A stretch of DNA of 64,000 bases, taken from NCBI GenBank assembly GCA_003213495.1, contig QCMW01000001.1, forward strand, positions 124,001 through 188,000, written 5' to 3'. Each line of letters opens with the position of its first letter. Position 1 is the first letter of the stretch. The notes under the pieces were generated by a model. That model saw nothing but the letters and a program-made list of their open reading frames with translations, was not told the DNA's origin and did not search any database. The DNA is from SAR86 cluster bacterium AG-422-O05 (lineage in GTDB: Bacteria > Pseudomonadota > Gammaproteobacteria > Magnimaribacterales > D2472). Position numbers and translations under genes: made by a program. Shown one piece after another: positions 1 through 64,000 of this stretch.

Positions 1-1918
1 AAGCTCCAAACTCAACAATTTTGACTACTTTACCTTTATATACTTTATTTAACTCTGGCTCTTCCAATATTTCTTCAATAATAGCAAGACACTCTTTCAT
101 AGATGACTGATTTTGTCCAAAGACTGAAACAACTCCATCATCATTGATGTCAACTGTAGCACCAGTTTTCTCCTGCATCGATTTAATAACAGCTCCGCCC
201 TTTCCAATGATTTCTTTTATTTTGTCTTTATCAACCATAAATGTTTTCATTGCAGGAGCATTTTCAGAAAGATCCTTCGGAGATGAAATTACTTCATTCA
301 TAATTCCTAAAATATGAGTTCTAGCATTTTTTGCTTTAGCTAAAGCAGTTTCCATAATTGATTCATTTATACCACTAATTTTAATGTCCATTTGTAAAGC
401 AGTTATACCTGACTCTGTTCCGGCTACTTTGAAATCCATATCGCCAAGATGATCTTCATCTCCTAAAATATCTGTAAGAACTGCAAAATCATCTCCTTCT
501 TTAATTAATCCCATTGCAATTCCTGCAACTGGACTCGATATTGGAACACCAGCATCCATTAATGATAAAGATGTGCCGCATACTGACGCCATTGAACTAG
601 ATCCATTTGATTCTGTTATTTCTGAAACTACACGCATTGTGTAGCCAAAATCATCAATATCAGGCATTACAGCTTTAATAGCTCTTTTTGCAAGATTGCC
701 ATGACCAATTTCTCTTCTTTTTGGACCCATAGGCATTCCAATCTCACCTACACTGTATGCTGGAAAATTGTAGTGCAGCATAAAATTATCCGAACCTTCA
801 CCCTCAATAGATTCTATTCTCTGTGCATCTCTTGATGATCCCAGGGTAGCAACAACAATTGCCTGCGTTTCACCTCTAGTAAATAGTGCAGAACCATGAG
901 CAGAAGGTAAAATATTTGTTTCTACATAAATAGGTCTTACGGTATCTAAATCCCTACCATCAATCCTTGGTAGATTATTTAAAATATTTGACCGCACAAT
1001 ATCTTTTTCAAGTTTTTTGAATGCTGACAGTACTTTACCAACCTCAATCTCATCTGATTCTTGATATTCTTCAAGAATTGAATTTTTAATTTCGCCAAGT
1101 TTGTAATTTCTTTCAGCTTTTATTGAAATTTTAAATGCATCTGTAATTTCAGCTTTATATTTATTTTCTAGTTCAAAGTAATAACTACTTTCCTCTAAGT
1201 CAGTTTCAATATCCCACTCATCATTGCCACATAGAGCTCTTAACTGATTGCAAGCATTAATTACTGCTTTCATCTCTTGATGGCCAAATAAAACCGCTCC
1301 CAACATTAAATCTTCATTTAATTCTTTTGCTTCTGATTCAACCATTAAAACGGCTTCATCTGTACCTGCTACAACCATATCTAAATATGAATCTTCTAAT
1401 TGCTCAAAAGTTGGATTAAGAACATATTCACCATCTATAAACCCAACTCTAGCTGCACCCATAGGTCCATCAAAGGGAACGCCAGAAATAGTTAATGCGG
1501 CCGAGGCGCCAATCATTGCAGCAATATCTGGATTTTGCTTTTTATCAGATGACATTACAGTACAGAAAATCTGAATTTCATTTGTAAAATGTTCAGGAAA
1601 CATTGGTCTTATAGGTCTATCAATTAACCTTGAAGTTAGCGTTTCTCTTTCAGTGGGTCTAGCTTCTCTTTTAAAAAATCCGCCAGGTATTCTTCCGGTC
1701 GAATAAAATTTTTCCTGATAAAAAACAGCAAGAGGAAAAAAGTCTTTTGCAGGATCGGCTTCCTTTTTGGCAACTACTGTTGTCAATACAACCAAGTCAC
1801 CGATAGTGACTACTACTGCAGCTGTAGCTTGACGAGCTATCTTATTTGTTTCTATTTTTACTTGTTGATTTCCGTACTCAAACTCTACGAATGTAGATTC
1901 TAAATTTTTATTTTCCAC
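1..1918 (-). CDS. pnp: Polyribonucleotide nucleotidyltransferase (PNPase), 3' end outside window
   Basis: Phosphorolytic 3'-5' exoribonuclease of mRNA decay. About 639 codons are visible. They cover two RNase PH-like cores (about residues 1-135 and 310-460) joined by a helical linker, a KH domain with the motif [12 protein letters not shown] near residue 560, and the first residues of the S1 domain; the rest of S1 lies beyond base 1. The second core keeps DHLGDMD, which carries the two catalytic aspartates known from E. coli PNPase. The start is GTG at 1918, preceded by an AGGA ribosome binding site (near 1925-1928). It lies 23 bp behind rpsO on the same strand, as in other gammaproteobacteria. 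That gap is too short for the RNase III-cleaved leader hairpin through which E. coli PNPase represses itself. Identity is essentially certain; only the C-terminus is unseen. Confidence 0.97.
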
Positions 1919-1941
1919 GATTTTCCTACTTATTAATGATC

Positions 1942-2211
1942 TTATCCTCTTAAACTTAACTCTTTAACAATATTATTATATCTTTCTAGATCTTTTCTTT
2001 TTAAATACGCAAGGAGTTTTCTTCTTAGATTAACCATTCTTATAAGACCATTTCTGGAATGATGATCTTTATTATGTTGTTTAAAATGATCCTGAAGCTT
2101 ATTAATATTTTCAGTTAAAAGTGCTATCTGCACTTCCGGCGACCCAGTATCACCTTCATTTCTCTTAAATTTTTTGACTATATTTGCTTTTTCTTCAGTT
2201 AATAATGCCAT
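1942..2211 (-). CDS. rpsO: Small ribosomal subunit protein uS15
   Basis: Primary 16S rRNA-binding protein of the central domain of the 30S subunit. It is 89 residues, the same length as E. coli S15, and contains the conserved segments [14 protein letters not shown] and [18 protein letters not shown]. It sits between truB and pnp on the minus strand. The 87-bp gap upstream (2212-2298) is large for this array and could hold a promoter and the S15 autoregulatory leader known from E. coli. I see only an imperfect inverted repeat there (cctcac and gcgagg arms around 2252-2275) and no U-tract terminator. Confidence 0.98.
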
Positions 2212-2298
2212 TTTAATTATCCTTGAAGTGTATTAAATGAAAAATGCAAACCTCACACTCCTAAAGTAAGCGAGGGAATAATATAACTTATTGCAGTT

Positions 2299-3138
2299 TT
2301 AAACAAGCTGTTTATGTTTTAAATAGTTTTTATTGACTTCACCAAGACCAAGGAACTTATTGTCTTCACTATAGACTTTTATATAATCTATTTGAGTTTT
2401 CTGATGTTTAAATTTGACTCCATTTATAAACTTCTTAGTATTATCTTTTGATATCCTAATTGAATCTATATTTTTAAATGCCTCTTCAATTGTTACTAAA
2501 TCTTCACATGTAGCATCTTGAATTTCTTTTGCTTCTGATAGTTTAAATTCATGTTGTTTTAATCTTCTAAGAGCAGTCATATGAGCGCCACAGTTAAGTT
2601 TGTTACCTAAATCTCTTGCAATAGATCTTATATAGGTGCCTTTTGAACAACTTATTGAAAACTTACACTTCATATCAATAATATTGATATTATTTATTCT
2701 ATGCACAGTTATTTTTCTGGGATCTTTTCGAATATATTCTCCACGTCTGGCATATTTGTATAAAGGGGTACCTTTATGTTTAAGGGCTGAGAAAAAAGGT
2801 GGCACTTGCATAGAATTACCTTGAAATGAAAGTAACTCCCTCATAATTTCATCTTTTTTTGGATATAAAGTTGATTCAAAAATCACATTTCCCTCTGAAT
2901 CGTCCGTATCAGTTGATCTTCCTAATTCGATTTCTACCTCATAATGTTTATCTGATTCTAAAAAATAATTTGAAAATTTTGTAGCCCTATTCAATGCAAG
3001 AACTAATAAACCAGACGCTAGAGGATCTAATGTTCCTAAATGTCCAACCTTCGCAACTTTAAATATTTTTTTTATTTTTTGAACAGCTTGATTTGACGAT
3101 AGGCCACTAGGCTTGTTGATTAATAAAAAGCCGTTCAT
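2299..3138 (-). CDS. truB: tRNA pseudouridine(55) synthase TruB
   Basis: Isomerises U55 in the T-loop of tRNAs. The protein is 279 residues (E. coli 314). It begins with the family signature GFLLINKPSGLSS, and the catalytic aspartate is D38 in GHLGTLDPLASGLL. The conserved SCSKGTYIRSIARDLG block is also present. The C-terminal PUA-like part is shorter than in E. coli. The start overlaps the rbfA stop by 4 bp, so the two are probably translationally coupled within the nusA-infB array. Confidence 0.97.
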   Translation of the reverse strand: MNGFLLINKPSGLSSNQAVQKIKKIFKVAKVGHLGTLDPLASGLLVLALNRATKFSNYFLESDKHYEVEIELGRSTDTDDSEGNVIFESTLYPKKDEIMRELLSFQGNSMQVPPFFSALKHKGTPLYKYARRGEYIRKDPRKITVHRINNINIIDMKCKFSISCSKGTYIRSIARDLGNKLNCGAHMTALRRLKQHEFKLSEAKEIQDATCEDLVTIEEAFKNIDSIRISKDNTKKFINGVKFKHQKTQIDYIKVYSEDNKFLGLGEVNKNYLKHKQLV

Positions 3139-3485
3139 TTGTTTAGATTTCTTAATAAATTTTCTATGTTTTCAGAATATTCTATGCTCTCGTCGAACCT
3201 AAATATTATTTTTGGAACTCTTCTAATTTTAATTTTCTTGGCTATCTTAGACCTAATCATTCCAGAGAATTTTTTTAATATTTCATTATCTATCTCACTA
3301 TCATCTTTTTTTACAGATTTTCCGATAACTGTATAAAAAGCAGTAGCAATGCCAATATCATCAGATACCTTAACCGCAGTAACATTAATATTTTTTAATC
3401 TCGGGTCTTTAATTTCATTACTTATGATTAAAGAAATCTCTTTTTTAAGTAAATCTGCAATCTTTTCAGATCTATTTGTGCTCAT
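3135..3485 (-). CDS. rbfA: 30S ribosome-binding factor A
   Basis: Assembly factor for the 5' domain of 16S rRNA, needed for late 30S maturation and cold growth. At 116 residues it is slightly shorter than E. coli RbfA (133), the loss being at the C-terminus. The N-terminal block RSEKIADLLKKEISLIISNE and the segment IKDPRLKNINVTAVKVSDD match the single KH-like fold of the family. It is located 5 bp after infB and overlaps truB by 4 bp, the standard infB-rbfA-truB order. Confidence 0.95.
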   Translation of the reverse strand: MSTNRSEKIADLLKKEISLIISNEIKDPRLKNINVTAVKVSDDIGIATAFYTVIGKSVKKDDSEIDNEILKKFSGMIRSKIAKKIKIRRVPKIIFRFDESIEYSENIENLLRNLNK

Positions 3486-3490
3486 AGGTT

Positions 3491-5758
3491 CTAAATTTCT
3501 TGAGCTTCTTCTTTTCTATCAAAAACCTCAATTTTATCGCCGGATCTAATATCTTTATAGTTTTTAATACCCATTCCACATTCATTGCCATTTTTAACTT
3601 CATTAACATCTTCTTTAAATCGTCTAAGCGAATTTAATTCGCCCTCAAAAATTACAATGTCATCCCTTAAAACTCTAACAGGTTTATTTCTTAAAACATT
3701 TCCTTCAATAACATTACAACCTGCAACTTGACCAAATTTAGGAGAATTGAAGACTTCTAAGACTTCAGCTGTTCCAATAATTTCTTCCTTAATAATTGGA
3801 TCTAACAATCCACTCATTCTTCCTTTTACATCATCTAATAGTTCATAAATAATGCTGTGATAAGTTAAAGGTATTTTTTCAGCTTCAATTATTTTTTTTG
3901 CAGTATTATCTGCTCTAACATTAAAACCAATAACTATTGAATCTACTGCTATAGCTAAATTTACATCAGATTCACTAATTCCACCGACACCGCTTGATAC
4001 GATCTTTACCTTTGCTTTTTCTGTACCTAGATCGTTTAGTGCAGATATTATTGCTTCGCATGTTCCTCCAACATCTGTTTTAACAATAACATTTAAAGTT
4101 TTTTTAGACTCTTGTCCTAATGACTCAAATAAATCTCCTGCTGCATCATCTTTTTGCTTAAGAAGTTTTCTTTCTTTTTCTTTTGTAGCTCTGTATTCTG
4201 TGATTTCTTTAGCTTGCTTTTCATTTGAAACTACCTGAAATTGATCTCCGGCATTAGGAACAGAATTTAATCCTAGCACTTCAACTGCAGCTGAAGGAGT
4301 TGCAGTCTTAATTTTTTCACCATCACTATTAACTATACTTTTTATTTTTCCAGTTGCATTACCTGAAACAACTAAATCCCCTACCTTTAATGTCCCATTT
4401 TGAACCAAGAATGTTGCGACTGAACCTCTAAATTTATCTAGCTCTGATTCTATTACTACGCCTTGAGCAGGACCATCATAATGTGCAGTAAGTTCTAAAA
4501 TTTCAGCTTCAAGTGAAACCCTCTCTAATAAATCGTCAATTCCATCTCCTTTCAGAGCCGAAACTGGAACCATCTGAATATTTCCACCCCAATCCTCAGG
4601 AGTTAAATCTTTTGCAGCTAAGTCACCTTTAACCTTTTCGATATCAGAACCTTCTAGATCTATTTTATTTATAGCAACAACAATTGATACATCAGCCGCT
4701 TTCGCATGATTAATTGCTTCTTCTGTTTGAGGTTTGATACCATCATTTGCTGCAACAACTAGAATAACAATATCTGTTGTATTTGCTCCTCTTGCTCTCA
4801 TTGAAGAAAAAGCAGCGTGACCTGGTGTATCAATGAAAGTAAGCAATCCTTTTGAAGTCTTAACTTGGTAAGCTCCAATATGTTGAGTGATACCTCCAGC
4901 CTCGTCATCAACAACTTTAGTTTTTCTTATGTAATCTAATAAAGTAGTTTTTCCATGATCAACATGACCCATAACAGTAATAACAGGGGGTCTTGATTTA
5001 GGCTTATCTTTATAATCAATCAAACTAGCCAAGTCTTCTTCAAAATTATCAAGTTGAATTGGAATTCCATTGTGGCCTATTTCTTCTACAACTAAGATAG
5101 CAGTATCTTGATCAATTATGTCGTTTGTTGTGGCTACGGTTCCAAGGGTCATAAGGTTTTTAACCACCTCTCCGCCTTTTACAGCCATTAATTTTGCAAG
5201 TTCGCCTACTTGGATGGTTTCAGGAACCTCTATGTCTTTTTTGATAAATTCTTTCGGAGCCTCAAACTGATGTTGAGAATCTGCAACAAAGTTCTGCTCT
5301 TTCTTTTTATATGCACTAACTGCATTAGATAGTTGGTCTTTAACATCAACTTTTTCAACAACACTTGAATCTTTTGTTGTTTTAAATTGTTTCTTTTTTT
5401 GAGTTTGTTTTTCCTTTATGGCTGCTTTTAATTGTTCTTTTCTTTTATTTTGCTGTTCTTTAAGTTGTTCTGAAGCAGCAGCTCTTTTAGCTTCTATGTC
5501 ATCAGAATAATTTTTAGTTGCGCTTGTGGCAGTTGAAGATTTACCTTTTGAAGTTACCTTTACTCCAGATTCAGAAGTGACAGATTTTGGTTTTGATTTT
5601 GATGCACCTTTTAATGATTTTAGTAGGGCTTGCTTATCTGCTGGAGTAATCTCATCTGAGCCTTTTGCATGACTGAGCCCAGCTTTTTGCATTCTCTGCA
5701 AAAGAGCTTCATTAGATATCTTTAAAGTCTTAGCAAAATCTTTTACAGTTATTGTCAA
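3491..5758 (-). CDS. infB: Translation initiation factor IF-2
   Basis: GTPase that places fMet-tRNA on the 30S subunit and drives subunit joining. The protein is 755 residues (E. coli long form 890). It has a short IF2_N domain (about 1-50), a lysine/glutamate-rich low-complexity linker (about 50-165), a second N-domain, the G domain with GHVDHGKT (264-271), DTPGH (310-314) and NKID (364-367), then domains II, III and the C-terminal fMet-tRNA-binding barrel. The start codon is TTG at 5758, with a GGGAG ribosome binding site just upstream and no ATG nearby, so the rare start looks genuine. It lies 12 bp behind nusA. Confidence 0.97.
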   Translation of the reverse strand: MTITVKDFAKTLKISNEALLQRMQKAGLSHAKGSDEITPADKQALLKSLKGASKSKPKSVTSESGVKVTSKGKSSTATSATKNYSDDIEAKRAAASEQLKEQQNKRKEQLKAAIKEKQTQKKKQFKTTKDSSVVEKVDVKDQLSNAVSAYKKKEQNFVADSQHQFEAPKEFIKKDIEVPETIQVGELAKLMAVKGGEVVKNLMTLGTVATTNDIIDQDTAILVVEEIGHNGIPIQLDNFEEDLASLIDYKDKPKSRPPVITVMGHVDHGKTTLLDYIRKTKVVDDEAGGITQHIGAYQVKTSKGLLTFIDTPGHAAFSSMRARGANTTDIVILVVAANDGIKPQTEEAINHAKAADVSIVVAINKIDLEGSDIEKVKGDLAAKDLTPEDWGGNIQMVPVSALKGDGIDDLLERVSLEAEILELTAHYDGPAQGVVIESELDKFRGSVATFLVQNGTLKVGDLVVSGNATGKIKSIVNSDGEKIKTATPSAAVEVLGLNSVPNAGDQFQVVSNEKQAKEITEYRATKEKERKLLKQKDDAAGDLFESLGQESKKTLNVIVKTDVGGTCEAIISALNDLGTEKAKVKIVSSGVGGISESDVNLAIAVDSIVIGFNVRADNTAKKIIEAEKIPLTYHSIIYELLDDVKGRMSGLLDPIIKEEIIGTAEVLEVFNSPKFGQVAGCNVIEGNVLRNKPVRVLRDDIVIFEGELNSLRRFKEDVNEVKNGNECGMGIKNYKDIRSGDKIEVFDRKEEAQEI

Positions 5759-5770
5759 AATTTCTCCCTA

Positions 5771-7231
5771 TTAATCAAACCAGTGCTCTCTTGCTTTCAT
5801 AATCATTTTTGATGCATCATCTTCTGATATATCAATTATTTCTTGGAGTTCATCTATTGAAAGTTCTGCAAGATCGTCTTTATTTTTAATTCCTTTACTT
5901 GCTAATTTAACAATGTTATCTTCATTAAGATTCAGTCCAGCTAAGGACTCAACATTGTCCTCTTCTTCTGTTACTGCGCCCATAGCCTCAAGAAGAGCTG
6001 CGTCTTCAGCTGCAGATTTGATCTTGTTAATTTCTTCATCAGAATCAATATATTCACTAAAGATTTTATTATCTGCATAAGCAATATCATCAAAGGTTGT
6101 AAAACCAGATGATATTATTTTTTCTGCAATATCTTCTTTTAATTCCAAAGCATCGATTATTTTTGCTAAAAATTCAGTTTCGTCTACTTTTACTTTTGCT
6201 TCGGCCTCTTCGTTACTGATAATGTTTAAATTCCAGCCAACAAGTTTAGAAGCTAATCTGATATTTTGCCCTCTTGACCCAATAGCAAGTGCAAGGTTGT
6301 CTTCATTTACTGCAATATCCATTGATCTTGAATCTTCATCCATTACTATCGATTCAACTTTTGCTGGGGATAACGCATTGATAACTAATTGTGCTGGATT
6401 GTCATCATATATTATTATGTCAATTCTCTCATTTCCTAGCTCTGAAGAAACTGCCTGAACTCTGGAGCCCCTCATACCAACACATGCACCAACTGGATCA
6501 ATTCTTCCATCATTAGTTTTAACAGCAATTTTTGATCTTGATCCTGCATCTCTAGCAACACCCCTAATTTCGATAACATCCTCGTTAATTTCTGGTACTT
6601 CAATACTAAATAATTCTGTCACCATTTCAGGACATGAACGATTCAACATAAGTTGAGGCCCTCTTCCCTCTACTTCCACTATTTGTAAGATGGCTCTGAT
6701 CCTATCATTAATTTTATAAATTTCTCCAGGCATTAACCTGTCTCTAGGCAATAATGCTTCAGCTTCATGAGTAATATCAACAATAATGTTATCTCTAGTA
6801 ACCCTTTTGACCGATCCAGAGACTAATTTATTATGTTGAGATCTAAATTGCTCAACAATCTTCTTTCTTTCTGCTTCACGAACTTTTTGAAGCATGACCT
6901 GTCTAGCTGCCTGCGTCTCAATTCTGCCAAACTTAATATTATCTTGCTCTTTTGAAAAAGTTGCACCTAGTTCCATATTTGATTTATCTGGAGTGATGTG
7001 AGTTTCATGATGAAATTCTTCATTTGTATCATCAAATACTATCCAATTTCTATGAGTTGTGTAATCTCCTGTATCTCTATCTATAGTTACAAACAAATCT
7101 GCATCTTCATGAAAATGTCTCTGCGAGGCTGATGCTATTGCAGTTTCAATAGCTTCAAAAATTACACTTTCATCTAAACCTTTTTCAGTTGAGACTGACT
7201 CTACTACAGCTAAAATTTCATTACTTTGCAT
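5771..7231 (-). CDS. nusA: Transcription termination/antitermination factor NusA
   Basis: RNA polymerase-associated factor in pausing, termination and antitermination. The 486 residues comprise an N-terminal RNAP-binding domain (1-130), an S1 domain (about 135-200, VSGSVKRVTRDNIIVDI), KH1 and KH2 (about 230-350, with DGRIDPVGACVGMRGSRV and ALAIGSRGQNIRLASKL), and two acidic C-terminal helix-hairpin-helix repeats (about 360-486), as in E. coli (495 residues). The start overlaps rimP by 11 bp. In E. coli NusA autoregulates this operon. The U-tract hairpin just upstream of rimP (7718-7737) is an obvious place for such control here, but this is inference. Confidence 0.97.
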   Translation of the reverse strand: MQSNEILAVVESVSTEKGLDESVIFEAIETAIASASQRHFHEDADLFVTIDRDTGDYTTHRNWIVFDDTNEEFHHETHITPDKSNMELGATFSKEQDNIKFGRIETQAARQVMLQKVREAERKKIVEQFRSQHNKLVSGSVKRVTRDNIIVDITHEAEALLPRDRLMPGEIYKINDRIRAILQIVEVEGRGPQLMLNRSCPEMVTELFSIEVPEINEDVIEIRGVARDAGSRSKIAVKTNDGRIDPVGACVGMRGSRVQAVSSELGNERIDIIIYDDNPAQLVINALSPAKVESIVMDEDSRSMDIAVNEDNLALAIGSRGQNIRLASKLVGWNLNIISNEEAEAKVKVDETEFLAKIIDALELKEDIAEKIISSGFTTFDDIAYADNKIFSEYIDSDEEINKIKSAAEDAALLEAMGAVTEEEDNVESLAGLNLNEDNIVKLASKGIKNKDDLAELSIDELQEIIDISEDDASKMIMKAREHWFD

Positions 7232-7709
7232 GAGAATGTTCCTTTATTAAATTATTATAATTCGGTTTAAGTTTACATAAATCCAGATCGGCAAACTTAA
7301 ATTTTAAGATATTAGGTTCTTTAATATCTTTTATTGTGAAAGTTACATCATTACAGTCTGTCAGTTTACCAGAAAATTTTCGCTGACCATTGATGAGCTC
7401 CTTTGTCTTAAACTCCAAATTTTCACCAATAAAGTCATTTAACTGAGAAATATCAAAAAATTTTCTATCTATTCCTGGGGTGGAAACTTCAAGTATATAA
7501 TCATCTCCAAAATACATATCAAGAGAAGGTTCATATGAAAGATCCTTAGAGATACTTTCGCAATCATTTATATCAACATTATCATTAGAATCTATAAAAA
7601 CTCTTAATGTATTTCTTTTTTTACCTCTTAAAATCTCTATTCCCCATAAAATACATTTATTTCTAGTTACTACAGGTTCAATGATGTTATTTAATTCTTC
7701 TATATTCAT
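7221..7709 (-). CDS. rimP: Ribosome maturation factor RimP
   Basis: 30S maturation factor. I place the start at the ATG at 7709 (MNIEELNNIIEPVV, 162 residues) because it matches the family N-terminus. The open frame continues upstream to 7784 only by running through the terminator hairpin and the 3' half of tRNA-fMet, which cannot be coding. Family motifs visible are GIEILRGKKRNTLRVFID and YILEVSTPGIDRKFF. There is no convincing ribosome binding site; the start lies 8 nt after the U-tract of the hairpin, so expression depends on read-through from the tRNA promoter or on a promoter I cannot see. The gene overlaps nusA by 11 bp. Confidence 0.93.
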   Translation of the reverse strand: MNIEELNNIIEPVVTRNKCILWGIEILRGKKRNTLRVFIDSNDNVDINDCESISKDLSYEPSLDMYFGDDYILEVSTPGIDRKFFDISQLNDFIGENLEFKTKELINGQRKFSGKLTDCNDVTFTIKDIKEPNILKFKFADLDLCKLKPNYNNLIKEHSHAK

Positions 7710-7717
7710 TTTTCTAC

Positions 7718-7737
7718 AAAAAAAGGGCATATGCCCC
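7718..7737 (-). terminator. Rho-independent terminator/attenuator between tRNA-fMet and rimP
   Basis: On the minus strand a GC-rich stem (GGGC, ATAT loop, GCCC; 7736-7725) is followed directly by seven T residues (7724-7718). It lies 20 bp after the tRNA-fMet CCA end and 8 bp before the rimP start. It would end the tRNA transcript yet must be partly read through if the tRNA promoter also serves rimP-nusA-infB. The stem is short (4 strong pairs), fitting a leaky terminator. Confidence 0.7.
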
Positions 7738-7757
7738 ACAAAATTTATATATAACTG

Positions 7758-7834
<77 letters not shown>

Positions 7835-7849
7835 ACGCAGCGAACATGA

Positions 7850-7878
7850 AGTTTATGAAAGTATCGATGATTGGTCAA
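7850..7878 (-). promoter_or_regulatory. Sigma-70-type promoter for tRNA-fMet (and probably rimP-nusA-infB)
   Basis: Minus strand: -35 TTGACC (7878-7873), 17-bp spacer, -10 TAAACT (7855-7850). The predicted start is about 10 nt before the mature tRNA 5' end, as expected for a tRNA promoter. It lies in the 95-bp divergent gap shared with tRNA-Leu. Confidence 0.65.
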
Positions 7879-7890
7879 GTAAGTTTTATA

Positions 7891-7917
7891 TATGACTAAT
7901 CATAATATTGATATAAT
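7891..7917 (+). promoter_or_regulatory. Promoter for tRNA-Leu
   Basis: Perfect -10 TATAAT (7912-7917), 12 nt before the tRNA, with a TATGAC hexamer (7891-7896) as a possible -35 at a short 15-bp spacing. The -10 is strong; the -35 is uncertain. Confidence 0.55.
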
Positions 7918-7929
7918 CTCATTTTTTTA

Positions 7930-8017
7930 GCCGAAGTGGTGGAATTGGTAGACACGCTAGCTTGAGGGGCTAGTGAGCGAAAGCTCGTGCGGGTTCAAGT
8001 CCCGCCTTCGGCACCAA
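7930..8017 (+). tRNA. tRNA-Leu (GAG)
   Basis: Class II tRNA with a long variable arm (stem around GAGC-gaaa-GCTC). Acceptor GCCGAAG pairs with CTTCGGC, the anticodon is GAG in loop CTTGAGG, the T-loop is GGTTCAAGTCC, and CCA is encoded (8015-8017). In E. coli and Pseudomonas the equivalent gene lies in the same gap after secG but in the same direction as secG. Here it is on the opposite strand, converging on secG (9 bp between the two 3' ends). Confidence 0.97.
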
Positions 8018-8026
8018 TAGAATTAA

Positions 8027-8338
8027 TTAATCTAATGGAATTTCATCAGAGAGCTCTTCTTCTTTGACTTCTTCAATTAATGGGGTATCAAAGATAACTT
8101 CTGAATTTTCTGTCTTTAATAAATATGCTAACAGCAACGAAAGAATTAACCATATTGCAACAACCACATAGGTTAATTTTCCTAAAAAATCAGACGGCCC
8201 TAAAGCTCCAAACATTGAATTAGAAGATCCACCCCCAAATGCTGAACCAAGATCAGAGCCCTTTCCTTGTTGTAACAAAACCATAATTATTATTACAACA
8301 GTTAGTATCACGTTAATTACTGTTAAAAAAACTATCAT
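8027..8338 (-). CDS. secG: Protein-export membrane protein SecG
   Basis: Small subunit of the SecYEG translocon in the inner membrane. The 103 residues have two transmembrane helices (about 3-23 and 52-73). The family loop LLQQGKGSDLGSAFGG lies between them, and an acidic cytoplasmic tail follows. It is 2 bp behind tpiA, in the conserved glmM-tpiA-secG order. Confidence 0.95.
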   Translation of the reverse strand: MIVFLTVINVILTVVIIIMVLLQQGKGSDLGSAFGGGSSNSMFGALGPSDFLGKLTYVVVAIWLILSLLLAYLLKTENSEVIFDTPLIEEVKEEELSDEIPLD

Positions 8339-8340
8339 TT

Positions 8341-9108
8341 CTATTTTGTACTATTATAAATATTTACTATATTTGCAAAGGTTTTACCATCAAGCGATGC
8401 TCCTCCAACCAATGCACCATCTACAAATTCTTCCATAAAAAAGCTTTCAGCGTTTTTATCTGTAACGCTTCCACCATATAAAACTCTTGGTATAAGCTTA
8501 TTTGCAGAATTGGATTGTACAACATCTTTAATATATTTATGTATTTCATTTATATCTTTTGGCTGTGGTGTTAATCCGCTTCCGATCGCCCAAACGGGTT
8601 CATATGCTACAGTAAATGATTGATCTAACTCAACTTCCTTTACTATATCAAGTTGCTGTTTAAGTACATCTTTCGTTATACCTTTATCATTTTCTTCTTT
8701 GGTTTCTCCAATACATAAAACAGCCATGACTTTATTTTTAAGACTCTTAAGTTTTTCCTTTATGAGATCATTATCTTCATTAAATAAGTCTCTTCTTTCT
8801 GAATGACCAATGATTGCAAAATTACATCCTGTGTCAATAACCATATCTACTGATATAGCTCCTGTCCTTGATCCATATGAATGGTCTACATCTTGCACAC
8901 CACACAAAACTTCTTGGCAACCAAGCTCTCCATCATCGAATGCAAAATGTGATTGTTCCATCCTTCGCATTTTTTCAATATATAATGATGGTGGAGCAAC
9001 TCCAAAAATAGTAGATTGCAATCTTTCATTAACTATATACTCGTCATGAAAATCATGAGTCCATTGGTTTATGTCAACAATATTTGATTTCCAATTGGCA
9101 ATAATCAT
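8341..9108 (-). CDS. tpiA: Triosephosphate isomerase
   Basis: Interconverts glyceraldehyde-3-phosphate and dihydroxyacetone phosphate. The 255 residues carry the catalytic lysine K7 (NWKSN), histidine in IIGHSERR (about 98), glutamate in AYEPVWAIGSG (about 169), and the phosphate-binding GGS near the C-terminus (VLYGGSVTDKN). The start ATG overlaps the glmM stop by one base (TAATG), indicating translational coupling. Confidence 0.98.
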   Translation of the reverse strand: MIIANWKSNIVDINQWTHDFHDEYIVNERLQSTIFGVAPPSLYIEKMRRMEQSHFAFDDGELGCQEVLCGVQDVDHSYGSRTGAISVDMVIDTGCNFAIIGHSERRDLFNEDNDLIKEKLKSLKNKVMAVLCIGETKEENDKGITKDVLKQQLDIVKEVELDQSFTVAYEPVWAIGSGLTPQPKDINEIHKYIKDVVQSNSANKLIPRVLYGGSVTDKNAESFFMEEFVDGALVGGASLDGKTFANIVNIYNSTK

Positions 9109-10430
9109 TAAATTTTTGACCTGATTAAATTCTCAATATCATTTACAAACTTTATTGCTACAGACTCTTCTGGTGCTTCAATCATAATTCTAATCTTTGA
9201 TTCAGTTCCTGAAGCTCTCACAAGCACCCTTCCAACAGTTATATCGCTTTCAATCTCTTTAATCAATAATTTCAAATCTTTGTCATTAATAATATCTTTG
9301 TTTGAAACAGTTAAAGCTTTGTTGATTTGTGGAATTTTAGTGAAATTAGAAAGTACTTCAGATGGTTTTTTACCTAAAAGAAGCAAAGATGATATTACTT
9401 TGAGTGCAGCAATGGTTCCGTCTCCAGTACTCACAAGATCTTTGCATATGATGTGGCCAGATGCTTCACCACCAAGCAGCCAACCCTTTTTTGATAACAT
9501 TTCACTGACATATTTATCCCCAACTTCAGCTCTTTCAAACTTATAACCTAGCTCTTGAAGTCCTTGTTCTAACCCTAAATTAGTCATCTTGGTTCCTACA
9601 ACACCAGCCCATGGTCCTGTTCTATTGGGATTAGAAAACGCTAAGATATATAGTAAGTCATCCCCATCAAGAAGATTACCCTTTTCGTCTACTAAAATCA
9701 CTCTGTCGCCATCTCCATCAAGAGAAATTCCAAAATCAGCTCTATGCTTAATTACCTCCTCTATAACAAGTTCTGGATGAGTTGAACCACAATTTTGATT
9801 AATATTATAGCCATCTGGCTCATTTCCAATTGTAATTACTTCAGCACCAAGCTCTTCAAATATTTCAGGGCTGACTTTGTAGCATGCTCCATTTGCACAA
9901 TCTAGGACAATTCTTAAAGACGCAAATGATATGTCTGAAGGCACAGTAGATTTACAAAATTCAATATACCTTGGTCCAGATTCATCAAATCTATATGCTT
10001 TCCCAATTGCAGAGGTTTTTACAGGAATTAATTCTGATGAAAGGTACTTTTCGATTCTTTTTTCAATGTTTCTAGATATTTTTTCTCCATCTTCATTAAA
10101 AATTTTTATTCCATTATCTAAAAAGTCATTATGTGATGCGCTGATCACAACGCCAAACTTGTTTCTTAAGGTTTTTGTTAAGTATGCTACGCCTGGAGTT
10201 GGGAGAGGACCTAAAAGTCTCACATTTACACCAGCAGCTATAAAACCAGCCTGTAAAGCCGATTCAAGCATATATCCTGATAAACGAGTATCCTTTCCAA
10301 TTACTACTGTCTTCCAGCCTAATTCTTTCATTACTAGACCGGTTGCATGTCCAATTTTAAGACAAGCTTCAGGGGTTATAACACTTTCGACAGGTCCCCT
10401 AATCCCATCGGTGCCAAATTTTAAATTCAT
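9108..10430 (-). CDS. glmM: Phosphoglucosamine mutase
   Basis: Converts glucosamine-6-phosphate to glucosamine-1-phosphate for peptidoglycan and LPS precursors. It is 440 residues (E. coli 445). The phosphoserine is S98 in VVISASHND. The metal-binding loop is DGDGDR (near 237), and the sugar loop GGEASGH and C-terminal phosphate-binding RASGTESKIRIM are present. It lies 9 bp after ftsH. In E. coli and Pseudomonas folP sits between these two genes and it is absent here. Confidence 0.97.
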   Translation of the reverse strand: MNLKFGTDGIRGPVESVITPEACLKIGHATGLVMKELGWKTVVIGKDTRLSGYMLESALQAGFIAAGVNVRLLGPLPTPGVAYLTKTLRNKFGVVISASHNDFLDNGIKIFNEDGEKISRNIEKRIEKYLSSELIPVKTSAIGKAYRFDESGPRYIEFCKSTVPSDISFASLRIVLDCANGACYKVSPEIFEELGAEVITIGNEPDGYNINQNCGSTHPELVIEEVIKHRADFGISLDGDGDRVILVDEKGNLLDGDDLLYILAFSNPNRTGPWAGVVGTKMTNLGLEQGLQELGYKFERAEVGDKYVSEMLSKKGWLLGGEASGHIICKDLVSTGDGTIAALKVISSLLLLGKKPSEVLSNFTKIPQINKALTVSNKDIINDKDLKLLIKEIESDITVGRVLVRASGTESKIRIMIEAPEESVAIKFVNDIENLIRSKI

Positions 10431-10439
10431 GAGGGAGAA

Positions 10440-12347
10440 TTATAACTCCTCTGCCGCACCTTTTATTGAAGTTTTTTTATTTGATTTACCAGCTGGCTTG
10501 TCATCAGACCAACCCTCAGGCTCCCTTGGAGTTGCACCAGCCATGATGTCATCAATTTGGTTTGCATCAATGGTTTCATACTTTAAAAGAGCATCAGCCA
10601 TGATATTCAACTTATCCAAATTTTCTTTTAACAATTTCTCAGCTCTTTTATAGCATGAATCAATAATTGACTTTACTTCAGAATCAATTAATTTAGATGT
10701 TTCCTCACTTCTTGTTGGAGCAGGATTTGAAACAGATCTACCTAAAAATGGGCTTCCCTCATCTTCTCCGTATTTGATCGTTCCTAATGTATCTGAAAAA
10801 CCCCACTTAGTTACCATATTAGTTGCAATACCTGTAGCTACCTCAATATCATTAGATGCTCCAGTAGTTATGCCTTGATTACCATTAATGATGCTTTCTG
10901 CGATTCTTCCTCCAAAAAGAGTAGCTATTCTTCCTAGAAGATACTCTTTACTTTGCATGTAAGTATCTTCCTCAGGCAAAAACATTGTTACTCCCAATGC
11001 TCTACCCCTAGGAATAATTGTTACTTTATAAACAGGATCATGAGTTGGACAAAGTCTGCCAACAATTGCGTGTCCTGCTTCATGATAAGCAGTAATTCTC
11101 TTTTGTTCCTCACTTAAAATCATAGATTTTCTTTCTGCACCCATCATGATTTTATCTTTAGCAAGATCAAGATGAGACTGATCAATCTTTTTATCAGAAT
11201 ATCTGGCAGCAAAAAGGGCTGCCTCATTAATTAAATTTGCTAAGTCTGCACCAGAAAACCCTGGAGTACCTCTAGCAATAACAAGCGGATCAACATCTGA
11301 AGCAAGAGGAACTTTTCTCATATGAACTTTTAATATTGCTTCCCTGCCTCTTATGTCAGGCAAATCGACTACAACTTGTCTATCAAACCTACCAGGTCTT
11401 AAAAGTGCTGGATCTAATACATCTGGTCTATTAGTTGCAGCTATAACAATAACACCATCATTTCCTTCAAAGCCATCCATTTCAACTAATAATTGATTGA
11501 GTGTTTGTTCCCTTTCGTCATGACCCCCACCAAGTCCGGCTCCTCTGTGTCTTCCAACTGCGTCAATCTCGTCAATGAAGACTATACAAGGTGACTGTTT
11601 TTTTGCTTGATCAAACATATCCCTCACTCTAGAAGCTCCAACACCAACAAACATTTCAACAAAATCTGAACCAGAAATTGTAAAGAAAGGTACCTTAGCC
11701 TCTCCAGCGCAAGCTCTAGCAATAAGAGTTTTACCAGTTCCTGGAGGACCAACCATCAAAACACCTCTTGGAATTTTGCCACCAAGTTTCTGAAATTTAG
11801 TTGGATCCCTTAAAAAATCTACAAGCTCTTGAACATCTTGTTTAGCCTCTTCACACCCAGCAACATCTTTAAAGGTAGTTTTAACTTTTCCACCTTCCAT
11901 TAGTTTAGCTTTGCTTCTTCCAAAAGACATTGGGCCACCTTTTCCAGACATGCCTCCTTGCATTTGTCGCATAAAGAAGAAGAAAATCGCTAGCAGTAGG
12001 ATTATTGGAAAAGCTCCAACAAGTAGTTGTGAAAAGATAGATGGTTGTTCAATTTTTTCATAAACTGCAATTATTCCATTTTGCTCAATTGCATTTTCAA
12101 CAGCTTCATCTCTTTTAAAGATAGGATGTGTCGTTTCAAATTTAGAGCCATCAAGACGATCTCCGATGATTGTCATTTGATCACCTTTGTATACAACCTT
12201 AGCAATTCTGTCAGATAAAATTTCTTCTTTGAACTGACTATAACTAATTTGCTCTCTTGCTGATGAATTATCTATGCTATTAAAAACATAGACCATTAAT
12301 GATCCTAAAGCGACCCAAACAATTATATTTCTTAAAAAACTACTCAT
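10440..12347 (-). CDS. ftsH: ATP-dependent zinc metalloprotease FtsH
   Basis: Membrane-anchored AAA+ protease that degrades LpxC, sigma-32 and damaged membrane proteins. The 635 residues show TM1 (about 6-22), a periplasmic domain, TM2 (about 108-126), Walker A GPPGTGKT (200-207), Walker B CIVFIDE (254-260), the second region of homology [19 protein letters not shown], and zinc-binding HEAGH (422-426). It follows rlmE by 3 bp. A sigma-32-type promoter elsewhere in the window (60170-60197) makes its known role in sigma-32 turnover relevant. Confidence 0.98.
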
Positions 12348-12350
12348 TTA

Positions 12351-12914
12351 TTACTTTACTCCGTACAAATATATTTCACCTGATTGTTTTTTTGATGCAA
12401 CAGGTTTATAAGTTTGAACTATCTTGAATGATAATTCCATATCTTTTCTTAATGTTTTCAAAAAACTATTTTGAAATGTTTTCATAATTAAAGTTCCGCC
12501 CTTGCATAAAAAATTTAACGCTATATTTACAGTCAATTTATTCAGATCAAATATGTTTTCATTATCAACTGACTTTATACCACTTAAGTTGGGGGCTATA
12601 TCAGATATTACAAGATTAAAATCACCTTTTAATTTCAATATCTGAGGAATATTATTAATTTGTTCTATATTTTTTTTAAAAAAACTAACACCTTCAATTG
12701 GTTCCATATCCAATATATCTAAAGCATACACATTGGCATTAGAGTTTTTTTTTACAATAAATTGTGACCAAGCTCCTGGTGATGCACCTAAATCTAAAAC
12801 ATTCTTATATCTTTTGGTTCTCGTTTTTTTTAGGATCTCTTCTAACTTAAAAACTGCTCTAGATCGATAACCCAACTGCTTTGCCTTGAGAGCCCAGTTA
12901 TCAGAATGCATCAT
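12351..12914 (-). CDS. rlmE: 23S rRNA 2'-O-ribose U2552 methyltransferase RlmE (FtsJ)
   Basis: Methylates U2552 in the 50S A-loop. At 187 residues it is about 20 shorter than E. coli, mainly at the N-terminus. The SAM-binding motif is LDLGASPGAWS (about 41-51), the DxAP motif is VISDIAPNLSG, and a late K (GGTLIMKTFQ) completes the K-D-K-E set. The start ATG overlaps the greA stop by one base. The small RNA-binding gene yhbY, usually between greA and rlmE, is missing. Confidence 0.95.
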   Translation of the reverse strand: MMHSDNWALKAKQLGYRSRAVFKLEEILKKTRTKRYKNVLDLGASPGAWSQFIVKKNSNANVYALDILDMEPIEGVSFFKKNIEQINNIPQILKLKGDFNLVISDIAPNLSGIKSVDNENIFDLNKLTVNIALNFLCKGGTLIMKTFQNSFLKTLRKDMELSFKIVQTYKPVASKKQSGEIYLYGVK

Positions 12915-13390
12915 TATATATGTTTCACTTCAATAACCTCATAATTTAAATCACCAGATGGAGTTTGAATTTTAATTTCGTCATCTACAAATTTACCAAT
13001 CAAACCTTTTGCAATTGGTGTTTCAATTGAGATATGTCCGTTCTCAGGATCAGATTCAAGATTTCCAACAATCTTATAAGTTAATTCCGTGTCATTATTA
13101 CTATCATATACTTTTACAGTTGAGCCAAATATTACTCTTCCAGTTTCGGGAATGTCTTTTACATCAATAACTTGGGCGTTTGCAATTGCATTCTCCATTT
13201 CAGTAATTTTTGCTTCTATAAGCCCTTGAAGCTCCTTTGCTGCATGATACTCTGCATTTTCTTTTAGATCACCATGCGCTCTTGCTTCAGCAATTGCTTC
13301 AGATATTTGAGGCCTTTCAATAAACTTAAGGTTATATAATTTTTCCTTGATTAAAGCTTCGCCTTCTTTTGTAAGTGGAACTCTACTCAT
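12914..13390 (-). CDS. greA: Transcription elongation factor GreA
   Basis: Rescues backtracked RNA polymerase by stimulating transcript cleavage. I use the ATG at 13390 (MSRVPLTKEGEALI, 158 residues, the family length); the frame is open to 13462 but that extension would overlap carB and has no family similarity. The coiled-coil tip EARAHGDLKENAEYHAAKE carries the two acidic residues that coordinate the catalytic metal. There is no ribosome binding site; a perfect TATAAT lies exactly 12 nt before the start, so the mRNA is probably leaderless. Confidence 0.95.
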   Translation of the reverse strand: MSRVPLTKEGEALIKEKLYNLKFIERPQISEAIAEARAHGDLKENAEYHAAKELQGLIEAKITEMENAIANAQVIDVKDIPETGRVIFGSTVKVYDSNNDTELTYKIVGNLESDPENGHISIETPIAKGLIGKFVDDEIKIQTPSGDLNYEVIEVKHI

Positions 13391-13396
13391 AAAAGC

Positions 13397-13426
13397 ATTA
13401 TAACAACTTGAAAAACTATTTATTAA
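13397..13426 (-). promoter_or_regulatory. Putative promoter of greA giving a leaderless transcript
   Basis: Minus strand: -10 TATAAT (13402-13397) with TTAATA (13426-13421) at 18-bp spacing as a weak -35. The -10 ends 6 nt before the ATG, so transcription would start at the start codon. It lies inside the last codons of carB and the short carB-greA gap. Confidence 0.5.
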
Positions 13427-16400
13427 TTTCTTGTAGAGTGCTGTATGTCCAATTTTCTTCAATACTTTTTAAGGCATCTATGATTGCAAAGGCTCCAAAC
13501 ATTGTGGTTGTGCAAAAAATCTTATTTCTTAAGGCACTTTGTCTAATGGATGCAGAGTCTTGAATTGATTGAGAACCCTCAGTTGTGTTAATTACTAAAT
13601 CTATTTCATTGTTGAGCAACATATCAACAATATGTGGCCTACCTTCAGTAACCTTGTTAATCCTTGAAACAGCGTAGCCAAGTTTTTCTATGTAATCTGC
13701 CGTACCAGAAGTTGCAATGATTTCGAATCCAGCATTTATTATTGCTGGGGTGAATTCATCAAGATATTTTTTGTCGGAAGATTTAACACTTATAAATACA
13801 TTGCCTGATTTTCTTAAAATTTTGTTTGCACCTTTTTGAGCTTTTGCATATGCTTCTCCAAAATTAGGGCCGATGCCCATAACTTCGCCAGTGGATTTCA
13901 TCTCTGGTCCCAAAATAGGATCTACATGAGGAAATTTATCAAATGGCATTACAGCTTCTTTTACAAAAGATAAGCCTTTAGGAAGCTTTGATGAAAACTT
14001 CTGCTTTATTAAACTCTTACCAATCATTGCTTTAGAAGCAACCTTAGCCAATGAGTGTCCAATTGCTTTAGAAATAAATGGAACAGTACGGGATGCTCTT
14101 GGATTAACCTCAATGATATAGACTTCGTTTGCTTTAATTGCAAATTGAATATTCATTAAGCCAATAATTTTTAATTCTTTTGCTATATCAATAGCTTGCG
14201 CTTTCATTTTATTCTGAATTTCTTGAGATAAGCTATATGGAGGAAGAGAACATGCTGAATCTCCTGAATGAATGCCTGCTTGCTCTATATGTTGTAAAAT
14301 GCCACCAATTTCAATATTTGTTCCATCTGAAACTACATCTACATCAACTTCGATTGCATCAGTTAAATAGCTATCAAGAAGAATAGGCTTGCTGTTTGAT
14401 ACTTCTACTGCTTCACTTAGATATTTTTCAAGTTCCTTAATATTGTTGACTAGTTGCATTGCTCTTCCGCCAAGAACATAAGAGGGCCTTACAACAATTG
14501 GAAAACCTATTTTTTTTGCCTCGCTGAGAGCTTCATCAACATTCTTAGAAGTTGCATTTGAAGGCTGTTTTAAATTTAATTTATTAACTAATTCCTGAAA
14601 CCTTTCTCTATCTTCAGATCTATCAATTGCATCAACATTTGTTCCAAGAATATTCACTCCCTTTTCAGATAGAACATTAGCAAGTTTTAAAGGGGTTTGT
14701 CCGCCAAACTGTATAACGACACCTTCTGGTTTTTCAATATCAATAATATCTAGAATTTTCTCAGCAGTTATTGGTTCAAAATATAATCTATTGGAAACAT
14801 CGTAATCTGTTGAGACTGTCTCAGGATTACAATTAACCATAATCGACTCATAGCCTTCCTCTTGCATCGCTAAGGAGGCATGAACACAACAATAATCAAA
14901 CTCTATTCCTTGTCCGATTCTATTTGGTCCACTACCTAAAACTAATATTTTTTTCTTTGAAGTTGGATTACTTTCACACTTTCCTCCATATGTTGAATAC
15001 ATATAGCAAGTTGATGTTGCGAATTCGGCAGCACAAGTATCCACTCTTTTATACACAGGAGTTATGTTAAATTCTTTTCTAAGCGCTCTTATTTCATCTT
15101 CATCAACTCTTACTAGTTCAGCAATTCTATTGTCAGAAAAGCCTTTCTCTTTAATTTGAATAATTTTATCTTCGTCTAAATTCTTTACACCAGCATCAAT
15201 AAGCTCATTCTCAAGATTTATAAGTTCTTCAATTTGATCTAAAAACCAGAAATCAATTTTTGTATAATCATGTATCTTTTCTAAGGACCAACCTTTTCTT
15301 ATAGCATCTGCTACATAAAATAATCTTTTGGGTCCTGGTATTGTTAATTCACTTTGTATTTTTTTATCAGATGCAAATTCCTTATTCTTAGCTAAGGAAT
15401 TAATTCCATTTAATTCTTCTTCCATGCTGCATAAAGCTTTTTGAAATGATTCTTGAAAGTTTGAACCAATCGACATAACTTCACCAACAGATTTCATTTG
15501 TGTCGTTAGCTTTGGAGTTGCTTGCGGAAATTTTTCAAAAGCAAATTTTGGAATTTTCGTGACTATATAATCAATACTTGGTTCAAAAGATGCAGGCGTA
15601 AGACCACCTGTAATATCATTTTTTAATTCATCTAGTGTAAATCCTACAGATAATAAAGCTGCAACTTTAGCTATTGGGAATCCTGTAGCTTTTGAAGCTA
15701 ATGCAGAAGACCTGCTTACTCTTGGATTCATTTCAATAACAACCATCTTTCCATTTTCTGGATTAACAGCAAATTGAACATTAGACCCTCCGGTATCAAC
15801 ACCAATTTCTCTTAAAATTTTAAAAGAGGCATTTCTCATTATTTGGAATTCTTTGTCTGTTAAAGTTTGAGCTGGAGCAATGGTTATTGAGTCTCCGGTA
15901 TGGATGCCCATTGGATCTAGATTTTCAATAGAACAAACAATAATACAATTATCTTTACAGTCTCTAACTACCTCCATCTCATATTCTTTCCAGCCAATCA
16001 AAGACTCATCTATTAAAAGCTCGTTAGTTGGAGATAGCTCAAGACCTTTCTCACAAATTGTTTTAAATTCTGATATGTTATATGCAATGCCTCCTCCAGT
16101 ACCTCCCATAGTAAAAGAGGGCCTTATAATGCAAGGAAATCCGATTTCTTTCTGAACTCTTAAAGCATCTTCCATACAATGCGCAATACCAGAAGCTGGT
16201 GTTTCTAGTCCTATTGCCTGCATTGTTTCATCAAAAAGCTGCCTATCTTCAGCCTTATCTATTGCTGTTCTATTTGCTCCAATTAAAACAACATTATGTT
16301 TTTCAAGAACGCCATTTTTATCTAATGTTAGTGCTGTATTTAAAGCAGTTTGACCTCCCATCGTAGGCAATATGGCATCAGGCTTTTCTTTTTCAATTAT

Positions 16401-16628
16401 TTTTTCAACAGACTCCCAGTGAATTGGTTCAATGTAAGTTGCATCCGCTAATAAAGGGTCTGTCATAATGGTTGCAGGGTTCGAGTTTACAAGTATTACT
16501 CTAAAGCCTTCTTCTTTGAGTGCCTTACAAGCTTGAGCGCCTGAATAATCAAATTCGCATGCCTGACCAATGATGATTGGACCTGCGCCAATAATTAAAA
16601 TCGATGAGATATCTTTACGTCTTGGCAT
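13416..16628 (-). CDS. carB: Carbamoyl-phosphate synthase, large subunit
   Basis: Makes carbamoyl phosphate from bicarbonate, ammonia and two ATP for pyrimidines and arginine. The 1070 residues (E. coli 1073) form two tandem ATP-grasp halves, starting with [20 protein letters not shown] and, near residue 560, [19 protein letters not shown]. They are followed by the C-terminal allosteric MGS-like domain (about 935-1070, [22 protein letters not shown]). The start overlaps the carA end by 14 bp. Confidence 0.98.
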
Positions 16629-17736
16629 AATCTTTTACCATGCTGCTAAATTTTTTAAATAGGCTTTGGATTTCTTGCGGACCAGGACTTGCTTCAGGAT
16701 GTCCTTGGAAACTAAATGCTGGAGTATCTTTAAACTCAATGCCTTGAAGTGATTTGTCAAATAAAGAAATATGTGTGGTCTTTATATTTGATGGCAATGT
16801 GTCCTCATCAACAGCAAATCCATGATTTTGACTTGTAATGAATACTTCCTTTGACTCAATATCTTGAACAGGATGATTTGCACCATGGTGACCAAATTTC
16901 ATCTTGTAGGTTTTTGCGCCTCCAGCCAATGCTAATAGTTGATGTCCTAAACATATTCCAAAAATAGGAACTTCCTCTTTCAAGAATTTTCTAATACTAT
17001 CAATGGCATATACGCATGGCTCTGGATCTCCAGGACCATTTGATAAAAATATGCCTTTTGGAGAAAATTTCATAATTTCTTCAAAAGGTGTTTCTGCATT
17101 TACAACTTTAACTTCTCCAACATGATCTGCAAGAAGTCTAAGTATGTTTTCTTTAATGCCATAGTCATAAGCAACAACCATGTTTGAATCCCTTGTTTTC
17201 TTGTTTTCTGGCCAAACGCCCTCATTCCAAAGATATTCATCCTTTGTTGAAACCACTTGAGCAAGATCCATTCCCTTTAAGCCATCAAATTCTTGCGCTT
17301 TTTTAATAGCATCTTTTTCAGAAATTTTTGACAAAGAACCAATGCAACAATTCAATGCACCTTTTTCTCTTAAAATTGTAGTGATTTCTCTTGTATCCAC
17401 ATCAGAAATAGCCATCACATCATTTTCATTTAGAAATTCTTCCAAAGATTTTATAGAACGCCAGTTGCTTGGCTTCTCACAAAATTTATTTACAACAACA
17501 CCAGAGGAATGAACTTGATTTGACTCATTATCATCATTATTTATTCCAGTGTTGCCAATATGAGGATGAGTAAAAGTTATTATTTGTTTTTTGTATGAGG
17601 GATCAGTAATTATTTCTTGATATCCAGACATCGAGGTATTAAAAACTAATTCTCCAACATCAAACTTTTCTTTTCCAAAACCTTTTCCATAGAATACACT
17701 TCCATCTTCAAGTGCTAATATAGCTGGAAATGACAT
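16615..17736 (-). CDS. carA: Carbamoyl-phosphate synthase, small (glutaminase) subunit
   Basis: Class I glutamine amidotransferase subunit feeding ammonia to CarB. The 373 residues carry the nucleophile cysteine in [15 protein letters not shown] and the partner histidine and glutamate in [11 protein letters not shown] near the C-terminus. The ATG at 17736 is preceded by GAGG at 10-nt spacing, so this mRNA has a leader of about 75-80 nt from the TATAAT at 17825-17820. In E. coli and Pseudomonas dapB lies upstream; here the upstream neighbour is the divergent map gene. Confidence 0.97.
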
Positions 17737-17819
17737 TATAAATTTACCTCAAACAAGAGAATTTTTAGGAAAAAATTAGGAATACTATTTAAAGAATTTT
17801 TTGAATTTAATGAGCTAAA

Positions 17820-17825
17820 ATTATA
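17820..17825 (-). promoter_or_regulatory. -10 element for carA
   Basis: Perfect TATAAT on the minus strand in the 153-bp carA/map divergent gap (17737-17889), about 85 bp before the carA start. No good -35 is visible. I see no leader peptide or known riboswitch in the leader. Confidence 0.45.
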
Positions 17826-17839
17826 CGCTGACATTAAAA

Positions 17840-17869
17840 TTGTACTTTATAGATTAAGTTGGCTAATGT
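17840..17869 (+). promoter_or_regulatory. Possible promoter for map-glnD
   Basis: TTGTAC (17840-17845), 18-bp spacer, TAATGT (17864-17869), about 20 bp before the map start. Both hexamers are imperfect, so this is tentative. Confidence 0.35.
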
Positions 17870-17889
17870 CTAGATGTAAATGAAAAAAA

Positions 17890-18660
17890 ATGAAAATATC
17901 AGTAAAATCTAAAAATGATATAGATAAAATGAGAGTTGCTGGAAAGCTGGCAGCTGAAGTTTTAGAAATGATTTCACCACATGTGGTTCCAGGCATATCA
18001 ACTGGAGAGTTAGATGAAATATGTTTTAACCATATTGTAAATGTTCAAAAAGCAATTCCAGCTAATGTTGGTTATAACGGTTATGAGAAAACTATATGTG
18101 CTAGCTTGAATCAAGTTATATGTCATGGCATTCCTAGTAACGAAAAAGTATTAAAAAGTGGTGACATATTAAACATAGATGTAACTGTTGTGAAAGATGG
18201 TTGGCATGGTGATACCTCAAAAATGTTTCTTGTAGGAAAATGTGCTCCTCATAATGAAAGATTAGTAAAAGTTACACAAGAGTGTCTTTATAAAGGTATT
18301 GAAGTGGTAAAACCAGGTGCCTTCCTTGGAGATATTGGAAATGCAATCCAAACACATGCTGAAAAAAACCATTACAGCGTTGTTGAAGATTATTGTGGTC
18401 ATGGAATTGGTACTGTATACCATGAAGAGCCGCAAGTTCTGCATTACGGAAAAGCTGGTACAGGAATAAAATTGAAAGAAGGAATGTGTTTCACAATAGA
18501 GCCTATGATTAATCAAGGAAGAAAGTTTTCAAAGGTACTAAAGGATGGATGGACTGTTGAGACAAAAGATGGAAGAAATTCTGCTCAATGGGAGCATACT
18601 ATTTCAGTTACAAAAGATGGTTATGAGATTCTCACAAAAAGAAGTGATGAATATGTATGA
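17890..18660 (+). CDS. map: Methionine aminopeptidase, type I
   Basis: Removes the N-terminal methionine from nascent proteins. The 256 residues carry the metal ligands in the usual order: D in NIDVTVVKDGWHGDTSKMF (two aspartates), H in YCGHGIG, E in FTIEPM and E in QWEHTIS. It starts at ATG 17890 and overlaps glnD by 4 bp (ATGA). In most gammaproteobacteria map is divergent from rpsB; here it is divergent from carA, and rpsB is 38 kb away at the far end of the block. Confidence 0.97.
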   Translation: MKISVKSKNDIDKMRVAGKLAAEVLEMISPHVVPGISTGELDEICFNHIVNVQKAIPANVGYNGYEKTICASLNQVICHGIPSNEKVLKSGDILNIDVTVVKDGWHGDTSKMFLVGKCAPHNERLVKVTQECLYKGIEVVKPGAFLGDIGNAIQTHAEKNHYSVVEDYCGHGIGTVYHEEPQVLHYGKAGTGIKLKEGMCFTIEPMINQGRKFSKVLKDGWTVETKDGRNSAQWEHTISVTKDGYEILTKRSDEYV

Positions 18661-21167
18661 AAGAAAAGTTCGAATCAATAAATAAAGATTTCTATAACAA
18701 TATTTCAGATATATATCTGGAGCCAACAAAGATTAATAAATATCTGCGAAAACATTCAAATGTTATAGAAAATTCAATCAAAAAGAAGTTTAAAGATCTT
18801 AATTTGCATGAAAACTTTGTAATCTACGCAAATGGTGGCTTTGGTAGAAAAGAAATGTTTCCTACGTCTGATGTTGATATATCAATTGTTGAAATTAAGA
18901 AAAATAAAAACTTTAATAATTTAGAAAAATTTATAAGTCATTTGTGGGATCAAGGCTTCAAAGTTGGACATTCGGTTCGAAAGGTAAAGGACATAAAAAA
19001 TATATCAAAATCGGACATAAAAGAGTTTACCTCTTACCTTACTAGGCGCCCAATCATTTCAAATAAAGATATTGATAAAGAGATAACTATAACTTTGTCC
19101 AAATTATGGACAAAAAATAATTTTTACAATGAAAAATACATTGAGCAGCAAAAGAGACATAATCAGTTCTTTTCAACTGCTTTTAATCTTGAGCCTGACT
19201 TGAAAGAATCACCCGGTACCATGCGAGACTTTCAAACTGCTCTATGGATACTGCAACACTGCTTTGGTCTTGATTCTCAACCTGCAATCAAAAAATCGAA
19301 ACTATTAGATGGTCAATATAAAAATACTGTGATTGCCTATAATTTTATTAAATTTCTTAGGTTTCACGCCAATCTCTTAACTGACAGAAACAGACTAAGC
19401 TTTGAATCTCAAATAGAAATCTCCAAGAATATAAATTCTATCTCCGAAAAAGATACTAAATCAACTGTTGAGAAGATGATGAGAAAATATTACGAAATGG
19501 CTGAGTACATATCATTTTTTAACAGTACAGTGTTTGAAAAATATAACGAAACATACCCAAAAAATTTATTCAAAAATGCAAATCCAATTTATAAACATAA
19601 AAGTAAAATCGGAATAAATGAAAACATTGATATCAAAACAAATAAAGATCTTATATTTAAGTTATTTATTGAAATAGGTGAAAGTAAAAAAATAAATTTA
19701 ATTGATACCGAAACAAAAGCATTGCTAAGAAACAACTTAAATCTTATTGATCAAGAATTTCGAAAAGATAAATATTTTGCCGAACAATTTCTAGATATCT
19801 TAAAGTCAAAACATAATCTTTCATCTGTTCTTAAGACTATGAAAAGCCTTGGAATTCTTCAAAAATATATTCCTGAATTTGGTGAAGTCGTTGGACAAAT
19901 GCAATTTGATTTATTTCATGTTTACACAGTTGATGAACATACATTAAAGGTTGTTAGAAATATGCATCAAATGAAACTTTATGAACAAGAGGGATTTCTA
20001 CTTGAACATGAGTTAATTAATAAAATTCCTAAGATTGAAATACTATATATTGCAGGTTTATTTCATGATCTTGGAAAAGGCAAAGGCGGAGATCATTCAG
20101 AAATAGGAGCAAAAACAAGTTTCAATTTTGCAAAGAGACTAGGAATGTCTCCAACGGATGCAAAGCTAATATCATGGCTTGTAAAAAAACATTTAATAAT
20201 GTCCTCAATTTCTCAAAAAAAAGATATTTCAGACCCTCTAACAGTAAATGACTTTGCTAAAGAAGTAGAACAGAATGAAAAATTAAATTACTTATATTTA
20301 CTGACCGTAAACGACATCAGAGCCACCAACCCCGCTCTATGGAACGGTTGGAAGCATCAGTTATTAAGAGATTTATATACTCTTACAAGATCTAAAATTA
20401 ACAAAAATCCAATCAAAGCATCCTCTGATATTGCATTAGATAGAAAAAATTCTGTTCTGTCTGAACTAAATAAAGATGAGAAATCCTTTGTTAAAAATTA
20501 TTTTTCTAAGTTCAGCGATAGCTATTTCAATAAGAATGCAACTGAGTCGTTAAAATGGCAATCTCAATTAATCATTCAAAATAAAAATTGTGATCTAGTA
20601 ATAGCATGTAAAAATAAGTTCGATAATTTACTCGAAATATTTATAAAGGTAGATAACTCAAAAGGTCTTTTTTTAAAATTAACAAAAACTCTTGAAAAGT
20701 CTGGTCTTGAAATCATTGATGCAAATATTTTTACCTCAACTGATGATAAGTTGGCAGCAAATACCTTTATTACAAAATTTTCACACCATGACAGAGCTCT
20801 AAATCAAAGCGAACTTAAAGAATTATCTATAAGAATTATAAACAATTTCAATAATTATGAAGATTTTTCTGACAGCATCAAAAATGCTAAGAAAAAAATT
20901 AAATTTCAAAACAAACTTAATATTACAAATACGCATAATATTAGTAAAGGAAGAAATCTTATTACCATTGAAACATCAGATAGGCCTGGGTTGTTATCTG
21001 ATATTGCCAAAGTCTTTTATGACAATAATCTTTCAATATTTTCAGCAAGAATTAATACCCTTGGCGATAAGGTAGAAGATACATTTGAACTCGAAAATTT
21101 CAATAAAACACTAATAACTAATAAAAAGATGAAAGAAATTATTGCATCATTAAAAAAAGTGGTGTGA
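18657..21167 (+). CDS. glnD: [Protein-PII] uridylyltransferase / uridylyl-removing enzyme
   Basis: Senses glutamine and modifies PII, the top of the nitrogen cascade. The 836 residues show the nucleotidyltransferase motif GGFGRKE (60-66) followed by SDVD (71-74), an HD domain (LFHDLGKGKGGDHSEIG, near 470) for the uridylyl-removing activity, and two C-terminal ACT domains (about 670 and 765, the second starting TSDRPGLLSDIAKVFY). All catalytic motifs appear intact, so nitrogen signalling seems retained despite the compact genome. No PII gene is in the window. Confidence 0.95.
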   Translation: MKEKFESINKDFYNNISDIYLEPTKINKYLRKHSNVIENSIKKKFKDLNLHENFVIYANGGFGRKEMFPTSDVDISIVEIKKNKNFNNLEKFISHLWDQGFKVGHSVRKVKDIKNISKSDIKEFTSYLTRRPIISNKDIDKEITITLSKLWTKNNFYNEKYIEQQKRHNQFFSTAFNLEPDLKESPGTMRDFQTALWILQHCFGLDSQPAIKKSKLLDGQYKNTVIAYNFIKFLRFHANLLTDRNRLSFESQIEISKNINSISEKDTKSTVEKMMRKYYEMAEYISFFNSTVFEKYNETYPKNLFKNANPIYKHKSKIGINENIDIKTNKDLIFKLFIEIGESKKINLIDTETKALLRNNLNLIDQEFRKDKYFAEQFLDILKSKHNLSSVLKTMKSLGILQKYIPEFGEVVGQMQFDLFHVYTVDEHTLKVVRNMHQMKLYEQEGFLLEHELINKIPKIEILYIAGLFHDLGKGKGGDHSEIGAKTSFNFAKRLGMSPTDAKLISWLVKKHLIMSSISQKKDISDPLTVNDFAKEVEQNEKLNYLYLLTVNDIRATNPALWNGWKHQLLRDLYTLTRSKINKNPIKASSDIALDRKNSVLSELNKDEKSFVKNYFSKFSDSYFNKNATESLKWQSQLIIQNKNCDLVIACKNKFDNLLEIFIKVDNSKGLFLKLTKTLEKSGLEIIDANIFTSTDDKLAANTFITKFSHHDRALNQSELKELSIRIINNFNNYEDFSDSIKNAKKKIKFQNKLNITNTHNISKGRNLITIETSDRPGLLSDIAKVFYDNNLSIFSARINTLGDKVEDTFELENFNKTLITNKKMKEIIASLKKVV

Positions 21168-21183
21168 ATTGAGCTAATAAAAC

Positions 21184-21189
21184 TATAAT
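21184..21189 (+). promoter_or_regulatory. -10 element for a leaderless dapD transcript
   Basis: Perfect TATAAT starting exactly 12 nt before the dapD ATG, in the 28-bp glnD-dapD gap. There is no clear -35 and no ribosome binding site. It implies that dapD-dapE can be transcribed independently of glnD. Confidence 0.5.
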
Positions 21190-21195
21190 TTAACC

Positions 21196-22110
21196 ATGAA
21201 GATTATTGCAAAAGGTATTGCCAATATTACATCTCAAGATGAAATTCTAGATGTATTTTTTCCATGCATTCAGTTTGGTGATAATGAAGTTTTTAAAGAA
21301 ATTAATGATATTGATAAGAAATTTCAAAAACTTGTTGAAATCGCCTGGAACGAAGAGGATCTTTACAAACCAATCGAAAGTGTGTCCGATGCCTATTTAA
21401 AGCTTCATTTGATATCTTATAAATTTGTCTTACCAAATACGCTTAATCTTGAAAATTTATTTAAGATTCTTCCAAATGTAGCTTGGACTAACAAAGGCCC
21501 AATTTCAATGAATAATATTGAAAATGAACTACATTTATCTAAAGAGAAAAATAACGATCTCTTCATCAGATCCTTAGATAAATTTCCATGTCTTACGGAT
21601 TATGTTATTCCAAAAAAAGTACGTATAGCTGATGCTAGCAGAGTTCGATTAGGTGCATATCTAAGCGAGGGGACGACAATAATGCAAGAAGGTTTTGTCA
21701 ACTTTAATGCAGGCACATTAGGGAAGGCCATGATTGAAGGAAGGATCTCTGCTGGCGTTGTAGTTGGAAATAATTCTGATCTTGGTGGAGGTTCTAGTAC
21801 TATGGGTACTCTTTCAGGAGGAAATAATGAAAAAATTTCACTTGGAGAAAATTGTCTTTTAGGGGCGAACGCTGGTATTGGTATATCTTTAGGTGATAAC
21901 TGTACAGTTGAAGCAGGGCTATATATTACATCAGGAACCAAGATTCACATCATAGAGTCAGATGATAAAGAAATAAATGTTATTAAAGCTAAAGAAGTTT
22001 CGGGTCATTCAAATTTATTATTTTATAGAGATTCTCTTTCTGGAAAGGTTATTGCAAAAAGGAATCATAAAACTTCAAGCTTAAATGAGGAGCTCCATAA
22101 AAATGATTGA
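21196..22110 (+). CDS. dapD: 2,3,4,5-tetrahydropyridine-2,6-dicarboxylate N-succinyltransferase
   Basis: Succinylates tetrahydrodipicolinate in the succinylase branch of diaminopimelate/lysine synthesis. The 304 residues resemble the longer Pseudomonas-type DapD rather than the 274-residue E. coli enzyme. It has an N-terminal unique domain (about 1-130), then a left-handed beta-helix (about 145-265) with the signature VRLGAYLSEGTTIMQEGFVN and the segment GGGSSTMGTLSGG. The ATG at 21196 has no ribosome binding site, but a TATAAT lies 12 nt upstream. It overlaps dapE by 8 bp. Confidence 0.95.
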   Translation: MKIIAKGIANITSQDEILDVFFPCIQFGDNEVFKEINDIDKKFQKLVEIAWNEEDLYKPIESVSDAYLKLHLISYKFVLPNTLNLENLFKILPNVAWTNKGPISMNNIENELHLSKEKNNDLFIRSLDKFPCLTDYVIPKKVRIADASRVRLGAYLSEGTTIMQEGFVNFNAGTLGKAMIEGRISAGVVVGNNSDLGGGSSTMGTLSGGNNEKISLGENCLLGANAGIGISLGDNCTVEAGLYITSGTKIHIIESDDKEINVIKAKEVSGHSNLLFYRDSLSGKVIAKRNHKTSSLNEELHKND

Positions 22111-23230
22111 ACTTCTTCAGAGTTTAATAAAAATAAAATCTCTTTCGCCAAAAGATATGGGTTGCTTTGATTTAATTGAAAAAGAACTTAGTGAATTAAA
22201 TTTCAACATTAAAAGAATTAATTATCAAAACGTAGAGAATTTATATGCTTCTGTTGGTAGTTCTGGAAAATTATTTTGTTTTCTTGGTCATACAGATGTA
22301 GTTCCAAGTGGTCCTGAAGAAAAATGGAAGCACCCTCCCTTCTCAGCGACTATTGAAGATGACCTACTATATGGAAGAGGTGTTGCAGACATGAAAGGAT
22401 CTGTTGCAGCATTTATAGAGGCCTCAAAGGACTTTCTAAGTTCTTCAGAAGATCTAAATTTTAGATTAGCAATCTTGCTGACATCCAATGAGGAAGGTAC
22501 ATCCAAAGATGGATTTATAGACAAGATTATTGAAAATATGATTCAGGAAAATGAAATTATAGATTACTGTCTAGTTGGAGAACCCACCGCAAGTGAAAAA
22601 GTTGCAGATTGTGCCAGAATTGGAAGAAGAGGATCGCTTGGCGGACATTTAAAACTATTTGGAAAACAAGGACACATCGCCTATCCAGAGAAAGTAATAA
22701 ATCCAATTCTTAAATCAGGTGAATTAATTTCCAAACTTAACAATAAAATTTGGGATGATGGAAATGATTACTTTGATCCAACAAGCTTTCAAATATCTAA
22801 TATCAATTCTGGTACAGGAGCTCACAATGTTGTACCAGGAGAATTGGAGCTTACATTTAACTTTCGATTCTCACCTGAATCAACTGAAGAAAGTCTAAAG
22901 TCTAAGTTTGAGGCATTACTAAAGGAGTTAAATATAAATTATAGTTTAACTTGGGACCTAAATGGTCTTCCCTACTACACACAAAATAACTTTTTTAAAA
23001 ATATTGTTTCAAACTCTGTTCAAGAAGTTGCTGGATATACTCCAGAATTTAATGCTAAAGGTGGAACTTCAGATGGTCGTTTTGTTGCAAAAATGAATAC
23101 TGAAATAATTGAATTAGGTCCAGTAAACAAATCAATCCATCAAATTGATGAGCATGTGAAAATTAGCGAACTTTTTACTTTAAAAGAAATCTATACAAAA
23201 ATTTTAATAAAAGTTAATCAAGCTTCTTAG
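22103..23230 (+). CDS. dapE: Succinyl-diaminopimelate desuccinylase
   Basis: Di-zinc M20-family hydrolase releasing LL-diaminopimelate, the step after DapD/DapC. I start at ATG 22103 (MIELLQSLIKIKS, 375 residues, the E. coli length), which has GAGGAG about 11 nt upstream; an in-frame start at 22085 adds six residues with no family match. Metal ligands and catalytic residues are visible in GHTDVVPSG, ADMKGS, SNEEGTSKDG (EE pair), GEPTAS and near the C-terminus in KSIHQIDEHV. The 3' end overlaps the convergent 40-residue ORF by 17 bp. Confidence 0.95.
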   Translation: MIELLQSLIKIKSLSPKDMGCFDLIEKELSELNFNIKRINYQNVENLYASVGSSGKLFCFLGHTDVVPSGPEEKWKHPPFSATIEDDLLYGRGVADMKGSVAAFIEASKDFLSSSEDLNFRLAILLTSNEEGTSKDGFIDKIIENMIQENEIIDYCLVGEPTASEKVADCARIGRRGSLGGHLKLFGKQGHIAYPEKVINPILKSGELISKLNNKIWDDGNDYFDPTSFQISNINSGTGAHNVVPGELELTFNFRFSPESTEESLKSKFEALLKELNINYSLTWDLNGLPYYTQNNFFKNIVSNSVQEVAGYTPEFNAKGGTSDGRFVAKMNTEIIELGPVNKSIHQIDEHVKISELFTLKEIYTKILIKVNQAS

Positions 23231-23336
23231 GCTTATTTTTCCGATTATATTTAGTTTTATCACGATGAGTTTTTGGTTTATGGAATTTATCCATATTTTT
23301 TTTTACAGGATCTTTTTTTCCTTTAACTGGCACCAT
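23214..23336 (-). CDS. Small highly basic protein, 40 residues, unknown function
   Basis: Not recognised with confidence. The frame reads MVPVKGKKDPVKKNMDKFHK then PKTHRDKTKYNRKNKPKKLD and a TAA stop. More than a third of the residues are Lys or Arg, with no hydrophobic segment, so it is likely a soluble nucleic-acid- or ribosome-binding peptide. The ATG at 23336 overlaps the end of the POT transporter gene by 14 bp in another frame, typical of translational coupling, and the stop lies inside the 3' end of convergent dapE. The pattern (N-x4-F-x-K, then D-K-T-x-Y-x-R-K) recalls small uncharacterised basic proteins of other gammaproteobacteria, but I cannot confirm this. Its fit in an otherwise unused gap supports a real gene. 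Confidence 0.6.
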   Translation of the reverse strand: MVPVKGKKDPVKKNMDKFHKPKTHRDKTKYNRKNKPKKLD

Positions 23337-24834
23337 GCATCAATTTTCTAAGTAATGGTGTTATGATGGCCAAAAATATTCCACATCCAATTGCAATAAG
23401 TCCTACATCCGTGTAAACATCCATAAATCCATTTTTCTGATTAACTGTAAATGTATCTTCAGGAAGGTTCATGACCTGAAAATAGATTCTTTCTGCAATT
23501 TTTAAAACAGGATCTCCAGCAGTACCTTTAGCAATTAAACTAGCAACATAGTTTCCAGCTGCAGATGCAAAAAACCACATACCCATCATAAATCCAACAA
23601 TTCTCTGTGGTGATAGTTTAGTAACAGATGATAATCCCACAGGCGATAGACAAAGCTCACCAAGTGTATGTAATAAATAAATTAATACTATCCAAATGAC
23701 TCCTGTTTGAAGACCTTCAGATGAGTTCATTCCATAAACAAGAGCTAAAAATCCAAGCCCTACAAGCACTATTCCAATAGAAAATTTTATTGGTGTAGAT
23801 GGTTCCATATTTCTTTTTGCTAAAGCTATCCATAAAAGAGCAAAAAGAGGTGCTATTGTAAATATAAATCCAGCATTAAGTGATTGGAACATAGATGCTG
23901 GCACTTCCCATCCGAATATCACTCTATCAACACCCCTGTCAGTCAGAATGTTTAATGACGATCCTGCTTGTTCAAATAAAGCCCAAAATATAAGTGAAAA
24001 CAGTATTAAAATTCCTACAACTATCAATCTATCTCTTTCTTCAGGTGCACATTTCAATAATGCATATAACAACCAAGCCCCGATAAAAATAACCCCAAAG
24101 CCGCCTAATAGTTGACCTACTAACTGTGAATTCTGAACTAAAAACCATGTTACAAGGACCATTACAACGCCAGAAATATATGCCCAATTTTCAAATGAAA
24201 TACCATTAACCTTAGTCATATATTTATTTGATGGCGGCTCTGCCAATCCTTCAAGATATTTTTGGCCCCATAAAAATATAAATAGTCCTAGCAACATTCC
24301 AATTCCAGCTGCTCCAAAACCATATGCCCAGCCAATTTCTTCACCCAAGTATCCACATAAAAGAGTTGCTGTAAAAGCACCAATATTTATGCCCATATAA
24401 AAAATAGTGAAGCCTGAGTCTCTTCTAGGGTCACCCTCCTCATACAAAGCTCCAACCATGGTTGATATATTTGGTTTTAGAAACCCAACACCAGATACAA
24501 TTAAAGCAAGAGATAGATAGAAAATCTGTTCATTACTTTCAACAGTCATCCCTAAATGTCCAAATACTAATAAGATTGCTCCATATGTAACAGCTTTCTT
24601 TGAACCTAAAATTTGATCAGCTAACATTCCTCCAAAAACTGGCATTATGTAAACTAATGACGTATATGCTCCATATATTAAATAGCTAGTTGCATCAGTA
24701 AATTCCCAATGCTTAGTTAGATAAAGTATAAGTAGTGCTCTCATTCCGTAATATGAGAATCTTTCCCACATTTCAGTAGCAAAGCAAACAAACAAGCCTT
24801 TTGGATGACCTAGAAAATCAGATGATGTATTCAT
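23323..24834 (-). CDS. Proton-dependent oligopeptide transporter (POT/PTR2 family)
   Basis: Inner-membrane symporter that imports di- and tripeptides with protons. The 503 residues are mostly hydrophobic, with about 12-14 transmembrane helices. The family motif ExxER is at residues 21-25 in EMWERFSYYGMRALL, followed by the PTR2 signature region around FGGMLADQILGSKKAV and FYMGINIGAF. The loop LGELCLSPVGLSSVTKLSP is also diagnostic. Peptide uptake fits a heterotroph living on dissolved organic nitrogen, with pepA and dapE encoded nearby. Which of the DtpA/B-type subfamilies it belongs to is not clear. Confidence 0.93.
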   Translation of the reverse strand: MNTSSDFLGHPKGLFVCFATEMWERFSYYGMRALLILYLTKHWEFTDATSYLIYGAYTSLVYIMPVFGGMLADQILGSKKAVTYGAILLVFGHLGMTVESNEQIFYLSLALIVSGVGFLKPNISTMVGALYEEGDPRRDSGFTIFYMGINIGAFTATLLCGYLGEEIGWAYGFGAAGIGMLLGLFIFLWGQKYLEGLAEPPSNKYMTKVNGISFENWAYISGVVMVLVTWFLVQNSQLVGQLLGGFGVIFIGAWLLYALLKCAPEERDRLIVVGILILFSLIFWALFEQAGSSLNILTDRGVDRVIFGWEVPASMFQSLNAGFIFTIAPLFALLWIALAKRNMEPSTPIKFSIGIVLVGLGFLALVYGMNSSEGLQTGVIWIVLIYLLHTLGELCLSPVGLSSVTKLSPQRIVGFMMGMWFFASAAGNYVASLIAKGTAGDPVLKIAERIYFQVMNLPEDTFTVNQKNGFMDVYTDVGLIAIGCGIFLAIITPLLRKLMHGAS

Positions 24835-24865
24835 ATTAATTAATTTATTTTTTTAAATAATTTAG

Positions 24866-24873
24866 TACTATAC
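24866..24873. promoter_or_regulatory. Overlapping divergent -10 elements between the POT and RDD genes
   Basis: In the 43-bp gap, TACTAT (24866-24871) reads toward the RDD gene, starting exactly 12 nt before its ATG, and TATAGT (24873-24868) reads toward the transporter. The two hexamers overlap on opposite strands, as in symmetric bidirectional promoters. Confidence 0.4.
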
Positions 24874-24877
24874 CAAA

Positions 24878-25291
24878 ATGAATGATAAATCATATATTGT
24901 ATTTCCATTAAGAAGAGTTGCCGCATGCATTTATGATTTTTTTCTTTTATTTGGTGTATGGATGGCTGTTGGATCAGTTGCAGTTTGGATTAACGGAGGC
25001 ATCATAGAAACAAAATGGATTGGCCCACTTCTAATTTTTGTAAGTACCTGGTGTTTTTATGGTTATTTCTGGACACATGGTGGAAAGACACTTGGCATGG
25101 CAGTCTGGAAATTCGAAATATACAGCCTTGATAATAAAAAAATAGATATAAAAAAAATATCTCTAAGATTTTTTATGAATTTCATAACTTTTGCATTATT
25201 AGGCATCCCTTTGCTATATATGTATATCTCAAAAGACAAGCTATCTCTTAGTGATATTGTTTCTCAAACATCTTATAAAAAAAATTCATGA
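24878..25291 (+). CDS. RDD family membrane protein
   Basis: Small inner-membrane protein of the RDD family, whose function is mostly unknown; some members act in ion exchange. The 137 residues begin with FPLRRVAACIYDFFLLFGVW, the Arg...Asp pattern that names the family. Three hydrophobic helices follow (about 17-36, 48-67 and 96-117), then a basic loop and a short polar tail. It stands alone on the plus strand, divergent from the POT gene and convergent with lptG. No ribosome binding site is visible; the -10-like hexamer 12 nt upstream suggests a leaderless mRNA. Confidence 0.8.
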   Translation: MNDKSYIVFPLRRVAACIYDFFLLFGVWMAVGSVAVWINGGIIETKWIGPLLIFVSTWCFYGYFWTHGGKTLGMAVWKFEIYSLDNKKIDIKKISLRFFMNFITFALLGIPLLYMYISKDKLSLSDIVSQTSYKKNS

Positions 25292-25320
25292 TCATCCATC
25301 ATCCTGATGATAATTATGAT

Positions 25321-26370
25321 TTAAATTCTCTTAAAAGATAAAAAAGACATCAATAAAAACATCAAAGAAGGTAAGATTACGCCAATATAAGTTGGTAATT
25401 GATAGGAAATAAAGATTCCAATAGATAAATCTTGAAACAATTTATAAATAAAAGCTCCCGTTACTGCGATTAAAACTCTTCCACCAACACTAGAATCACG
25501 TAATGAATTAAAAGTTAGTGACCCAAAAAACATTATTAGCAACAAAATTGATACTGGTGAATATATTTTTTTATATAGCGCTTTGTCTAAATGTGATTTA
25601 AATAAGATATCTTGTTCAATAGAGCTATTTGAAAGAAAGTTTCTATAATCAATAAGATCTGATATTCCTAAATTATCAATGTGCTTGATTGAAATAGTTG
25701 ATTGGATTGGGATTTCAAAAGTCTCTTGATTAGAAACAGACGACTCTGCATATAGCTTATATAAAGATTCCTCAGGAAAAATAATATTTTTTTTATTAAT
25801 TTGAGCAGCGCTAGCGGAAATTGAGTACTCAAGTTTTTTATTTTTTATTTTAATAAATCTTGGCTGATAGATATTATTATCAATGATTCTTTCAAAGCCT
25901 AAAAACGACTCATCATAATTTACCCATATTTGATCCTGGTCTTTTTGATAGGTCTTTCCTAGAGTAATATTTCTTTCTACCTCGGCTTTTACAAAAGTTT
26001 TTCTAAACACTATTTCATCAAACATTAATAAAGATGCACTTAAGATTAATGCGCCAATCGAACTAACAAAAACAATATTCATTGGAGACTTCCCAGCTGT
26101 CCTTAAAGTATTAAGATTGCCTTCCTGATTGGAAAGTCCTAATGCAATCATGACACCCAAAAGACTAGCGCCCTCTACAAAATCCATCAAACGATGCGGG
26201 GTAGTAAGAATTACATATTTTAATATATTTAAAAATGCATATTTTTCTGAAAGGTTTTCTAACTCTGAGAGAAACATAAAGATTGAATCTAACAAACTAA
26301 AAGCAGCCAAAATGAGTAATGAAAAATAAAAAGAACGCTTTATTAAATATATATAGAATATTTTCATCAT
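25321..26370 (-). CDS. lptG: LPS export permease LptG
   Basis: Transmembrane subunit of the LptB2FG ABC transporter that extracts LPS from the inner membrane. I start at ATG 26370, which overlaps the lptF stop as ATGA (349 residues). The architecture is the YjgP/YjgQ one: TM helices near the N-terminus (about 10-30 and 50-75) and TM at about 92-115. A periplasmic beta-jellyroll follows (about 120-255), then three C-terminal helices. The segment NTLRTAGKSPMNIVF matches the conserved coupling-helix region. The order lptF-lptG divergent from pepA is as in E. coli. Confidence 0.88.
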   Translation of the reverse strand: MMKIFYIYLIKRSFYFSLLILAAFSLLDSIFMFLSELENLSEKYAFLNILKYVILTTPHRLMDFVEGASLLGVMIALGLSNQEGNLNTLRTAGKSPMNIVFVSSIGALILSASLLMFDEIVFRKTFVKAEVERNITLGKTYQKDQDQIWVNYDESFLGFERIIDNNIYQPRFIKIKNKKLEYSISASAAQINKKNIIFPEESLYKLYAESSVSNQETFEIPIQSTISIKHIDNLGISDLIDYRNFLSNSSIEQDILFKSHLDKALYKKIYSPVSILLLIMFFGSLTFNSLRDSSVGGRVLIAVTGAFIYKLFQDLSIGIFISYQLPTYIGVILPSLMFLLMSFLSFKRI

Positions 26371-27512
26371 GAAGCTATCCATAAAAATATTAACAATATG
26401 ATTAGCAATAAGATTGCTCTGGATGAATTACTTTTTCTTATGATGCTGGTAGCATTTATTGAAATATTTATATTCAAATTTGATCTAAGCATTGCATAAA
26501 CTCCAAAAGCAAAAAAGAATGTATGCACATACCATGAATAAAAGTAAGTTTGGGGATTGTTATCCTCAAAAGATTCTCTTGCTAAGATTAATAAACTTAA
26601 GTAGAGGAAGTATACAAACATAGAAGGAAGCAATACTGCTAGTCTGCCTTGTCTAGGACCTACCTTTGAAATGTGTACTCCAATAATTAGCAAAATAAAA
26701 ATTGTTATTGGTATAGAAATATTCCATTGCTTTTGAGATTTACTAGATTTTTCTGAATAATCAAATACTTTAGAGAGAGTTTGTATATCCGATTGTTCTT
26801 TATCTTTTTTTAGTGGAAAATTAAATTCACCAAACTCAGATATAAAAGAAGAGTCTTCACTAAAAATGTTTTGATAAACCAAGCCATCTTTGAGAGTAAG
26901 ATCTAGCATTGAGTCTTTATCACTTGAGGTTAGTTTATCTGCTAGAACTAACGAAAAGTTTTCATTTGATGATGATAAAAATGCAACCTGATCCAAAATA
27001 TTTTTATTCTTATCCTTTACGAAAATAAATCCTTCAAAATCGTTAAATATAATTATTTCATTAGGCTTTATTGCATTGAACTGTTCTTCTAAAGAATCAG
27101 TAGATAAAAGATTCTTAGAAAGCTCTTTTGTATATGGGGCTATGTAAACACTTAATGAAAGAGTTATTAAGAAATATATTATTGCTTGTGGTATCAGATA
27201 TTTTATCAAATCGTTTTGAGAAAGGTTGCCAGTGAAGTAGCCATAAATTTCTCTATCGGCATACATTCTGCTAATTGTGATTACAACCCCTAAAAAGAAA
27301 GACAAAGGAATTAACAGTGTGATGAAATCTGGAAATCTTAAAAAAACAACTTTAAAAATTATGTTTGGATCAATTAGCCCTTCTGCAGCCTGATTAAAAT
27401 ATTCAACAAATCTCGAGCTTACAACTAAAAAAAAGAAAATTAATAGAATTCCGATCGTAGATTTAAAGACCTCAACATTCAAACTTTTTGAAAGAATATT
27501 TTTTTTAAACAT
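26367..27512 (-). CDS. lptF: LPS export permease LptF
   Basis: Partner of LptG in the LPS-extracting ABC transporter. I choose the ATG at 27512 (MFKKNILSKSLNVEVFKSTI, 381 residues) because it gives the short basic N-terminus followed by TM1 seen in the family. The frame is open further upstream (in-frame ATGs at 27533 and 27563), and the ribosome binding site does not decide. It has the YjgP/YjgQ fold: three N-terminal TM helices, a periplasmic jellyroll domain (about 130-265) and three C-terminal TM helices. The conserved ADREIYGYFTGNLSQNDLIK precedes TM3. It diverges from pepA. Confidence 0.88.
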   Translation of the reverse strand: MFKKNILSKSLNVEVFKSTIGILLIFFFLVVSSRFVEYFNQAAEGLIDPNIIFKVVFLRFPDFITLLIPLSFFLGVVITISRMYADREIYGYFTGNLSQNDLIKYLIPQAIIYFLITLSLSVYIAPYTKELSKNLLSTDSLEEQFNAIKPNEIIIFNDFEGFIFVKDKNKNILDQVAFLSSSNENFSLVLADKLTSSDKDSMLDLTLKDGLVYQNIFSEDSSFISEFGEFNFPLKKDKEQSDIQTLSKVFDYSEKSSKSQKQWNISIPITIFILLIIGVHISKVGPRQGRLAVLLPSMFVYFLYLSLLILARESFEDNNPQTYFYSWYVHTFFFAFGVYAMLRSNLNINISINATSIIRKSNSSRAILLLIILLIFLWIAS

Positions 27513-27578
27513 GCCTTGTGAAGAATGATGCATTACAATATTTATCTTATCAGCAAATACCATTACAGGAGAATATAA

Positions 27579-29090
27579 ATGGCACATAAAGTTTTAAATA
27601 ATGTTCAGTTAAAAGACGCAACAGGTGTATCTTCCTTGACGACAGATATGCTTGTTTTAGTTATTAATAAAAATACAAAAAATGACTCGTCTTTCATGGA
27701 ATTAAATAAAAAATCAAAGAATTATCTTTCTAAAACTATTAAATCCCATGTAGATCAACCAGGCAGTAGCTTATTGCTTCCAAAAATAGATGGAATTAAT
27801 GCCAAGCATATTTTTCTTGTTAAAGGTCTTGATACAGATGCGCCGACTCATAAATGGCTCAGTTTGTACCAAAGCATTGCACAAAAAGGAAATCAAAATA
27901 AATGTAAAGATATATCTGTTATGCCTGGAACAGTTTCGCCTAAAGGAAAAGATGAACTTTGGTTAATTGAGATGGTTTCTAAAACAATTGAGTCTAATGT
28001 TTATATATTTTCTGAAACAAAAAATAAAACTTCTAAGAAACCCAGCGTTAAAAAACTAACTATCCTTACAACAGGTTTAACTGGATCTAAATTAACAAAA
28101 GCTAAACAAGCTGCAAAGGTTGGATATGCTATTGGTGAGGGAGTAAATACGGCAAAATACTTGGGGGATCTTCCAGCCAATCATTGCACGCCAAAAATAA
28201 TTGAAAAAAAGGTAAAAGCAATGACAAAAGATTTTCCTAAGCTAAAAGTTAAATCTTTTAACGAAAAGCAAATGCATAAAATGGGCATGGGTTCATTTTT
28301 AAGTGTTTCTAGGGGTAGTGAAGAACCAGCTAGAATGATGGTTATCGAATACAAGGGAGGCAAATCAACTGATAAACCTATTGCATTAGTTGGCAAAGGC
28401 GTTACTTTCGATACTGGAGGAGTTTCAATCAAACCAAGTCCTGGAATGGATGAGATGAAATGGGATATGTGCGGAGCTGCAACTGTGTTTGGAGTCATGT
28501 CTACCCTAGCAAGATTAAATGCAGATGTTAATGTAGTTGGTGTTATGGGTTGCGCTGAAAATATGTGCTCATCTAAAGCCACAAAACCTGGTGATGTTGT
28601 AACTTCAATGTCTGGTCAGACCATTGAAATACTTAATACTGATGCTGAAGGCAGATTGATTCTTGCCGATTGTTTAACATACGTTGGAAAATATAAGCCT
28701 TCGTATGTTATTGATATGGCAACACTAACCGGAGCTGTTGTCATTGCTCTTGGGAGACATGCAAGTGGAGTTATGGCAAATGATCAGTATCTTGCAGATA
28801 AAATAATTGAATCCGGTGAAGAATCAGGTGATAGAGCTTGGCAACTTCCATTATGGGATGAGCATCAATCATGTACTAAAACTAAATATGCAGATTTAGC
28901 GAATATTGGTGGGGGAAGAGAAGCTGGAACAATTCATGCAGCTGCTTTCCTTTCAAAATTTACTAATGATTATAAATGGGCACATATTGATATTGCTGCT
29001 ACAGCCTCTTATAGCACTCCTGTAAAAGCTGGAACTGGAAGACCTGTGCCACTTATAAGTCAGCTAATTCTAAGTAAGAAATTAAAATAG
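27579..29090 (+). CDS. pepA: Leucyl aminopeptidase (cytosol aminopeptidase, M17)
   Basis: Hexameric di-zinc exopeptidase releasing N-terminal residues. The 503 residues have a variable N-terminal domain and a catalytic C-terminal domain with KGVTFDTGGVSIKP, the DMCGAATV loop and the signature NTDAEGRLIL. The ATG at 27579 follows a clear AGGAG ribosome binding site, so unlike several neighbours it has a normal leader. In E. coli PepA also binds DNA to regulate carAB; that role cannot be judged here. It is followed closely by valS, with no holC between. Confidence 0.96.
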   Translation: MAHKVLNNVQLKDATGVSSLTTDMLVLVINKNTKNDSSFMELNKKSKNYLSKTIKSHVDQPGSSLLLPKIDGINAKHIFLVKGLDTDAPTHKWLSLYQSIAQKGNQNKCKDISVMPGTVSPKGKDELWLIEMVSKTIESNVYIFSETKNKTSKKPSVKKLTILTTGLTGSKLTKAKQAAKVGYAIGEGVNTAKYLGDLPANHCTPKIIEKKVKAMTKDFPKLKVKSFNEKQMHKMGMGSFLSVSRGSEEPARMMVIEYKGGKSTDKPIALVGKGVTFDTGGVSIKPSPGMDEMKWDMCGAATVFGVMSTLARLNADVNVVGVMGCAENMCSSKATKPGDVVTSMSGQTIEILNTDAEGRLILADCLTYVGKYKPSYVIDMATLTGAVVIALGRHASGVMANDQYLADKIIESGEESGDRAWQLPLWDEHQSCTKTKYADLANIGGGREAGTIHAAAFLSKFTNDYKWAHIDIAATASYSTPVKAGTGRPVPLISQLILSKKLK

Positions 29091-29107
29091 TTTGATGAAA
29101 CTTTCTT

Positions 29108-31324
29108 ATGGATAAACAGTATTACCCAGTAGAAATTGAAGAAAAATGGTCCAAGATCTGGTCTGAAAAAGTTCTTTCAAATAAAGATTCTGATGCTTCA
29201 TTTTCTCAGGTAATACCTCCACCAAATGTTACTGGTACTCTTCATATGGGCCATAGCTTCCAGTATGCCATCATGGACTTCTATACAAGATATCATCATA
29301 TGTCTGGCAAAGATGCGCACTGGCAGGTTGGTGCTGATCATGCCGGCATAGCTACGCAAATGGTTGTAGAAAATAATCTTGCAAAAAAAGATGTAACCAG
29401 GAAAGAACTCGGAAGAGAAAAATTTCTTGAAGAAGTTTGGTCTTGGAAAGATTATTCAGAAGAAAAAATAACTTCACAAATTAAAAGACTTGGATGCTCT
29501 GTTGATTGGAATAAATATAGATTTACCCTAGATGAAGGATGCAATGATGCTGTTATAAAAGCATTCGTTGAATTGCATAGAAGAAATAAAATCTATAGGG
29601 GTTATAGGTTGGTTAATTGGGATCCATCCCTAAAAACTGCTGTTTCAGATCTTGAGGTTGTAAGACAAGAAAAAGATGGCCTTCTTTGGCATATTAAATA
29701 TCCAATTGAAAATACAGAAGATTTTTTAATAGTGGCTACAACTCGACCTGAAACTATGTTTGGAGATATGGCAGTTGCTGTTAACCCTAATGATGATAGG
29801 TATAAAGATTTTGTTGGTAAAAAAGTAGTTCTTCCCTTTGTGGGCAGAAAGATACCAGTTTTAGCCGATGAGTATGTTGATGCGGAATTTGGAACCGGTT
29901 GTCTTAAAATTACTCCAGGTCATGATTTTAATGATTACGAAATAGGTAAAAAATATGCACTGCACGAGGTAGATGGTCAAGTAAAGACTTCAAATACAGT
30001 AAGTGACTTTGAGCCTATAAATATATTTAATGAAGATGCATGTTCGAATGAAAATGTGCCAGAACCATTTTCAAATCTTGATCGTTTTAAAGTCAGAAAA
30101 GCTGTATTAGAAAAACTTAAGGAGCTAGATCTCTTGGAAAAAGAAGAAAAGCACCATATAAGTGTACCTCGTGGTGAGAGGTCTAATATAGTTATTGAAC
30201 CTAAATTAAGTTATCAATGGTATGTCAAAACTGAAGAAATGGCGGCAAGAGCAAACGAAGCTGTTAACAAAGGAGAAATAATATTTCATCCAAACAATTG
30301 GCTTAAGACATATTTTAATTGGATGGATAATATTGAGGATTGGTGTATCAGCAGGCAGATATGGTGGGGCCACAGAATACCTGCGTGGTATGACTCTGAT
30401 GATAATGTCTACGTTGGTTATAGTGAAGAGGAAGTCAGAGAATTTTATAAACTTGATGGCAGAGAACTCATACAAGATGAAGATGTTCTAGATACTTGGT
30501 TCTCATCAAGTCTATGGCCTTTTGCATCATTAGGATGGCCTAAAAAAACTGAAGATTTTAAGAGGCATTTTCCAACCTCTCTTCTCGTTACTGGATTTGA
30601 TATTATATTTTTCTGGGTTGCAAGAATGATGATGATGAGTCTTGAGTTTACAGATCTAATCCCTTTTAAAGACGTCTATGTTACTGGCCTCATTAGAGAC
30701 GAGAATGGACAAAAAATGTCAAAATCTAAAGGTAACGTTATTGACCCATTGGATTTGATTTATGGTATCTCCCAAGATGATTTAGTTGAAAAAAGAACTA
30801 CAAATCTTATGCAAGAAGGTATAGCAAAAAAAATTGAGAATAAAACAAGGAATCAATTTCCAAAAGGTATTGATTCATACGGAACAGATGCTTTAAGAAT
30901 GACATTTTATTCACTTGCAACGCATACCAAAGACATAAGCTTTGAAATGGGTAGACTTAAAGGGTATAGAAATTTTTGTACTAAAGTCTGGAATGCAGCA
31001 AGATTTATTAACGGATATCCAGCTGGAAATGGCAAATTCCAATCAACAAATAAAACTGATGAGTGGATATATGAAGAATTTGAAAATTCAAAAAAGCAAA
31101 TCGAAAAAAATATCAAAGACTATAGATTGGATTATGCTATTAATGAAGTTTATGAGTTCTTCTGGAACAAGTTTTGCGACGTCTATATCGAAGAATGTAA
31201 AAAAAGTGGAGAGACAGATAATCTAAGACCTCTGTTAAAAGAAATACTAATTATGATGCATCCTTTTGCTCCATTCATTACTGAAGAAATTCATAGTTTA
31301 TTGTTTGATAGTCCAATTATTTAA
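29108..31324 (+). CDS. valS: Valyl-tRNA synthetase, C-terminally truncated
   Basis: Charges tRNA-Val. The 738 residues include HMGH (46-49, the HIGH motif), the CP1 editing domain with TTRPETMFGD (211-220), WCISRQIWWGHRIPAW and KMSKS (536-540), so catalysis and editing look intact. The protein stops in the anticodon-binding domain just after MMHPFAPFITEEIHSLLF. E. coli ValRS (951 residues) continues for roughly 170-200 more residues, completing that domain and adding the C-terminal coiled coil that holds the tRNA. The next gene starts 12 bp later, so no remnant frame follows. This is either a natural compact form or a deletion or assembly fault. No clear ribosome binding site is visible; it is probably co-transcribed with pepA. 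Confidence 0.93.
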   Translation: MDKQYYPVEIEEKWSKIWSEKVLSNKDSDASFSQVIPPPNVTGTLHMGHSFQYAIMDFYTRYHHMSGKDAHWQVGADHAGIATQMVVENNLAKKDVTRKELGREKFLEEVWSWKDYSEEKITSQIKRLGCSVDWNKYRFTLDEGCNDAVIKAFVELHRRNKIYRGYRLVNWDPSLKTAVSDLEVVRQEKDGLLWHIKYPIENTEDFLIVATTRPETMFGDMAVAVNPNDDRYKDFVGKKVVLPFVGRKIPVLADEYVDAEFGTGCLKITPGHDFNDYEIGKKYALHEVDGQVKTSNTVSDFEPINIFNEDACSNENVPEPFSNLDRFKVRKAVLEKLKELDLLEKEEKHHISVPRGERSNIVIEPKLSYQWYVKTEEMAARANEAVNKGEIIFHPNNWLKTYFNWMDNIEDWCISRQIWWGHRIPAWYDSDDNVYVGYSEEEVREFYKLDGRELIQDEDVLDTWFSSSLWPFASLGWPKKTEDFKRHFPTSLLVTGFDIIFFWVARMMMMSLEFTDLIPFKDVYVTGLIRDENGQKMSKSKGNVIDPLDLIYGISQDDLVEKRTTNLMQEGIAKKIENKTRNQFPKGIDSYGTDALRMTFYSLATHTKDISFEMGRLKGYRNFCTKVWNAARFINGYPAGNGKFQSTNKTDEWIYEEFENSKKQIEKNIKDYRLDYAINEVYEFFWNKFCDVYIEECKKSGETDNLRPLLKEILIMMHPFAPFITEEIHSLLFDSPII

Positions 31325-31335
31325 TTATTAATGTA

Positions 31336-32277
31336 ATGGCCTTACTTAAGAATGGTTTATTTAATACTCTTGTGGCATCAAGCCCAATTAGAGAAATACA
31401 GCAAAAACCTTTACGTAAAAAACTAAATAGAATTACTTCCAAACAAATTTTCACATCTTCTAACTCTCAGTCAATCGAAATATTTGAAACAAATTTGTAT
31501 AAAAAGAAGGTAATATTTTTTCCAGGCTGGTTGGGTCACAAAGATTCAAAATATTTAATCCCTTTAGCTGATCTTTTGCACATCAATAATTTTGATATTA
31601 TAAGAATTCATCCTGTAGATCATGGTGATACAGAGCATTTAAACAAAGATTTTTTTAGAGCTACTGATATTCAAACTCTAATTGAAGCAGTAGAGTTTAT
31701 TGGCAAAAAATATCAAAACAACGAAATACACTTAATTGGTTTTTCTCTTGGAGGCAATATCGCATTGAGAATATCTGCTTGCGAATCAATCAATTTTTTA
31801 AAAAGTACTGTTGTGATTTCTCCTGTAATCGATCCAGAGATTTCTATGCATGCTATGGACAATACTTCATGGATTTTAAAAAAATATTTTGTTAATAAGT
31901 GGCGCAGAACTTTAAGAAGAAAAATGAGATTACATAATATTTCTAATGTGGAGGAATCGTTTAGGTACAAAGATCTTGAGAAAATGACAGAATTTTTTAC
32001 AAAAAACTTTTCACCACATAAGAATGTCAAAGAGCTTTTTGCTGGATACGCTATAACTCAAGATACTATTAATCAGATAAAAAATAACACACTAATATAT
32101 TCATCTGTTGACGATCCCTGTGTTCCTATAAAACCTCTTTACAGTCTAGATCAAACTAATAATGTTAAATTCAAACCTCAACAGTATGGTGGACATTGTG
32201 GTTTTATAGATGATTTCAAGTTTAACTCTTCTGTATATGAAGAAATAGTTAATAAACTTAGCGAAAATAAAAGCTAA
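31336..32277 (+). CDS. YheT-like alpha/beta hydrolase
   Basis: Predicted serine hydrolase of the YheT group; the substrate is unknown. In its 313 residues the nucleophile elbow is GFSLGGN with the serine near 137, the acid is in SSVDDPCVP (about 258) and the histidine in YGGHCGF (about 287), completing the triad. The oxyanion strand FFPGWLGHKDSKYL precedes. The N-terminal NGLFNTL resembles the start of YheT proteins, which argues that the frame is complete and not fused to valS. It lies 11 bp after valS and may be co-transcribed with it. Confidence 0.8.
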   Translation: MALLKNGLFNTLVASSPIREIQQKPLRKKLNRITSKQIFTSSNSQSIEIFETNLYKKKVIFFPGWLGHKDSKYLIPLADLLHINNFDIIRIHPVDHGDTEHLNKDFFRATDIQTLIEAVEFIGKKYQNNEIHLIGFSLGGNIALRISACESINFLKSTVVISPVIDPEISMHAMDNTSWILKKYFVNKWRRTLRRKMRLHNISNVEESFRYKDLEKMTEFFTKNFSPHKNVKELFAGYAITQDTINQIKNNTLIYSSVDDPCVPIKPLYSLDQTNNVKFKPQQYGGHCGFIDDFKFNSSVYEEIVNKLSENKS

Positions 32278-32279
32278 TT

Positions 32280-32738
32280 TTATTTTGATGGTAAATACAT
32301 TTGAATATGATCAATATTATCTTCTAGATAAACTTCACCTCTAGGAATAAATCCCAAATTAATATAAAAATGTTCTAAACGATGTTGCGCTGAAATAACA
32401 ATTTCATGATTCGGATATTCTTTAACTAAAAAATCTACTCCCATTTGTGTAATCTCTTTTCCTAGGCCTAATCTCCTAGAACTTATCTCAGTAACAATTC
32501 TTCCCATAGAAGCACCCTCATATTTTATTCCAGGTTTAAAAGCTCTGAGGTAACCAATTAAGTCATCGCCTTTATATCCCAACAAATGAAATGCATCTTG
32601 ATCTGTGTAATCAGCATCTATGTATGGACAATCTTGTTCAACAATAAATACTTTCTGCCTTAAATTTAATATGGCATAAAGATCATCTAAAGATAATTCA
32701 TCAAACTTCTTCCATTTGTAGTCTATTTCTTTACCCAT
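32280..32738 (-). CDS. elaA: ElaA-like GNAT acetyltransferase
   Basis: GNAT-fold N-acetyltransferase of the ElaA group; its physiological substrate is not established. I start at ATG 32738 (MGKEIDYKWKKFDEL, 152 residues), where similarity to E. coli ElaA begins; the frame is open to 32801. The diagnostic segments are LRQKVFIVEQDCPY, GRIVTEISSRRLGLGKEI (acetyl-CoA loop) and HRLEHFYINLGFIP. It is divergent from the glutathione peroxidase gene over a 78-bp gap. Confidence 0.85.
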   Translation of the reverse strand: MGKEIDYKWKKFDELSLDDLYAILNLRQKVFIVEQDCPYIDADYTDQDAFHLLGYKGDDLIGYLRAFKPGIKYEGASMGRIVTEISSRRLGLGKEITQMGVDFLVKEYPNHEIVISAQHRLEHFYINLGFIPRGEVYLEDNIDHIQMYLPSK

Positions 32739-32804
32739 ATTACTTAACTCACACAATGAAAATCTTTTTGCATAATATATAATATCAATACATTCTCGCA
32801 CACA

Positions 32805-32810
32805 TATTAT
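32805..32810 (+). promoter_or_regulatory. -10 element for a leaderless glutathione peroxidase transcript
   Basis: TATTAT starting exactly 12 nt before the ATG at 32817, with no ribosome binding site in between and no clear -35. Confidence 0.4.
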
Positions 32811-32816
32811 TTATTC

Positions 32817-33296
32817 ATGAAAACTATATATGACTTTACTGTAAAAGATGCAGATTTAAATGATTTTTCTTTAGAAGAATATAAAAATAAGATACTGCTT
32901 GTTGTGAACGTTGCAAGCTATTGTGGTCTTACCTTTCAATATAAGGGCTTGGAAAAATTATATAAGAAATATAAAGCCCAAGGATTTGAGATTGCAGGAT
33001 TTCCCTGCAACCAATTTGCACTTCAAGAGCCTGGTACAAATGAGCAGATTAAGAATTTTTGCGATACAAACTATGGGATCACTTTTAAGATATTTAATAA
33101 AATTAAAGTAAATGGAGGTCATGAAGATCCTTTATATAAATTTTTAAAAAAGCAGCAAGCTGGAATTGGAGGGACTCCACAAATCAAATGGAATTTTACA
33201 AAGTTTCTAGTGAATAGAAATGGAACGGTATTAAAAAGATTTGGGCCACAGGTAACGCCTGAAGAGATTGAAGAAGAAATAGTAAAAATTTTATAG
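32817..33296 (+). CDS. Glutathione peroxidase-family peroxidase (cysteine type)
   Basis: Thiol peroxidase of the GPx/BtuE family that reduces peroxides. In its 159 residues the peroxidatic cysteine is C36 in NVASYCGLT, where animal enzymes carry selenocysteine. The glutamine is in GFPCNQFALQEPG (about 72) and the tryptophan in IKWNFTKFLV (about 128), completing the catalytic set. The second cysteine in FPCNQ matches the family consensus; a resolving cysteine further on (NFCDTN) suggests thioredoxin as reductant. The 3' end directly abuts convergent rimI. Confidence 0.92.
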   Translation: MKTIYDFTVKDADLNDFSLEEYKNKILLVVNVASYCGLTFQYKGLEKLYKKYKAQGFEIAGFPCNQFALQEPGTNEQIKNFCDTNYGITFKIFNKIKVNGGHEDPLYKFLKKQQAGIGGTPQIKWNFTKFLVNRNGTVLKRFGPQVTPEEIEEEIVKIL

Positions 33297-33734
33297 TTAT
33301 ATGGCTAAACTCATCAAAACAGCATCATCTGAATTTTCGCCAGTGTAATAATTTACTCTGACTGCATCTTTTATAAAGTTATATTTTTTATAAAACAGTA
33401 TTGCTTTTTCGTTTTTAGATCTTACTTCAAGGTATATTTTTAAAACTCCCATCACGCTTGCTTGTTTCAGCATAGTTTCCATTAATAAACTACCAATGCC
33501 CTTTTTTTGGTGTTCAGTATGAACTGCTATATTTAAGAGATGAATTTCCTTGTTAGTAACGGAAAAGATAATAAAACCAACTATTACGTTATCAATCCTA
33601 CATACTAAAGACTTATGCCCTACCTCATATGATGAAAAAAAATTTTCTTTAGACCATGGGGATGGATTTGTATGTTTTTCAATTTCATATGCCTCCTTCA
33701 AATCAGAATGATCCATAAGAGACACTTTATACAT
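33297..33734 (-). CDS. rimI: Ribosomal protein bS18-alanine N-acetyltransferase RimI
   Basis: GNAT enzyme that acetylates the N-terminus of ribosomal protein S18. The 145 residues include the N-terminal HTNPSPWSKENFFSS, the acetyl-CoA loop HQKKGIGSLLME and EVRSKNEKAILFYKKYNF, all typical of RimI. It lies one base after holD on the minus strand, the same pairing as holD-rimI in E. coli. Confidence 0.88.
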   Translation of the reverse strand: MYKVSLMDHSDLKEAYEIEKHTNPSPWSKENFFSSYEVGHKSLVCRIDNVIVGFIIFSVTNKEIHLLNIAVHTEHQKKGIGSLLMETMLKQASVMGVLKIYLEVRSKNEKAILFYKKYNFIKDAVRVNYYTGENSDDAVLMSLAI

Positions 33735-33735
33735 T

Positions 33736-34173
33736 TTATATATTTAAATTTTCTTTGATCTCTTTCCAAAGATTTTTTTTAAGATCATTTGAATTTACTA
33801 GCTGATTTATTGATGGAGCTATAATTTCTTTAGAAATGCCAATTCCTTCTAATTCACTCCCAAAAATAATTGTAAGTTCAATGTTTAATGAATTTGATAT
33901 TTTATCTTTGAGATCTTTTTTTGATTGAAAACAAAAGGAGGTGAAATATTCATCACCATTATCAAGTTTAGTGGAGCCAACAATTGCTCTTATTAGATTC
34001 TGCTGTTCATCTACAAAATTCTCAAATGGTTTATCAAGTAGTGTTAGAATTAAGCCCTTTTGGAAATAATTTAAATTTTTTTCTTTTGATTTAGGTTGAT
34101 TGGTTCTGTATGAATATCTTTTAATACCTATCTCTTTTAAAATAAGATTGGTTTTTATTTCTGGAGTGAGCAT
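33736..34173 (-). CDS. holD: DNA polymerase III psi subunit (HolD-like)
   Basis: Divergent homologue of HolD, the clamp-loader subunit that bridges tau/gamma and chi. The N-terminal ILKEIGIKRYSYR matches E. coli QLQQLGITQWSLR, and the C-terminal APSINQLVNSNDLKKNLW matches SPALTDLRANPTARAALW; position upstream of rimI agrees. I use the ATG at 34173 (145 residues). Another in-frame ATG at 34182 lies inside a TATTAT hexamer (34186-34181) that could be the -10 of a leaderless message starting near 34173. The middle of the protein is not recognisable. The chi gene holC, usual before valS, is missing from its place in this window. Confidence 0.7.
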   Translation of the reverse strand: MLTPEIKTNLILKEIGIKRYSYRTNQPKSKEKNLNYFQKGLILTLLDKPFENFVDEQQNLIRAIVGSTKLDNGDEYFTSFCFQSKKDLKDKISNSLNIELTIIFGSELEGIGISKEIIAPSINQLVNSNDLKKNLWKEIKENLNI

Positions 34174-34204
34174 GAGTAACATAATAACATTTAGTTTATA
34201 AAGA

Positions 34205-35863
34205 ATGGATAACCCTATAGAAAAATATTCACCTTTTGTGCCTATTGATTTAAAGAATAGAAAATGGCCAGGTAAAACAATTGAACAGGCTCCAATTTGG
34301 TGTTCTGTTGATTTGCGTGACGGTAATCAAGCACTTATTGAGCCAATGGGCTCTGAAAGAAAAAATAGAATGTTTGATTTGTTGTGTAAATTAGGTTTTA
34401 AAGAAATTGAGGTTGGATTTCCTTCTGCTTCTCAAACTGATTTTGATTTTGTAAGAGATCTCATAGAAAATAAAAAAATACCATCAGATGTAAGTATACA
34501 AGTTCTAACTCAAGCAAGAGAAGAATTAATTCATAAAACCTTTGAATCGCTTAAAGGTGCATCAAAAGGAATTATTCACTTTTATAACTCTACATCAACT
34601 CTTCAAAGAGAAGTGGTATTCAATAAGGACAAAGGTGGCATAAAAAAAATAGCCACAGATGCTGCTACGCTAATAAAGTCGTTGGCTAAAAAAAATCCAG
34701 ATACTGATTGGAGTTTTGAGTATTCTCCTGAAAGTTTCACTGGTACTGAACTAGACTATGCAAGAGATGTTTGTGACGATGTTGTTGAGATACTTAAACC
34801 TGCAACAAAGCATAAGATAATAATTAATTTGCCTGCAACCGTAGAAATGTCTACTCCTAATATTTACGGAGATCAAATTGAATGGATGAATGACAATCTC
34901 AAGAATAGAAAAGACATCTGCTTAAGTTTGCATCCTCATAATGATAGAGGAACTGCTGTTGCTGCATCTGAATTTGGATTGATGGCAGGAGCAGACAGAA
35001 TTGAGGGAACACTTTTTGGTAATGGAGAAAGAACTGGAAACGTAGATGTTGTAACAATAGCATTAAATATGCTCACACAAGGTGTAGATCCTAAACTAGA
35101 CTTTTCAAATATTAATTCAGTAATGAGAGAGGTTGAATACTGTAATCAACTTCCTGTTCATCCTAGACATCCTTACGCAGGAGATCTTGTTTTTACTGCT
35201 TTTTCTGGATCTCATCAGGATGCAATAAAAAAAGGTTTTAATGCAATTAAAAAATCAAATAATCCAAAATGGGAAGTCCCCTATCTACCAATAGACCCTG
35301 CAGATCTTGGAAGAAATTATGAAGCAGTAGTTAGAATTAACTCTCAATCAGGTAAAGGTGGTGTAGCGTTTCTATTAGAAAAAGATCATGGAGTATCTTT
35401 ACCAAGAAGACTTCAAATAAGTATTAGTCAAAAAATTCAAAAATTAGCTGATGAGACGGGAAGAGAAATTGTAAGCTCTCAGTTGTGGGAAGTTTTTGAA
35501 AAAAATTATCTCGAGCCAATTAATAACTTTTCATACATTAAACATAGCTCTTCTACAAAAAAAGATATTCACAATCTGGATTTAACTTTGCAAATGAATG
35601 ACGAGCAAATCATTATTAATGGAACTGGTAATGGTCCAATTGATTCATTTATAAACGGATTGTGTAACAAGTTAGATATTGATATTAAAGTTGCAGATTA
35701 TCATCAGTCAGCCATCTCTTCAGGCTCAGATGCAAAGGCGGCTGCTTATATTGAACTTGAAAAAGATGGTAAAACTTTTTGGGGTGTGGGAATTAACCCT
35801 AATACTACAAGAGCATCTTTTGACGCGATAATTGTTGGCCTTAGTAAGCTCCTGAATACTTAA
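34205..35863 (+). CDS. leuA: 2-isopropylmalate synthase (long LeuA type)
   Basis: First committed step of leucine synthesis, condensing acetyl-CoA with 2-oxoisovalerate. Its 552 residues and opening (KYSPFVPIDLKNRKWPGKTI) mark the longer LeuA class found in Pseudomonas and Actinobacteria, not the E. coli form. The catalytic barrel shows WCSVDLRDGNQALIEP and the metal-binding LHPHNDRG. The C-terminal regulatory domain (about 430-552) carries the leucine-feedback region. The start is only 31 bp from divergent holD, leaving no room for a leader peptide attenuator. The 3' end overlaps the convergent crotonase gene by 4 bp. Confidence 0.95.
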   Translation: MDNPIEKYSPFVPIDLKNRKWPGKTIEQAPIWCSVDLRDGNQALIEPMGSERKNRMFDLLCKLGFKEIEVGFPSASQTDFDFVRDLIENKKIPSDVSIQVLTQAREELIHKTFESLKGASKGIIHFYNSTSTLQREVVFNKDKGGIKKIATDAATLIKSLAKKNPDTDWSFEYSPESFTGTELDYARDVCDDVVEILKPATKHKIIINLPATVEMSTPNIYGDQIEWMNDNLKNRKDICLSLHPHNDRGTAVAASEFGLMAGADRIEGTLFGNGERTGNVDVVTIALNMLTQGVDPKLDFSNINSVMREVEYCNQLPVHPRHPYAGDLVFTAFSGSHQDAIKKGFNAIKKSNNPKWEVPYLPIDPADLGRNYEAVVRINSQSGKGGVAFLLEKDHGVSLPRRLQISISQKIQKLADETGREIVSSQLWEVFEKNYLEPINNFSYIKHSSSTKKDIHNLDLTLQMNDEQIIINGTGNGPIDSFINGLCNKLDIDIKVADYHQSAISSGSDAKAAAYIELEKDGKTFWGVGINPNTTRASFDAIIVGLSKLLNT

Positions 35864-36633
35864 TCGAAATTTGGTTCTCTTTTTTCAAAGAAAGCCTTAA
35901 CAGCCTCTTTGTTTTGTGGGCTTACAGTTAATTCATTTTGGATTTCTGCTTCATTGTGGAATGTATCCCAAAAACTTACTGCTAATGATTCTCGCATTAA
36001 TTTTTTTGTATGCTCTAACGATTGTGAGGACCTTTTTGCTAATTTTTTTGCCCACTCCAAAGTCTTGGATTCTAATTTGTCACTTGAAACAACCTTGTTT
36101 GCTATACCATATTTTAAACACTCTTCTGCAGTTATTTTCTTTGCTTCAATCGCATATTCATATGCCTTTGAGTATCCCATATATTTGGGAAGATACCATG
36201 ACAAACCTCCATCAGGTACTAATGCGATATTTGAAAAAACTGACAATATATAACTGTCTTCTGACATTATTCTTAAATCGCATGACATTGCTATTGCTGC
36301 ACCAATGCCTGCTGCAGGACCAGAAATTGATCCAATCACTGGCTTAGGCATATTAACAATATTTTCAAAAAATGGTTTGTATCCTCTTATGAGTGCATCT
36401 TTTGATCCTTTCCAAGAAGCTTTTCTTTCACTTAAATCAGCACCTGCACAAAAACCCCTCCCTTCTCCAGCAATAATTACGACCTTGATAGTCGAATCAT
36501 CTTTTACACTTTCAGTTGCATTTTGAAAATCCCACACTAGCTGTTCATTAACCGCGTTTAATAAATCAGGCCTATTTAATTTTATTACAGCAATATTTCT
36601 ATCTTTAATTAAGTTTATTGTTTCTAGGCTCAT
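35860..36633 (-). CDS. Enoyl-CoA hydratase/isomerase family protein (PaaG-like)
   Basis: Crotonase-fold acyl-CoA enzyme, 257 residues. The oxyanion-hole motifs are GFCAGADLS and GPAAGIGAAIAM. The two glutamates of true enoyl-CoA hydratases are absent; instead an aspartate occurs in ALVPDGGLSWYLP, the position of the catalytic Asp in PaaG-type isomerases. The protein is therefore more likely an isomerase or degradative PaaG-like enzyme than a standard hydratase, but no partner catabolic genes are present. It is 10 bp behind tilS on the minus strand. Confidence 0.82.
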   Translation of the reverse strand: MSLETINLIKDRNIAVIKLNRPDLLNAVNEQLVWDFQNATESVKDDSTIKVVIIAGEGRGFCAGADLSERKASWKGSKDALIRGYKPFFENIVNMPKPVIGSISGPAAGIGAAIAMSCDLRIMSEDSYILSVFSNIALVPDGGLSWYLPKYMGYSKAYEYAIEAKKITAEECLKYGIANKVVSSDKLESKTLEWAKKLAKRSSQSLEHTKKLMRESLAVSFWDTFHNEAEIQNELTVSPQNKEAVKAFFEKREPNFD

Positions 36634-36643
36634 ATATTCTCCA

Positions 36644-37609
36644 TTATTTCTTTGAGATCAGTAAAAAACCTTTTTTATAGGTTATGCTACCTCCAGGTTC
36701 TTCCTTATCAGATCTTGACCATGATACTTGTGATTTTGGCCCAGGATCTGAATTTATAAAAGTTTTAACTATTTCTTTCATTATTTTACTATTAGGTACT
36801 GCAAGATTGCATACATTGATGGAATATCTTAATACATCAATGATTAGCGATTCTTGTAAGGTTTTCAATTTATAGATATCTATTTTATGTCCTACCAGCT
36901 CGCCGTATTTTTCCAAGAATAGATTTGTGTAGTTAACATTTCTTTCTTGAACAATATGAGACATGCTATTGATTCTCTGAGCGAAATTATTCCATCTACT
37001 ATCAAGCAATGGAAAAATCTCGTTTCTTAAAAAATTTCTATCAAAGTCGTTAACTTTATTAGAGTCATCTTCAATATAATTAATATTGTGATCTTTTAAA
37101 TAATTTAAAATTTCTTTTTTAGGAATGCCTAAAAAAGGTCTGATTAATCTGCCAGAACCTAGTTTTCTATTCTGTTCGATACCATTAAGACCTTCTACCC
37201 CTGTCCCTCTTAATAATCTCATCAAAATAGTTTCTGCCACATCATCGCTATGATGACCCAATAGAATCTGATTGTTCTCTTCTAGTATGTTTTTAAATAC
37301 CTCAAAACGCGCTCTTCTTGCTGCCGATTCAATGCCGCCACCATCAGAGTTAATACGAACTGATTCAATAATGAGATCAATGTTGCATTTAGAACAAAAA
37401 TCTTTGCAATGTTCAACCCATGCAGAACTATTTTTGGATAAATTATGATTGATATGAACTGCTTTAATATTAGCTAAGAATTTTGAATCCACCTTTGATA
37501 CCAGATGAAGCAGAGCAGATGAATCAGGGCCTCCGCTAAAACCAATAAAAACTTTTTGATTAAGATCAATAATTTCCAATAAGCTTTGGCTTAGCAATTT
37601 AGGAGCCAA
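36644..37609 (-). CDS. tilS: tRNA(Ile)-lysidine synthase
   Basis: Converts C34 of tRNA-Ile(CAT) to lysidine so that it reads AUA. The 321 residues carry the PP-loop FIGFSGGPDSSALLH near the N-terminus and the family segments LGHHSDDVAETILMRLLRG and IRPFL. E. coli TilS has 432 residues; the C-terminal domains are reduced here. The start is TTG (37609), overlapping the accA end by 11 bp; another TTG at 37597 is possible and no ATG is close. The accA-tilS order is conserved in Pseudomonas. Confidence 0.9.
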   Translation of the reverse strand: MAPKLLSQSLLEIIDLNQKVFIGFSGGPDSSALLHLVSKVDSKFLANIKAVHINHNLSKNSSAWVEHCKDFCSKCNIDLIIESVRINSDGGGIESAARRARFEVFKNILEENNQILLGHHSDDVAETILMRLLRGTGVEGLNGIEQNRKLGSGRLIRPFLGIPKKEILNYLKDHNINYIEDDSNKVNDFDRNFLRNEIFPLLDSRWNNFAQRINSMSHIVQERNVNYTNLFLEKYGELVGHKIDIYKLKTLQESLIIDVLRYSINVCNLAVPNSKIMKEIVKTFINSDPGPKSQVSWSRSDKEEPGGSITYKKGFLLISKK

Positions 37610-38546
37610 TTTCTAAAATTCTTTTATATCTTCTATCAAGCAAATCATCTAAAGATAGCTTATTAAGTATAGATAAATTTTTAATTAAAGAACTTTTAAT
37701 ATTTTCAGCCATTAAGTCATAGTCCCTATGTGCTCCTCCAAGAGGCTCAGTAATTATTTCATCAATTATATTTATTTTTTTTAGATCTTTGGAAGAAACT
37801 TTCATAGCTTTTGCTGCTTCAGGTGCTTTATCGGCCTCGCGCCATATTATTGAGGCGCATGCTTCCGGTGATGCTACAGAATATATTGCATATTCAAGCA
37901 TACTTAAATGGTCTCCTACACTAATAGCTAAAGCACCACCTGAGCCACCTTCTCCGCTAACAACCACCAAAATAGGAGTTTTTAGTTCAGACATCGTAGC
38001 AAGGTTTCTAGCAATTGCTTCACTTTGACACCTCTCCTCACCTTCTATGCCAGGATATGCACCAGCAGTATCTACAAAAGTTATTACAGGCAGTGAAAAC
38101 TGTTCAGCAAGCAACATTAATCTTTTAGCTTTCCTATAACCCTCTGGATTTGTCATACCAAAATTTCTTTTTAATTTTTCGTCGGTATCTCTACCTTTTT
38201 CATGGCCAATTACCATAACAGGCATATTTTCTAAAAGGCCAATACCTCCAATGATTGATGCATCATCTCCAAACTGTCTGTCTCCATGTAACTCATCAAA
38301 ATCATCAAAAATTCTTTTTATATAATCTGATGTATGGGGTCTATTAGGATGTCTAGCAACTTGAACAATCTGCCATGTGTCTAATTTTGAGTATATTTTT
38401 TTTGTTAAAGCTTTATTTTCCTTCTCTAAACTTTGAATTTCAGTATTTAGAGCGGGAGAATCAACTGAAGCAGTTCTAAGTGCGCTTAATTTTTGAGCAA
38501 GTTCTTTTATTGGATCCTCGAAACTTAAAAATTTTTCATCGCTCAT
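37599..38546 (-). CDS. accA: Acetyl-CoA carboxylase, carboxyltransferase subunit alpha
   Basis: Transfers the carboxyl group from carboxybiotin to acetyl-CoA, with AccD, in fatty acid synthesis. The 315 residues (E. coli 319) contain ARHPNRPHTSDYI, the glycine-rich GEGGSGGALAI and VDTAGAYPGIEGEERCQS of the carboxyltransferase fold. The start overlaps the dnaE stop by 4 bp. Its partner accD is not in the window. Confidence 0.97.
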   Translation of the reverse strand: MSDEKFLSFEDPIKELAQKLSALRTASVDSPALNTEIQSLEKENKALTKKIYSKLDTWQIVQVARHPNRPHTSDYIKRIFDDFDELHGDRQFGDDASIIGGIGLLENMPVMVIGHEKGRDTDEKLKRNFGMTNPEGYRKAKRLMLLAEQFSLPVITFVDTAGAYPGIEGEERCQSEAIARNLATMSELKTPILVVVSGEGGSGGALAISVGDHLSMLEYAIYSVASPEACASIIWREADKAPEAAKAMKVSSKDLKKINIIDEIITEPLGGAHRDYDLMAENIKSSLIKNLSILNKLSLDDLLDRRYKRILEIGS

Positions 38547-41500
38547 TTTTTAATCTCCAATATATTTTTACCAAATATATCCTCAAGGTAAGATAGATTC
38601 TTCAAAGATGGGCTAAATTTATAATCATCACCTAAATCTATTATAGCCTCGGATTGTTCAGACATTACTTTAACATTTAATGAACAGCTGCCATCTAACC
38701 AAAACTCTTTATTAATTGAATCAAGTTTTGCTGACAAATCTTCAAGCGAAGTGACATCTGATTTTTGCACATCAATTATTACTTCTTTAATTAATCTTAT
38801 TAACTCATTATCAATAGCTTTAGCCTCTCTAATTCTCATTCTAAACATAGTATTGCCTAATTCTTTAGATCTATAATCATCAAACTCAACCAATCCCTTT
38901 AAATTAACTATTTCACCTTCTTTGATAATACTATGACAATTCTCTAAAACATCGCTTGAAATTATTCCATCCATAGACCCTGTTCCATCACTAAAATTTA
39001 CAAATATGAGAGGCTGGCCTTTTCTATCTTTTATTTGTCTAACATTATTTATCAAACATACTAACGATGCTTTTTGAGTATCATTTGTTACTTGTTGAAT
39101 TGCGAGAGTGCGTAAATTTTTTATTTTATTATCAATTGCTAAAACTGGATGCCCAGATAAATAATATCCTAAAGATTTTTTTTCAAACTCTAACTTTTCA
39201 GTTAATTTTAGTTTTGGTAAATCTTTAAATTTTTCATAGGGATTAAAATCTTCTTCTACTTGAGCGAATAAGTCACCACTTTTAAGATTATTTTTTGCAA
39301 ACCTATTAGCTCCATCTCTGACCATATCTTTAACACACTCAATTGCAACATTTCTTGTGGGCGCCAATGAATCAAATGCTCCAGAATAAGATAAGGCTTC
39401 TAGCGATTTTTTTCCTCCAAGTTTTACATCTATTTTCTGTGAAAAATCCCATAAGTTTTTAAGTTTAATACTAGATCTTTTCTTGCAAACATGATCTATA
39501 AAAGAACTAGCTACGCCCTTTATTGCTCCTAAGCCGTACTCTATTTCTTTATTAGCATTCACAAAAAATCTTTTTTTTCCTAAAAGAATATTTGGTTTTA
39601 ATACCTTAATGTTCATTCGAGAACATTCTTGAATTAATGAATATATTTTATCAGTATTGCTTAGTTCAGATGATAAAACTGATGCCATAAAATACTCCGG
39701 AAAATATGTTTTAAGATAAGCTGTTTGATAAGATATTAGAGCATAAGCTGCAGAATGAGACTTGTTGAAACCATACTCAGCAAATTGATTTATTAAATTA
39801 AAAATATGTTCTGCATTTTTAGTTGAAATATCATTTTTTGCGCAGCCATTTACAAATATCTCTCTTTGCTCTTCCATTTCCTCCTTTTTTTTCTTGCCCA
39901 TTGCTCTTCTAAGAATATCTGCTTGTCCTAGTGAAAATCCTGCTAACACTCTTGCAGCTTCCATAACTTGTTCCTGATAAACAATTACTCCATAGGTTTC
40001 TTCTAATATTGGTTCTAATAGTTTATGTGGGTATGTAACTGGACTATTTCCGTGTTTTCTATCTACAAATTCGTCATGCATTCCAGAATTTAAAGGGCCT
40101 GGTCTATATAATGCTAAAAGTGCTGTTATCTCTTCAAATTTAGTTGGCTTCAGTCTTTTAATTAAATCTCTCATTCCAGAAGATTCCAATTGAAAAACTG
40201 CTGTTGTTTTTCCAGATGAAAGAAATTTAAAAACATTTTCATCATCAAGAGGAATTTTGTTTAGATCTAACTTATTAAACTCATCTAAATCTTCATTTAT
40301 TGATTTAACAGCTCTATCAATAACTGTAAGTGTTCTCAGCCCAAGAAAATCAAACTTAACTAAACCTATTTTTTCAACATCATCTTTATCGTATTGAGTC
40401 ATTATAGAATCTGAAGATCGGTCTACATACACTGGACAAAAGTCTGAAATGCTCCCAGGCGCAATTACAACACCGCCTGCATGCTTTCCAACATTTCTGG
40501 CAATTCCTTCGAGCTTATATGCTAGATCAACAATTTCTCTAACTTCACCCTCTTTTCTTATAGTTTCAGCAAAAAGAGGCTGTTCTTTTTTTGCTTGATC
40601 TAATGTAATTCCTGGAGTAAAAGGTATCATTTTGGCGATTCTATCTCCCAAGGGGTGTGGCTTGCCTAATGCTCTTGTAACATCTCTTATCACTGCTCTA
40701 GCAGCCATCGTTCCAAATGTTGCTATTTGTGATACAGCCTCAGAACCATATTTTTGGCTGACATAATCTATTACTAAATCTCTTTTTTCCATACAAAAAT
40801 CAACATCAAAATCAGGCATTGATAATCTTTCAGGATTAAGGAATCTCTCAAACAAAAGTCCATGTTTTATTGGATCTAAAGTTGTAATTCCTAGGGCATA
40901 TGCAACCAAAGATCCTGCACCGGATCCTCTACCAGGACCAACTGGCACATCATTATTTTTTGACCACTCGATAAAATCGTAAACTATTAAAAAATAACTA
41001 GAAAAGCCCATTTTTTTAATTTGATCTAGCTCATAATTTAGCCTTGATTTATATTCATCTTGTTTGTCTTTTGCTAAACCAGAAATTAAGGTATTTAATC
41101 TGTCAGAAGATAATTTTTTTATGAAAGAGTCAAAATCATGCTCTTTAGGAACTGGATATTCAGGCAAAAAGTATCCTTTAGTGCTTAAAGAGACATTACA
41201 CTTTTTAGAAATTTCATTTGTGTTATCAACTAAAAAAGAATAGTCACTAAAAAGAAGTGACATTTCTTTGGATGACTTGAAATACTGTTGATCAGAAAAT
41301 AGTTTTTCTCTATTTGGGTCATTAAGTGTTTTTCCGGTATTAATACATACTTTCGTTTCATGTGTGTCATAGTCATCTTGATTAGAAAATAACACATCAT
41401 TAGTTGCAATAAGGGGTATATTCTTTTCACAAGATAAAGGCAGAATATTCTTAAAATATTCTAATTCATCGGATCTGTTAGTTCTTTGTACTTCTAAGAT

Positions 41501-41989
41501 AAAATCGTCACCAAAAGATTCTCTAAATTTGTCAATTTTTTTGTTTGCGTCTTCAAAATTATTGATTTTTAAATATTCAAAAATATGAGTTCCTCTTCCA
41601 CCAGATATTATTAAAATATCATCTTTTAAGCTAATTAAATCATCAAATTTTATTATAGGAACATTAAAGAAGTTGCTATTGTGAGCATTAGATATAATCT
41701 TCATCAAATTTTTATGGCCTATATTTGTTTTTGCAAGGCACAAAATTTCATAAGATTTGTCATCTCCATCAAATATAGTTCTTATAGTGACGCCTGAAAT
41801 TGGTTTTATGCCAGCTGATTCACATTTATTAAAAAACTTGACCATTCCAAACATATTTGACTTATCTGTTAATGCAACAGACGGCATTGACAATCGCGAG
41901 GCATTTTCGACTATTTGATCTATAGTCAATAATCCCTGTGATATGCTGAATTCTGAGGAAACTCTCAAGTGTGAAAACAAATGGCTCAT
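38543..41989 (-). CDS. dnaE: DNA polymerase III, alpha subunit
   Basis: Replicative polymerase. The 1148 residues (E. coli 1160) begin with a PHP domain (HLRVSSEFSISQGLLT). The polymerase palm follows with catalytic aspartates in MPDFDVDF (near 390), and the fingers contain GPGRGSGAGSLVAYALG. C-terminal HhH and OB-fold regions follow (about 880-1060). It overlaps rnhB at its start and accA at its end by 4 bp each. Confidence 0.98.
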   Translation of the reverse strand: MSHLFSHLRVSSEFSISQGLLTIDQIVENASRLSMPSVALTDKSNMFGMVKFFNKCESAGIKPISGVTIRTIFDGDDKSYEILCLAKTNIGHKNLMKIISNAHNSNFFNVPIIKFDDLISLKDDILIISGGRGTHIFEYLKINNFEDANKKIDKFRESFGDDFILEVQRTNRSDELEYFKNILPLSCEKNIPLIATNDVLFSNQDDYDTHETKVCINTGKTLNDPNREKLFSDQQYFKSSKEMSLLFSDYSFLVDNTNEISKKCNVSLSTKGYFLPEYPVPKEHDFDSFIKKLSSDRLNTLISGLAKDKQDEYKSRLNYELDQIKKMGFSSYFLIVYDFIEWSKNNDVPVGPGRGSGAGSLVAYALGITTLDPIKHGLLFERFLNPERLSMPDFDVDFCMEKRDLVIDYVSQKYGSEAVSQIATFGTMAARAVIRDVTRALGKPHPLGDRIAKMIPFTPGITLDQAKKEQPLFAETIRKEGEVREIVDLAYKLEGIARNVGKHAGGVVIAPGSISDFCPVYVDRSSDSIMTQYDKDDVEKIGLVKFDFLGLRTLTVIDRAVKSINEDLDEFNKLDLNKIPLDDENVFKFLSSGKTTAVFQLESSGMRDLIKRLKPTKFEEITALLALYRPGPLNSGMHDEFVDRKHGNSPVTYPHKLLEPILEETYGVIVYQEQVMEAARVLAGFSLGQADILRRAMGKKKKEEMEEQREIFVNGCAKNDISTKNAEHIFNLINQFAEYGFNKSHSAAYALISYQTAYLKTYFPEYFMASVLSSELSNTDKIYSLIQECSRMNIKVLKPNILLGKKRFFVNANKEIEYGLGAIKGVASSFIDHVCKKRSSIKLKNLWDFSQKIDVKLGGKKSLEALSYSGAFDSLAPTRNVAIECVKDMVRDGANRFAKNNLKSGDLFAQVEEDFNPYEKFKDLPKLKLTEKLEFEKKSLGYYLSGHPVLAIDNKIKNLRTLAIQQVTNDTQKASLVCLINNVRQIKDRKGQPLIFVNFSDGTGSMDGIISSDVLENCHSIIKEGEIVNLKGLVEFDDYRSKELGNTMFRMRIREAKAIDNELIRLIKEVIIDVQKSDVTSLEDLSAKLDSINKEFWLDGSCSLNVKVMSEQSEAIIDLGDDYKFSPSLKNLSYLEDIFGKNILEIKK

Positions 41990-42528
41990 TTAATAATTAC
42001 ACCATTAAATGTTGTCCTATGAATTTCGCAATGTCCAAAATTCTTTAAAGCTTCCAAATGTTTTTTTGTTCCATATCCCTTATTACCCTTAAGGTCATAA
42101 ACAGGAAAAATTGAATCATATTTAATCATTAAATTATCTCTGTAAACTTTAGCAATTATTGATGCTGCACTTATTGCATTCTCAGATGAATCGCCACCTA
42201 TAATCGCCCTCATTGGAATGTCTAAATCAGGTTTAAAAGTACCGTCAACTAAAACCAAAGAAGGTCTAACAGGTAAGTTAAGTATAGCTCTTTTCATTGC
42301 CAGTAAAGAAGCATTAAGAATATTAATTTTATCAATCTTATTACTCGAGACGACACCATAAGCAAAAAAAGATTTTTCTAAAATTAAATCAGCCAAAAAC
42401 TCTCTTCTTTTAGGAGAAATCTTTTTTGAGTCAGTTAATCCTGGTATATCTTCTTTCAAAATTACAGCTGCTGCAACAACCGGTCCTGCCAGACAACCCC
42501 TACCTACCTCATCAGTGCCTGCAATCAT
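41986..42528 (-). CDS. rnhB: Ribonuclease HII
   Basis: Cleaves RNA in RNA-DNA hybrids and removes misincorporated ribonucleotides. The 180 residues start with AGTDEVGRGCLAGPVVAAAV, with the catalytic D-E pair. Further acidic residues are in LVDGTFKPD and a KVYRDNLM segment. It lies 6 bp after lpxB and overlaps dnaE by 4 bp. Confidence 0.96.
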   Translation of the reverse strand: MIAGTDEVGRGCLAGPVVAAAVILKEDIPGLTDSKKISPKRREFLADLILEKSFFAYGVVSSNKIDKINILNASLLAMKRAILNLPVRPSLVLVDGTFKPDLDIPMRAIIGGDSSENAISAASIIAKVYRDNLMIKYDSIFPVYDLKGNKGYGTKKHLEALKNFGHCEIHRTTFNGVIIK

Positions 42529-42534
42529 AATTTT

Positions 42535-43656
42535 TTATATTAAGAATATCTCTTTAGCTGCATTTTCAAAACCCACGCCTTGCAATTTAGCTTTTAGAAT
42601 ATTTGCAATATTTTTTGAATCTTCTTTTAATGAGGATATATCCCTAGAAGCATTATAAATGCTCTCTTTTGTGCATTCATTTTGCAATAATTCACTAAAA
42701 TATCTTTTTCCAAGAAGTAAATTTGGAAGTCCAATATTATCCACTTTTAACATTCTAGAAATAATGGCGTAATTTAAAAAATTTGTTTTATAACAAATTA
42801 TAGGTGGGCAACCTAAAATAGCTGACTCAAGAGTTGCAGTACCTGATGTCACAACTGAAAATTCTGATATTGATAAGAATTCTTTAATTGAATTTTGTTC
42901 TATAACAGCATTAACATTCAGGTCATTAGATAATTTTTGTACTAGATTCATTGTTTTATTATCTGCAACTGGAATAAGAAAAATATGGTCTTTATTTTTT
43001 TTAGAAAATTTCTTCATAAACTCAACATAAATTGGAAACATATTTTGTATTTCACTTTTTCTACTTCCAGGAATTATTGAGATATATTTTTTATTACTAC
43101 TAAAATTTTTGCTTTGAAGAGTAATTTCTCTATCTATTTTGTTTAAATTAGAAAAGGGGTGACCTAAATGGATGCTTTTATGATTATGGTCTTTATAAAA
43201 ATTATGCTCAAAGTCAAACAAGCACATTGTTAAATCAATATATTTCTTGATAGATTTTATTCTATTCTGTCTCCAACCCCAGACAGACGGACTAACAATC
43301 TGAATATTTTTATTTATAGAGTCTGTTTTTAAAGCTTTATGAATTCCTATATTAAAATCTGGAGAGTCTATGCCAATAAAAAAATCAATTTTTTCCTCTC
43401 TAAAAATTTTTATTAAAGATTCTCTTAATTGTGATAGCCTTCTATAATTAATTAGTGGATCGATTAAGCCCATAATATTAATTTCGGAAAAATCGAATAA
43501 TGAACTTACACCTAATGCTTCAAGTTTAGGTCCACCCACACCAAATAAATTAATATCGTGTGTTTTTTGTAACTCAGTTATTAACTCAGCGCCTAACCTG
43601 TCCCCAGAATGTTCACCACAAACAATCCCAATCTTAAGAGGATGATTTTGTGTCAC
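42535..43656 (-). CDS. lpxB: Lipid-A-disaccharide synthase
   Basis: Glycosyltransferase (GT19) joining UDP-diacylglucosamine and lipid X to form the lipid A disaccharide. The 373 residues include GIVCGEHSGDRLGAELI, SPSVWGWRQNRIKSIK and the sugar-nucleotide-binding ISIIPGSRKSEI, with VTSGTATLESAILGCP near the C-terminus. The start is GTG (43656), directly after the lpxA stop. Part of the lpxD-fabZ-lpxA-lpxB module. Confidence 0.95.
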   Translation of the reverse strand: MTQNHPLKIGIVCGEHSGDRLGAELITELQKTHDINLFGVGGPKLEALGVSSLFDFSEINIMGLIDPLINYRRLSQLRESLIKIFREEKIDFFIGIDSPDFNIGIHKALKTDSINKNIQIVSPSVWGWRQNRIKSIKKYIDLTMCLFDFEHNFYKDHNHKSIHLGHPFSNLNKIDREITLQSKNFSSNKKYISIIPGSRKSEIQNMFPIYVEFMKKFSKKNKDHIFLIPVADNKTMNLVQKLSNDLNVNAVIEQNSIKEFLSISEFSVVTSGTATLESAILGCPPIICYKTNFLNYAIISRMLKVDNIGLPNLLLGKRYFSELLQNECTKESIYNASRDISSLKEDSKNIANILKAKLQGVGFENAAKEIFLI

Positions 43657-44436
43657 TTATCTGAGAATTCCTCTTTCAGATGCCTCTACGGAAGCTATAA
43701 AAGTATCGAGATAAATATTTTGAGAATCGTGATTTAATTTCTTCATTTCATTTATGGCTGCATTTATTTTTAGATTCTTTTTATAAACAAGTTTATATGC
43801 TTTTTTTATTAGGCTCATTGATTCCTTTTCGATGCCATTTCTTGTCATGCCTACTGTATTTAATCCTATTACTCTTGCTGGATCTGCAGCCACCTTAAGA
43901 TATGCAGGTATATCCATATTTATTGATGTATTCATTCCAACAAAACAAAAATCGCCCAATTTGCAAAATTGATGAACAGTTGTCAATGCTCCAATTGTTA
44001 TGTTGTTTCCTACGTTTACATGTCCCGCTATTCCAGCATTATTTGCAAAAACATTATGATTTCCAACAACACAATCATGAGCAACATGACTGTATGCCAT
44101 AAATAAATTGTCAGAGCCAATCTTAGTTAATCCTTTATCTTGAACAGTGCCTCTATGAACAGTTACTCCTTCCCTAAAAATATTATTATCTCCAATTTCA
44201 AGTTTTGTTTTTTCTCCTTTAAATTTTTTATCTGGCGTGTCATCACCAATTGTTGAAAATTGATAAAAAGTATTATTGGCACCAATAGATGTTGGCCCTT
44301 TAATAACAACATGACTTATAAGCTTTGTATCCTTCTTGATTTCAACATTTTCTCCAACTATACAGAATGGTCCAATTTCAACTGAATCATCTATCTTCGA
44401 TGATGAATGTACAATTGATGTTTCATGAATAATCAT
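43657..44436 (-). CDS. lpxA: UDP-N-acetylglucosamine O-acyltransferase
   Basis: First step of lipid A synthesis. The 259 residues form a left-handed beta-helix of hexapeptide repeats (about 1-185) and a C-terminal helical domain. The catalytic histidine is in YSHVAHDCVVGNHNVFANN (near 118), and the acyl-binding region around IGALTTVHQFCKLGDFCFVG is present. The start overlaps the fabZ stop as ATGA. Confidence 0.97.
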   Translation of the reverse strand: MIIHETSIVHSSSKIDDSVEIGPFCIVGENVEIKKDTKLISHVVIKGPTSIGANNTFYQFSTIGDDTPDKKFKGEKTKLEIGDNNIFREGVTVHRGTVQDKGLTKIGSDNLFMAYSHVAHDCVVGNHNVFANNAGIAGHVNVGNNITIGALTTVHQFCKLGDFCFVGMNTSINMDIPAYLKVAADPARVIGLNTVGMTRNGIEKESMSLIKKAYKLVYKKNLKINAAINEMKKLNHDSQNIYLDTFIASVEASERGILR

Positions 44437-44876
44437 AGTGCTTTCCTATCTGCACATAAAATTATAGCTGAGCAAACCAGTTCATCGTTCAATTCTGCTT
44501 TACAATCAAATTTCCAAATTCCTCTTTTTTCACTTACAACAGTGCTATATAAATCTAAATTGTCACCCGGTCTAACTCTTTTTCTAAATCTAACTTTATC
44601 TACCCCAGCAAGAACATAAATTGAACCTTCTTCTGGTGTTTTTCCCATTGAAACAAATCCCAGAATACCAGAGGCTTGACCCAAAGCTTCAATAATAATT
44701 ACACCTGGAAATATAGGATTCCCTGGAAAGTGTCCTTTAAGAAAGTATTCCTGATCTGAAATATATTTTTTAGCGTGAATATCGCTATTTTTATTTATAT
44801 TTAAAACCTCATCTACAAACAAAAATGGTTCTCTGTGAGGAAGATATTTTTTTATATCATCTTTTAAGATTTTCAT
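44433..44876 (-). CDS. fabZ: 3-hydroxyacyl-[ACP] dehydratase FabZ
   Basis: Dehydrates 3-hydroxyacyl-ACP in fatty acid elongation and competes with LpxA and LpxD for hydroxyacyl-ACP. The 147 residues have the hot-dog-fold signature GHFPGNPIFPGVIIIEALGQ, with the catalytic histidine and glutamate. It lies 2 bp after lpxD and overlaps lpxA by 4 bp. Confidence 0.97.
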   Translation of the reverse strand: MKILKDDIKKYLPHREPFLFVDEVLNINKNSDIHAKKYISDQEYFLKGHFPGNPIFPGVIIIEALGQASGILGFVSMGKTPEEGSIYVLAGVDKVRFRKRVRPGDNLDLYSTVVSEKRGIWKFDCKAELNDELVCSAIILCADRKAL

Positions 44877-44878
44877 TT

Positions 44879-45814
44879 TTATTTACTGAGTTTTTTTATT
44901 AATACTGAGGACTTTGCCCAGTCTTGATGCTTTTGAGCAGGCATAATTCCAACATAATTTCCAGGCTTCTCAATATTTTTAGTAATTAGTGTATGTGCGC
45001 CAACTGTTACATCATTGCAAATACTTAAATGGCCTAATACTCCTGATAATCCACCCATTTGAAAATTTTCACCAATTATCGAAGAGCCTGCTATTGCGCA
45101 AGATGCTGCAATCGCACTATTTTTACCAAGTACGACATTATGTGCAATGTGAACCAAGTTATCTAACTTTACTCCGTCATGAATCTGAGTATCATCGAGA
45201 GCACCTCTGTCAATTGTACAGTTAGCGCCAATTTCAACATTCTTCCCTATAGATAAGCCTCCCAATTGTTCAATTTTTACATAGCCTTCATCAGAGGGCG
45301 CATAACCAAAGCCCTCTGAACCTAAAATAGTTCCATGATGAATAATTGAATGCGAGCCTACAATCACATCTTTTACTAGTGAGCAATTTGCATGTATTTC
45401 AACACCACTATGTATTTTGCAATTTGGGCCAACATATACATTAGGTCCTATATAAACACTTTCATGCACTTCTGCATCTTTAGATATTGTTGCTGATTTA
45501 TGAATAGATGGTATTTTTATTTCAGAGTCATTTTTAAATATTTTTGAAAGTTGGGCATAAGCAATATAGGGATCATTGCACTTTATATAATTAAATCTAC
45601 TGTCCTCTTTAAAATTTATATCAACTACTACTGCAGAAGCATTTGAATTATCTAAAAGATCAATATATTTAGCATTTGATAAAAATGTAATAGAAGAGCT
45701 ATTAGCATTTTGGACAGCTGATAAATTATCTACAACTGCGTTGGTGTCACCAACAACTTTTCCATTAATAAGTTTAGCTAGTTCCTCTAATTTAAAACTT
45801 ATTTGCTTCGACAC
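44879..45814 (-). CDS. lpxD: UDP-3-O-acylglucosamine N-acyltransferase
   Basis: Third step of lipid A synthesis. The 311 residues (E. coli 341) have an N-terminal uridine-binding domain (about 1-100), then a hexapeptide-repeat beta-helix with the catalytic histidine in VHIAHNVVLG. The C-terminal helix is shorter than in E. coli. The GTG start (45814) overlaps the skp stop by one base (TAGTG). Confidence 0.95.
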   Translation of the reverse strand: MSKQISFKLEELAKLINGKVVGDTNAVVDNLSAVQNANSSSITFLSNAKYIDLLDNSNASAVVVDINFKEDSRFNYIKCNDPYIAYAQLSKIFKNDSEIKIPSIHKSATISKDAEVHESVYIGPNVYVGPNCKIHSGVEIHANCSLVKDVIVGSHSIIHHGTILGSEGFGYAPSDEGYVKIEQLGGLSIGKNVEIGANCTIDRGALDDTQIHDGVKLDNLVHIAHNVVLGKNSAIAASCAIAGSSIIGENFQMGGLSGVLGHLSICNDVTVGAHTLITKNIEKPGNYVGIMPAQKHQDWAKSSVLIKKLSK

Positions 45815-46350
45815 TACTCAGACTGAGAAGTCGCCTCAGCTGCTGCTACATCAAGCATAGAAGTAACATCATCTGTTAGGTCTAATGCAGGATCGCTAAA
45901 CAACATAGTCTCATTTTTTGCTAAAAGAACTTTAATTTGTTTTGCAGCTATTAATTCGCTAATAATTTTCTGCATTGCTGGTCCACTCTGAGCAAATACA
46001 GCTTGAGCAGTCTCTTCTTGAGCTTGTTGGATTTTACCAGCTAGGAATTCTAAATCTCTTCCTTTATCAGCGATATCCTTTTGCATTTCGGCAATCTGCT
46101 CTTGTGATAAAGTTTCTAATTCTTTTTGAAGCTTCTCTGCAATGGCTTGTCTATCTGCTTGAAGTGATTTAGCTTCCTCAAGATTTGAAGAATACTCAGA
46201 ATCCTCTTCTAATGCCTTAAATGCCTCTGAAGCTGCTTGTGTAGATAGAACAGCGGTTCTCATATCTATTACAGCAACGCCATCAAGCGCTGATAGTGGT
46301 GCAGCAATAAACAAAAATGAAATTATGTAAAATTTAATTGTATTTCTCAT
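45814..46350 (-). CDS. skp: OmpH/Skp-family periplasmic chaperone
   Basis: Periplasmic holdase that carries unfolded outer-membrane proteins to BamA. The 178 residues start with a signal peptide (about 1-21; basic start, hydrophobic core, then LSALDG). The short trimerisation strands (VAVIDMRTAV) follow, and then a long coiled coil (about 45-150) rich in Glu, Gln, Ala and Lys, as expected for the jellyfish arms. The C-terminus is more acidic than in E. coli Skp. It lies 36 bp after bamA and overlaps lpxD by one base. Confidence 0.9.
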   Translation of the reverse strand: MRNTIKFYIISFLFIAAPLSALDGVAVIDMRTAVLSTQAASEAFKALEEDSEYSSNLEEAKSLQADRQAIAEKLQKELETLSQEQIAEMQKDIADKGRDLEFLAGKIQQAQEETAQAVFAQSGPAMQKIISELIAAKQIKVLLAKNETMLFSDPALDLTDDVTSMLDVAAAEATSQSE

Positions 46351-46386
46351 ATGTACCCCTTAATGGATTTGAACATTTTATATTAA

Positions 46387-48813
46387 CTAGAAAACATTTC
46401 CTACTGTAAATTGGAATTCTTCGGTTCTCTCAAGAGGACCTGCATTTGTGGGTTTGGCAATTGCCAAGCTCATTGGACCAAAACCTGTTATCCACGTTAT
46501 ACCTACTCCATAGGAATATCTAAGCTCATCAACAGATAGTTCTGAGCAATTGATTTGATATTCTTTACAATTATCTGAAAAGACATTTCCAAAATCAAAA
46601 AAGAAGGCTGATCTTAATGATCTTTGATCTTCAATGAATGGCAATCTAAATATTAACTGTAAACTTCCTTCAACTTTAATATTTCCACCTATTGGAGCAT
46701 CTCTATATCTTGATCGCTGTCCCTGATTTGCATATGGATTTAAATAAGGCGCATCTGCTTCACCATCACCATCAGTATCAATTAGATTTGGGCATGTTCC
46801 ATCTTCGTAATTAAATTCATAACATGGAGCATCTGTACTTCTTGGTCCAAGAGTATTAGATTCAAAACCTCTTAATGATCTTGGTCCACCTGCATAAAAA
46901 TTTTGGAAAAATGGTATTTCTTCTGTATCACCATAGGAATCCAAGTAACCAATTTCGCCTTGGAAGCCAAAAACAAAATCTGATGAAAGTGGTTGATAAT
47001 ATCTCTGTCTAATATTAAATCTGTAATAACTTAAATCACTTCCTGGAATAGTTGAACTAAAGCTAACAACTGTTGAAGCGCCATCTGTTGGAAAAAGTCC
47101 CCTATTAAGAGTTACTTGTTGCCATGATAGCTGAGCAGTCAAAGTCTCAAAAATATTACCTTCAACTGAGACGAAATCATATATCTCTCTAGCTGGTAAT
47201 GTGCCTATATCAATATCAGTTTTATCATAAGTTATGTTAAACCCTAGTCTTGATATATCTGAAATAGGGTATCCAAATTGAGCACCAAAACCATTTGAAT
47301 TTGTTAAATAATTTGCAACATTAAATTCTCCATAGTCAGTTTCTCTAAAAAATACGTTGTATCCTAAACTGACTGCATCCCTTGTCGCATATGGATTCAT
47401 ATATGAAATGTTATACATTTCACTATAGATATTTTTATTGATTCCAATACCTACAGTATTTCCGCTACCTAGAAAGTTTTGTTCCTGTAAATTAAATCCT
47501 AGCATTAGACCAAAATCACTATAGCCTATATTTCCGCCTACACTTCCTGTAGTTTCTTCTTCAACGCTATAGACAATATCGATTTGATCTTCTGTGCCTG
47601 GAACTGGAATGGTCTCAACATTAACCTCTTTAAAGTATCCCAATCTTTCCAATCTTACCTTGCCAGCTTCTATACTGTTGTCGGAAGTCCATGCTCCCTC
47701 AAACTGTCTCATTTCTCTTCTAAGAACATAATCTTGCGTTATATCATTACCGGTAAATAAGATTTTTCTTGTGTAAGTTCTATTGCCTGGCTGAACAGAA
47801 AAAATTAATTTCACCTCATTGGTGACCTCATTAATCTCGGGATTTCCAACCACCTCAGCAAATGCATATCCTCGATTACCAAGAACGTTTGTAAAAAACT
47901 CTTCTATTGATGTAATTTGAGCCTGAGAATAAGTTGTGTCTTTTAACCTATTTACAATGTCAATATATACATCTTCATCAAAAGGTATCTCACCAACTAC
48001 ATCAACATCATTTATAGTATATTTTTCACCTTCATTTACGTTAAAAGTTATAAAGATTAATTTCTTATCTCTAGAAAGGCTAATTTGAGATGATTCGATT
48101 GAAAATTTTAGATAGCCTCTATCTCTATAGAATGACTCTAAGGTTTCAATATCTCCCTTAAGTTTCTCTCTTGAGTATTGATTATCATTTGATAGAAATG
48201 AAAAAAAAGATCCCTCCGAAAGCTCGAAACCATCAAGTAATTCTTCGTTTGTATATATTTCGTTGCCTATGATGTTAATCTTTTCAATTTTAGCGCTAGT
48301 GCCCTCATCTACAACAATACTAATTTCGATTCTATTTCTAGGTTTTACAATCTCATCAATTTCTACATCTGCACCATACCTTCCGTTTGATGCATATGAA
48401 CGAACAAGCTCTGACTTTACTCTTTCTAAAGTTGATCTTTTGTATACTTCACCCTCTTTAATTCCTACTCCATCTAAACTTTCAATTAATTGTTCAGTCT
48501 TTAGTGCTTTGTTTCCGGAAATATCAATTTCTGATATCGATGGTCTTTCAACCACAGTTATAATTAAAGTATTTCCGTCTTTACCTATTTGAATGTCATC
48601 AAACTGTTCCGTTGAAAACAATGATTTAACGATGTCATAAGATTTTCTTGAATCAATTCTATCTCCAACACTTATAGGAATTACATTAAAAATACTACCT
48701 GTTGAGACTCTTTGAAGTCCAATAATTCTTATATCGCTAACTAAAAATTCTTCAAAAGATAAAAGATTTAAACTAAGAAAAAACGAAAGAAAGATCAGCT
48801 TAAATTTTTGCAT
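46387..48813 (-). CDS. bamA: Outer membrane protein assembly factor BamA
   Basis: Core of the BAM complex that inserts beta-barrels in the outer membrane. The 808 residues show a signal peptide (about 1-19), five POTRA domains (about 20-400) and a 16-strand barrel. The barrel lid loop has FYAGGPRSLRGFESNTLGP (the V/LRGF motif), followed by a cysteine pair (CYEFNYEDGTC) at the place of the E. coli loop-6 disulfide. An unusual DTDGDGEADAP calcium-loop-like stretch then precedes the next strand. The C-terminus ends in F, as outer-membrane barrels do. It lies 2 bp after rseP. Confidence 0.97.
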   Translation of the reverse strand: MQKFKLIFLSFFLSLNLLSFEEFLVSDIRIIGLQRVSTGSIFNVIPISVGDRIDSRKSYDIVKSLFSTEQFDDIQIGKDGNTLIITVVERPSISEIDISGNKALKTEQLIESLDGVGIKEGEVYKRSTLERVKSELVRSYASNGRYGADVEIDEIVKPRNRIEISIVVDEGTSAKIEKINIIGNEIYTNEELLDGFELSEGSFFSFLSNDNQYSREKLKGDIETLESFYRDRGYLKFSIESSQISLSRDKKLIFITFNVNEGEKYTINDVDVVGEIPFDEDVYIDIVNRLKDTTYSQAQITSIEEFFTNVLGNRGYAFAEVVGNPEINEVTNEVKLIFSVQPGNRTYTRKILFTGNDITQDYVLRREMRQFEGAWTSDNSIEAGKVRLERLGYFKEVNVETIPVPGTEDQIDIVYSVEEETTGSVGGNIGYSDFGLMLGFNLQEQNFLGSGNTVGIGINKNIYSEMYNISYMNPYATRDAVSLGYNVFFRETDYGEFNVANYLTNSNGFGAQFGYPISDISRLGFNITYDKTDIDIGTLPAREIYDFVSVEGNIFETLTAQLSWQQVTLNRGLFPTDGASTVVSFSSTIPGSDLSYYRFNIRQRYYQPLSSDFVFGFQGEIGYLDSYGDTEEIPFFQNFYAGGPRSLRGFESNTLGPRSTDAPCYEFNYEDGTCPNLIDTDGDGEADAPYLNPYANQGQRSRYRDAPIGGNIKVEGSLQLIFRLPFIEDQRSLRSAFFFDFGNVFSDNCKEYQINCSELSVDELRYSYGVGITWITGFGPMSLAIAKPTNAGPLERTEEFQFTVGNVF

Positions 48814-48815
48814 TT

Positions 48816-50165
48816 TTATAAAAATCTAGAAATATCATTAAAAATAGCAAAAATCATCAACATAACTACAAGCACTGTACCACCTGTATAAATCATATTT
48901 TCTGCTTTTTCAGGTAATGGCTTACCCCGAACAGCTTCAATACCTAATAGTGTTAGTTGCCCTCCGTCTAAAACTGGAATGGGCAATAAATTTATTACAG
49001 CCAAACTAATGCTTAATAATGCCATCAGGTACATAAATGGAAGTAACCCAGCTTGAGCAGTATCTCCAGCCATTTGTGCAATTCCTATTGGGCCACTTAA
49101 ATTTTCAGTTCCCATGTTTCCGGTAACCATTTTTCCGATAAACTGAAGAGTTTTAGCGCTTAGGTTATAGGTCTCATATACACCCTTTGTAAAAGCCTGC
49201 CAAAAACTTCTAGAGGTTCCAAATTGAACTCCCAGAAACCCTCTTGCCTCATCTGAGACAACTCTTGAGCTAATATCTACAGGTATATAAAAAATATTGT
49301 CATCTCGACTAATTTTAAAATCTAATGTGGTGTCTGGATTGTTAGAAACTATATTTTGAATATCTTCAGCATAATTTACTTTTTCATTACCAATTTCTAA
49401 AACTAAGTCATTAGATTTCAGGCCAGCATTATCTGCTGAACCACCTGAAACAATTCTTCCAATTATTGGTTGCATTTTATAAGCAATTTCAAAGCCCATA
49501 TATGCAGCTGGATTGCTTTGAGATTCTGATGTGGGTAAAAAATCTAGAACTTCAATGTTAACTGATAGCGGTATCTCATCTCTATTTACCTCAAAATTTA
49601 ATTCTCCGGTGAAACCCGCATAAGATAACAACTCTAGATTAAAATCTTTTGCGTCTTTGATAGTAACTCCATTTATTGCATTTATTTTGTCGCCCTCTTC
49701 AAATGAAGAAGCGTAATATACCTTATTACTATCTTCGTATACTTTTTCAACAACAGGGACTGTTTGTGGATCGATGGTGCTAATGAAAATACTTGTAAAT
49801 ATGAATATCGATAATAAGAAATTTGCGAGAGGCCCAGCAAACATTATCAATGCTCTTTGCCATTTTGGCTTAGAGTCAAAAGTATTCTTCATCTGCTCTT
49901 CAGTAAGTTGTTGAGATATTTCAGGCTCTAATTCAATTAATTTATTTGTAATCATAGACACATATCCACCAAGCGGAATTGCAGATAGTGCAAATTCTGT
50001 GCCATGTTTGTCATATTTTTTATAAAAAACGGGTCCCATTCCAATTGAGAACCTCTGAACATGAACTTTAAACATTCGTGCAAAAATAAAATGGCCAAAT
50101 TCATGTATTGTGACTAATACACCCAACAAAACTGCGAAAGCTAATATGTATATTAAAAAAGTCAT
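48816..50165 (-). CDS. rseP: Site-2 intramembrane zinc protease RseP
   Basis: Intramembrane protease of the sigma-E envelope stress pathway, also cleaving signal-peptide remnants. The 449 residues carry zinc-binding HEFGH (21-25) in TM1, two periplasmic PDZ domains (about 115-200 and 205-300) and a C-terminal LDGG motif in LLPIPVLDGGQLTLLGIE. It lies 11 bp after dxr. No anti-sigma factor gene is in the window. Confidence 0.96.
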   Translation of the reverse strand: MTFLIYILAFAVLLGVLVTIHEFGHFIFARMFKVHVQRFSIGMGPVFYKKYDKHGTEFALSAIPLGGYVSMITNKLIELEPEISQQLTEEQMKNTFDSKPKWQRALIMFAGPLANFLLSIFIFTSIFISTIDPQTVPVVEKVYEDSNKVYYASSFEEGDKINAINGVTIKDAKDFNLELLSYAGFTGELNFEVNRDEIPLSVNIEVLDFLPTSESQSNPAAYMGFEIAYKMQPIIGRIVSGGSADNAGLKSNDLVLEIGNEKVNYAEDIQNIVSNNPDTTLDFKISRDDNIFYIPVDISSRVVSDEARGFLGVQFGTSRSFWQAFTKGVYETYNLSAKTLQFIGKMVTGNMGTENLSGPIGIAQMAGDTAQAGLLPFMYLMALLSISLAVINLLPIPVLDGGQLTLLGIEAVRGKPLPEKAENMIYTGGTVLVVMLMIFAIFNDISRFL

Positions 50166-50176
50166 AAATTAAATAT

Positions 50177-51325
50177 TTAAGAGATGGATTTTACCACTTT
50201 CTTTGCCTCAATACGTGTATGTCTATCAATATCATTAATTGTTTCAAGTGATAACTCATTAGACACATTACTTTCATCAAAAGTTCTATAAATAACGTCA
50301 TAAATTTTATCAAAGTTTATTTGTCCTTTTATAAAGCTCTCGACTGCAATTTCATTTGCAGCATTGAAAACAGCTCCAAGATTACTACCTTTATTACAAA
50401 CTTCTCGGGCAATGTCTTGAATTTTCTTCCTATCATTTGGAAACTCATGAAAAGTAAGTTTTAAGGAAGTGAAGTCGAGTTGCTCAAAACTGATTGGAAC
50501 TCTATTCATATCAGATAGACCATTGGCAATAGGAATTTTCATATCAGGAGAGCTCATTTGACAAATGCTTGAACCATCTTTGTAAGTAACGATAGAGTGA
50601 ATGATACTTTGGGGATGAACAACTAAATCAAAAATATTCTCTTCCAAGTTAAAAAGATACTTTGCTTCTATTAACTCTAAACACTTATTAACTAAAGTTG
50701 CTGAATCAATTGTAACTTTATTGCCCATTTCCCAATTTGGATGATTTAAAGCTTGATCTAAAGTTACATTTTTTAAATCGCTTATTGGAGAATTTAAAAA
50801 TGGACCACCAGAGGCAGTAATAGTTACTTTCTGTACATCGTCTGTACCATTTTCTCCAGAAAGACATTGAAAAATTGCATTGTGTTCGCTATCAATCGGA
50901 ATAATTTCCGATGTATATTTTTTTGCTAAGGGCATTATTAAATCACCGCCAGCAACAATACTTTCTTTGTTGGCCAATAATATTCTTTTTCCTGTAGTTA
51001 CAGCAATTGATGCTGCTTTTAATCCAGCAAAACCTGATGTAGCACAAATAATAATATCAATCTCTGTATTTTTTATTAGCTGTTCTAGTCTTAGATCTCC
51101 GTTTAAAAATGTGCTTCCATTATTAGTAGCATTTTTAACATAACAATCATGATCATCTATGTAGACATATTTAGGCAAAAAATTATTAATGATTTCTTCA
51201 GCTTTGGAATAATTACTTTTAAACGAAATACCCATTAAATTAAAAAGATTTTTATTTTCGGAGATTACACTCAAAACGCTCTTACCAATACTCCCAGTTG
51301 CCCCAAGTAAAAGAATATTCTTCAT
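50177..51325 (-). CDS. dxr: 1-deoxy-D-xylulose 5-phosphate reductoisomerase
   Basis: Second enzyme of the MEP isoprenoid pathway, supplying precursors for UppS. The 382 residues have an N-terminal NADPH fold (LLGATGSIGKSVL), the substrate/metal motif PIDSEHNAIFQCL and TITASGGPF, then NHPNWEMGNKVTIDSATLVN. The start overlaps the cdsA stop by one base (TAATG). Confidence 0.97.
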   Translation of the reverse strand: MKNILLLGATGSIGKSVLSVISENKNLFNLMGISFKSNYSKAEEIINNFLPKYVYIDDHDCYVKNATNNGSTFLNGDLRLEQLIKNTEIDIIICATSGFAGLKAASIAVTTGKRILLANKESIVAGGDLIMPLAKKYTSEIIPIDSEHNAIFQCLSGENGTDDVQKVTITASGGPFLNSPISDLKNVTLDQALNHPNWEMGNKVTIDSATLVNKCLELIEAKYLFNLEENIFDLVVHPQSIIHSIVTYKDGSSICQMSSPDMKIPIANGLSDMNRVPISFEQLDFTSLKLTFHEFPNDRKKIQDIAREVCNKGSNLGAVFNAANEIAVESFIKGQINFDKIYDVIYRTFDESNVSNELSLETINDIDRHTRIEAKKVVKSIS

Positions 51326-51957
51326 TATGAAAATAAACCTAAAATAATTAGAATTGGGGTTGCTAAAAGATGCGAATCAATCCTGTCTAACATACCACCA
51401 TGTCCTGGGAGTATCGTACCTGTATCCTTAATGTCAGATTTTCTTTTAAAATAACTAATTAAAAGATCTCCAACAAATGCGCACAACCCGCCTAAAACAT
51501 AATAAATCACAAACCAATATGAAACTTCTGCCATATTACAAAAAATAATGCCAATAAATAACGATGCTAATAGGCCTGCAATAAGGCCTTCTAAAGTTTT
51601 ATTTGGACTAATTTTTTTCACAATAAATGTCTTACCAAATTTAGAACCAACAATAAAGGCGAATGTGTCAAATAACCCAGTGTTTAAAATAATTAATCCA
51701 TAGAGAATATATAACGTAGTTTTATCAAAATAACCATATGATTCTCCAAGTAATATAAAGAATATTGACCAAAAACCAAAATTAAAAATTAATATGAAAC
51801 CAAATAAAATCTTATTAAATTTATTTTTAATCCATTCATAAAAAGCAATTATACAAACAAGGAAAATTAAAGAAGTAAAAAGCCATATGTTCTGCAAATA
51901 AAGAACAACTAAAATGACTGATATTAAGGATAATGCGGTAAATACTCTTGATAGCAT
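51325..51957 (-). CDS. cdsA: Phosphatidate cytidylyltransferase
   Basis: Makes CDP-diacylglycerol for phospholipids. I start at ATG 51957 (MLSRVFTALSLIS, 210 residues), just after the uppS stop; an open extension to 52008 lies within uppS. The CDP-diglyceride synthetase signature is complete near the C-terminus, SYFKRKSDIKDTGTILPGHG followed by GMLDRID. E. coli CdsA has about 285 residues, so several transmembrane helices are missing or shortened here. Confidence 0.92.
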   Translation of the reverse strand: MLSRVFTALSLISVILVVLYLQNIWLFTSLIFLVCIIAFYEWIKNKFNKILFGFILIFNFGFWSIFFILLGESYGYFDKTTLYILYGLIILNTGLFDTFAFIVGSKFGKTFIVKKISPNKTLEGLIAGLLASLFIGIIFCNMAEVSYWFVIYYVLGGLCAFVGDLLISYFKRKSDIKDTGTILPGHGGMLDRIDSHLLATPILIILGLFS

Positions 51958-51958
51958 G

Positions 51959-52690
51959 CTAATCTTCAATCCTTTTTCCAAATCTTCGATCTGCCTTTTT
52001 AAAAGCATCTAAACATTTTTTAAAATCATCTCTCGTAAAATCCGGCCATAGTTTATCTACGAAAAAAATTTCAGCATAAGCAGCCTGAAATAACAAAAAA
52101 TTACTAAGTCTTTTATCGCCTCCAGTTCTTATGATCAAATCAATATTATCGTCTGGCACCTGTGAAAATTTAGCAATCATATCTTCATTTATATCATCAG
52201 AGCTTATTAAATCTGATTTTAGATGTTCAGCTATCCTTTTACTGGCTGCAACAATATCATTTCTACCTCCATAGCCTAAGGCAATATTTAATCTTAATGA
52301 TGGGTGTTCCTCAAAGGTATCATTTTCAGCTTTACTAATTTTTCCTAAAATTTCATCACCCCAATTTGATAAATCACCAAAAAAATCAAGCATGACATTC
52401 TGTTTCTTAAGCTCTGAGACTTGATCATCAATTGCTCTAACAATTAATTTTTTTATCCCATTTATTTCATTCTGAGGTCTTGACCAATTTTCAGAGCTAA
52501 AAGCATAAATAGTTAAGCTTTCTATATTTTGAGCTATACACTCTTTCACGACATCTCTAACGACACCAACACCTTTTTCATGACCTTTATTTATTTTTAA
52601 TTTATTGAATTTTGCCCATCTTCCATTTCCATCCATGATAATGCCAACTTTCTTAGGATGATTGTTGTTATAAGAAAGGCTTATGGCCAT
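51959..52690 (-). CDS. uppS: Undecaprenyl diphosphate synthase (di-trans,poly-cis)
   Basis: Cis-prenyltransferase making the C55 lipid carrier for peptidoglycan. The 243 residues carry the catalytic aspartate in GIIMDGNGRWAKF (D19). The C-terminal IIRTGGDKRLSNFLLFQAAY and the FVDKLWPDF segment complete the active site. It lies 9 bp after frr. Confidence 0.97.
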   Translation of the reverse strand: MAISLSYNNNHPKKVGIIMDGNGRWAKFNKLKINKGHEKGVGVVRDVVKECIAQNIESLTIYAFSSENWSRPQNEINGIKKLIVRAIDDQVSELKKQNVMLDFFGDLSNWGDEILGKISKAENDTFEEHPSLRLNIALGYGGRNDIVAASKRIAEHLKSDLISSDDINEDMIAKFSQVPDDNIDLIIRTGGDKRLSNFLLFQAAYAEIFFVDKLWPDFTRDDFKKCLDAFKKADRRFGKRIED

Positions 52691-52699
52691 TGTAGTAAC

Positions 52700-53254
52700 T
52701 TATATCTCTAGTAAATCTGATTCTTTATTTTTTAAATCGGAATCTACAATTGATATGAATTTGTCAGTTTCTTTTTGAATAAGATCTTCTATTCTTCTTA
52801 AGTCATCTTCAGATATCTCAGATGATTGCTGCATATCTTTAGCAGAATTGTTAGCATCTCTTCTAACATTTCTAATAGAAATTCTTGAATTTTCAGCCTC
52901 TGCTCTGGCTTGCTTAATATAGTCTTGTCTTGTTTCTTCGGTCAAAGCTGGCATTGTAACTCTTATTAAATCTCCACTCGTGCTAGGATTAAGTCCCAGG
53001 TCAGAACTTAATATAGCTTTCTCTATTTCAGGTATCAGATTTTTATCCCAAGGAGAAATTACTAATGACCTACCTTCCTCAACACTAATATTAGATGTTT
53101 GATTAATAGGAGTTGGATTCCCATAATAATCAACATTAATATCATCTAAGATGGCAGGATTTGCTCTGCCAGTCCTTATCTTATTAAACGCGTTTTTTAG
53201 TGCAGTAACTGATTTTTCCATTTTTTCAGTTAACTCTTTGAGCAAAATTTCCAT
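52700..53254 (-). CDS. frr: Ribosome recycling factor
   Basis: Splits post-termination ribosomes together with EF-G. The 184 residues (E. coli 185) show the helical start KMEKSVTALKNAFNKIRTGR, RANPAILDDINVDYYG and IRNVRRDANNSAKDM. It is one base after pyrH on the minus strand. Confidence 0.97.
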   Translation of the reverse strand: MEILLKELTEKMEKSVTALKNAFNKIRTGRANPAILDDINVDYYGNPTPINQTSNISVEEGRSLVISPWDKNLIPEIEKAILSSDLGLNPSTSGDLIRVTMPALTEETRQDYIKQARAEAENSRISIRNVRRDANNSAKDMQQSSEISEDDLRRIEDLIQKETDKFISIVDSDLKNKESDLLEI

Positions 53255-53255
53255 A

Positions 53256-53969
53256 TTAATTTATAAGTGTTCCTATTTTTTTACCAGAAATAATATCTCT
53301 TACAGCATCTGGTTGATTTACATTGAATACATTGATAGGTAATTTATGGTCTCTTGCCAAAGTTAATGCAGTTGCATCCATAACTTTAAGATTTTTGAGA
53401 ATAGCATCATCAAAGGTTAGAGTGTCATAAAATTTAGCATTCTCATTTGTCTCGGGATCAGAATCATATACTCCATCTACTCTTGTTGCTTTCAACATTA
53501 AATTTGCTTGAGTTTCAATCGCTCGCAAACATCCTGCAGTGTCTGTAGTAAAAAAAGGATTGCCTGTCCCAGCGGTAAAAATAACAACATATCCATCACT
53601 TAATAATTGAATTGCCAATCTTCTATCATAGTGCTCAACAATTCCTGACATTGAAATCGCCGACATTAATCTTGTTTTTATTCCAGCTCTTTCTAAAGAA
53701 TCTCTAAGCGCAATACCATTCATAACTGTAGCCAACATGCCCATATGATCGCCAGCCACCCTATCCATTCCAGCTTTATTGAGTTTTTCACCACGAAATA
53801 AATTGCCGCCGCCTATAACAATTCCTATTTCAGCTCCTATGTCTTTACATGATTTTACTGATGCAGCCATATTATCAAGAATTTTTGGGTCAATGCCATG
53901 TTCATCATTTCCAGCAACAGATTCTCCACTAAACTTTAGAAGAATTCTTTTGTGCTTTAATTCAGACAT
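53256..53969 (-). CDS. pyrH: UMP kinase
   Basis: Phosphorylates UMP in pyrimidine nucleotide synthesis, hexameric in bacteria. The 237 residues have the amino-acid-kinase fold: RILLKFSGESVAG, GIVIGGGNLFRG, DHMGMLATVMNGIALRD and AGTGNPFFTTDTAGCLRA. It lies one base after tsf. The carbamoyl phosphate enzymes of the same pathway (carAB) are also in this window. Confidence 0.97.
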   Translation of the reverse strand: MSELKHKRILLKFSGESVAGNDEHGIDPKILDNMAASVKSCKDIGAEIGIVIGGGNLFRGEKLNKAGMDRVAGDHMGMLATVMNGIALRDSLERAGIKTRLMSAISMSGIVEHYDRRLAIQLLSDGYVVIFTAGTGNPFFTTDTAGCLRAIETQANLMLKATRVDGVYDSDPETNENAKFYDTLTFDDAILKNLKVMDATALTLARDHKLPINVFNVNQPDAVRDIISGKKIGTLIN

Positions 53970-53970
53970 A

Positions 53971-54828
53971 TTATTTTAACTGCTCAGCTACCTCTTCTGC
54001 GAAATCTTTTGTTTCAACTTCAATACCTTCACCAACTTTTAATCTTACAAAATCTAAAGCAATAGCGCTATTTTGATTAAGATATTCTTGCACAGTGATC
54101 TCTGGATCCTTTACAAAATCTTGAGATAATAATGATACTTCTGATAAGAACCTTTTAACTTTGCCATCTACAATCTTGTCCATGATTTCTTGTGGCTTGC
54201 CAGACTCCTGTGCTTGATTGGCAAAAATTGCTTTCTCTCTTTCCAAAACATCTTTATCAATATCATCTTCAGATAAACATAAAGGGTTAAATGCTGATAC
54301 ATGCATTGCGACATTTCTTGCAACCTCATCACTTCCATCTTTAGAAATTACAATAGCGGCAAGTTTTGAGTCAAAATGCATATATAAACCCTTTTTCATT
54401 TCAGATGTGAAGTCTATAGTTTCAATCCTTCGGAGCTGAATATTTTCACCAATAGTTTGTATTAAAGTTTTCCTTTCTTCTTCAAGGCTAGAATCTTCTA
54501 AAGAATTTATATCAGTAACTTTATTTTCAGTTATATAAGTCTTAACCTTTTCAGCAAAAGATAAAAAACTTGAATCTTTAGCAGCAAAATCTGTCTCGGT
54601 ATTAATCTCAAGAATTGTGGCGTAATTATCTGTTAAGGTAGAAACTAAAATACCATCTGCAGCTACTCTTGAAGATTTTTTTTCAGCTTTCAAAGCACTG
54701 TTTGATCTTAATAGATCAACAGCTTTTTCAAGGTCACCCTTAGCCTCAATGAGAGCTTTTTTGCACTCCATCATCGCGACACCTGTCATGTCACGCAACT
54801 CTTTAACTTGTGATGCTTTGATTTCCAC
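53971..54828 (-). CDS. tsf: Elongation factor Ts
   Basis: Nucleotide exchange factor for EF-Tu. The 285 residues (E. coli 283) begin with a UBA-like domain (VKELRDMTGVAMMECKKALI), followed by the core with INTETDFAAKDSSF and a coiled-coil region. The start codon is GTG (54828), one base after the rpsB stop. Confidence 0.97.
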   Translation of the reverse strand: MEIKASQVKELRDMTGVAMMECKKALIEAKGDLEKAVDLLRSNSALKAEKKSSRVAADGILVSTLTDNYATILEINTETDFAAKDSSFLSFAEKVKTYITENKVTDINSLEDSSLEEERKTLIQTIGENIQLRRIETIDFTSEMKKGLYMHFDSKLAAIVISKDGSDEVARNVAMHVSAFNPLCLSEDDIDKDVLEREKAIFANQAQESGKPQEIMDKIVDGKVKRFLSEVSLLSQDFVKDPEITVQEYLNQNSAIALDFVRLKVGEGIEVETKDFAEEVAEQLK

Positions 54829-54829
54829 T

Positions 54830-55741
54830 TTATTTTTCCTCTTTCTTATCTTCTATAGTTGTATTTTCATCTGCTTCATCAATTGATGATTCTTCAGTCT
54901 TATCTGATTCGTTTGTCTCTTCGTTTGAAACTTCCTCAGCTTTGTCTGATTCTAGTGTCTCCTCAACAGGCGCTTCCATTGCCTCATCTAACTTCTGAAC
55001 ATCCTCTTTTTTTACCTTTTTAATGATAGGTGAATCTGATTTTGGTACAAATCCTTGAGCAGACTCAATGCCTCTAGCGCATGCATCCGATATCACTTTA
55101 GTTATCAACCTGATAGATCTAATGGCATCATCATTCCCAGGTATTATCATATCGATACCATCTGGATCTGAATTAGTATCAACAAGAGCTATTATAGGAA
55201 TTCCCATCTTTTGAGCTTCAAGAACTGCTATCTTTTCATATTTAACATCAATTACGAATATAGCATCAGGTAATCCTTTCATATCCTTAATACCGCCTAC
55301 ACTTGCTTCAAGTTTTGCATGCTCTTTCTGAATCTCAACTGCTTCTTTTTTTATTAATTTGTTAATTCTTCCGGATGAAATCATCTCTTCAATATCTAAT
55401 AGTCTTCTAATGGATCCTCTAATAGTTTTCCAATTAGTTAATGTTCCACCAAGCCATCTTTTATCTATGTATGGTAGTCCTACATTAGATGCCTCTTCTT
55501 TAATAGTTTTGCTAGCAGAACGCTTGGTACCAACAAAAAGTATTTTGTTACCTTTTGAACAAATATCCTCAACCTTTGATGCAGCCGCACTTAAGCATTC
55601 CTGAGTCAATTCAAGATTTATTATGCTTATTTGCTTTCTGGTGTCATAAATATATTGGTCCATTTTTGGATTCCAGAATCTTTGTTGATGACCAAAATGA
55701 ACGCCTGCTTGAAGCAGGTCTTTTATTGAAACTAAACTCAA
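54830..55741 (-). CDS. rpsB: Small ribosomal subunit protein uS2, with long acidic tail
   Basis: 30S protein needed for S1 binding. The core (about 1-240) is typical: [35 protein letters not shown] and [20 protein letters not shown]. After about residue 240 there is an acidic tail of roughly 60 residues with two repeats of ESDKxEExS, absent from E. coli S2 (241 residues). The start codon is TTG at 55741, with AGGAG 7 nt upstream and no ATG nearby. The upstream region carries a 7-bp inverted repeat that may be a feedback-control leader. Confidence 0.96.
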
Positions 55742-55776
55742 TTTTTCTCTCCTATAGGGTTATTCTCCAATTCATA

Positions 55777-55810
55777 GTAAGGTCAACTTATAAAAGCACC
55801 CAAACCTTAC
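55777..55810 (-). promoter_or_regulatory. Candidate stem-loop in the rpsB leader
   Basis: On the minus strand GTAAGGT (55810-55804) and ACCTTAC (55783-55777) form a perfect 7-bp stem with a 20-nt loop, 36 bp before the TTG start. In E. coli and other gammaproteobacteria the rpsB leader is bound by S2 for autoregulation; that this stem does the same is inference. A possible promoter further upstream is TTGAAA, 17 bp, TAATTT (within 55830-55875). Confidence 0.4.
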
Positions 55811-55879
55811 AACTACAGAATTTTCGTGTTAAAAGTTTGAGTATTCTATAAAAAAAATTAGTATTTTAAAAGAATTATT

Positions 55880-56533
55880 TCAATTAATGATATCTTCAAA
55901 TGAATATAAATTTGGCTTATTAAAGTTTATAGACTTAGCACACATGATTGCACCCTCTGCAAAAATTTTCCTGGATAAAGCTTCATGCGAAAAACATACA
56001 GTCCCGTTATCAGAACAAAAAATAATTTTGTGAGTGCCAAAAATATTGGCAACTCTATAGGATTTGATTTTTATATCTTGAATAAAATTATTGTTGTCAT
56101 GTTCTGTAATAAATTTTTTTAATTCAATAGCTGTTCCCGAAGGCTTATCGACTTTTTCAAGATGATGGGTCTCTTCAATGTAACATTTTAGTTTATCTTG
56201 ATTGTGATGAATAAAAGATGCTAATGACTTCTTCAAATATATCATGCCCCTACTCATATTGGCAGCTAGAACAATTGGAATTAAATTTGCAGCCTCTCGA
56301 ATCTCATTTAAGTTATCATTAGTAAATCCAGTTGTTCCAATAATTATTGGTTTTTTTGCTGCAACACATTTTTTTAAAATTTTTTTTGCAGAACTCGGAT
56401 GTGAAAAATCAATTACTAAATCAGAGCAAGAAATATCATCAAAGCATTCAACTAGAGAACTGTCATTTTTAATTAAGTTACTTACTTTTGTGCCCATCTT
56501 TCCAGATGTGCCGTTGATCATAACTTTTATCAT
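55880..56533 (-). CDS. dapB: 4-hydroxy-tetrahydrodipicolinate reductase, compact form
   Basis: NAD(P)H-dependent step of lysine/diaminopimelate synthesis. It is 217 residues against 273 in E. coli. The dinucleotide-binding GTSGKMG, the IGTTGF loop, the catalytic signature ETHHLEKVDKPSGTA and the C-terminal AEGAIMCAKSI are retained. About 30 residues after the first nucleotide-binding motif and parts of the C-terminal domain are lost. The start overlaps the dnaJ stop by one base (TAATG). In Pseudomonas the next gene would be carA; here rpsB follows. Confidence 0.9.
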   Translation of the reverse strand: MIKVMINGTSGKMGTKVSNLIKNDSSLVECFDDISCSDLVIDFSHPSSAKKILKKCVAAKKPIIIGTTGFTNDNLNEIREAANLIPIVLAANMSRGMIYLKKSLASFIHHNQDKLKCYIEETHHLEKVDKPSGTAIELKKFITEHDNNNFIQDIKIKSYRVANIFGTHKIIFCSDNGTVCFSHEALSRKIFAEGAIMCAKSINFNKPNLYSFEDIIN

Positions 56534-57636
56534 TATTCTTTATTTTTAGCTATTGCTTTTAAAAAAATATTAGTTCCAGGATAATTCTTTGAGGCTTCTA
56601 ATTTTTTTGTGAGTTCGCTTAATGCTTTCAATTGAGCTTTATCAAGGTTTGATGGAGTTTCAACTATAACTCGACATAGTATATCTCCACGTCTTCTGTC
56701 TCTAACTATTGAAGCCCCTTCCCCTTTAATTCTAAATACTTTGCCAGTCTGGGTATTTGAAGGTATTTTTAACGAAATTGTCTTTTCTAGAGTTGGTATC
56801 TTAATAGAACCACCTAAAATTGATACATCAAATGGTATTGGCGCCTCAATGTAAAGATGTCTTCCATCTCTATCAAATAAAGGATTGTCTTTGACTCTAA
56901 TAGCAACATATAGATCTCCAGATCTGCCGCCTTTCATCCACTCTCCCTCACCTGATAATCGAACTTTATCACCATTATCTACTCCTGCAGGAATATTCAC
57001 AGATAAAGTTTTGTTCTCCTTAATTGCTCCAACTCCACCACAAGTACCACATTTTTCTTTTATAACCTGTCCTGTACCTGCACAAACCGAACAGGTCTGT
57101 TGAATTGAAAAAAATCCTTGTTGCATTCTTACCTGACCAGTGCCATTACAATTCATACATGTAACAGGTTTTGTTCCTTTAGCAGCTCCACTTCCTAAAC
57201 AATCAGGACATTCTCTGTGTGAAGGTATTTTTATCTTTTTTTGAACACCAAGAACTGCATCTTTTAAAGATAATTCAAGATTATATTGAAGATCAGACCC
57301 CCTTCTCTGTCTTCTAGATTGAGATCTTGTTCCAAAAACATCACCAAAAATATCACCAAAAATATCATTAATGTTGATGTCATTAAAATTTGGTCCACCT
57401 CCACCCATACCCTCTACACCAGAATGACCAAATTGATCATATGCTGACTTTTTTTGAGGATCTGATAATACATCATACGCTTCAGCAGCCTCTTTAAATT
57501 TTTCAGCTGCTTCTGGGTTATCGGGATTTCTATCAGGATGAAATTTCATGGCTTTCTTCTTGAAAGCCTTTTTTAACTCTGAAGCTGAGGCATCTCGAGA
57601 GACCTCTAATGTTTCATAATAGTCTCTCTTAGACAT
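56533..57636 (-). CDS. dnaJ: Chaperone DnaJ
   Basis: Hsp40 co-chaperone that delivers substrates to DnaK and stimulates its ATPase. The 367 residues have a J domain with HPD (MKFHPDRNPDNP), and a Gly/Phe-rich linker with repeated IFGD-type units (about 85-100). Four zinc-binding CxxCxGxG motifs follow (CPDCLGSG, CMNCNGTG, CSVCAGTG, CGTCGGVG), then the two C-terminal substrate-binding domains. It lies 9 bp after dnaK. Confidence 0.98.
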   Translation of the reverse strand: MSKRDYYETLEVSRDASASELKKAFKKKAMKFHPDRNPDNPEAAEKFKEAAEAYDVLSDPQKKSAYDQFGHSGVEGMGGGGPNFNDININDIFGDIFGDVFGTRSQSRRQRRGSDLQYNLELSLKDAVLGVQKKIKIPSHRECPDCLGSGAAKGTKPVTCMNCNGTGQVRMQQGFFSIQQTCSVCAGTGQVIKEKCGTCGGVGAIKENKTLSVNIPAGVDNGDKVRLSGEGEWMKGGRSGDLYVAIRVKDNPLFDRDGRHLYIEAPIPFDVSILGGSIKIPTLEKTISLKIPSNTQTGKVFRIKGEGASIVRDRRRGDILCRVIVETPSNLDKAQLKALSELTKKLEASKNYPGTNIFLKAIAKNKE

Positions 57637-57645
57637 GAAAAATAA

Positions 57646-59568
57646 TTATTTATCTTCTTCTTTTACTTCTTCAAACTCAGCATCAACCGTGTTCTCATTT
57701 TCAGCAGTAGATTCATCATCAACACTTGCATCACCTTCAGCCTCAGGATTTTCTTGTTTATATAGCTTTTGTGTTAATGGGGTAAGTACATCATTTAAAT
57801 TTTTAGTTGCTGATTCAATTGAACTTATATCTTCAGAAGCAATAGCTTCTTCAAGTGACACAACTGCATCTTCAACTTGTTTTTTCTCATCTTCATCAAG
57901 TTTATCTTCTGACTCTTGTATGGTTTTTCTAGTAGCATGGACTAACATGTCTGCATTATTTTTAGTTTTGACCAATTCCTCAAATTTCTTATCGTCTTCA
58001 GCATTAGCCTCTGCATCTTTAACCATTTTTTCAATATCTTCATCAGATAGGCCGCTTGATGCTTTAATTACAATTGATTGTTCTTTTCCAGTGTTCTTAT
58101 CTTTAGCTGAAACATTTAATATTCCGTTTGCATCTAAATCAAATGAAACTTCAATTTGAGGAACGCCTCTAGATGCTGCAGGAATGTCAGTTAGATTAAA
58201 TTGTCCTAAGGATTTGTTTTGAGCAGCTTGTGTTCTTTCACCCTGAATTACGTGAACCGTAACTGCTGTCTGATTGTCTTCTGCTGTTGAAAAGATTTGT
58301 GACTTTTGAGTTGGAATAGTCGTATTTTTTTCTATAAGGGGAGTTGCAACACCTCCAAGCGTTTCAATCCCTAGAGTTAACGGAGTGACATCCAGTAACA
58401 ATACATCTGTAGTATCTCCTGAGAGAACAGAGCCCTGGATTGCTGCACCTACTGCAACAGCTTCATCAGGGTTTAAATCTTTTCTTGGATCTTTACCAAA
58501 AAAATCTGCAACCTTTTTTTGAACAAGTGGCATTCTAGTTTGGCCACCTACAAGCAAAATCTCATCAATATCTTTTTTAGCTACCTTCGCATCTTTTAAT
58601 GCTAGCTTAAGAGGCTCTAAACTTTTATCAACTAAATCCTCAACTAATGCCTCAAGCTTAGCTCTAGTAATTTTGTGCACAAAATGTTTTGGACCAGAAC
58701 TGTCAGCAGTAATATAGGGTAAATTAACCTCGGTCTGTTCTGATGAGGATAATTCTATTTTAGCTTTTTCAGCTGCCTCTTTTAACCTTTGGAGAGCAAG
58801 TGGATCGCTTTTTAAATCAAAACCAGATTCCTCTTTAAATTTGTCAACAAAATAATCTATTAATCTAAGATCAAAATCTTCACCACCAAGGAATGTGTCA
58901 CCATTGGTAGATAAAACTTCAAATTGATGCTCACCGTCAACATCTGAAATCTCAATTATTGATATATCAAATGTGCCGCCTCCTAAATCATATACTGCAA
59001 CAGTTGAATCACCCTTGCCCTTGTCTAAACCGTAGGCAAGTGCTGCAGCTGTAGGCTCATTAATAATTCTTTTAACATCTAATCCAGCTATTTTGCCTGC
59101 ATCTTTTGTAGCTTGTCTTTGTGAGTCATTAAAATATGCTGGAACTGTAATTACAGCCTCTTTAACTTCATGTCCTAAATAATCCTCAGCAGTTTTTTTC
59201 ATCTTTTTAAGGACTTCTGCAGCTACCTGAGGTGGTGCTAGTTGTTTATTATATGCCTCAACCCAAGCATCTCCATTGTCTGCCTTGATAATTTTATAAG
59301 GAACCATATCGGCATCTTTGCTTACAACCTCATCATCAAATCTTCTTCCGATTAATCTCTTAATTGCATATAAGGTATTTTCAGGGTTAGTAACAGCCTG
59401 TCTTTTAGCAGGCAGTCCAACCAATACCTCATCATTATCTGTATAAGCAATTACTGATGGTGTTGTTCTGGCACCCTCAGAGTTTTCAATGACTTTTTGC
59501 TGCTGACCCTCCACAACTGCTACACAACTGTTGGTTGTTCCTAGATCTATTCCTATAATTTTTGACAT
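57646..59568 (-). CDS. dnaK: Chaperone DnaK (Hsp70)
   Basis: ATP-dependent Hsp70. The 640 residues begin with [17 protein letters not shown] and contain [17 protein letters not shown] and [14 protein letters not shown]. The linker is [19 protein letters not shown], before the substrate-binding domain and acidic C-terminal tail. An AGAGGA ribosome binding site precedes the ATG. It lies 9 bp after grpE and shares the sigma-32-like promoter upstream of that gene. Confidence 0.99.
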
Positions 59569-59577
59569 ATTTTTCCT

Positions 59578-60150
59578 CTAATTTTTAATAACAGTTACTC
59601 TTGCTGGTCTCAAAACTCGTGAGTGAAGCTCCCAGCCTCTTTGAAAGATATTTCCCACATAACCATCTTTCTTATTTTTATCTTGCTCCATAGAAACAGC
59701 TTCGTGTTTTTCTGGATTAAATTCCTCATTTAGTGGATAGATAGGTATCATTCCAAATTTATCAAGAGTTGATTCAAAAGATTTGAGAGTGAGTTCAATA
59801 CCCTCTTTGTCTTCTTTTGTTATATTTTCAGATAAATTTGAGAGTGCATTTTCTAAATTATCAATAATAGGGAGGAGTTCTAAAAGCAACCTTTCTGTTC
59901 CATATTTGTGTGCTTTTTCTACTTCCGAAAGAGTTCTCTTCAATGCATTATCTAAATCTGCATTTGCTCTAAGCAATAGCTTTTCAAGTTCCTCATTTTT
60001 ATCAAACAACTCCTCATAAGATGGTGTACCAATGCTCTCATCAGTTTCGGAAGCATCAGATACATCTTTGTCAGCACTATCGCCATTGAGCTTATTTTCT
60101 TCAGACTCAATATTTTCTTTTTCTAATTTTTCTTTTTTATCACTCATCAT
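59578..60150 (-). CDS. grpE: Nucleotide exchange factor GrpE
   Basis: Exchange factor for DnaK. The 190 residues have an acidic, disordered N-terminus (about 1-55), the long dimerising coiled coil (about 55-120), and the beta-wing domain with FNPEKHEAVSMEQ and VGNIFQRGWELHSRVLRPARV. Two adjacent ATGs (60150 and 60147) are possible. First gene of grpE-dnaK-dnaJ-dapB. The recN gene found between grpE and fur in Pseudomonas is missing; only 60 bp separate them. Confidence 0.96.
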   Translation of the reverse strand: MMSDKKEKLEKENIESEENKLNGDSADKDVSDASETDESIGTPSYEELFDKNEELEKLLLRANADLDNALKRTLSEVEKAHKYGTERLLLELLPIIDNLENALSNLSENITKEDKEGIELTLKSFESTLDKFGMIPIYPLNEEFNPEKHEAVSMEQDKNKKDGYVGNIFQRGWELHSRVLRPARVTVIKN

Positions 60151-60169
60151 AAAATCCCTATACAGAAAT

Positions 60170-60197
60170 ATATTGGGATTTATAATGCTAGTTCAAG
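60170..60197 (-). promoter_or_regulatory. Sigma-32 (heat-shock) type promoter for grpE-dnaK-dnaJ
   Basis: Minus strand: -35 CTTGAA (60197-60192), 14-bp spacer, -10 CCCAATAT (60177-60170), against the E. coli RpoH consensus CTTGAA-N13/14-CCCCATNT. Only one of the fixed -10 positions differs. The predicted start is about 13 nt before the grpE ATG. This implies an RpoH-type sigma factor in the genome. Confidence 0.75.
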
Positions 60198-60210
60198 GGT
60201 TATATATTTT

Positions 60211-60621
60211 TTAGATTTTCTTCACATGAAGAACAAGATTGTGGTCAACTATTTGATAGCCTGCATCTGAGGCAATCTTATTTAGCTTATCAATCAATTC
60301 TTGGTCCTGAAATTCAAGAACTTTGCCAGTTTCAACATCTACCATATGCTCATGATGTTCTTCAATAACTTCATAAACAGCATGGCTTCCTTCAAAATGA
60401 TGTTTTTTTACCATGCCAGCATTTTCAAATTGTGTTAAAACTCTGTATACAGAGGCCAATCCAATATTTTCACCTTTATTCAAAAGTTCTTTATAAATAT
60501 CTTCAGCGCTAAAATGCGCCTCCTCTTGAATGGCAGTGGATTCTAGAACTTCCATTATCTTGATTCTAGGAAGTGTGGCCTTAAGTCCTGCTTTTTTTAG
60601 TTCTCTATTTTGGTCATTCAT
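60211..60621 (-). CDS. fur: Ferric uptake regulator Fur
   Basis: Fe(II)-responsive repressor. The 136 residues have an N-terminal winged helix (KKAGLKATLPRIKIMEVLES, GLASVYRVLTQFENAGMV) and a C-terminal dimer/metal domain with HHEHMVDVETGKVLEFQD. The CxxC zinc site of E. coli Fur is absent and the segment matches the cysteine-free Pseudomonas type. The closest -10-like element is TATACT (60638-60633). It is divergent from bamE, as in Pseudomonas (fur-omlA). I see no clear Fur box in the gap. Confidence 0.95.
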   Translation of the reverse strand: MNDQNRELKKAGLKATLPRIKIMEVLESTAIQEEAHFSAEDIYKELLNKGENIGLASVYRVLTQFENAGMVKKHHFEGSHAVYEVIEEHHEHMVDVETGKVLEFQDQELIDKLNKIASDAGYQIVDHNLVLHVKKI

Positions 60622-60675
60622 TCTACTTAAATAGTATAGTACAGTTTTTAGTTTAATTGCTCTAATTCTCTTATA

Positions 60676-60704
60676 GCGACATGCATAATTTTAATAAGTA
60701 TAAT
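60676..60704 (+). promoter_or_regulatory. Promoter of bamE
   Basis: GCGACA (60676-60681, weak -35), 17-bp spacer, perfect TATAAT (60699-60704). The -10 covers the in-frame ATG at 60703, so that ATG cannot be in the transcript; the next ATG at 60724 must be the start. Confidence 0.6.
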
Positions 60705-60723
60705 GCAGATAAAATATAAAAAA

Positions 60724-61062
60724 ATGTTTAAAAAATATACTAAAAATTTTTCATATCTTTGCTTGGTGATCTTCTTTATTTCCTGCTCATCACTAACGCC
60801 ATATAAAGTTCCAGTATTGCAAGGTAATCTTTTTGAAGAAAAAGATATTGATAAGTTGTCTGCAGGCTTAACAAAGGAGCAAGTCCAATTTATCCTTGGT
60901 ACTGCACTTATAAAAGATCCATTTCATTCTCAAAGATGGGACTATTACTATTCTGTAAAGGTTGGAACTGAAATTCTCAGTGAAAGAAAAATATCTATAT
61001 TGTTTGATGAAAATAATCTTGTGGATAGTTGGACTATTGAAGAGATAGATATAACTGATTAG
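60724..61062 (+). CDS. bamE: Outer membrane protein assembly factor BamE (SmpA/OmlA)
   Basis: Small outer-membrane lipoprotein of the BAM complex. I place the start at ATG 60724 (MFKKYTKN, 112 residues), because the upstream in-frame ATG at 60703 lies in the -10 box. The signal peptide ends in the lipobox FISC, with the lipidated cysteine followed by SSLTPYKVPVLQGNLF. The family motifs LSAGLTKEQVQFILGTAL and DPFHSQRWDYYYSV follow. The 3' end overlaps convergent ratA by 4 bp. Confidence 0.92.
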   Translation: MFKKYTKNFSYLCLVIFFISCSSLTPYKVPVLQGNLFEEKDIDKLSAGLTKEQVQFILGTALIKDPFHSQRWDYYYSVKVGTEILSERKISILFDENNLVDSWTIEEIDITD

Positions 61063-61487
61063 TTTTTTATTTGTAACTTATCTACAAATGCTTCTAAAGC
61101 ATTTTCGCAAAAATCATTTATAACTTGATCCGTAATTATATTTTCTAATATAAATGGTAGCTTAAATTCAGCATCAAAACTTACATCTGTGCTTGAACGT
61201 TCATTTCCTATTACTGACCACTGTCCCGTAAAAAAGTCAAACGGACCTTTAATTTGTTCTATATTGATTGTATTGTCTGTCAAAATATTTTTCGATCTTA
61301 CTAGATAAGTTTTCAAAAAAAAATTAAAGGTAAGTTCTCCTATTTCGTAATCATCATTTTTTTCAATTAATTTAGCTTTGGAACATCCTGGAATAAATTC
61401 CGAATAATTTTCAAACCTAGCTATTTGACTAAAAACTTCTTTGCTATCAGCATTGATAGATCTAGAAAAACTTAACTTCCTAGCCAC
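61059..61487 (-). CDS. ratA: START/COQ10-like protein RatA
   Basis: Member of the RatA (YfjG)/COQ10 START-like family. E. coli RatA was described as inhibiting 70S assembly, and the eukaryotic Coq10 relatives bind ubiquinone, so the cellular role is not settled. The 142 residues include the N-terminal FSRSINADSKEVFSQIARFE, YSEFIPGCSKAKLIEK and the C-terminal NDFCENALEAFVDKL. The start is GTG, directly after the transporter stop. In E. coli and Pseudomonas ratA adjoins smpB; here two membrane-protein genes lie between. Confidence 0.88.
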   Translation of the reverse strand: MARKLSFSRSINADSKEVFSQIARFENYSEFIPGCSKAKLIEKNDDYEIGELTFNFFLKTYLVRSKNILTDNTINIEQIKGPFDFFTGQWSVIGNERSSTDVSFDAEFKLPFILENIITDQVINDFCENALEAFVDKLQIKN

Positions 61488-61488
61488 T

Positions 61489-62814
61489 TTAGAAAAGTTG
61501 CGATATCAACACAATTCCAACACCAATAGGCGCAACAAACTTAATAAAGATTCTCCATATTTTATATATAGCTTGATTAATATTACCAAGCTCATCCTTT
61601 ATTAAAGATTCTTTCATAAACCAACCAATAAATATTGCTATGAGCATGCCTCCGAGAGGCTGCATGATATTTACAGATATTAATTCAACATTAGCTTGGA
61701 AAAAGTTATTTCCGTCTTGATCAAAACCAAAAGCAGTTCCAATTCCGATAACCCAGCAAGCTATAGAAATTATTATTGCTGACTTTGTTCTTGAAAGATA
61801 TCCCTCTTCAGCAAGATATGCAACGCCAGGCTCTAATATTGAAATTGAAGAACTCAGGGCTGCTACTGATAATAAGATAAAAAAGATTGGGCCAATAATA
61901 TTTCCAAAATCCATTGTGTTAAATGCTGTTTGAAGTGAAATAAAAACAAGTCCAGGACCACCACTGGCTTCAAGACCTTGTATTGCAAATATTATAGGAA
62001 AAACTGCTAACCCTGCCATTATGGCGACAAGCGTATCTAGGGCTCCGACGCTAACAGAGGTTGAAGCAATATTTTGATCTTTAGACATATATGCTCCATA
62101 AGCCATAATTGATCCCATACCTAAACTTAAACTGAAAAAAGCTTGCCCCATTGCAACTAAAAAAGTGTCTGAAGTTATTTTAGTAAAATCTGGCTTGAAC
62201 AAGAAAGATAAGGCTTCTTTAAAAGCTCCATTAATAATTCCATATACAACCATAAATATTAGGAGCAATCCAAGCATTGGCATTAAGATTTTAACCATTC
62301 TTCCAATACCTTTTTTTACTCCAGCAGAAACAATAAACATTGTTAAGCCCATAAATATGGTGTGCCACAACATAAGCTCTTTAGGAGAGTTTACTATGGA
62401 TAAAAATTGTCCAGCAGTATCAAGATCATTTGAAGATGCGGAAACAAAAATATACTTAAGACAGATGCCAGCGATTACGCTGTAAAAAGAAAGTATTAAT
62501 ATTCCAGCAGATATACCAATCCATCCAACTCCTTGCCATGCGGATGAAACATCTGAATCTATTGCAGACTTCTTCATGGAATTGATTGGACTGTTTCCAG
62601 ATCTTCTACCAATCAAAATTTCACTCAACATTATCGGCAGTCCAATTAAAACAATGCATAATAAATATATTAGAACGAATGCGCCGCCCCCTTCTGTGCC
62701 AGCTTTGTATGGAAATCCCCATATATTGCCCAATCCAACAGCAGAACCAGTTGCTGCAAGAACGAATGTCCATTTTCCTATCCAAGTGCCGTGAGATTTG
62801 AGTGTCTTTTGCAT
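61489..62814 (-). CDS. Sodium-dependent symporter, NSS (SNF) family
   Basis: Inner-membrane Na+-coupled importer of the LeuT-fold NSS family, likely for an amino acid or similar solute; the substrate is not predictable. The 441 residues include the TM1 signature FVLAATGSAVGLGNIWGFPY, which forms the Na+ and substrate sites, and EGGGAFVLIYLLC. About 11 TM segments follow, the size of the shorter bacterial NSS proteins. No ribosome binding site is visible; TATAAA begins exactly 12 nt before the ATG. It lies 7 bp after the DUF3429-like gene. Confidence 0.92.
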   Translation of the reverse strand: MQKTLKSHGTWIGKWTFVLAATGSAVGLGNIWGFPYKAGTEGGGAFVLIYLLCIVLIGLPIMLSEILIGRRSGNSPINSMKKSAIDSDVSSAWQGVGWIGISAGILILSFYSVIAGICLKYIFVSASSNDLDTAGQFLSIVNSPKELMLWHTIFMGLTMFIVSAGVKKGIGRMVKILMPMLGLLLIFMVVYGIINGAFKEALSFLFKPDFTKITSDTFLVAMGQAFFSLSLGMGSIMAYGAYMSKDQNIASTSVSVGALDTLVAIMAGLAVFPIIFAIQGLEASGGPGLVFISLQTAFNTMDFGNIIGPIFFILLSVAALSSSISILEPGVAYLAEEGYLSRTKSAIIISIACWVIGIGTAFGFDQDGNNFFQANVELISVNIMQPLGGMLIAIFIGWFMKESLIKDELGNINQAIYKIWRIFIKFVAPIGVGIVLISQLF

Positions 62815-62821
62815 AATATTT

Positions 62822-63283
62822 TTATAAGTATGGGCTACTATATGGGTTTATCCAATACCCTATTGATATTAAAAAACTTATACAAACTAGTAAAGTAAGA
62901 ATTTTTCTAAATTTTTTATAATCTTCATCTTTTTCATTAAAGATCCATGTTGATTTTTCGAATATATAAAAAAGATAAAAGCCGATGATAGAAATTATCA
63001 TCGAAGTGAGAATAAAGTCAAAAAACATCAATAGCAAAATTAAGCATCCAATTAAACTAAATCCAATTCCTATTGATAGGTTAAATACTTGATTCTGTTG
63101 ATCATCTCTCCAACCCCAAGCAAATCCACCTAAGAACGTAATTATTATTGACCCATAAGCTATTTGAAAAACAATTAAAGTTTTACTTATTTCACCACCT
63201 AGAATCCAAGGCAAAAGAGAAAAAACTGCAAAAGGAATAAAGCCTACATAGCCAAAAGTTGATTTAACATTAGTAATATTCAA
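62822..63283 (-). CDS. DUF3429-like membrane protein
   Basis: Unknown function. The 153 residues form about five transmembrane helices, with the segment AYGSIIITFLGGFAWGW typical of DUF3429 proteins and a C-terminal STWIFNEKDEDYKKFRK loop. The start is TTG (63283), supported by the family N-terminus but without a good ribosome binding site. It is divergent from smpB and upstream of the NSS transporter, with which it is probably co-transcribed; no functional link is known. Confidence 0.7.
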   Translation of the reverse strand: MNITNVKSTFGYVGFIPFAVFSLLPWILGGEISKTLIVFQIAYGSIIITFLGGFAWGWRDDQQNQVFNLSIGIGFSLIGCLILLLMFFDFILTSMIISIIGFYLFYIFEKSTWIFNEKDEDYKKFRKILTLLVCISFLISIGYWINPYSSPYL

Positions 63284-63303
63284 TTTTTTTTGCTCTTAAA
63301 ATA

Positions 63304-63331
63304 TTGCACTTAGATTTTCAAAATACATAAT
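63304..63331 (+). promoter_or_regulatory. Promoter of smpB
   Basis: TTGCAC (63304-63309), 16-bp spacer, CATAAT (63326-63331), starting 11 nt before the smpB ATG. There is no Shine-Dalgarno sequence in the 5-nt remainder, so the message would be leaderless or nearly so. Confidence 0.5.
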
Positions 63332-63336
63332 AAAGT

Positions 63337-63807
63337 ATGTCTAAAGAAAAAACTGCATTAATTGTAAAGAATAAAAATGCATCAAGAAACTTTAAATTAG
63401 ATGAATCTTTTCAAGCTGGTATTGTGCTTGAAGGCTGGGAAGTTAAATCATTGAGAGATTCAAAGGTTGATGTGAAGAATTCTTATGTAAATATACGAAA
63501 AGGTGAGGCATGGCTGATAGGAGTAAAAATAGATAGTCCTGCTTCTCTTCAGCAAGAAAATATTGATACAACTAAATCTAGAAAGCTTTTACTTCATAAA
63601 AAAGAAATTGCCAAAATAGAAAGATTGAAAGGTGAAAAAGGCCTTACCTGTGTATTAACCAGAATATATTGGAAAGATAATCTTATTAAATGTGATATTG
63701 CAATGGGCCAAGGTAAAAAACACAGGGATCAAAGAGAAGACATCAAAAAAAGAGATTGGGAGCGAGATCAAGGAAGAATTCTCAAAAATTCAAAAAAGTT
63801 TTCCTAA
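63337..63807 (+). CDS. smpB: SsrA-binding protein SmpB
   Basis: Binds tmRNA and delivers it to stalled ribosomes. The 156 residues (E. coli 160) have the OB-fold core with NKNASRNFKLDESFQAGIVL and GWEVKSLRDSKVDVKNSYV. The basic C-terminal tail (KKHRDQREDIKKRDWERD) enters the mRNA channel. Its partner ssrA begins 41 bp downstream on the same strand. Confidence 0.97.
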   Translation: MSKEKTALIVKNKNASRNFKLDESFQAGIVLEGWEVKSLRDSKVDVKNSYVNIRKGEAWLIGVKIDSPASLQQENIDTTKSRKLLLHKKEIAKIERLKGEKGLTCVLTRIYWKDNLIKCDIAMGQGKKHRDQREDIKKRDWERDQGRILKNSKKFS

Positions 63808-63830
63808 TCGAATCAAAAAAAATATTAATG

Positions 63831-63836
63831 TATAAT
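63831..63836 (+). promoter_or_regulatory. -10 element for ssrA
   Basis: Perfect TATAAT 12 nt before the tmRNA 5' end, in the 41-bp gap after smpB. The matching -35 position is poor. Confidence 0.5.
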
Positions 63837-63848
63837 GCCCTTCCTTAT

Positions 63849-64000
63849 GGGGGCGAATAGGGTTCGACGTTTCTACTGGACTCCGAAGCGCATGCCAAGA
63901 TTGTAGTAATTCTTGTAAAACATACTACAAAAAAAATAGTTGCAAATAACGACAACTACGCTTTAGCAGCTTAATGCTAACCGATGTAAGAATTGACTGT
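63849..64000 (+). ncRNA. ssrA: Transfer-messenger RNA (tmRNA), 3' part outside window
   Basis: Rescues stalled ribosomes by adding a degradation tag. The 5' end GGGGGCGAATAGGGTTCGACG matches the alanyl-tRNA-like domain start of other tmRNAs, and the tag reading frame is at 63942-63974. The 3' half with the rest of the tRNA-like domain is cut off by the window edge. It is directly downstream of smpB. Confidence 0.96.
63942..63974 (+). other. tmRNA tag-peptide reading frame
   Basis: The resume codon GCA is followed by codons for NNDNYALAA and a TAA stop, giving the tag (A)ANNDNYALAA; E. coli has (A)ANDENYALAA. The terminal LAA recognised by ClpXP is conserved. A GCAAAT-AACGAC arrangement after the usual TAGT context fixes the frame. 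Confidence 0.93.

Follow-up and report, generated by a model that had tools for sequence, protein, structure and literature searches.

The window analysed here, a stretch of 64,000 nucleotides, belongs to a SAR86 gammaproteobacterium whose genome comprises 1.28 Mb on two contigs and is 96.67% complete. It carries a valS gene for a shortened valyl-tRNA synthetase (ValRS), with the following features and neighbours:

25321..27587, minus strand: presumably lptG and lptF, divergent neighbours, named from their position
27579..29090, plus strand: pepA (leucyl aminopeptidase), the conserved upstream neighbour, which marks the ancestral valS locus
29108..31324, plus strand: valS, truncated ValRS of 738 residues (translation, family and Pfam scans)
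29243..29254, plus strand: HMGH catalytic signature, residues 46-49 (translation and 47-sequence alignment)
29678..30151, plus strand: CP1 editing domain, residues 191-348 (match to ValRS chains 1wka and 1wk9)
30713..30727, plus strand: KMSKS signature, residues 536-540 (translation and 47-sequence alignment)
30947..31303, plus strand: residual anticodon-binding helix bundle, residues 614-732 (AlphaFold2 model; Pfam PF08264, positions 1-87 of 148)
31304..31324, plus strand: C-terminal end of the short form with the stop codon, beyond which full-length SAR86 relatives extend by about 170 residues
31336..32277, plus strand: alpha/beta hydrolase downstream of valS (family scans; no valS continuation)

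The stop codon occupies positions 31322-31324. An earlier note on this DNA had placed the start correctly at 29108; the end that it gave, 31336, already belongs to the next gene as its first base. That gene does lie close by, across a spacer of 11 bases rather than 12 bp. The protein scores 1001.2 bits against the ValRS family NF004349.1 (cut-off 704) and 899.4 bits against TIGR00422.1 (cut-off 612.1), and only 75 bits against the metG family, far under the cut-off of 336.35. H46, G48 and H49 of the first signature are invariant among the 47 aligned sequences and M47 is nearly so, while K536, M537, S538 and K539 of the second are all invariant. Two solved ValRS chains, 1wka and 1wk9, which we take to be the ValRS editing domain in isolation, are matched by residues 191-348 (E ~2e-28). 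The description of a 738-residue ValRS that keeps HMGH, the editing domain and KMSKS is thus borne out by the translation, the alignment and the chain matches. At the C-terminal end, the match to Anticodon_1 (PF08264) is confined to the first 87 positions, as against positions 3-147 in a full-length SAR86 ValRS, and PF10458, the C-terminal coiled-coil tRNA arm, is not matched, compared with 48.5 bits in the full-length form. All 17 long SAR86 ValRS sequences carry 167-174 residues past the last aligned column of the short form. The window enzyme therefore lacks about 170 C-terminal residues, among them the coiled coil, and its catalytic and editing domains are complete; the loss of the C-terminus, with the rest of the anticodon domain and the coiled coil, had been recognized in the earlier note.

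We searched for the missing piece in several ways. No additional valS and no long copy was found in the window genome, and PF10458 gave no match there at E <= 10; the same profile matched in 13 of 14 control genomes, above its cut-off in 9. When the C-termini of 13 long forms were compared by tblastn with the window and the other collected loci, only three weak matches appeared among 81 short-form sources (E 0.15-0.77), and the control search matched all 10 long SAR86 loci checked. A frameshift or remnant downstream of valS was rejected on these grounds. These searches agree with what had been said of the locus from its letters, namely that no continuation lies in another frame, and they found neither a second valS nor a separate C-terminal fragment elsewhere in the genome.

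An AlphaFold2 model built from the 47-sequence alignment of the window and related loci has a mean pLDDT of 89.6 and a pTM of 0.84. Its residual anticodon domain consists of five helices (residues 614-635, 649-670, 674-700, 706-717 and 722-732), in which ten-residue blocks reach pLDDT 89-98; the last block of the protein has 81. The model superposes on Thermus thermophilus ValRS (1gax) with Z 37.2 and rmsd 2.6 over 674 residues, at 40% identity over the 674 aligned residues. The short form shares with this canonical enzyme (1gax/1ivs) the catalytic core, CP1, KMSKS and the first part of the bundle, and has no counterpart to what follows chain residue 700 of 862, that is, the rest of the anticodon domain and the coiled coil. 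Many MetRS chains are matched nearly to their ends (1a8h to residue 473 of 500), and MetRS (1a8h, 2ct8) likewise stops about where its helix-bundle anticodon domain ends. On the strength of these two comparisons, the modelled short enzyme resembles a ValRS in its catalytic and editing parts and a MetRS in its minimal anticodon bundle. The likeness to MetRS is partial, as only 409-462 residues align, the metG score is below its cut-off, and the amino acid and anticodon differ; MetRS is also not known to have a full-size CP1 domain. Another structural match is the LeuRS of Mycoplasma mobile (3ziu, 637 residues), a much shortened class Ia synthetase, which reportedly lacks its editing domain and not its C-terminal tRNA arm. 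Twelve alignment columns are fixed for a different residue in the short forms; none of them lies in the anticodon domain, so there is no obvious compensation in that domain.

The short form is widespread in SAR86. We denote the window's family f1 (genera g1-g10) and the other SAR86 families f2, f3 and f4. Among 107 f1 genomes, a ValRS match at E <= 1e-80 was obtained in 95; the C-terminus is short, with the same end point, in 63 and long in 24. The remaining 20 are undecided, eight because the match is interrupted or cut off short of the end and 12 because they have no match, all of the latter being 58-85% complete. Wherever the end is visible, g1, g2, g3, g4, g6, g8 and g9 are short, and g5 and g10 are long. 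Genus g7 comprises six long genomes and one short genome, G082, which is the SAR86 isolate D2474-A1-1 with a complete chromosome (CP097973.1). In an order-level sample of 199 genomes, ValRS is short in all 17 matched f4 genomes (16 full matches, plus G109, where the gene is split over contigs and the C-terminal piece is seen). Among the matches listed for f2 and f3, all 45 have open frames of 859-952 codons, one of them, in G202, with an internal stop. Elsewhere in the class, 141 genomes were sampled and 135 matched, with no certain short valS, some of these matches being cut before the end and hence uninformative on length. The suspiciously short frames of G311 and G317 run into contig ends and were discarded as short forms. 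Ten named records are more than 65% identical to the window ValRS: eight from SAR86, one from Gammaproteobacteria and one from Flavobacteriaceae, the last probably misbinned.

The same short end is found in the single-contig genomes G082, G086, G112 and G115. An end that recurs in tens of genomes, these four included, is evidence against chance and against a local sequencing error. Assembled genomes in the short-valS lineages measure 0.7-1.3 Mb, many of them incomplete. Pairwise dN/dS is 0.03-0.14 in all nine pairs of short valS genes, and 0.12 and 0.08 in two pairs of long ones; on these ratios, the short gene is under purifying selection. In trees of ValRS, the short forms constitute one clade (SH-aLRT 100 in a tree of 69 rows; 100/100 in a tree of 31 rows), with a stem of ~0.95 changes per site inside SAR86 in the smaller tree. 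Occurrence in seven of ten genera, purifying selection and a single clade together point to evolution rather than artefact. They lend support to the suggestion of the earlier note that this is a natural case of synthetase reduction; full-length enzymes do occur at the locus in relatives, in the 24 f1 genomes, and the artefact reading that the note tied to them fails on the same three grounds.

The history of the short gene differs from that of its hosts. In all 23 SAR86 loci compared, valS follows pepA with lptF divergent upstream; an ORF of 132-153 residues, which by position we take to be holC, lies between pepA and valS in f2, f3 and f4 and is absent in f1. A tree of RpoB from 28 of 30 genomes (G112 had no rpoB match and in G045 rpoB is spread over two contigs) supports f1, f4 and f2+f3 with 100/100 each and places G082 with its long-ValRS g7 sisters (100/99). 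Approximately unbiased (AU) tests on valS reject f1 as a single clade (p 3e-67) and also reject g7 together with G082 (p 6e-7). A single clade of f1 short forms without f4 is compatible with the data (p 0.19), so transfer between f1 and f4 is possible in either direction. Compared with the window, f4 is 74-76% identical in ValRS, 64% in RpoB and 47-49% in PepA, and G082 and the long-form genome G081 share 84.8% in RpoB, 66.8% in PepA and 53.0% in ValRS. Given the conflict between the two trees and these identities, the comparison indicates that the short valS has moved between SAR86 lineages and has taken the place of the valS already resident at that locus. At least two replacements would best explain the conflict, one between f1 and f4, whichever the direction, and one in G082. 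The ValRS of G082 groups with that of the g3 genome G041 in the 69-row tree (SH-aLRT 87) and has no resolved placement in the 31-row tree. We also considered viral carriage, and dropped it after finding no relative of the short valS in IMG/VR.

The tRNA-Val(UAC) gene was read in 34 genomes (in G106 and G118 from contig-edge fragments), and, unexpectedly, its D-loop has 9 bases in all 21 genomes with a short ValRS (12 of f1, including G082, and 9 of f4) and 8 bases in all 13 genomes with a long one (7 of f1, 2 of f2 and 4 of f3). This count leaves out G149, whose pattern match was not accepted by ARAGORN, and G184, G121, G058, G072, G074 and G076, in which no UAC gene was located. Relative to the GG pair, the extra base is on one side in f1 and on the other in f4. 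In tRNA-Val(GAC), the D-loop has at least 9 bases in every genome read, short and long alike, and this tRNA was therefore dropped as a signature. A control of all tRNA classes in five genomes (short, G000, G039 and G082; long, G081 and G066) yielded 32 classes, 28 of them common to all five, and Val(UAC) is the only one of these 28 whose length tells short genomes from long ones. Other tRNAs vary in length independently of the enzyme form, the Asp tRNA by as many as 3 bases across these five genomes. A review names G20 and G45 as minor elements of valine identity (PMC9976931). The tRNAs of short f1 genomes have lost G20, and since it is also absent from tRNAs of f2 and f3 that are paired with a long ValRS, its loss was ruled out as a shared signature.

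In G082, the tRNA-Val(UAC) gene has the same sequence as in two g3 genomes, and three of its positions differ from those of the g7 sisters. Among the 29 classes that can be compared with G039, Val(UAC) alone is the same in G082 and G039 and not in G081; Ile(GAU) and Asp(GUC) of G082 are nearer to G039 than to G081, without being identical. The flanks of the G082 gene are 69-85% identical to g7 and 41-55% identical to g3. The tRNA appears to have changed along with the enzyme, whether by gene conversion over a very short tract or by three mutations to the matching bases. Co-adaptation of the short ValRS and tRNA-Val(UAC) is likely from these sequence comparisons, in which the correlation comprises at most three independent events. 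Both the replacement of valS by transfer and the accompanying change in tRNA-Val(UAC) were out of reach of the earlier note.

We propose, with a probability of roughly 0.75, that the short protein is a functional, single-chain minimal ValRS that arose by an old truncation and has since been transferred, that would read its anticodon as MetRS does, and that may be coupled to the elbow of its tRNA. The comparison shows that the truncation, just past the fifth helix of the anticodon bundle, became fixed in one SAR86 valS lineage. The enzyme would keep the catalytic core of ValRS together with CP1 proofreading, rely on the helix bundle by itself to read the anticodon, and dispense with the clamp that the coiled coil places on the tRNA elbow. 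The ValRS coiled coil of the Thermus complex reportedly packs on the outer corner of the tRNA, where the D and T loops meet. Where the coiled coil is absent, this elbow contact would be lost and recognition would fall to the acceptor stem, the anticodon and contacts with the catalytic domain; a slow-growing oligotroph may tolerate a weaker Km. Loss of the clamp may have been accompanied by remodelling of the tRNA-Val(UAC) elbow, to judge from the correlation with D-loops of 8 versus 9 bases. That the loop is longer in the one tRNA-Val whose D-loop is otherwise short suggests that a clamp-free enzyme fits a larger elbow better. More tentatively, and with somewhat less than even confidence, we suggest that the minimal, clamp-free ValRS spreads horizontally within SAR86 and that its acceptance needs a change of the recipient's tRNA-Val(UAC) D-loop from 8 to 9 bases. 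If this is true, the synthetase and the tRNA elbow are a co-transferred or co-adapting pair, and SAR86 offers a repeated natural experiment in rewiring how a tRNA is recognized.

Several other explanations deserve consideration. The protein ends at a domain boundary that is odd for this enzyme, and the family also contains long forms, as would be expected of an assembly or frameshift artefact or of a decaying gene; an end point that recurs in tens of assemblies, single-contig genomes included, together with purifying selection and the lack of a credible remnant downstream, makes this extremely improbable. We consider it quite unlikely that the enzyme is split and receives its coiled coil, or some other arm for binding tRNA, in trans from a separate gene. 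Proteins that bind the elbow, either free-standing or linked, do exist, Trbp111 and Arc1p being examples (PMC10485164), but PF10458 is silent in the window genome and responds in nearly all controls, and the long C-termini recovered only the three weak matches from the short-form sources. A SAR86 ancestor that carried a long valS as well as a short one, followed by differential loss and no transfer, would likewise yield one short clade at odds with the species tree. It predicts a deep divergence between the short forms of f1 and f4 that is not seen, however; these ValRS sequences, when set against RpoB and PepA of the same families, are too alike for a split as old as the families. Moreover, the genomes with two matches (G046, G090, G109 and G160) carry short-type pieces only, and a single locus was used throughout the SAR86 loci compared. 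We give this history very little credence.

A further alternative accepts both the truncation and the transfer, and regards the D-loop difference as coincidental drift unrelated to the synthetase. D-loops of 8 and 9 bases are both ordinary for tRNAs, other SAR86 tRNAs vary in length, tRNA-Asp by as many as 3 bases in the five-genome control, and the independent events are few. Against drift stand the agreement of all 34 genomes read, the singular behaviour of Val(UAC) among the comparable classes, and G082, in which tRNA and enzyme have both switched within flanks that are still g7-like. We view drift as possible, if rather doubtful, and favour the coupling of the minimal enzyme to its tRNA.

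Cells cannot do without ValRS, whose C-terminal arm is usually counted among the parts that bind tRNA. The nearest precedent that we found is the valS of the insect symbiont Candidatus Carsonella ruddii, which is listed without most of its anticodon domain and is called degraded, with functional residues mutated (PMC2175510, Table 1). Unlike that gene, as far as it is described there, the SAR86 short valS has intact motifs, is under purifying selection and moves between lineages of marine bacteria. A parallel for the tRNA side is the mitochondrial AlaRS of Caenorhabditis elegans, for which the accessible text describes a much reduced C-terminal elbow-binding domain and an altered tRNA-Ala D-loop (PMC10485164); that case differs in concerning AlaRS and an organellar tRNA without the conserved D-loop bases, and no transfer between lineages is described in that text. 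A literature search on truncated, coiled-coil and coevolving synthetases and on SAR86, covering titles and the openings of abstracts under open licence, found no report of such an enzyme. The kind of protein is known; a minimal ValRS that is conserved, mobile and apparently coupled to its tRNA is new as far as open-licence searches reach.

A marine ValRS without its arm would mark how small the enzyme can naturally be. Since long and short forms occupy one locus in sister genomes, accompanied by two forms of the tRNA, the function of the arm can be tested in natural pairs, as can the co-adaptation of elbow and synthetase. The locus is also a case in which transfer has exchanged an essential gene in situ for a smaller incoming version. 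Possible drivers of the spread include lower cost, escape from an inhibitor, or chance.

The tRNA-Val(GAC) gene of the window genome, which lies outside the window, has a C at position 33, where tRNAs normally have U33; no other C33 tRNA occurs in the five genomes checked.

G000:C1:901116-901189 (L225:1498-1574), minus strand, tRNA-Val(GAC) of the window genome (G000)

In this five-genome comparison its nearest neighbour is not Val(GAC) of the sister genera; the closest other tRNA is tRNA-Arg(ACG), also of the window genome, from which it differs at 17 positions. The loop, TCGACAC, is also present in three further genomes (G001, G026 and G034). This tRNA-Val(GAC) may have been derived by remodelling of an Arg tRNA.

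Upstream of the synthetase gene, in the loci compared (window 29091-29107 and L085-L124), the interval between pepA and valS lacks an ORF in f1, and in f2, f3 and f4 it holds an ORF of 132-153 aa, holC by position. In G077, a genus g6 genome of 59% completeness, the valS match (G077:C1:531214-532521), spanning residues 92-526, is interrupted by five in-frame stops (three TGA, one TAG and one TAA), which probably reflect poor sequence. A search for rpoB with TIGR02013 gave no match in G112, an f4 genome in a single contig and 95% complete, and a match in the other 29 of the 30 genomes searched.

The short SAR86 form of ValRS is also encoded in locus L126 (CAJVZM010000096.1), although its title reads uncultured Flavobacteriaceae. 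This protein is 76% identical to the window ValRS and has an f4-like ending; the contig was probably misbinned.
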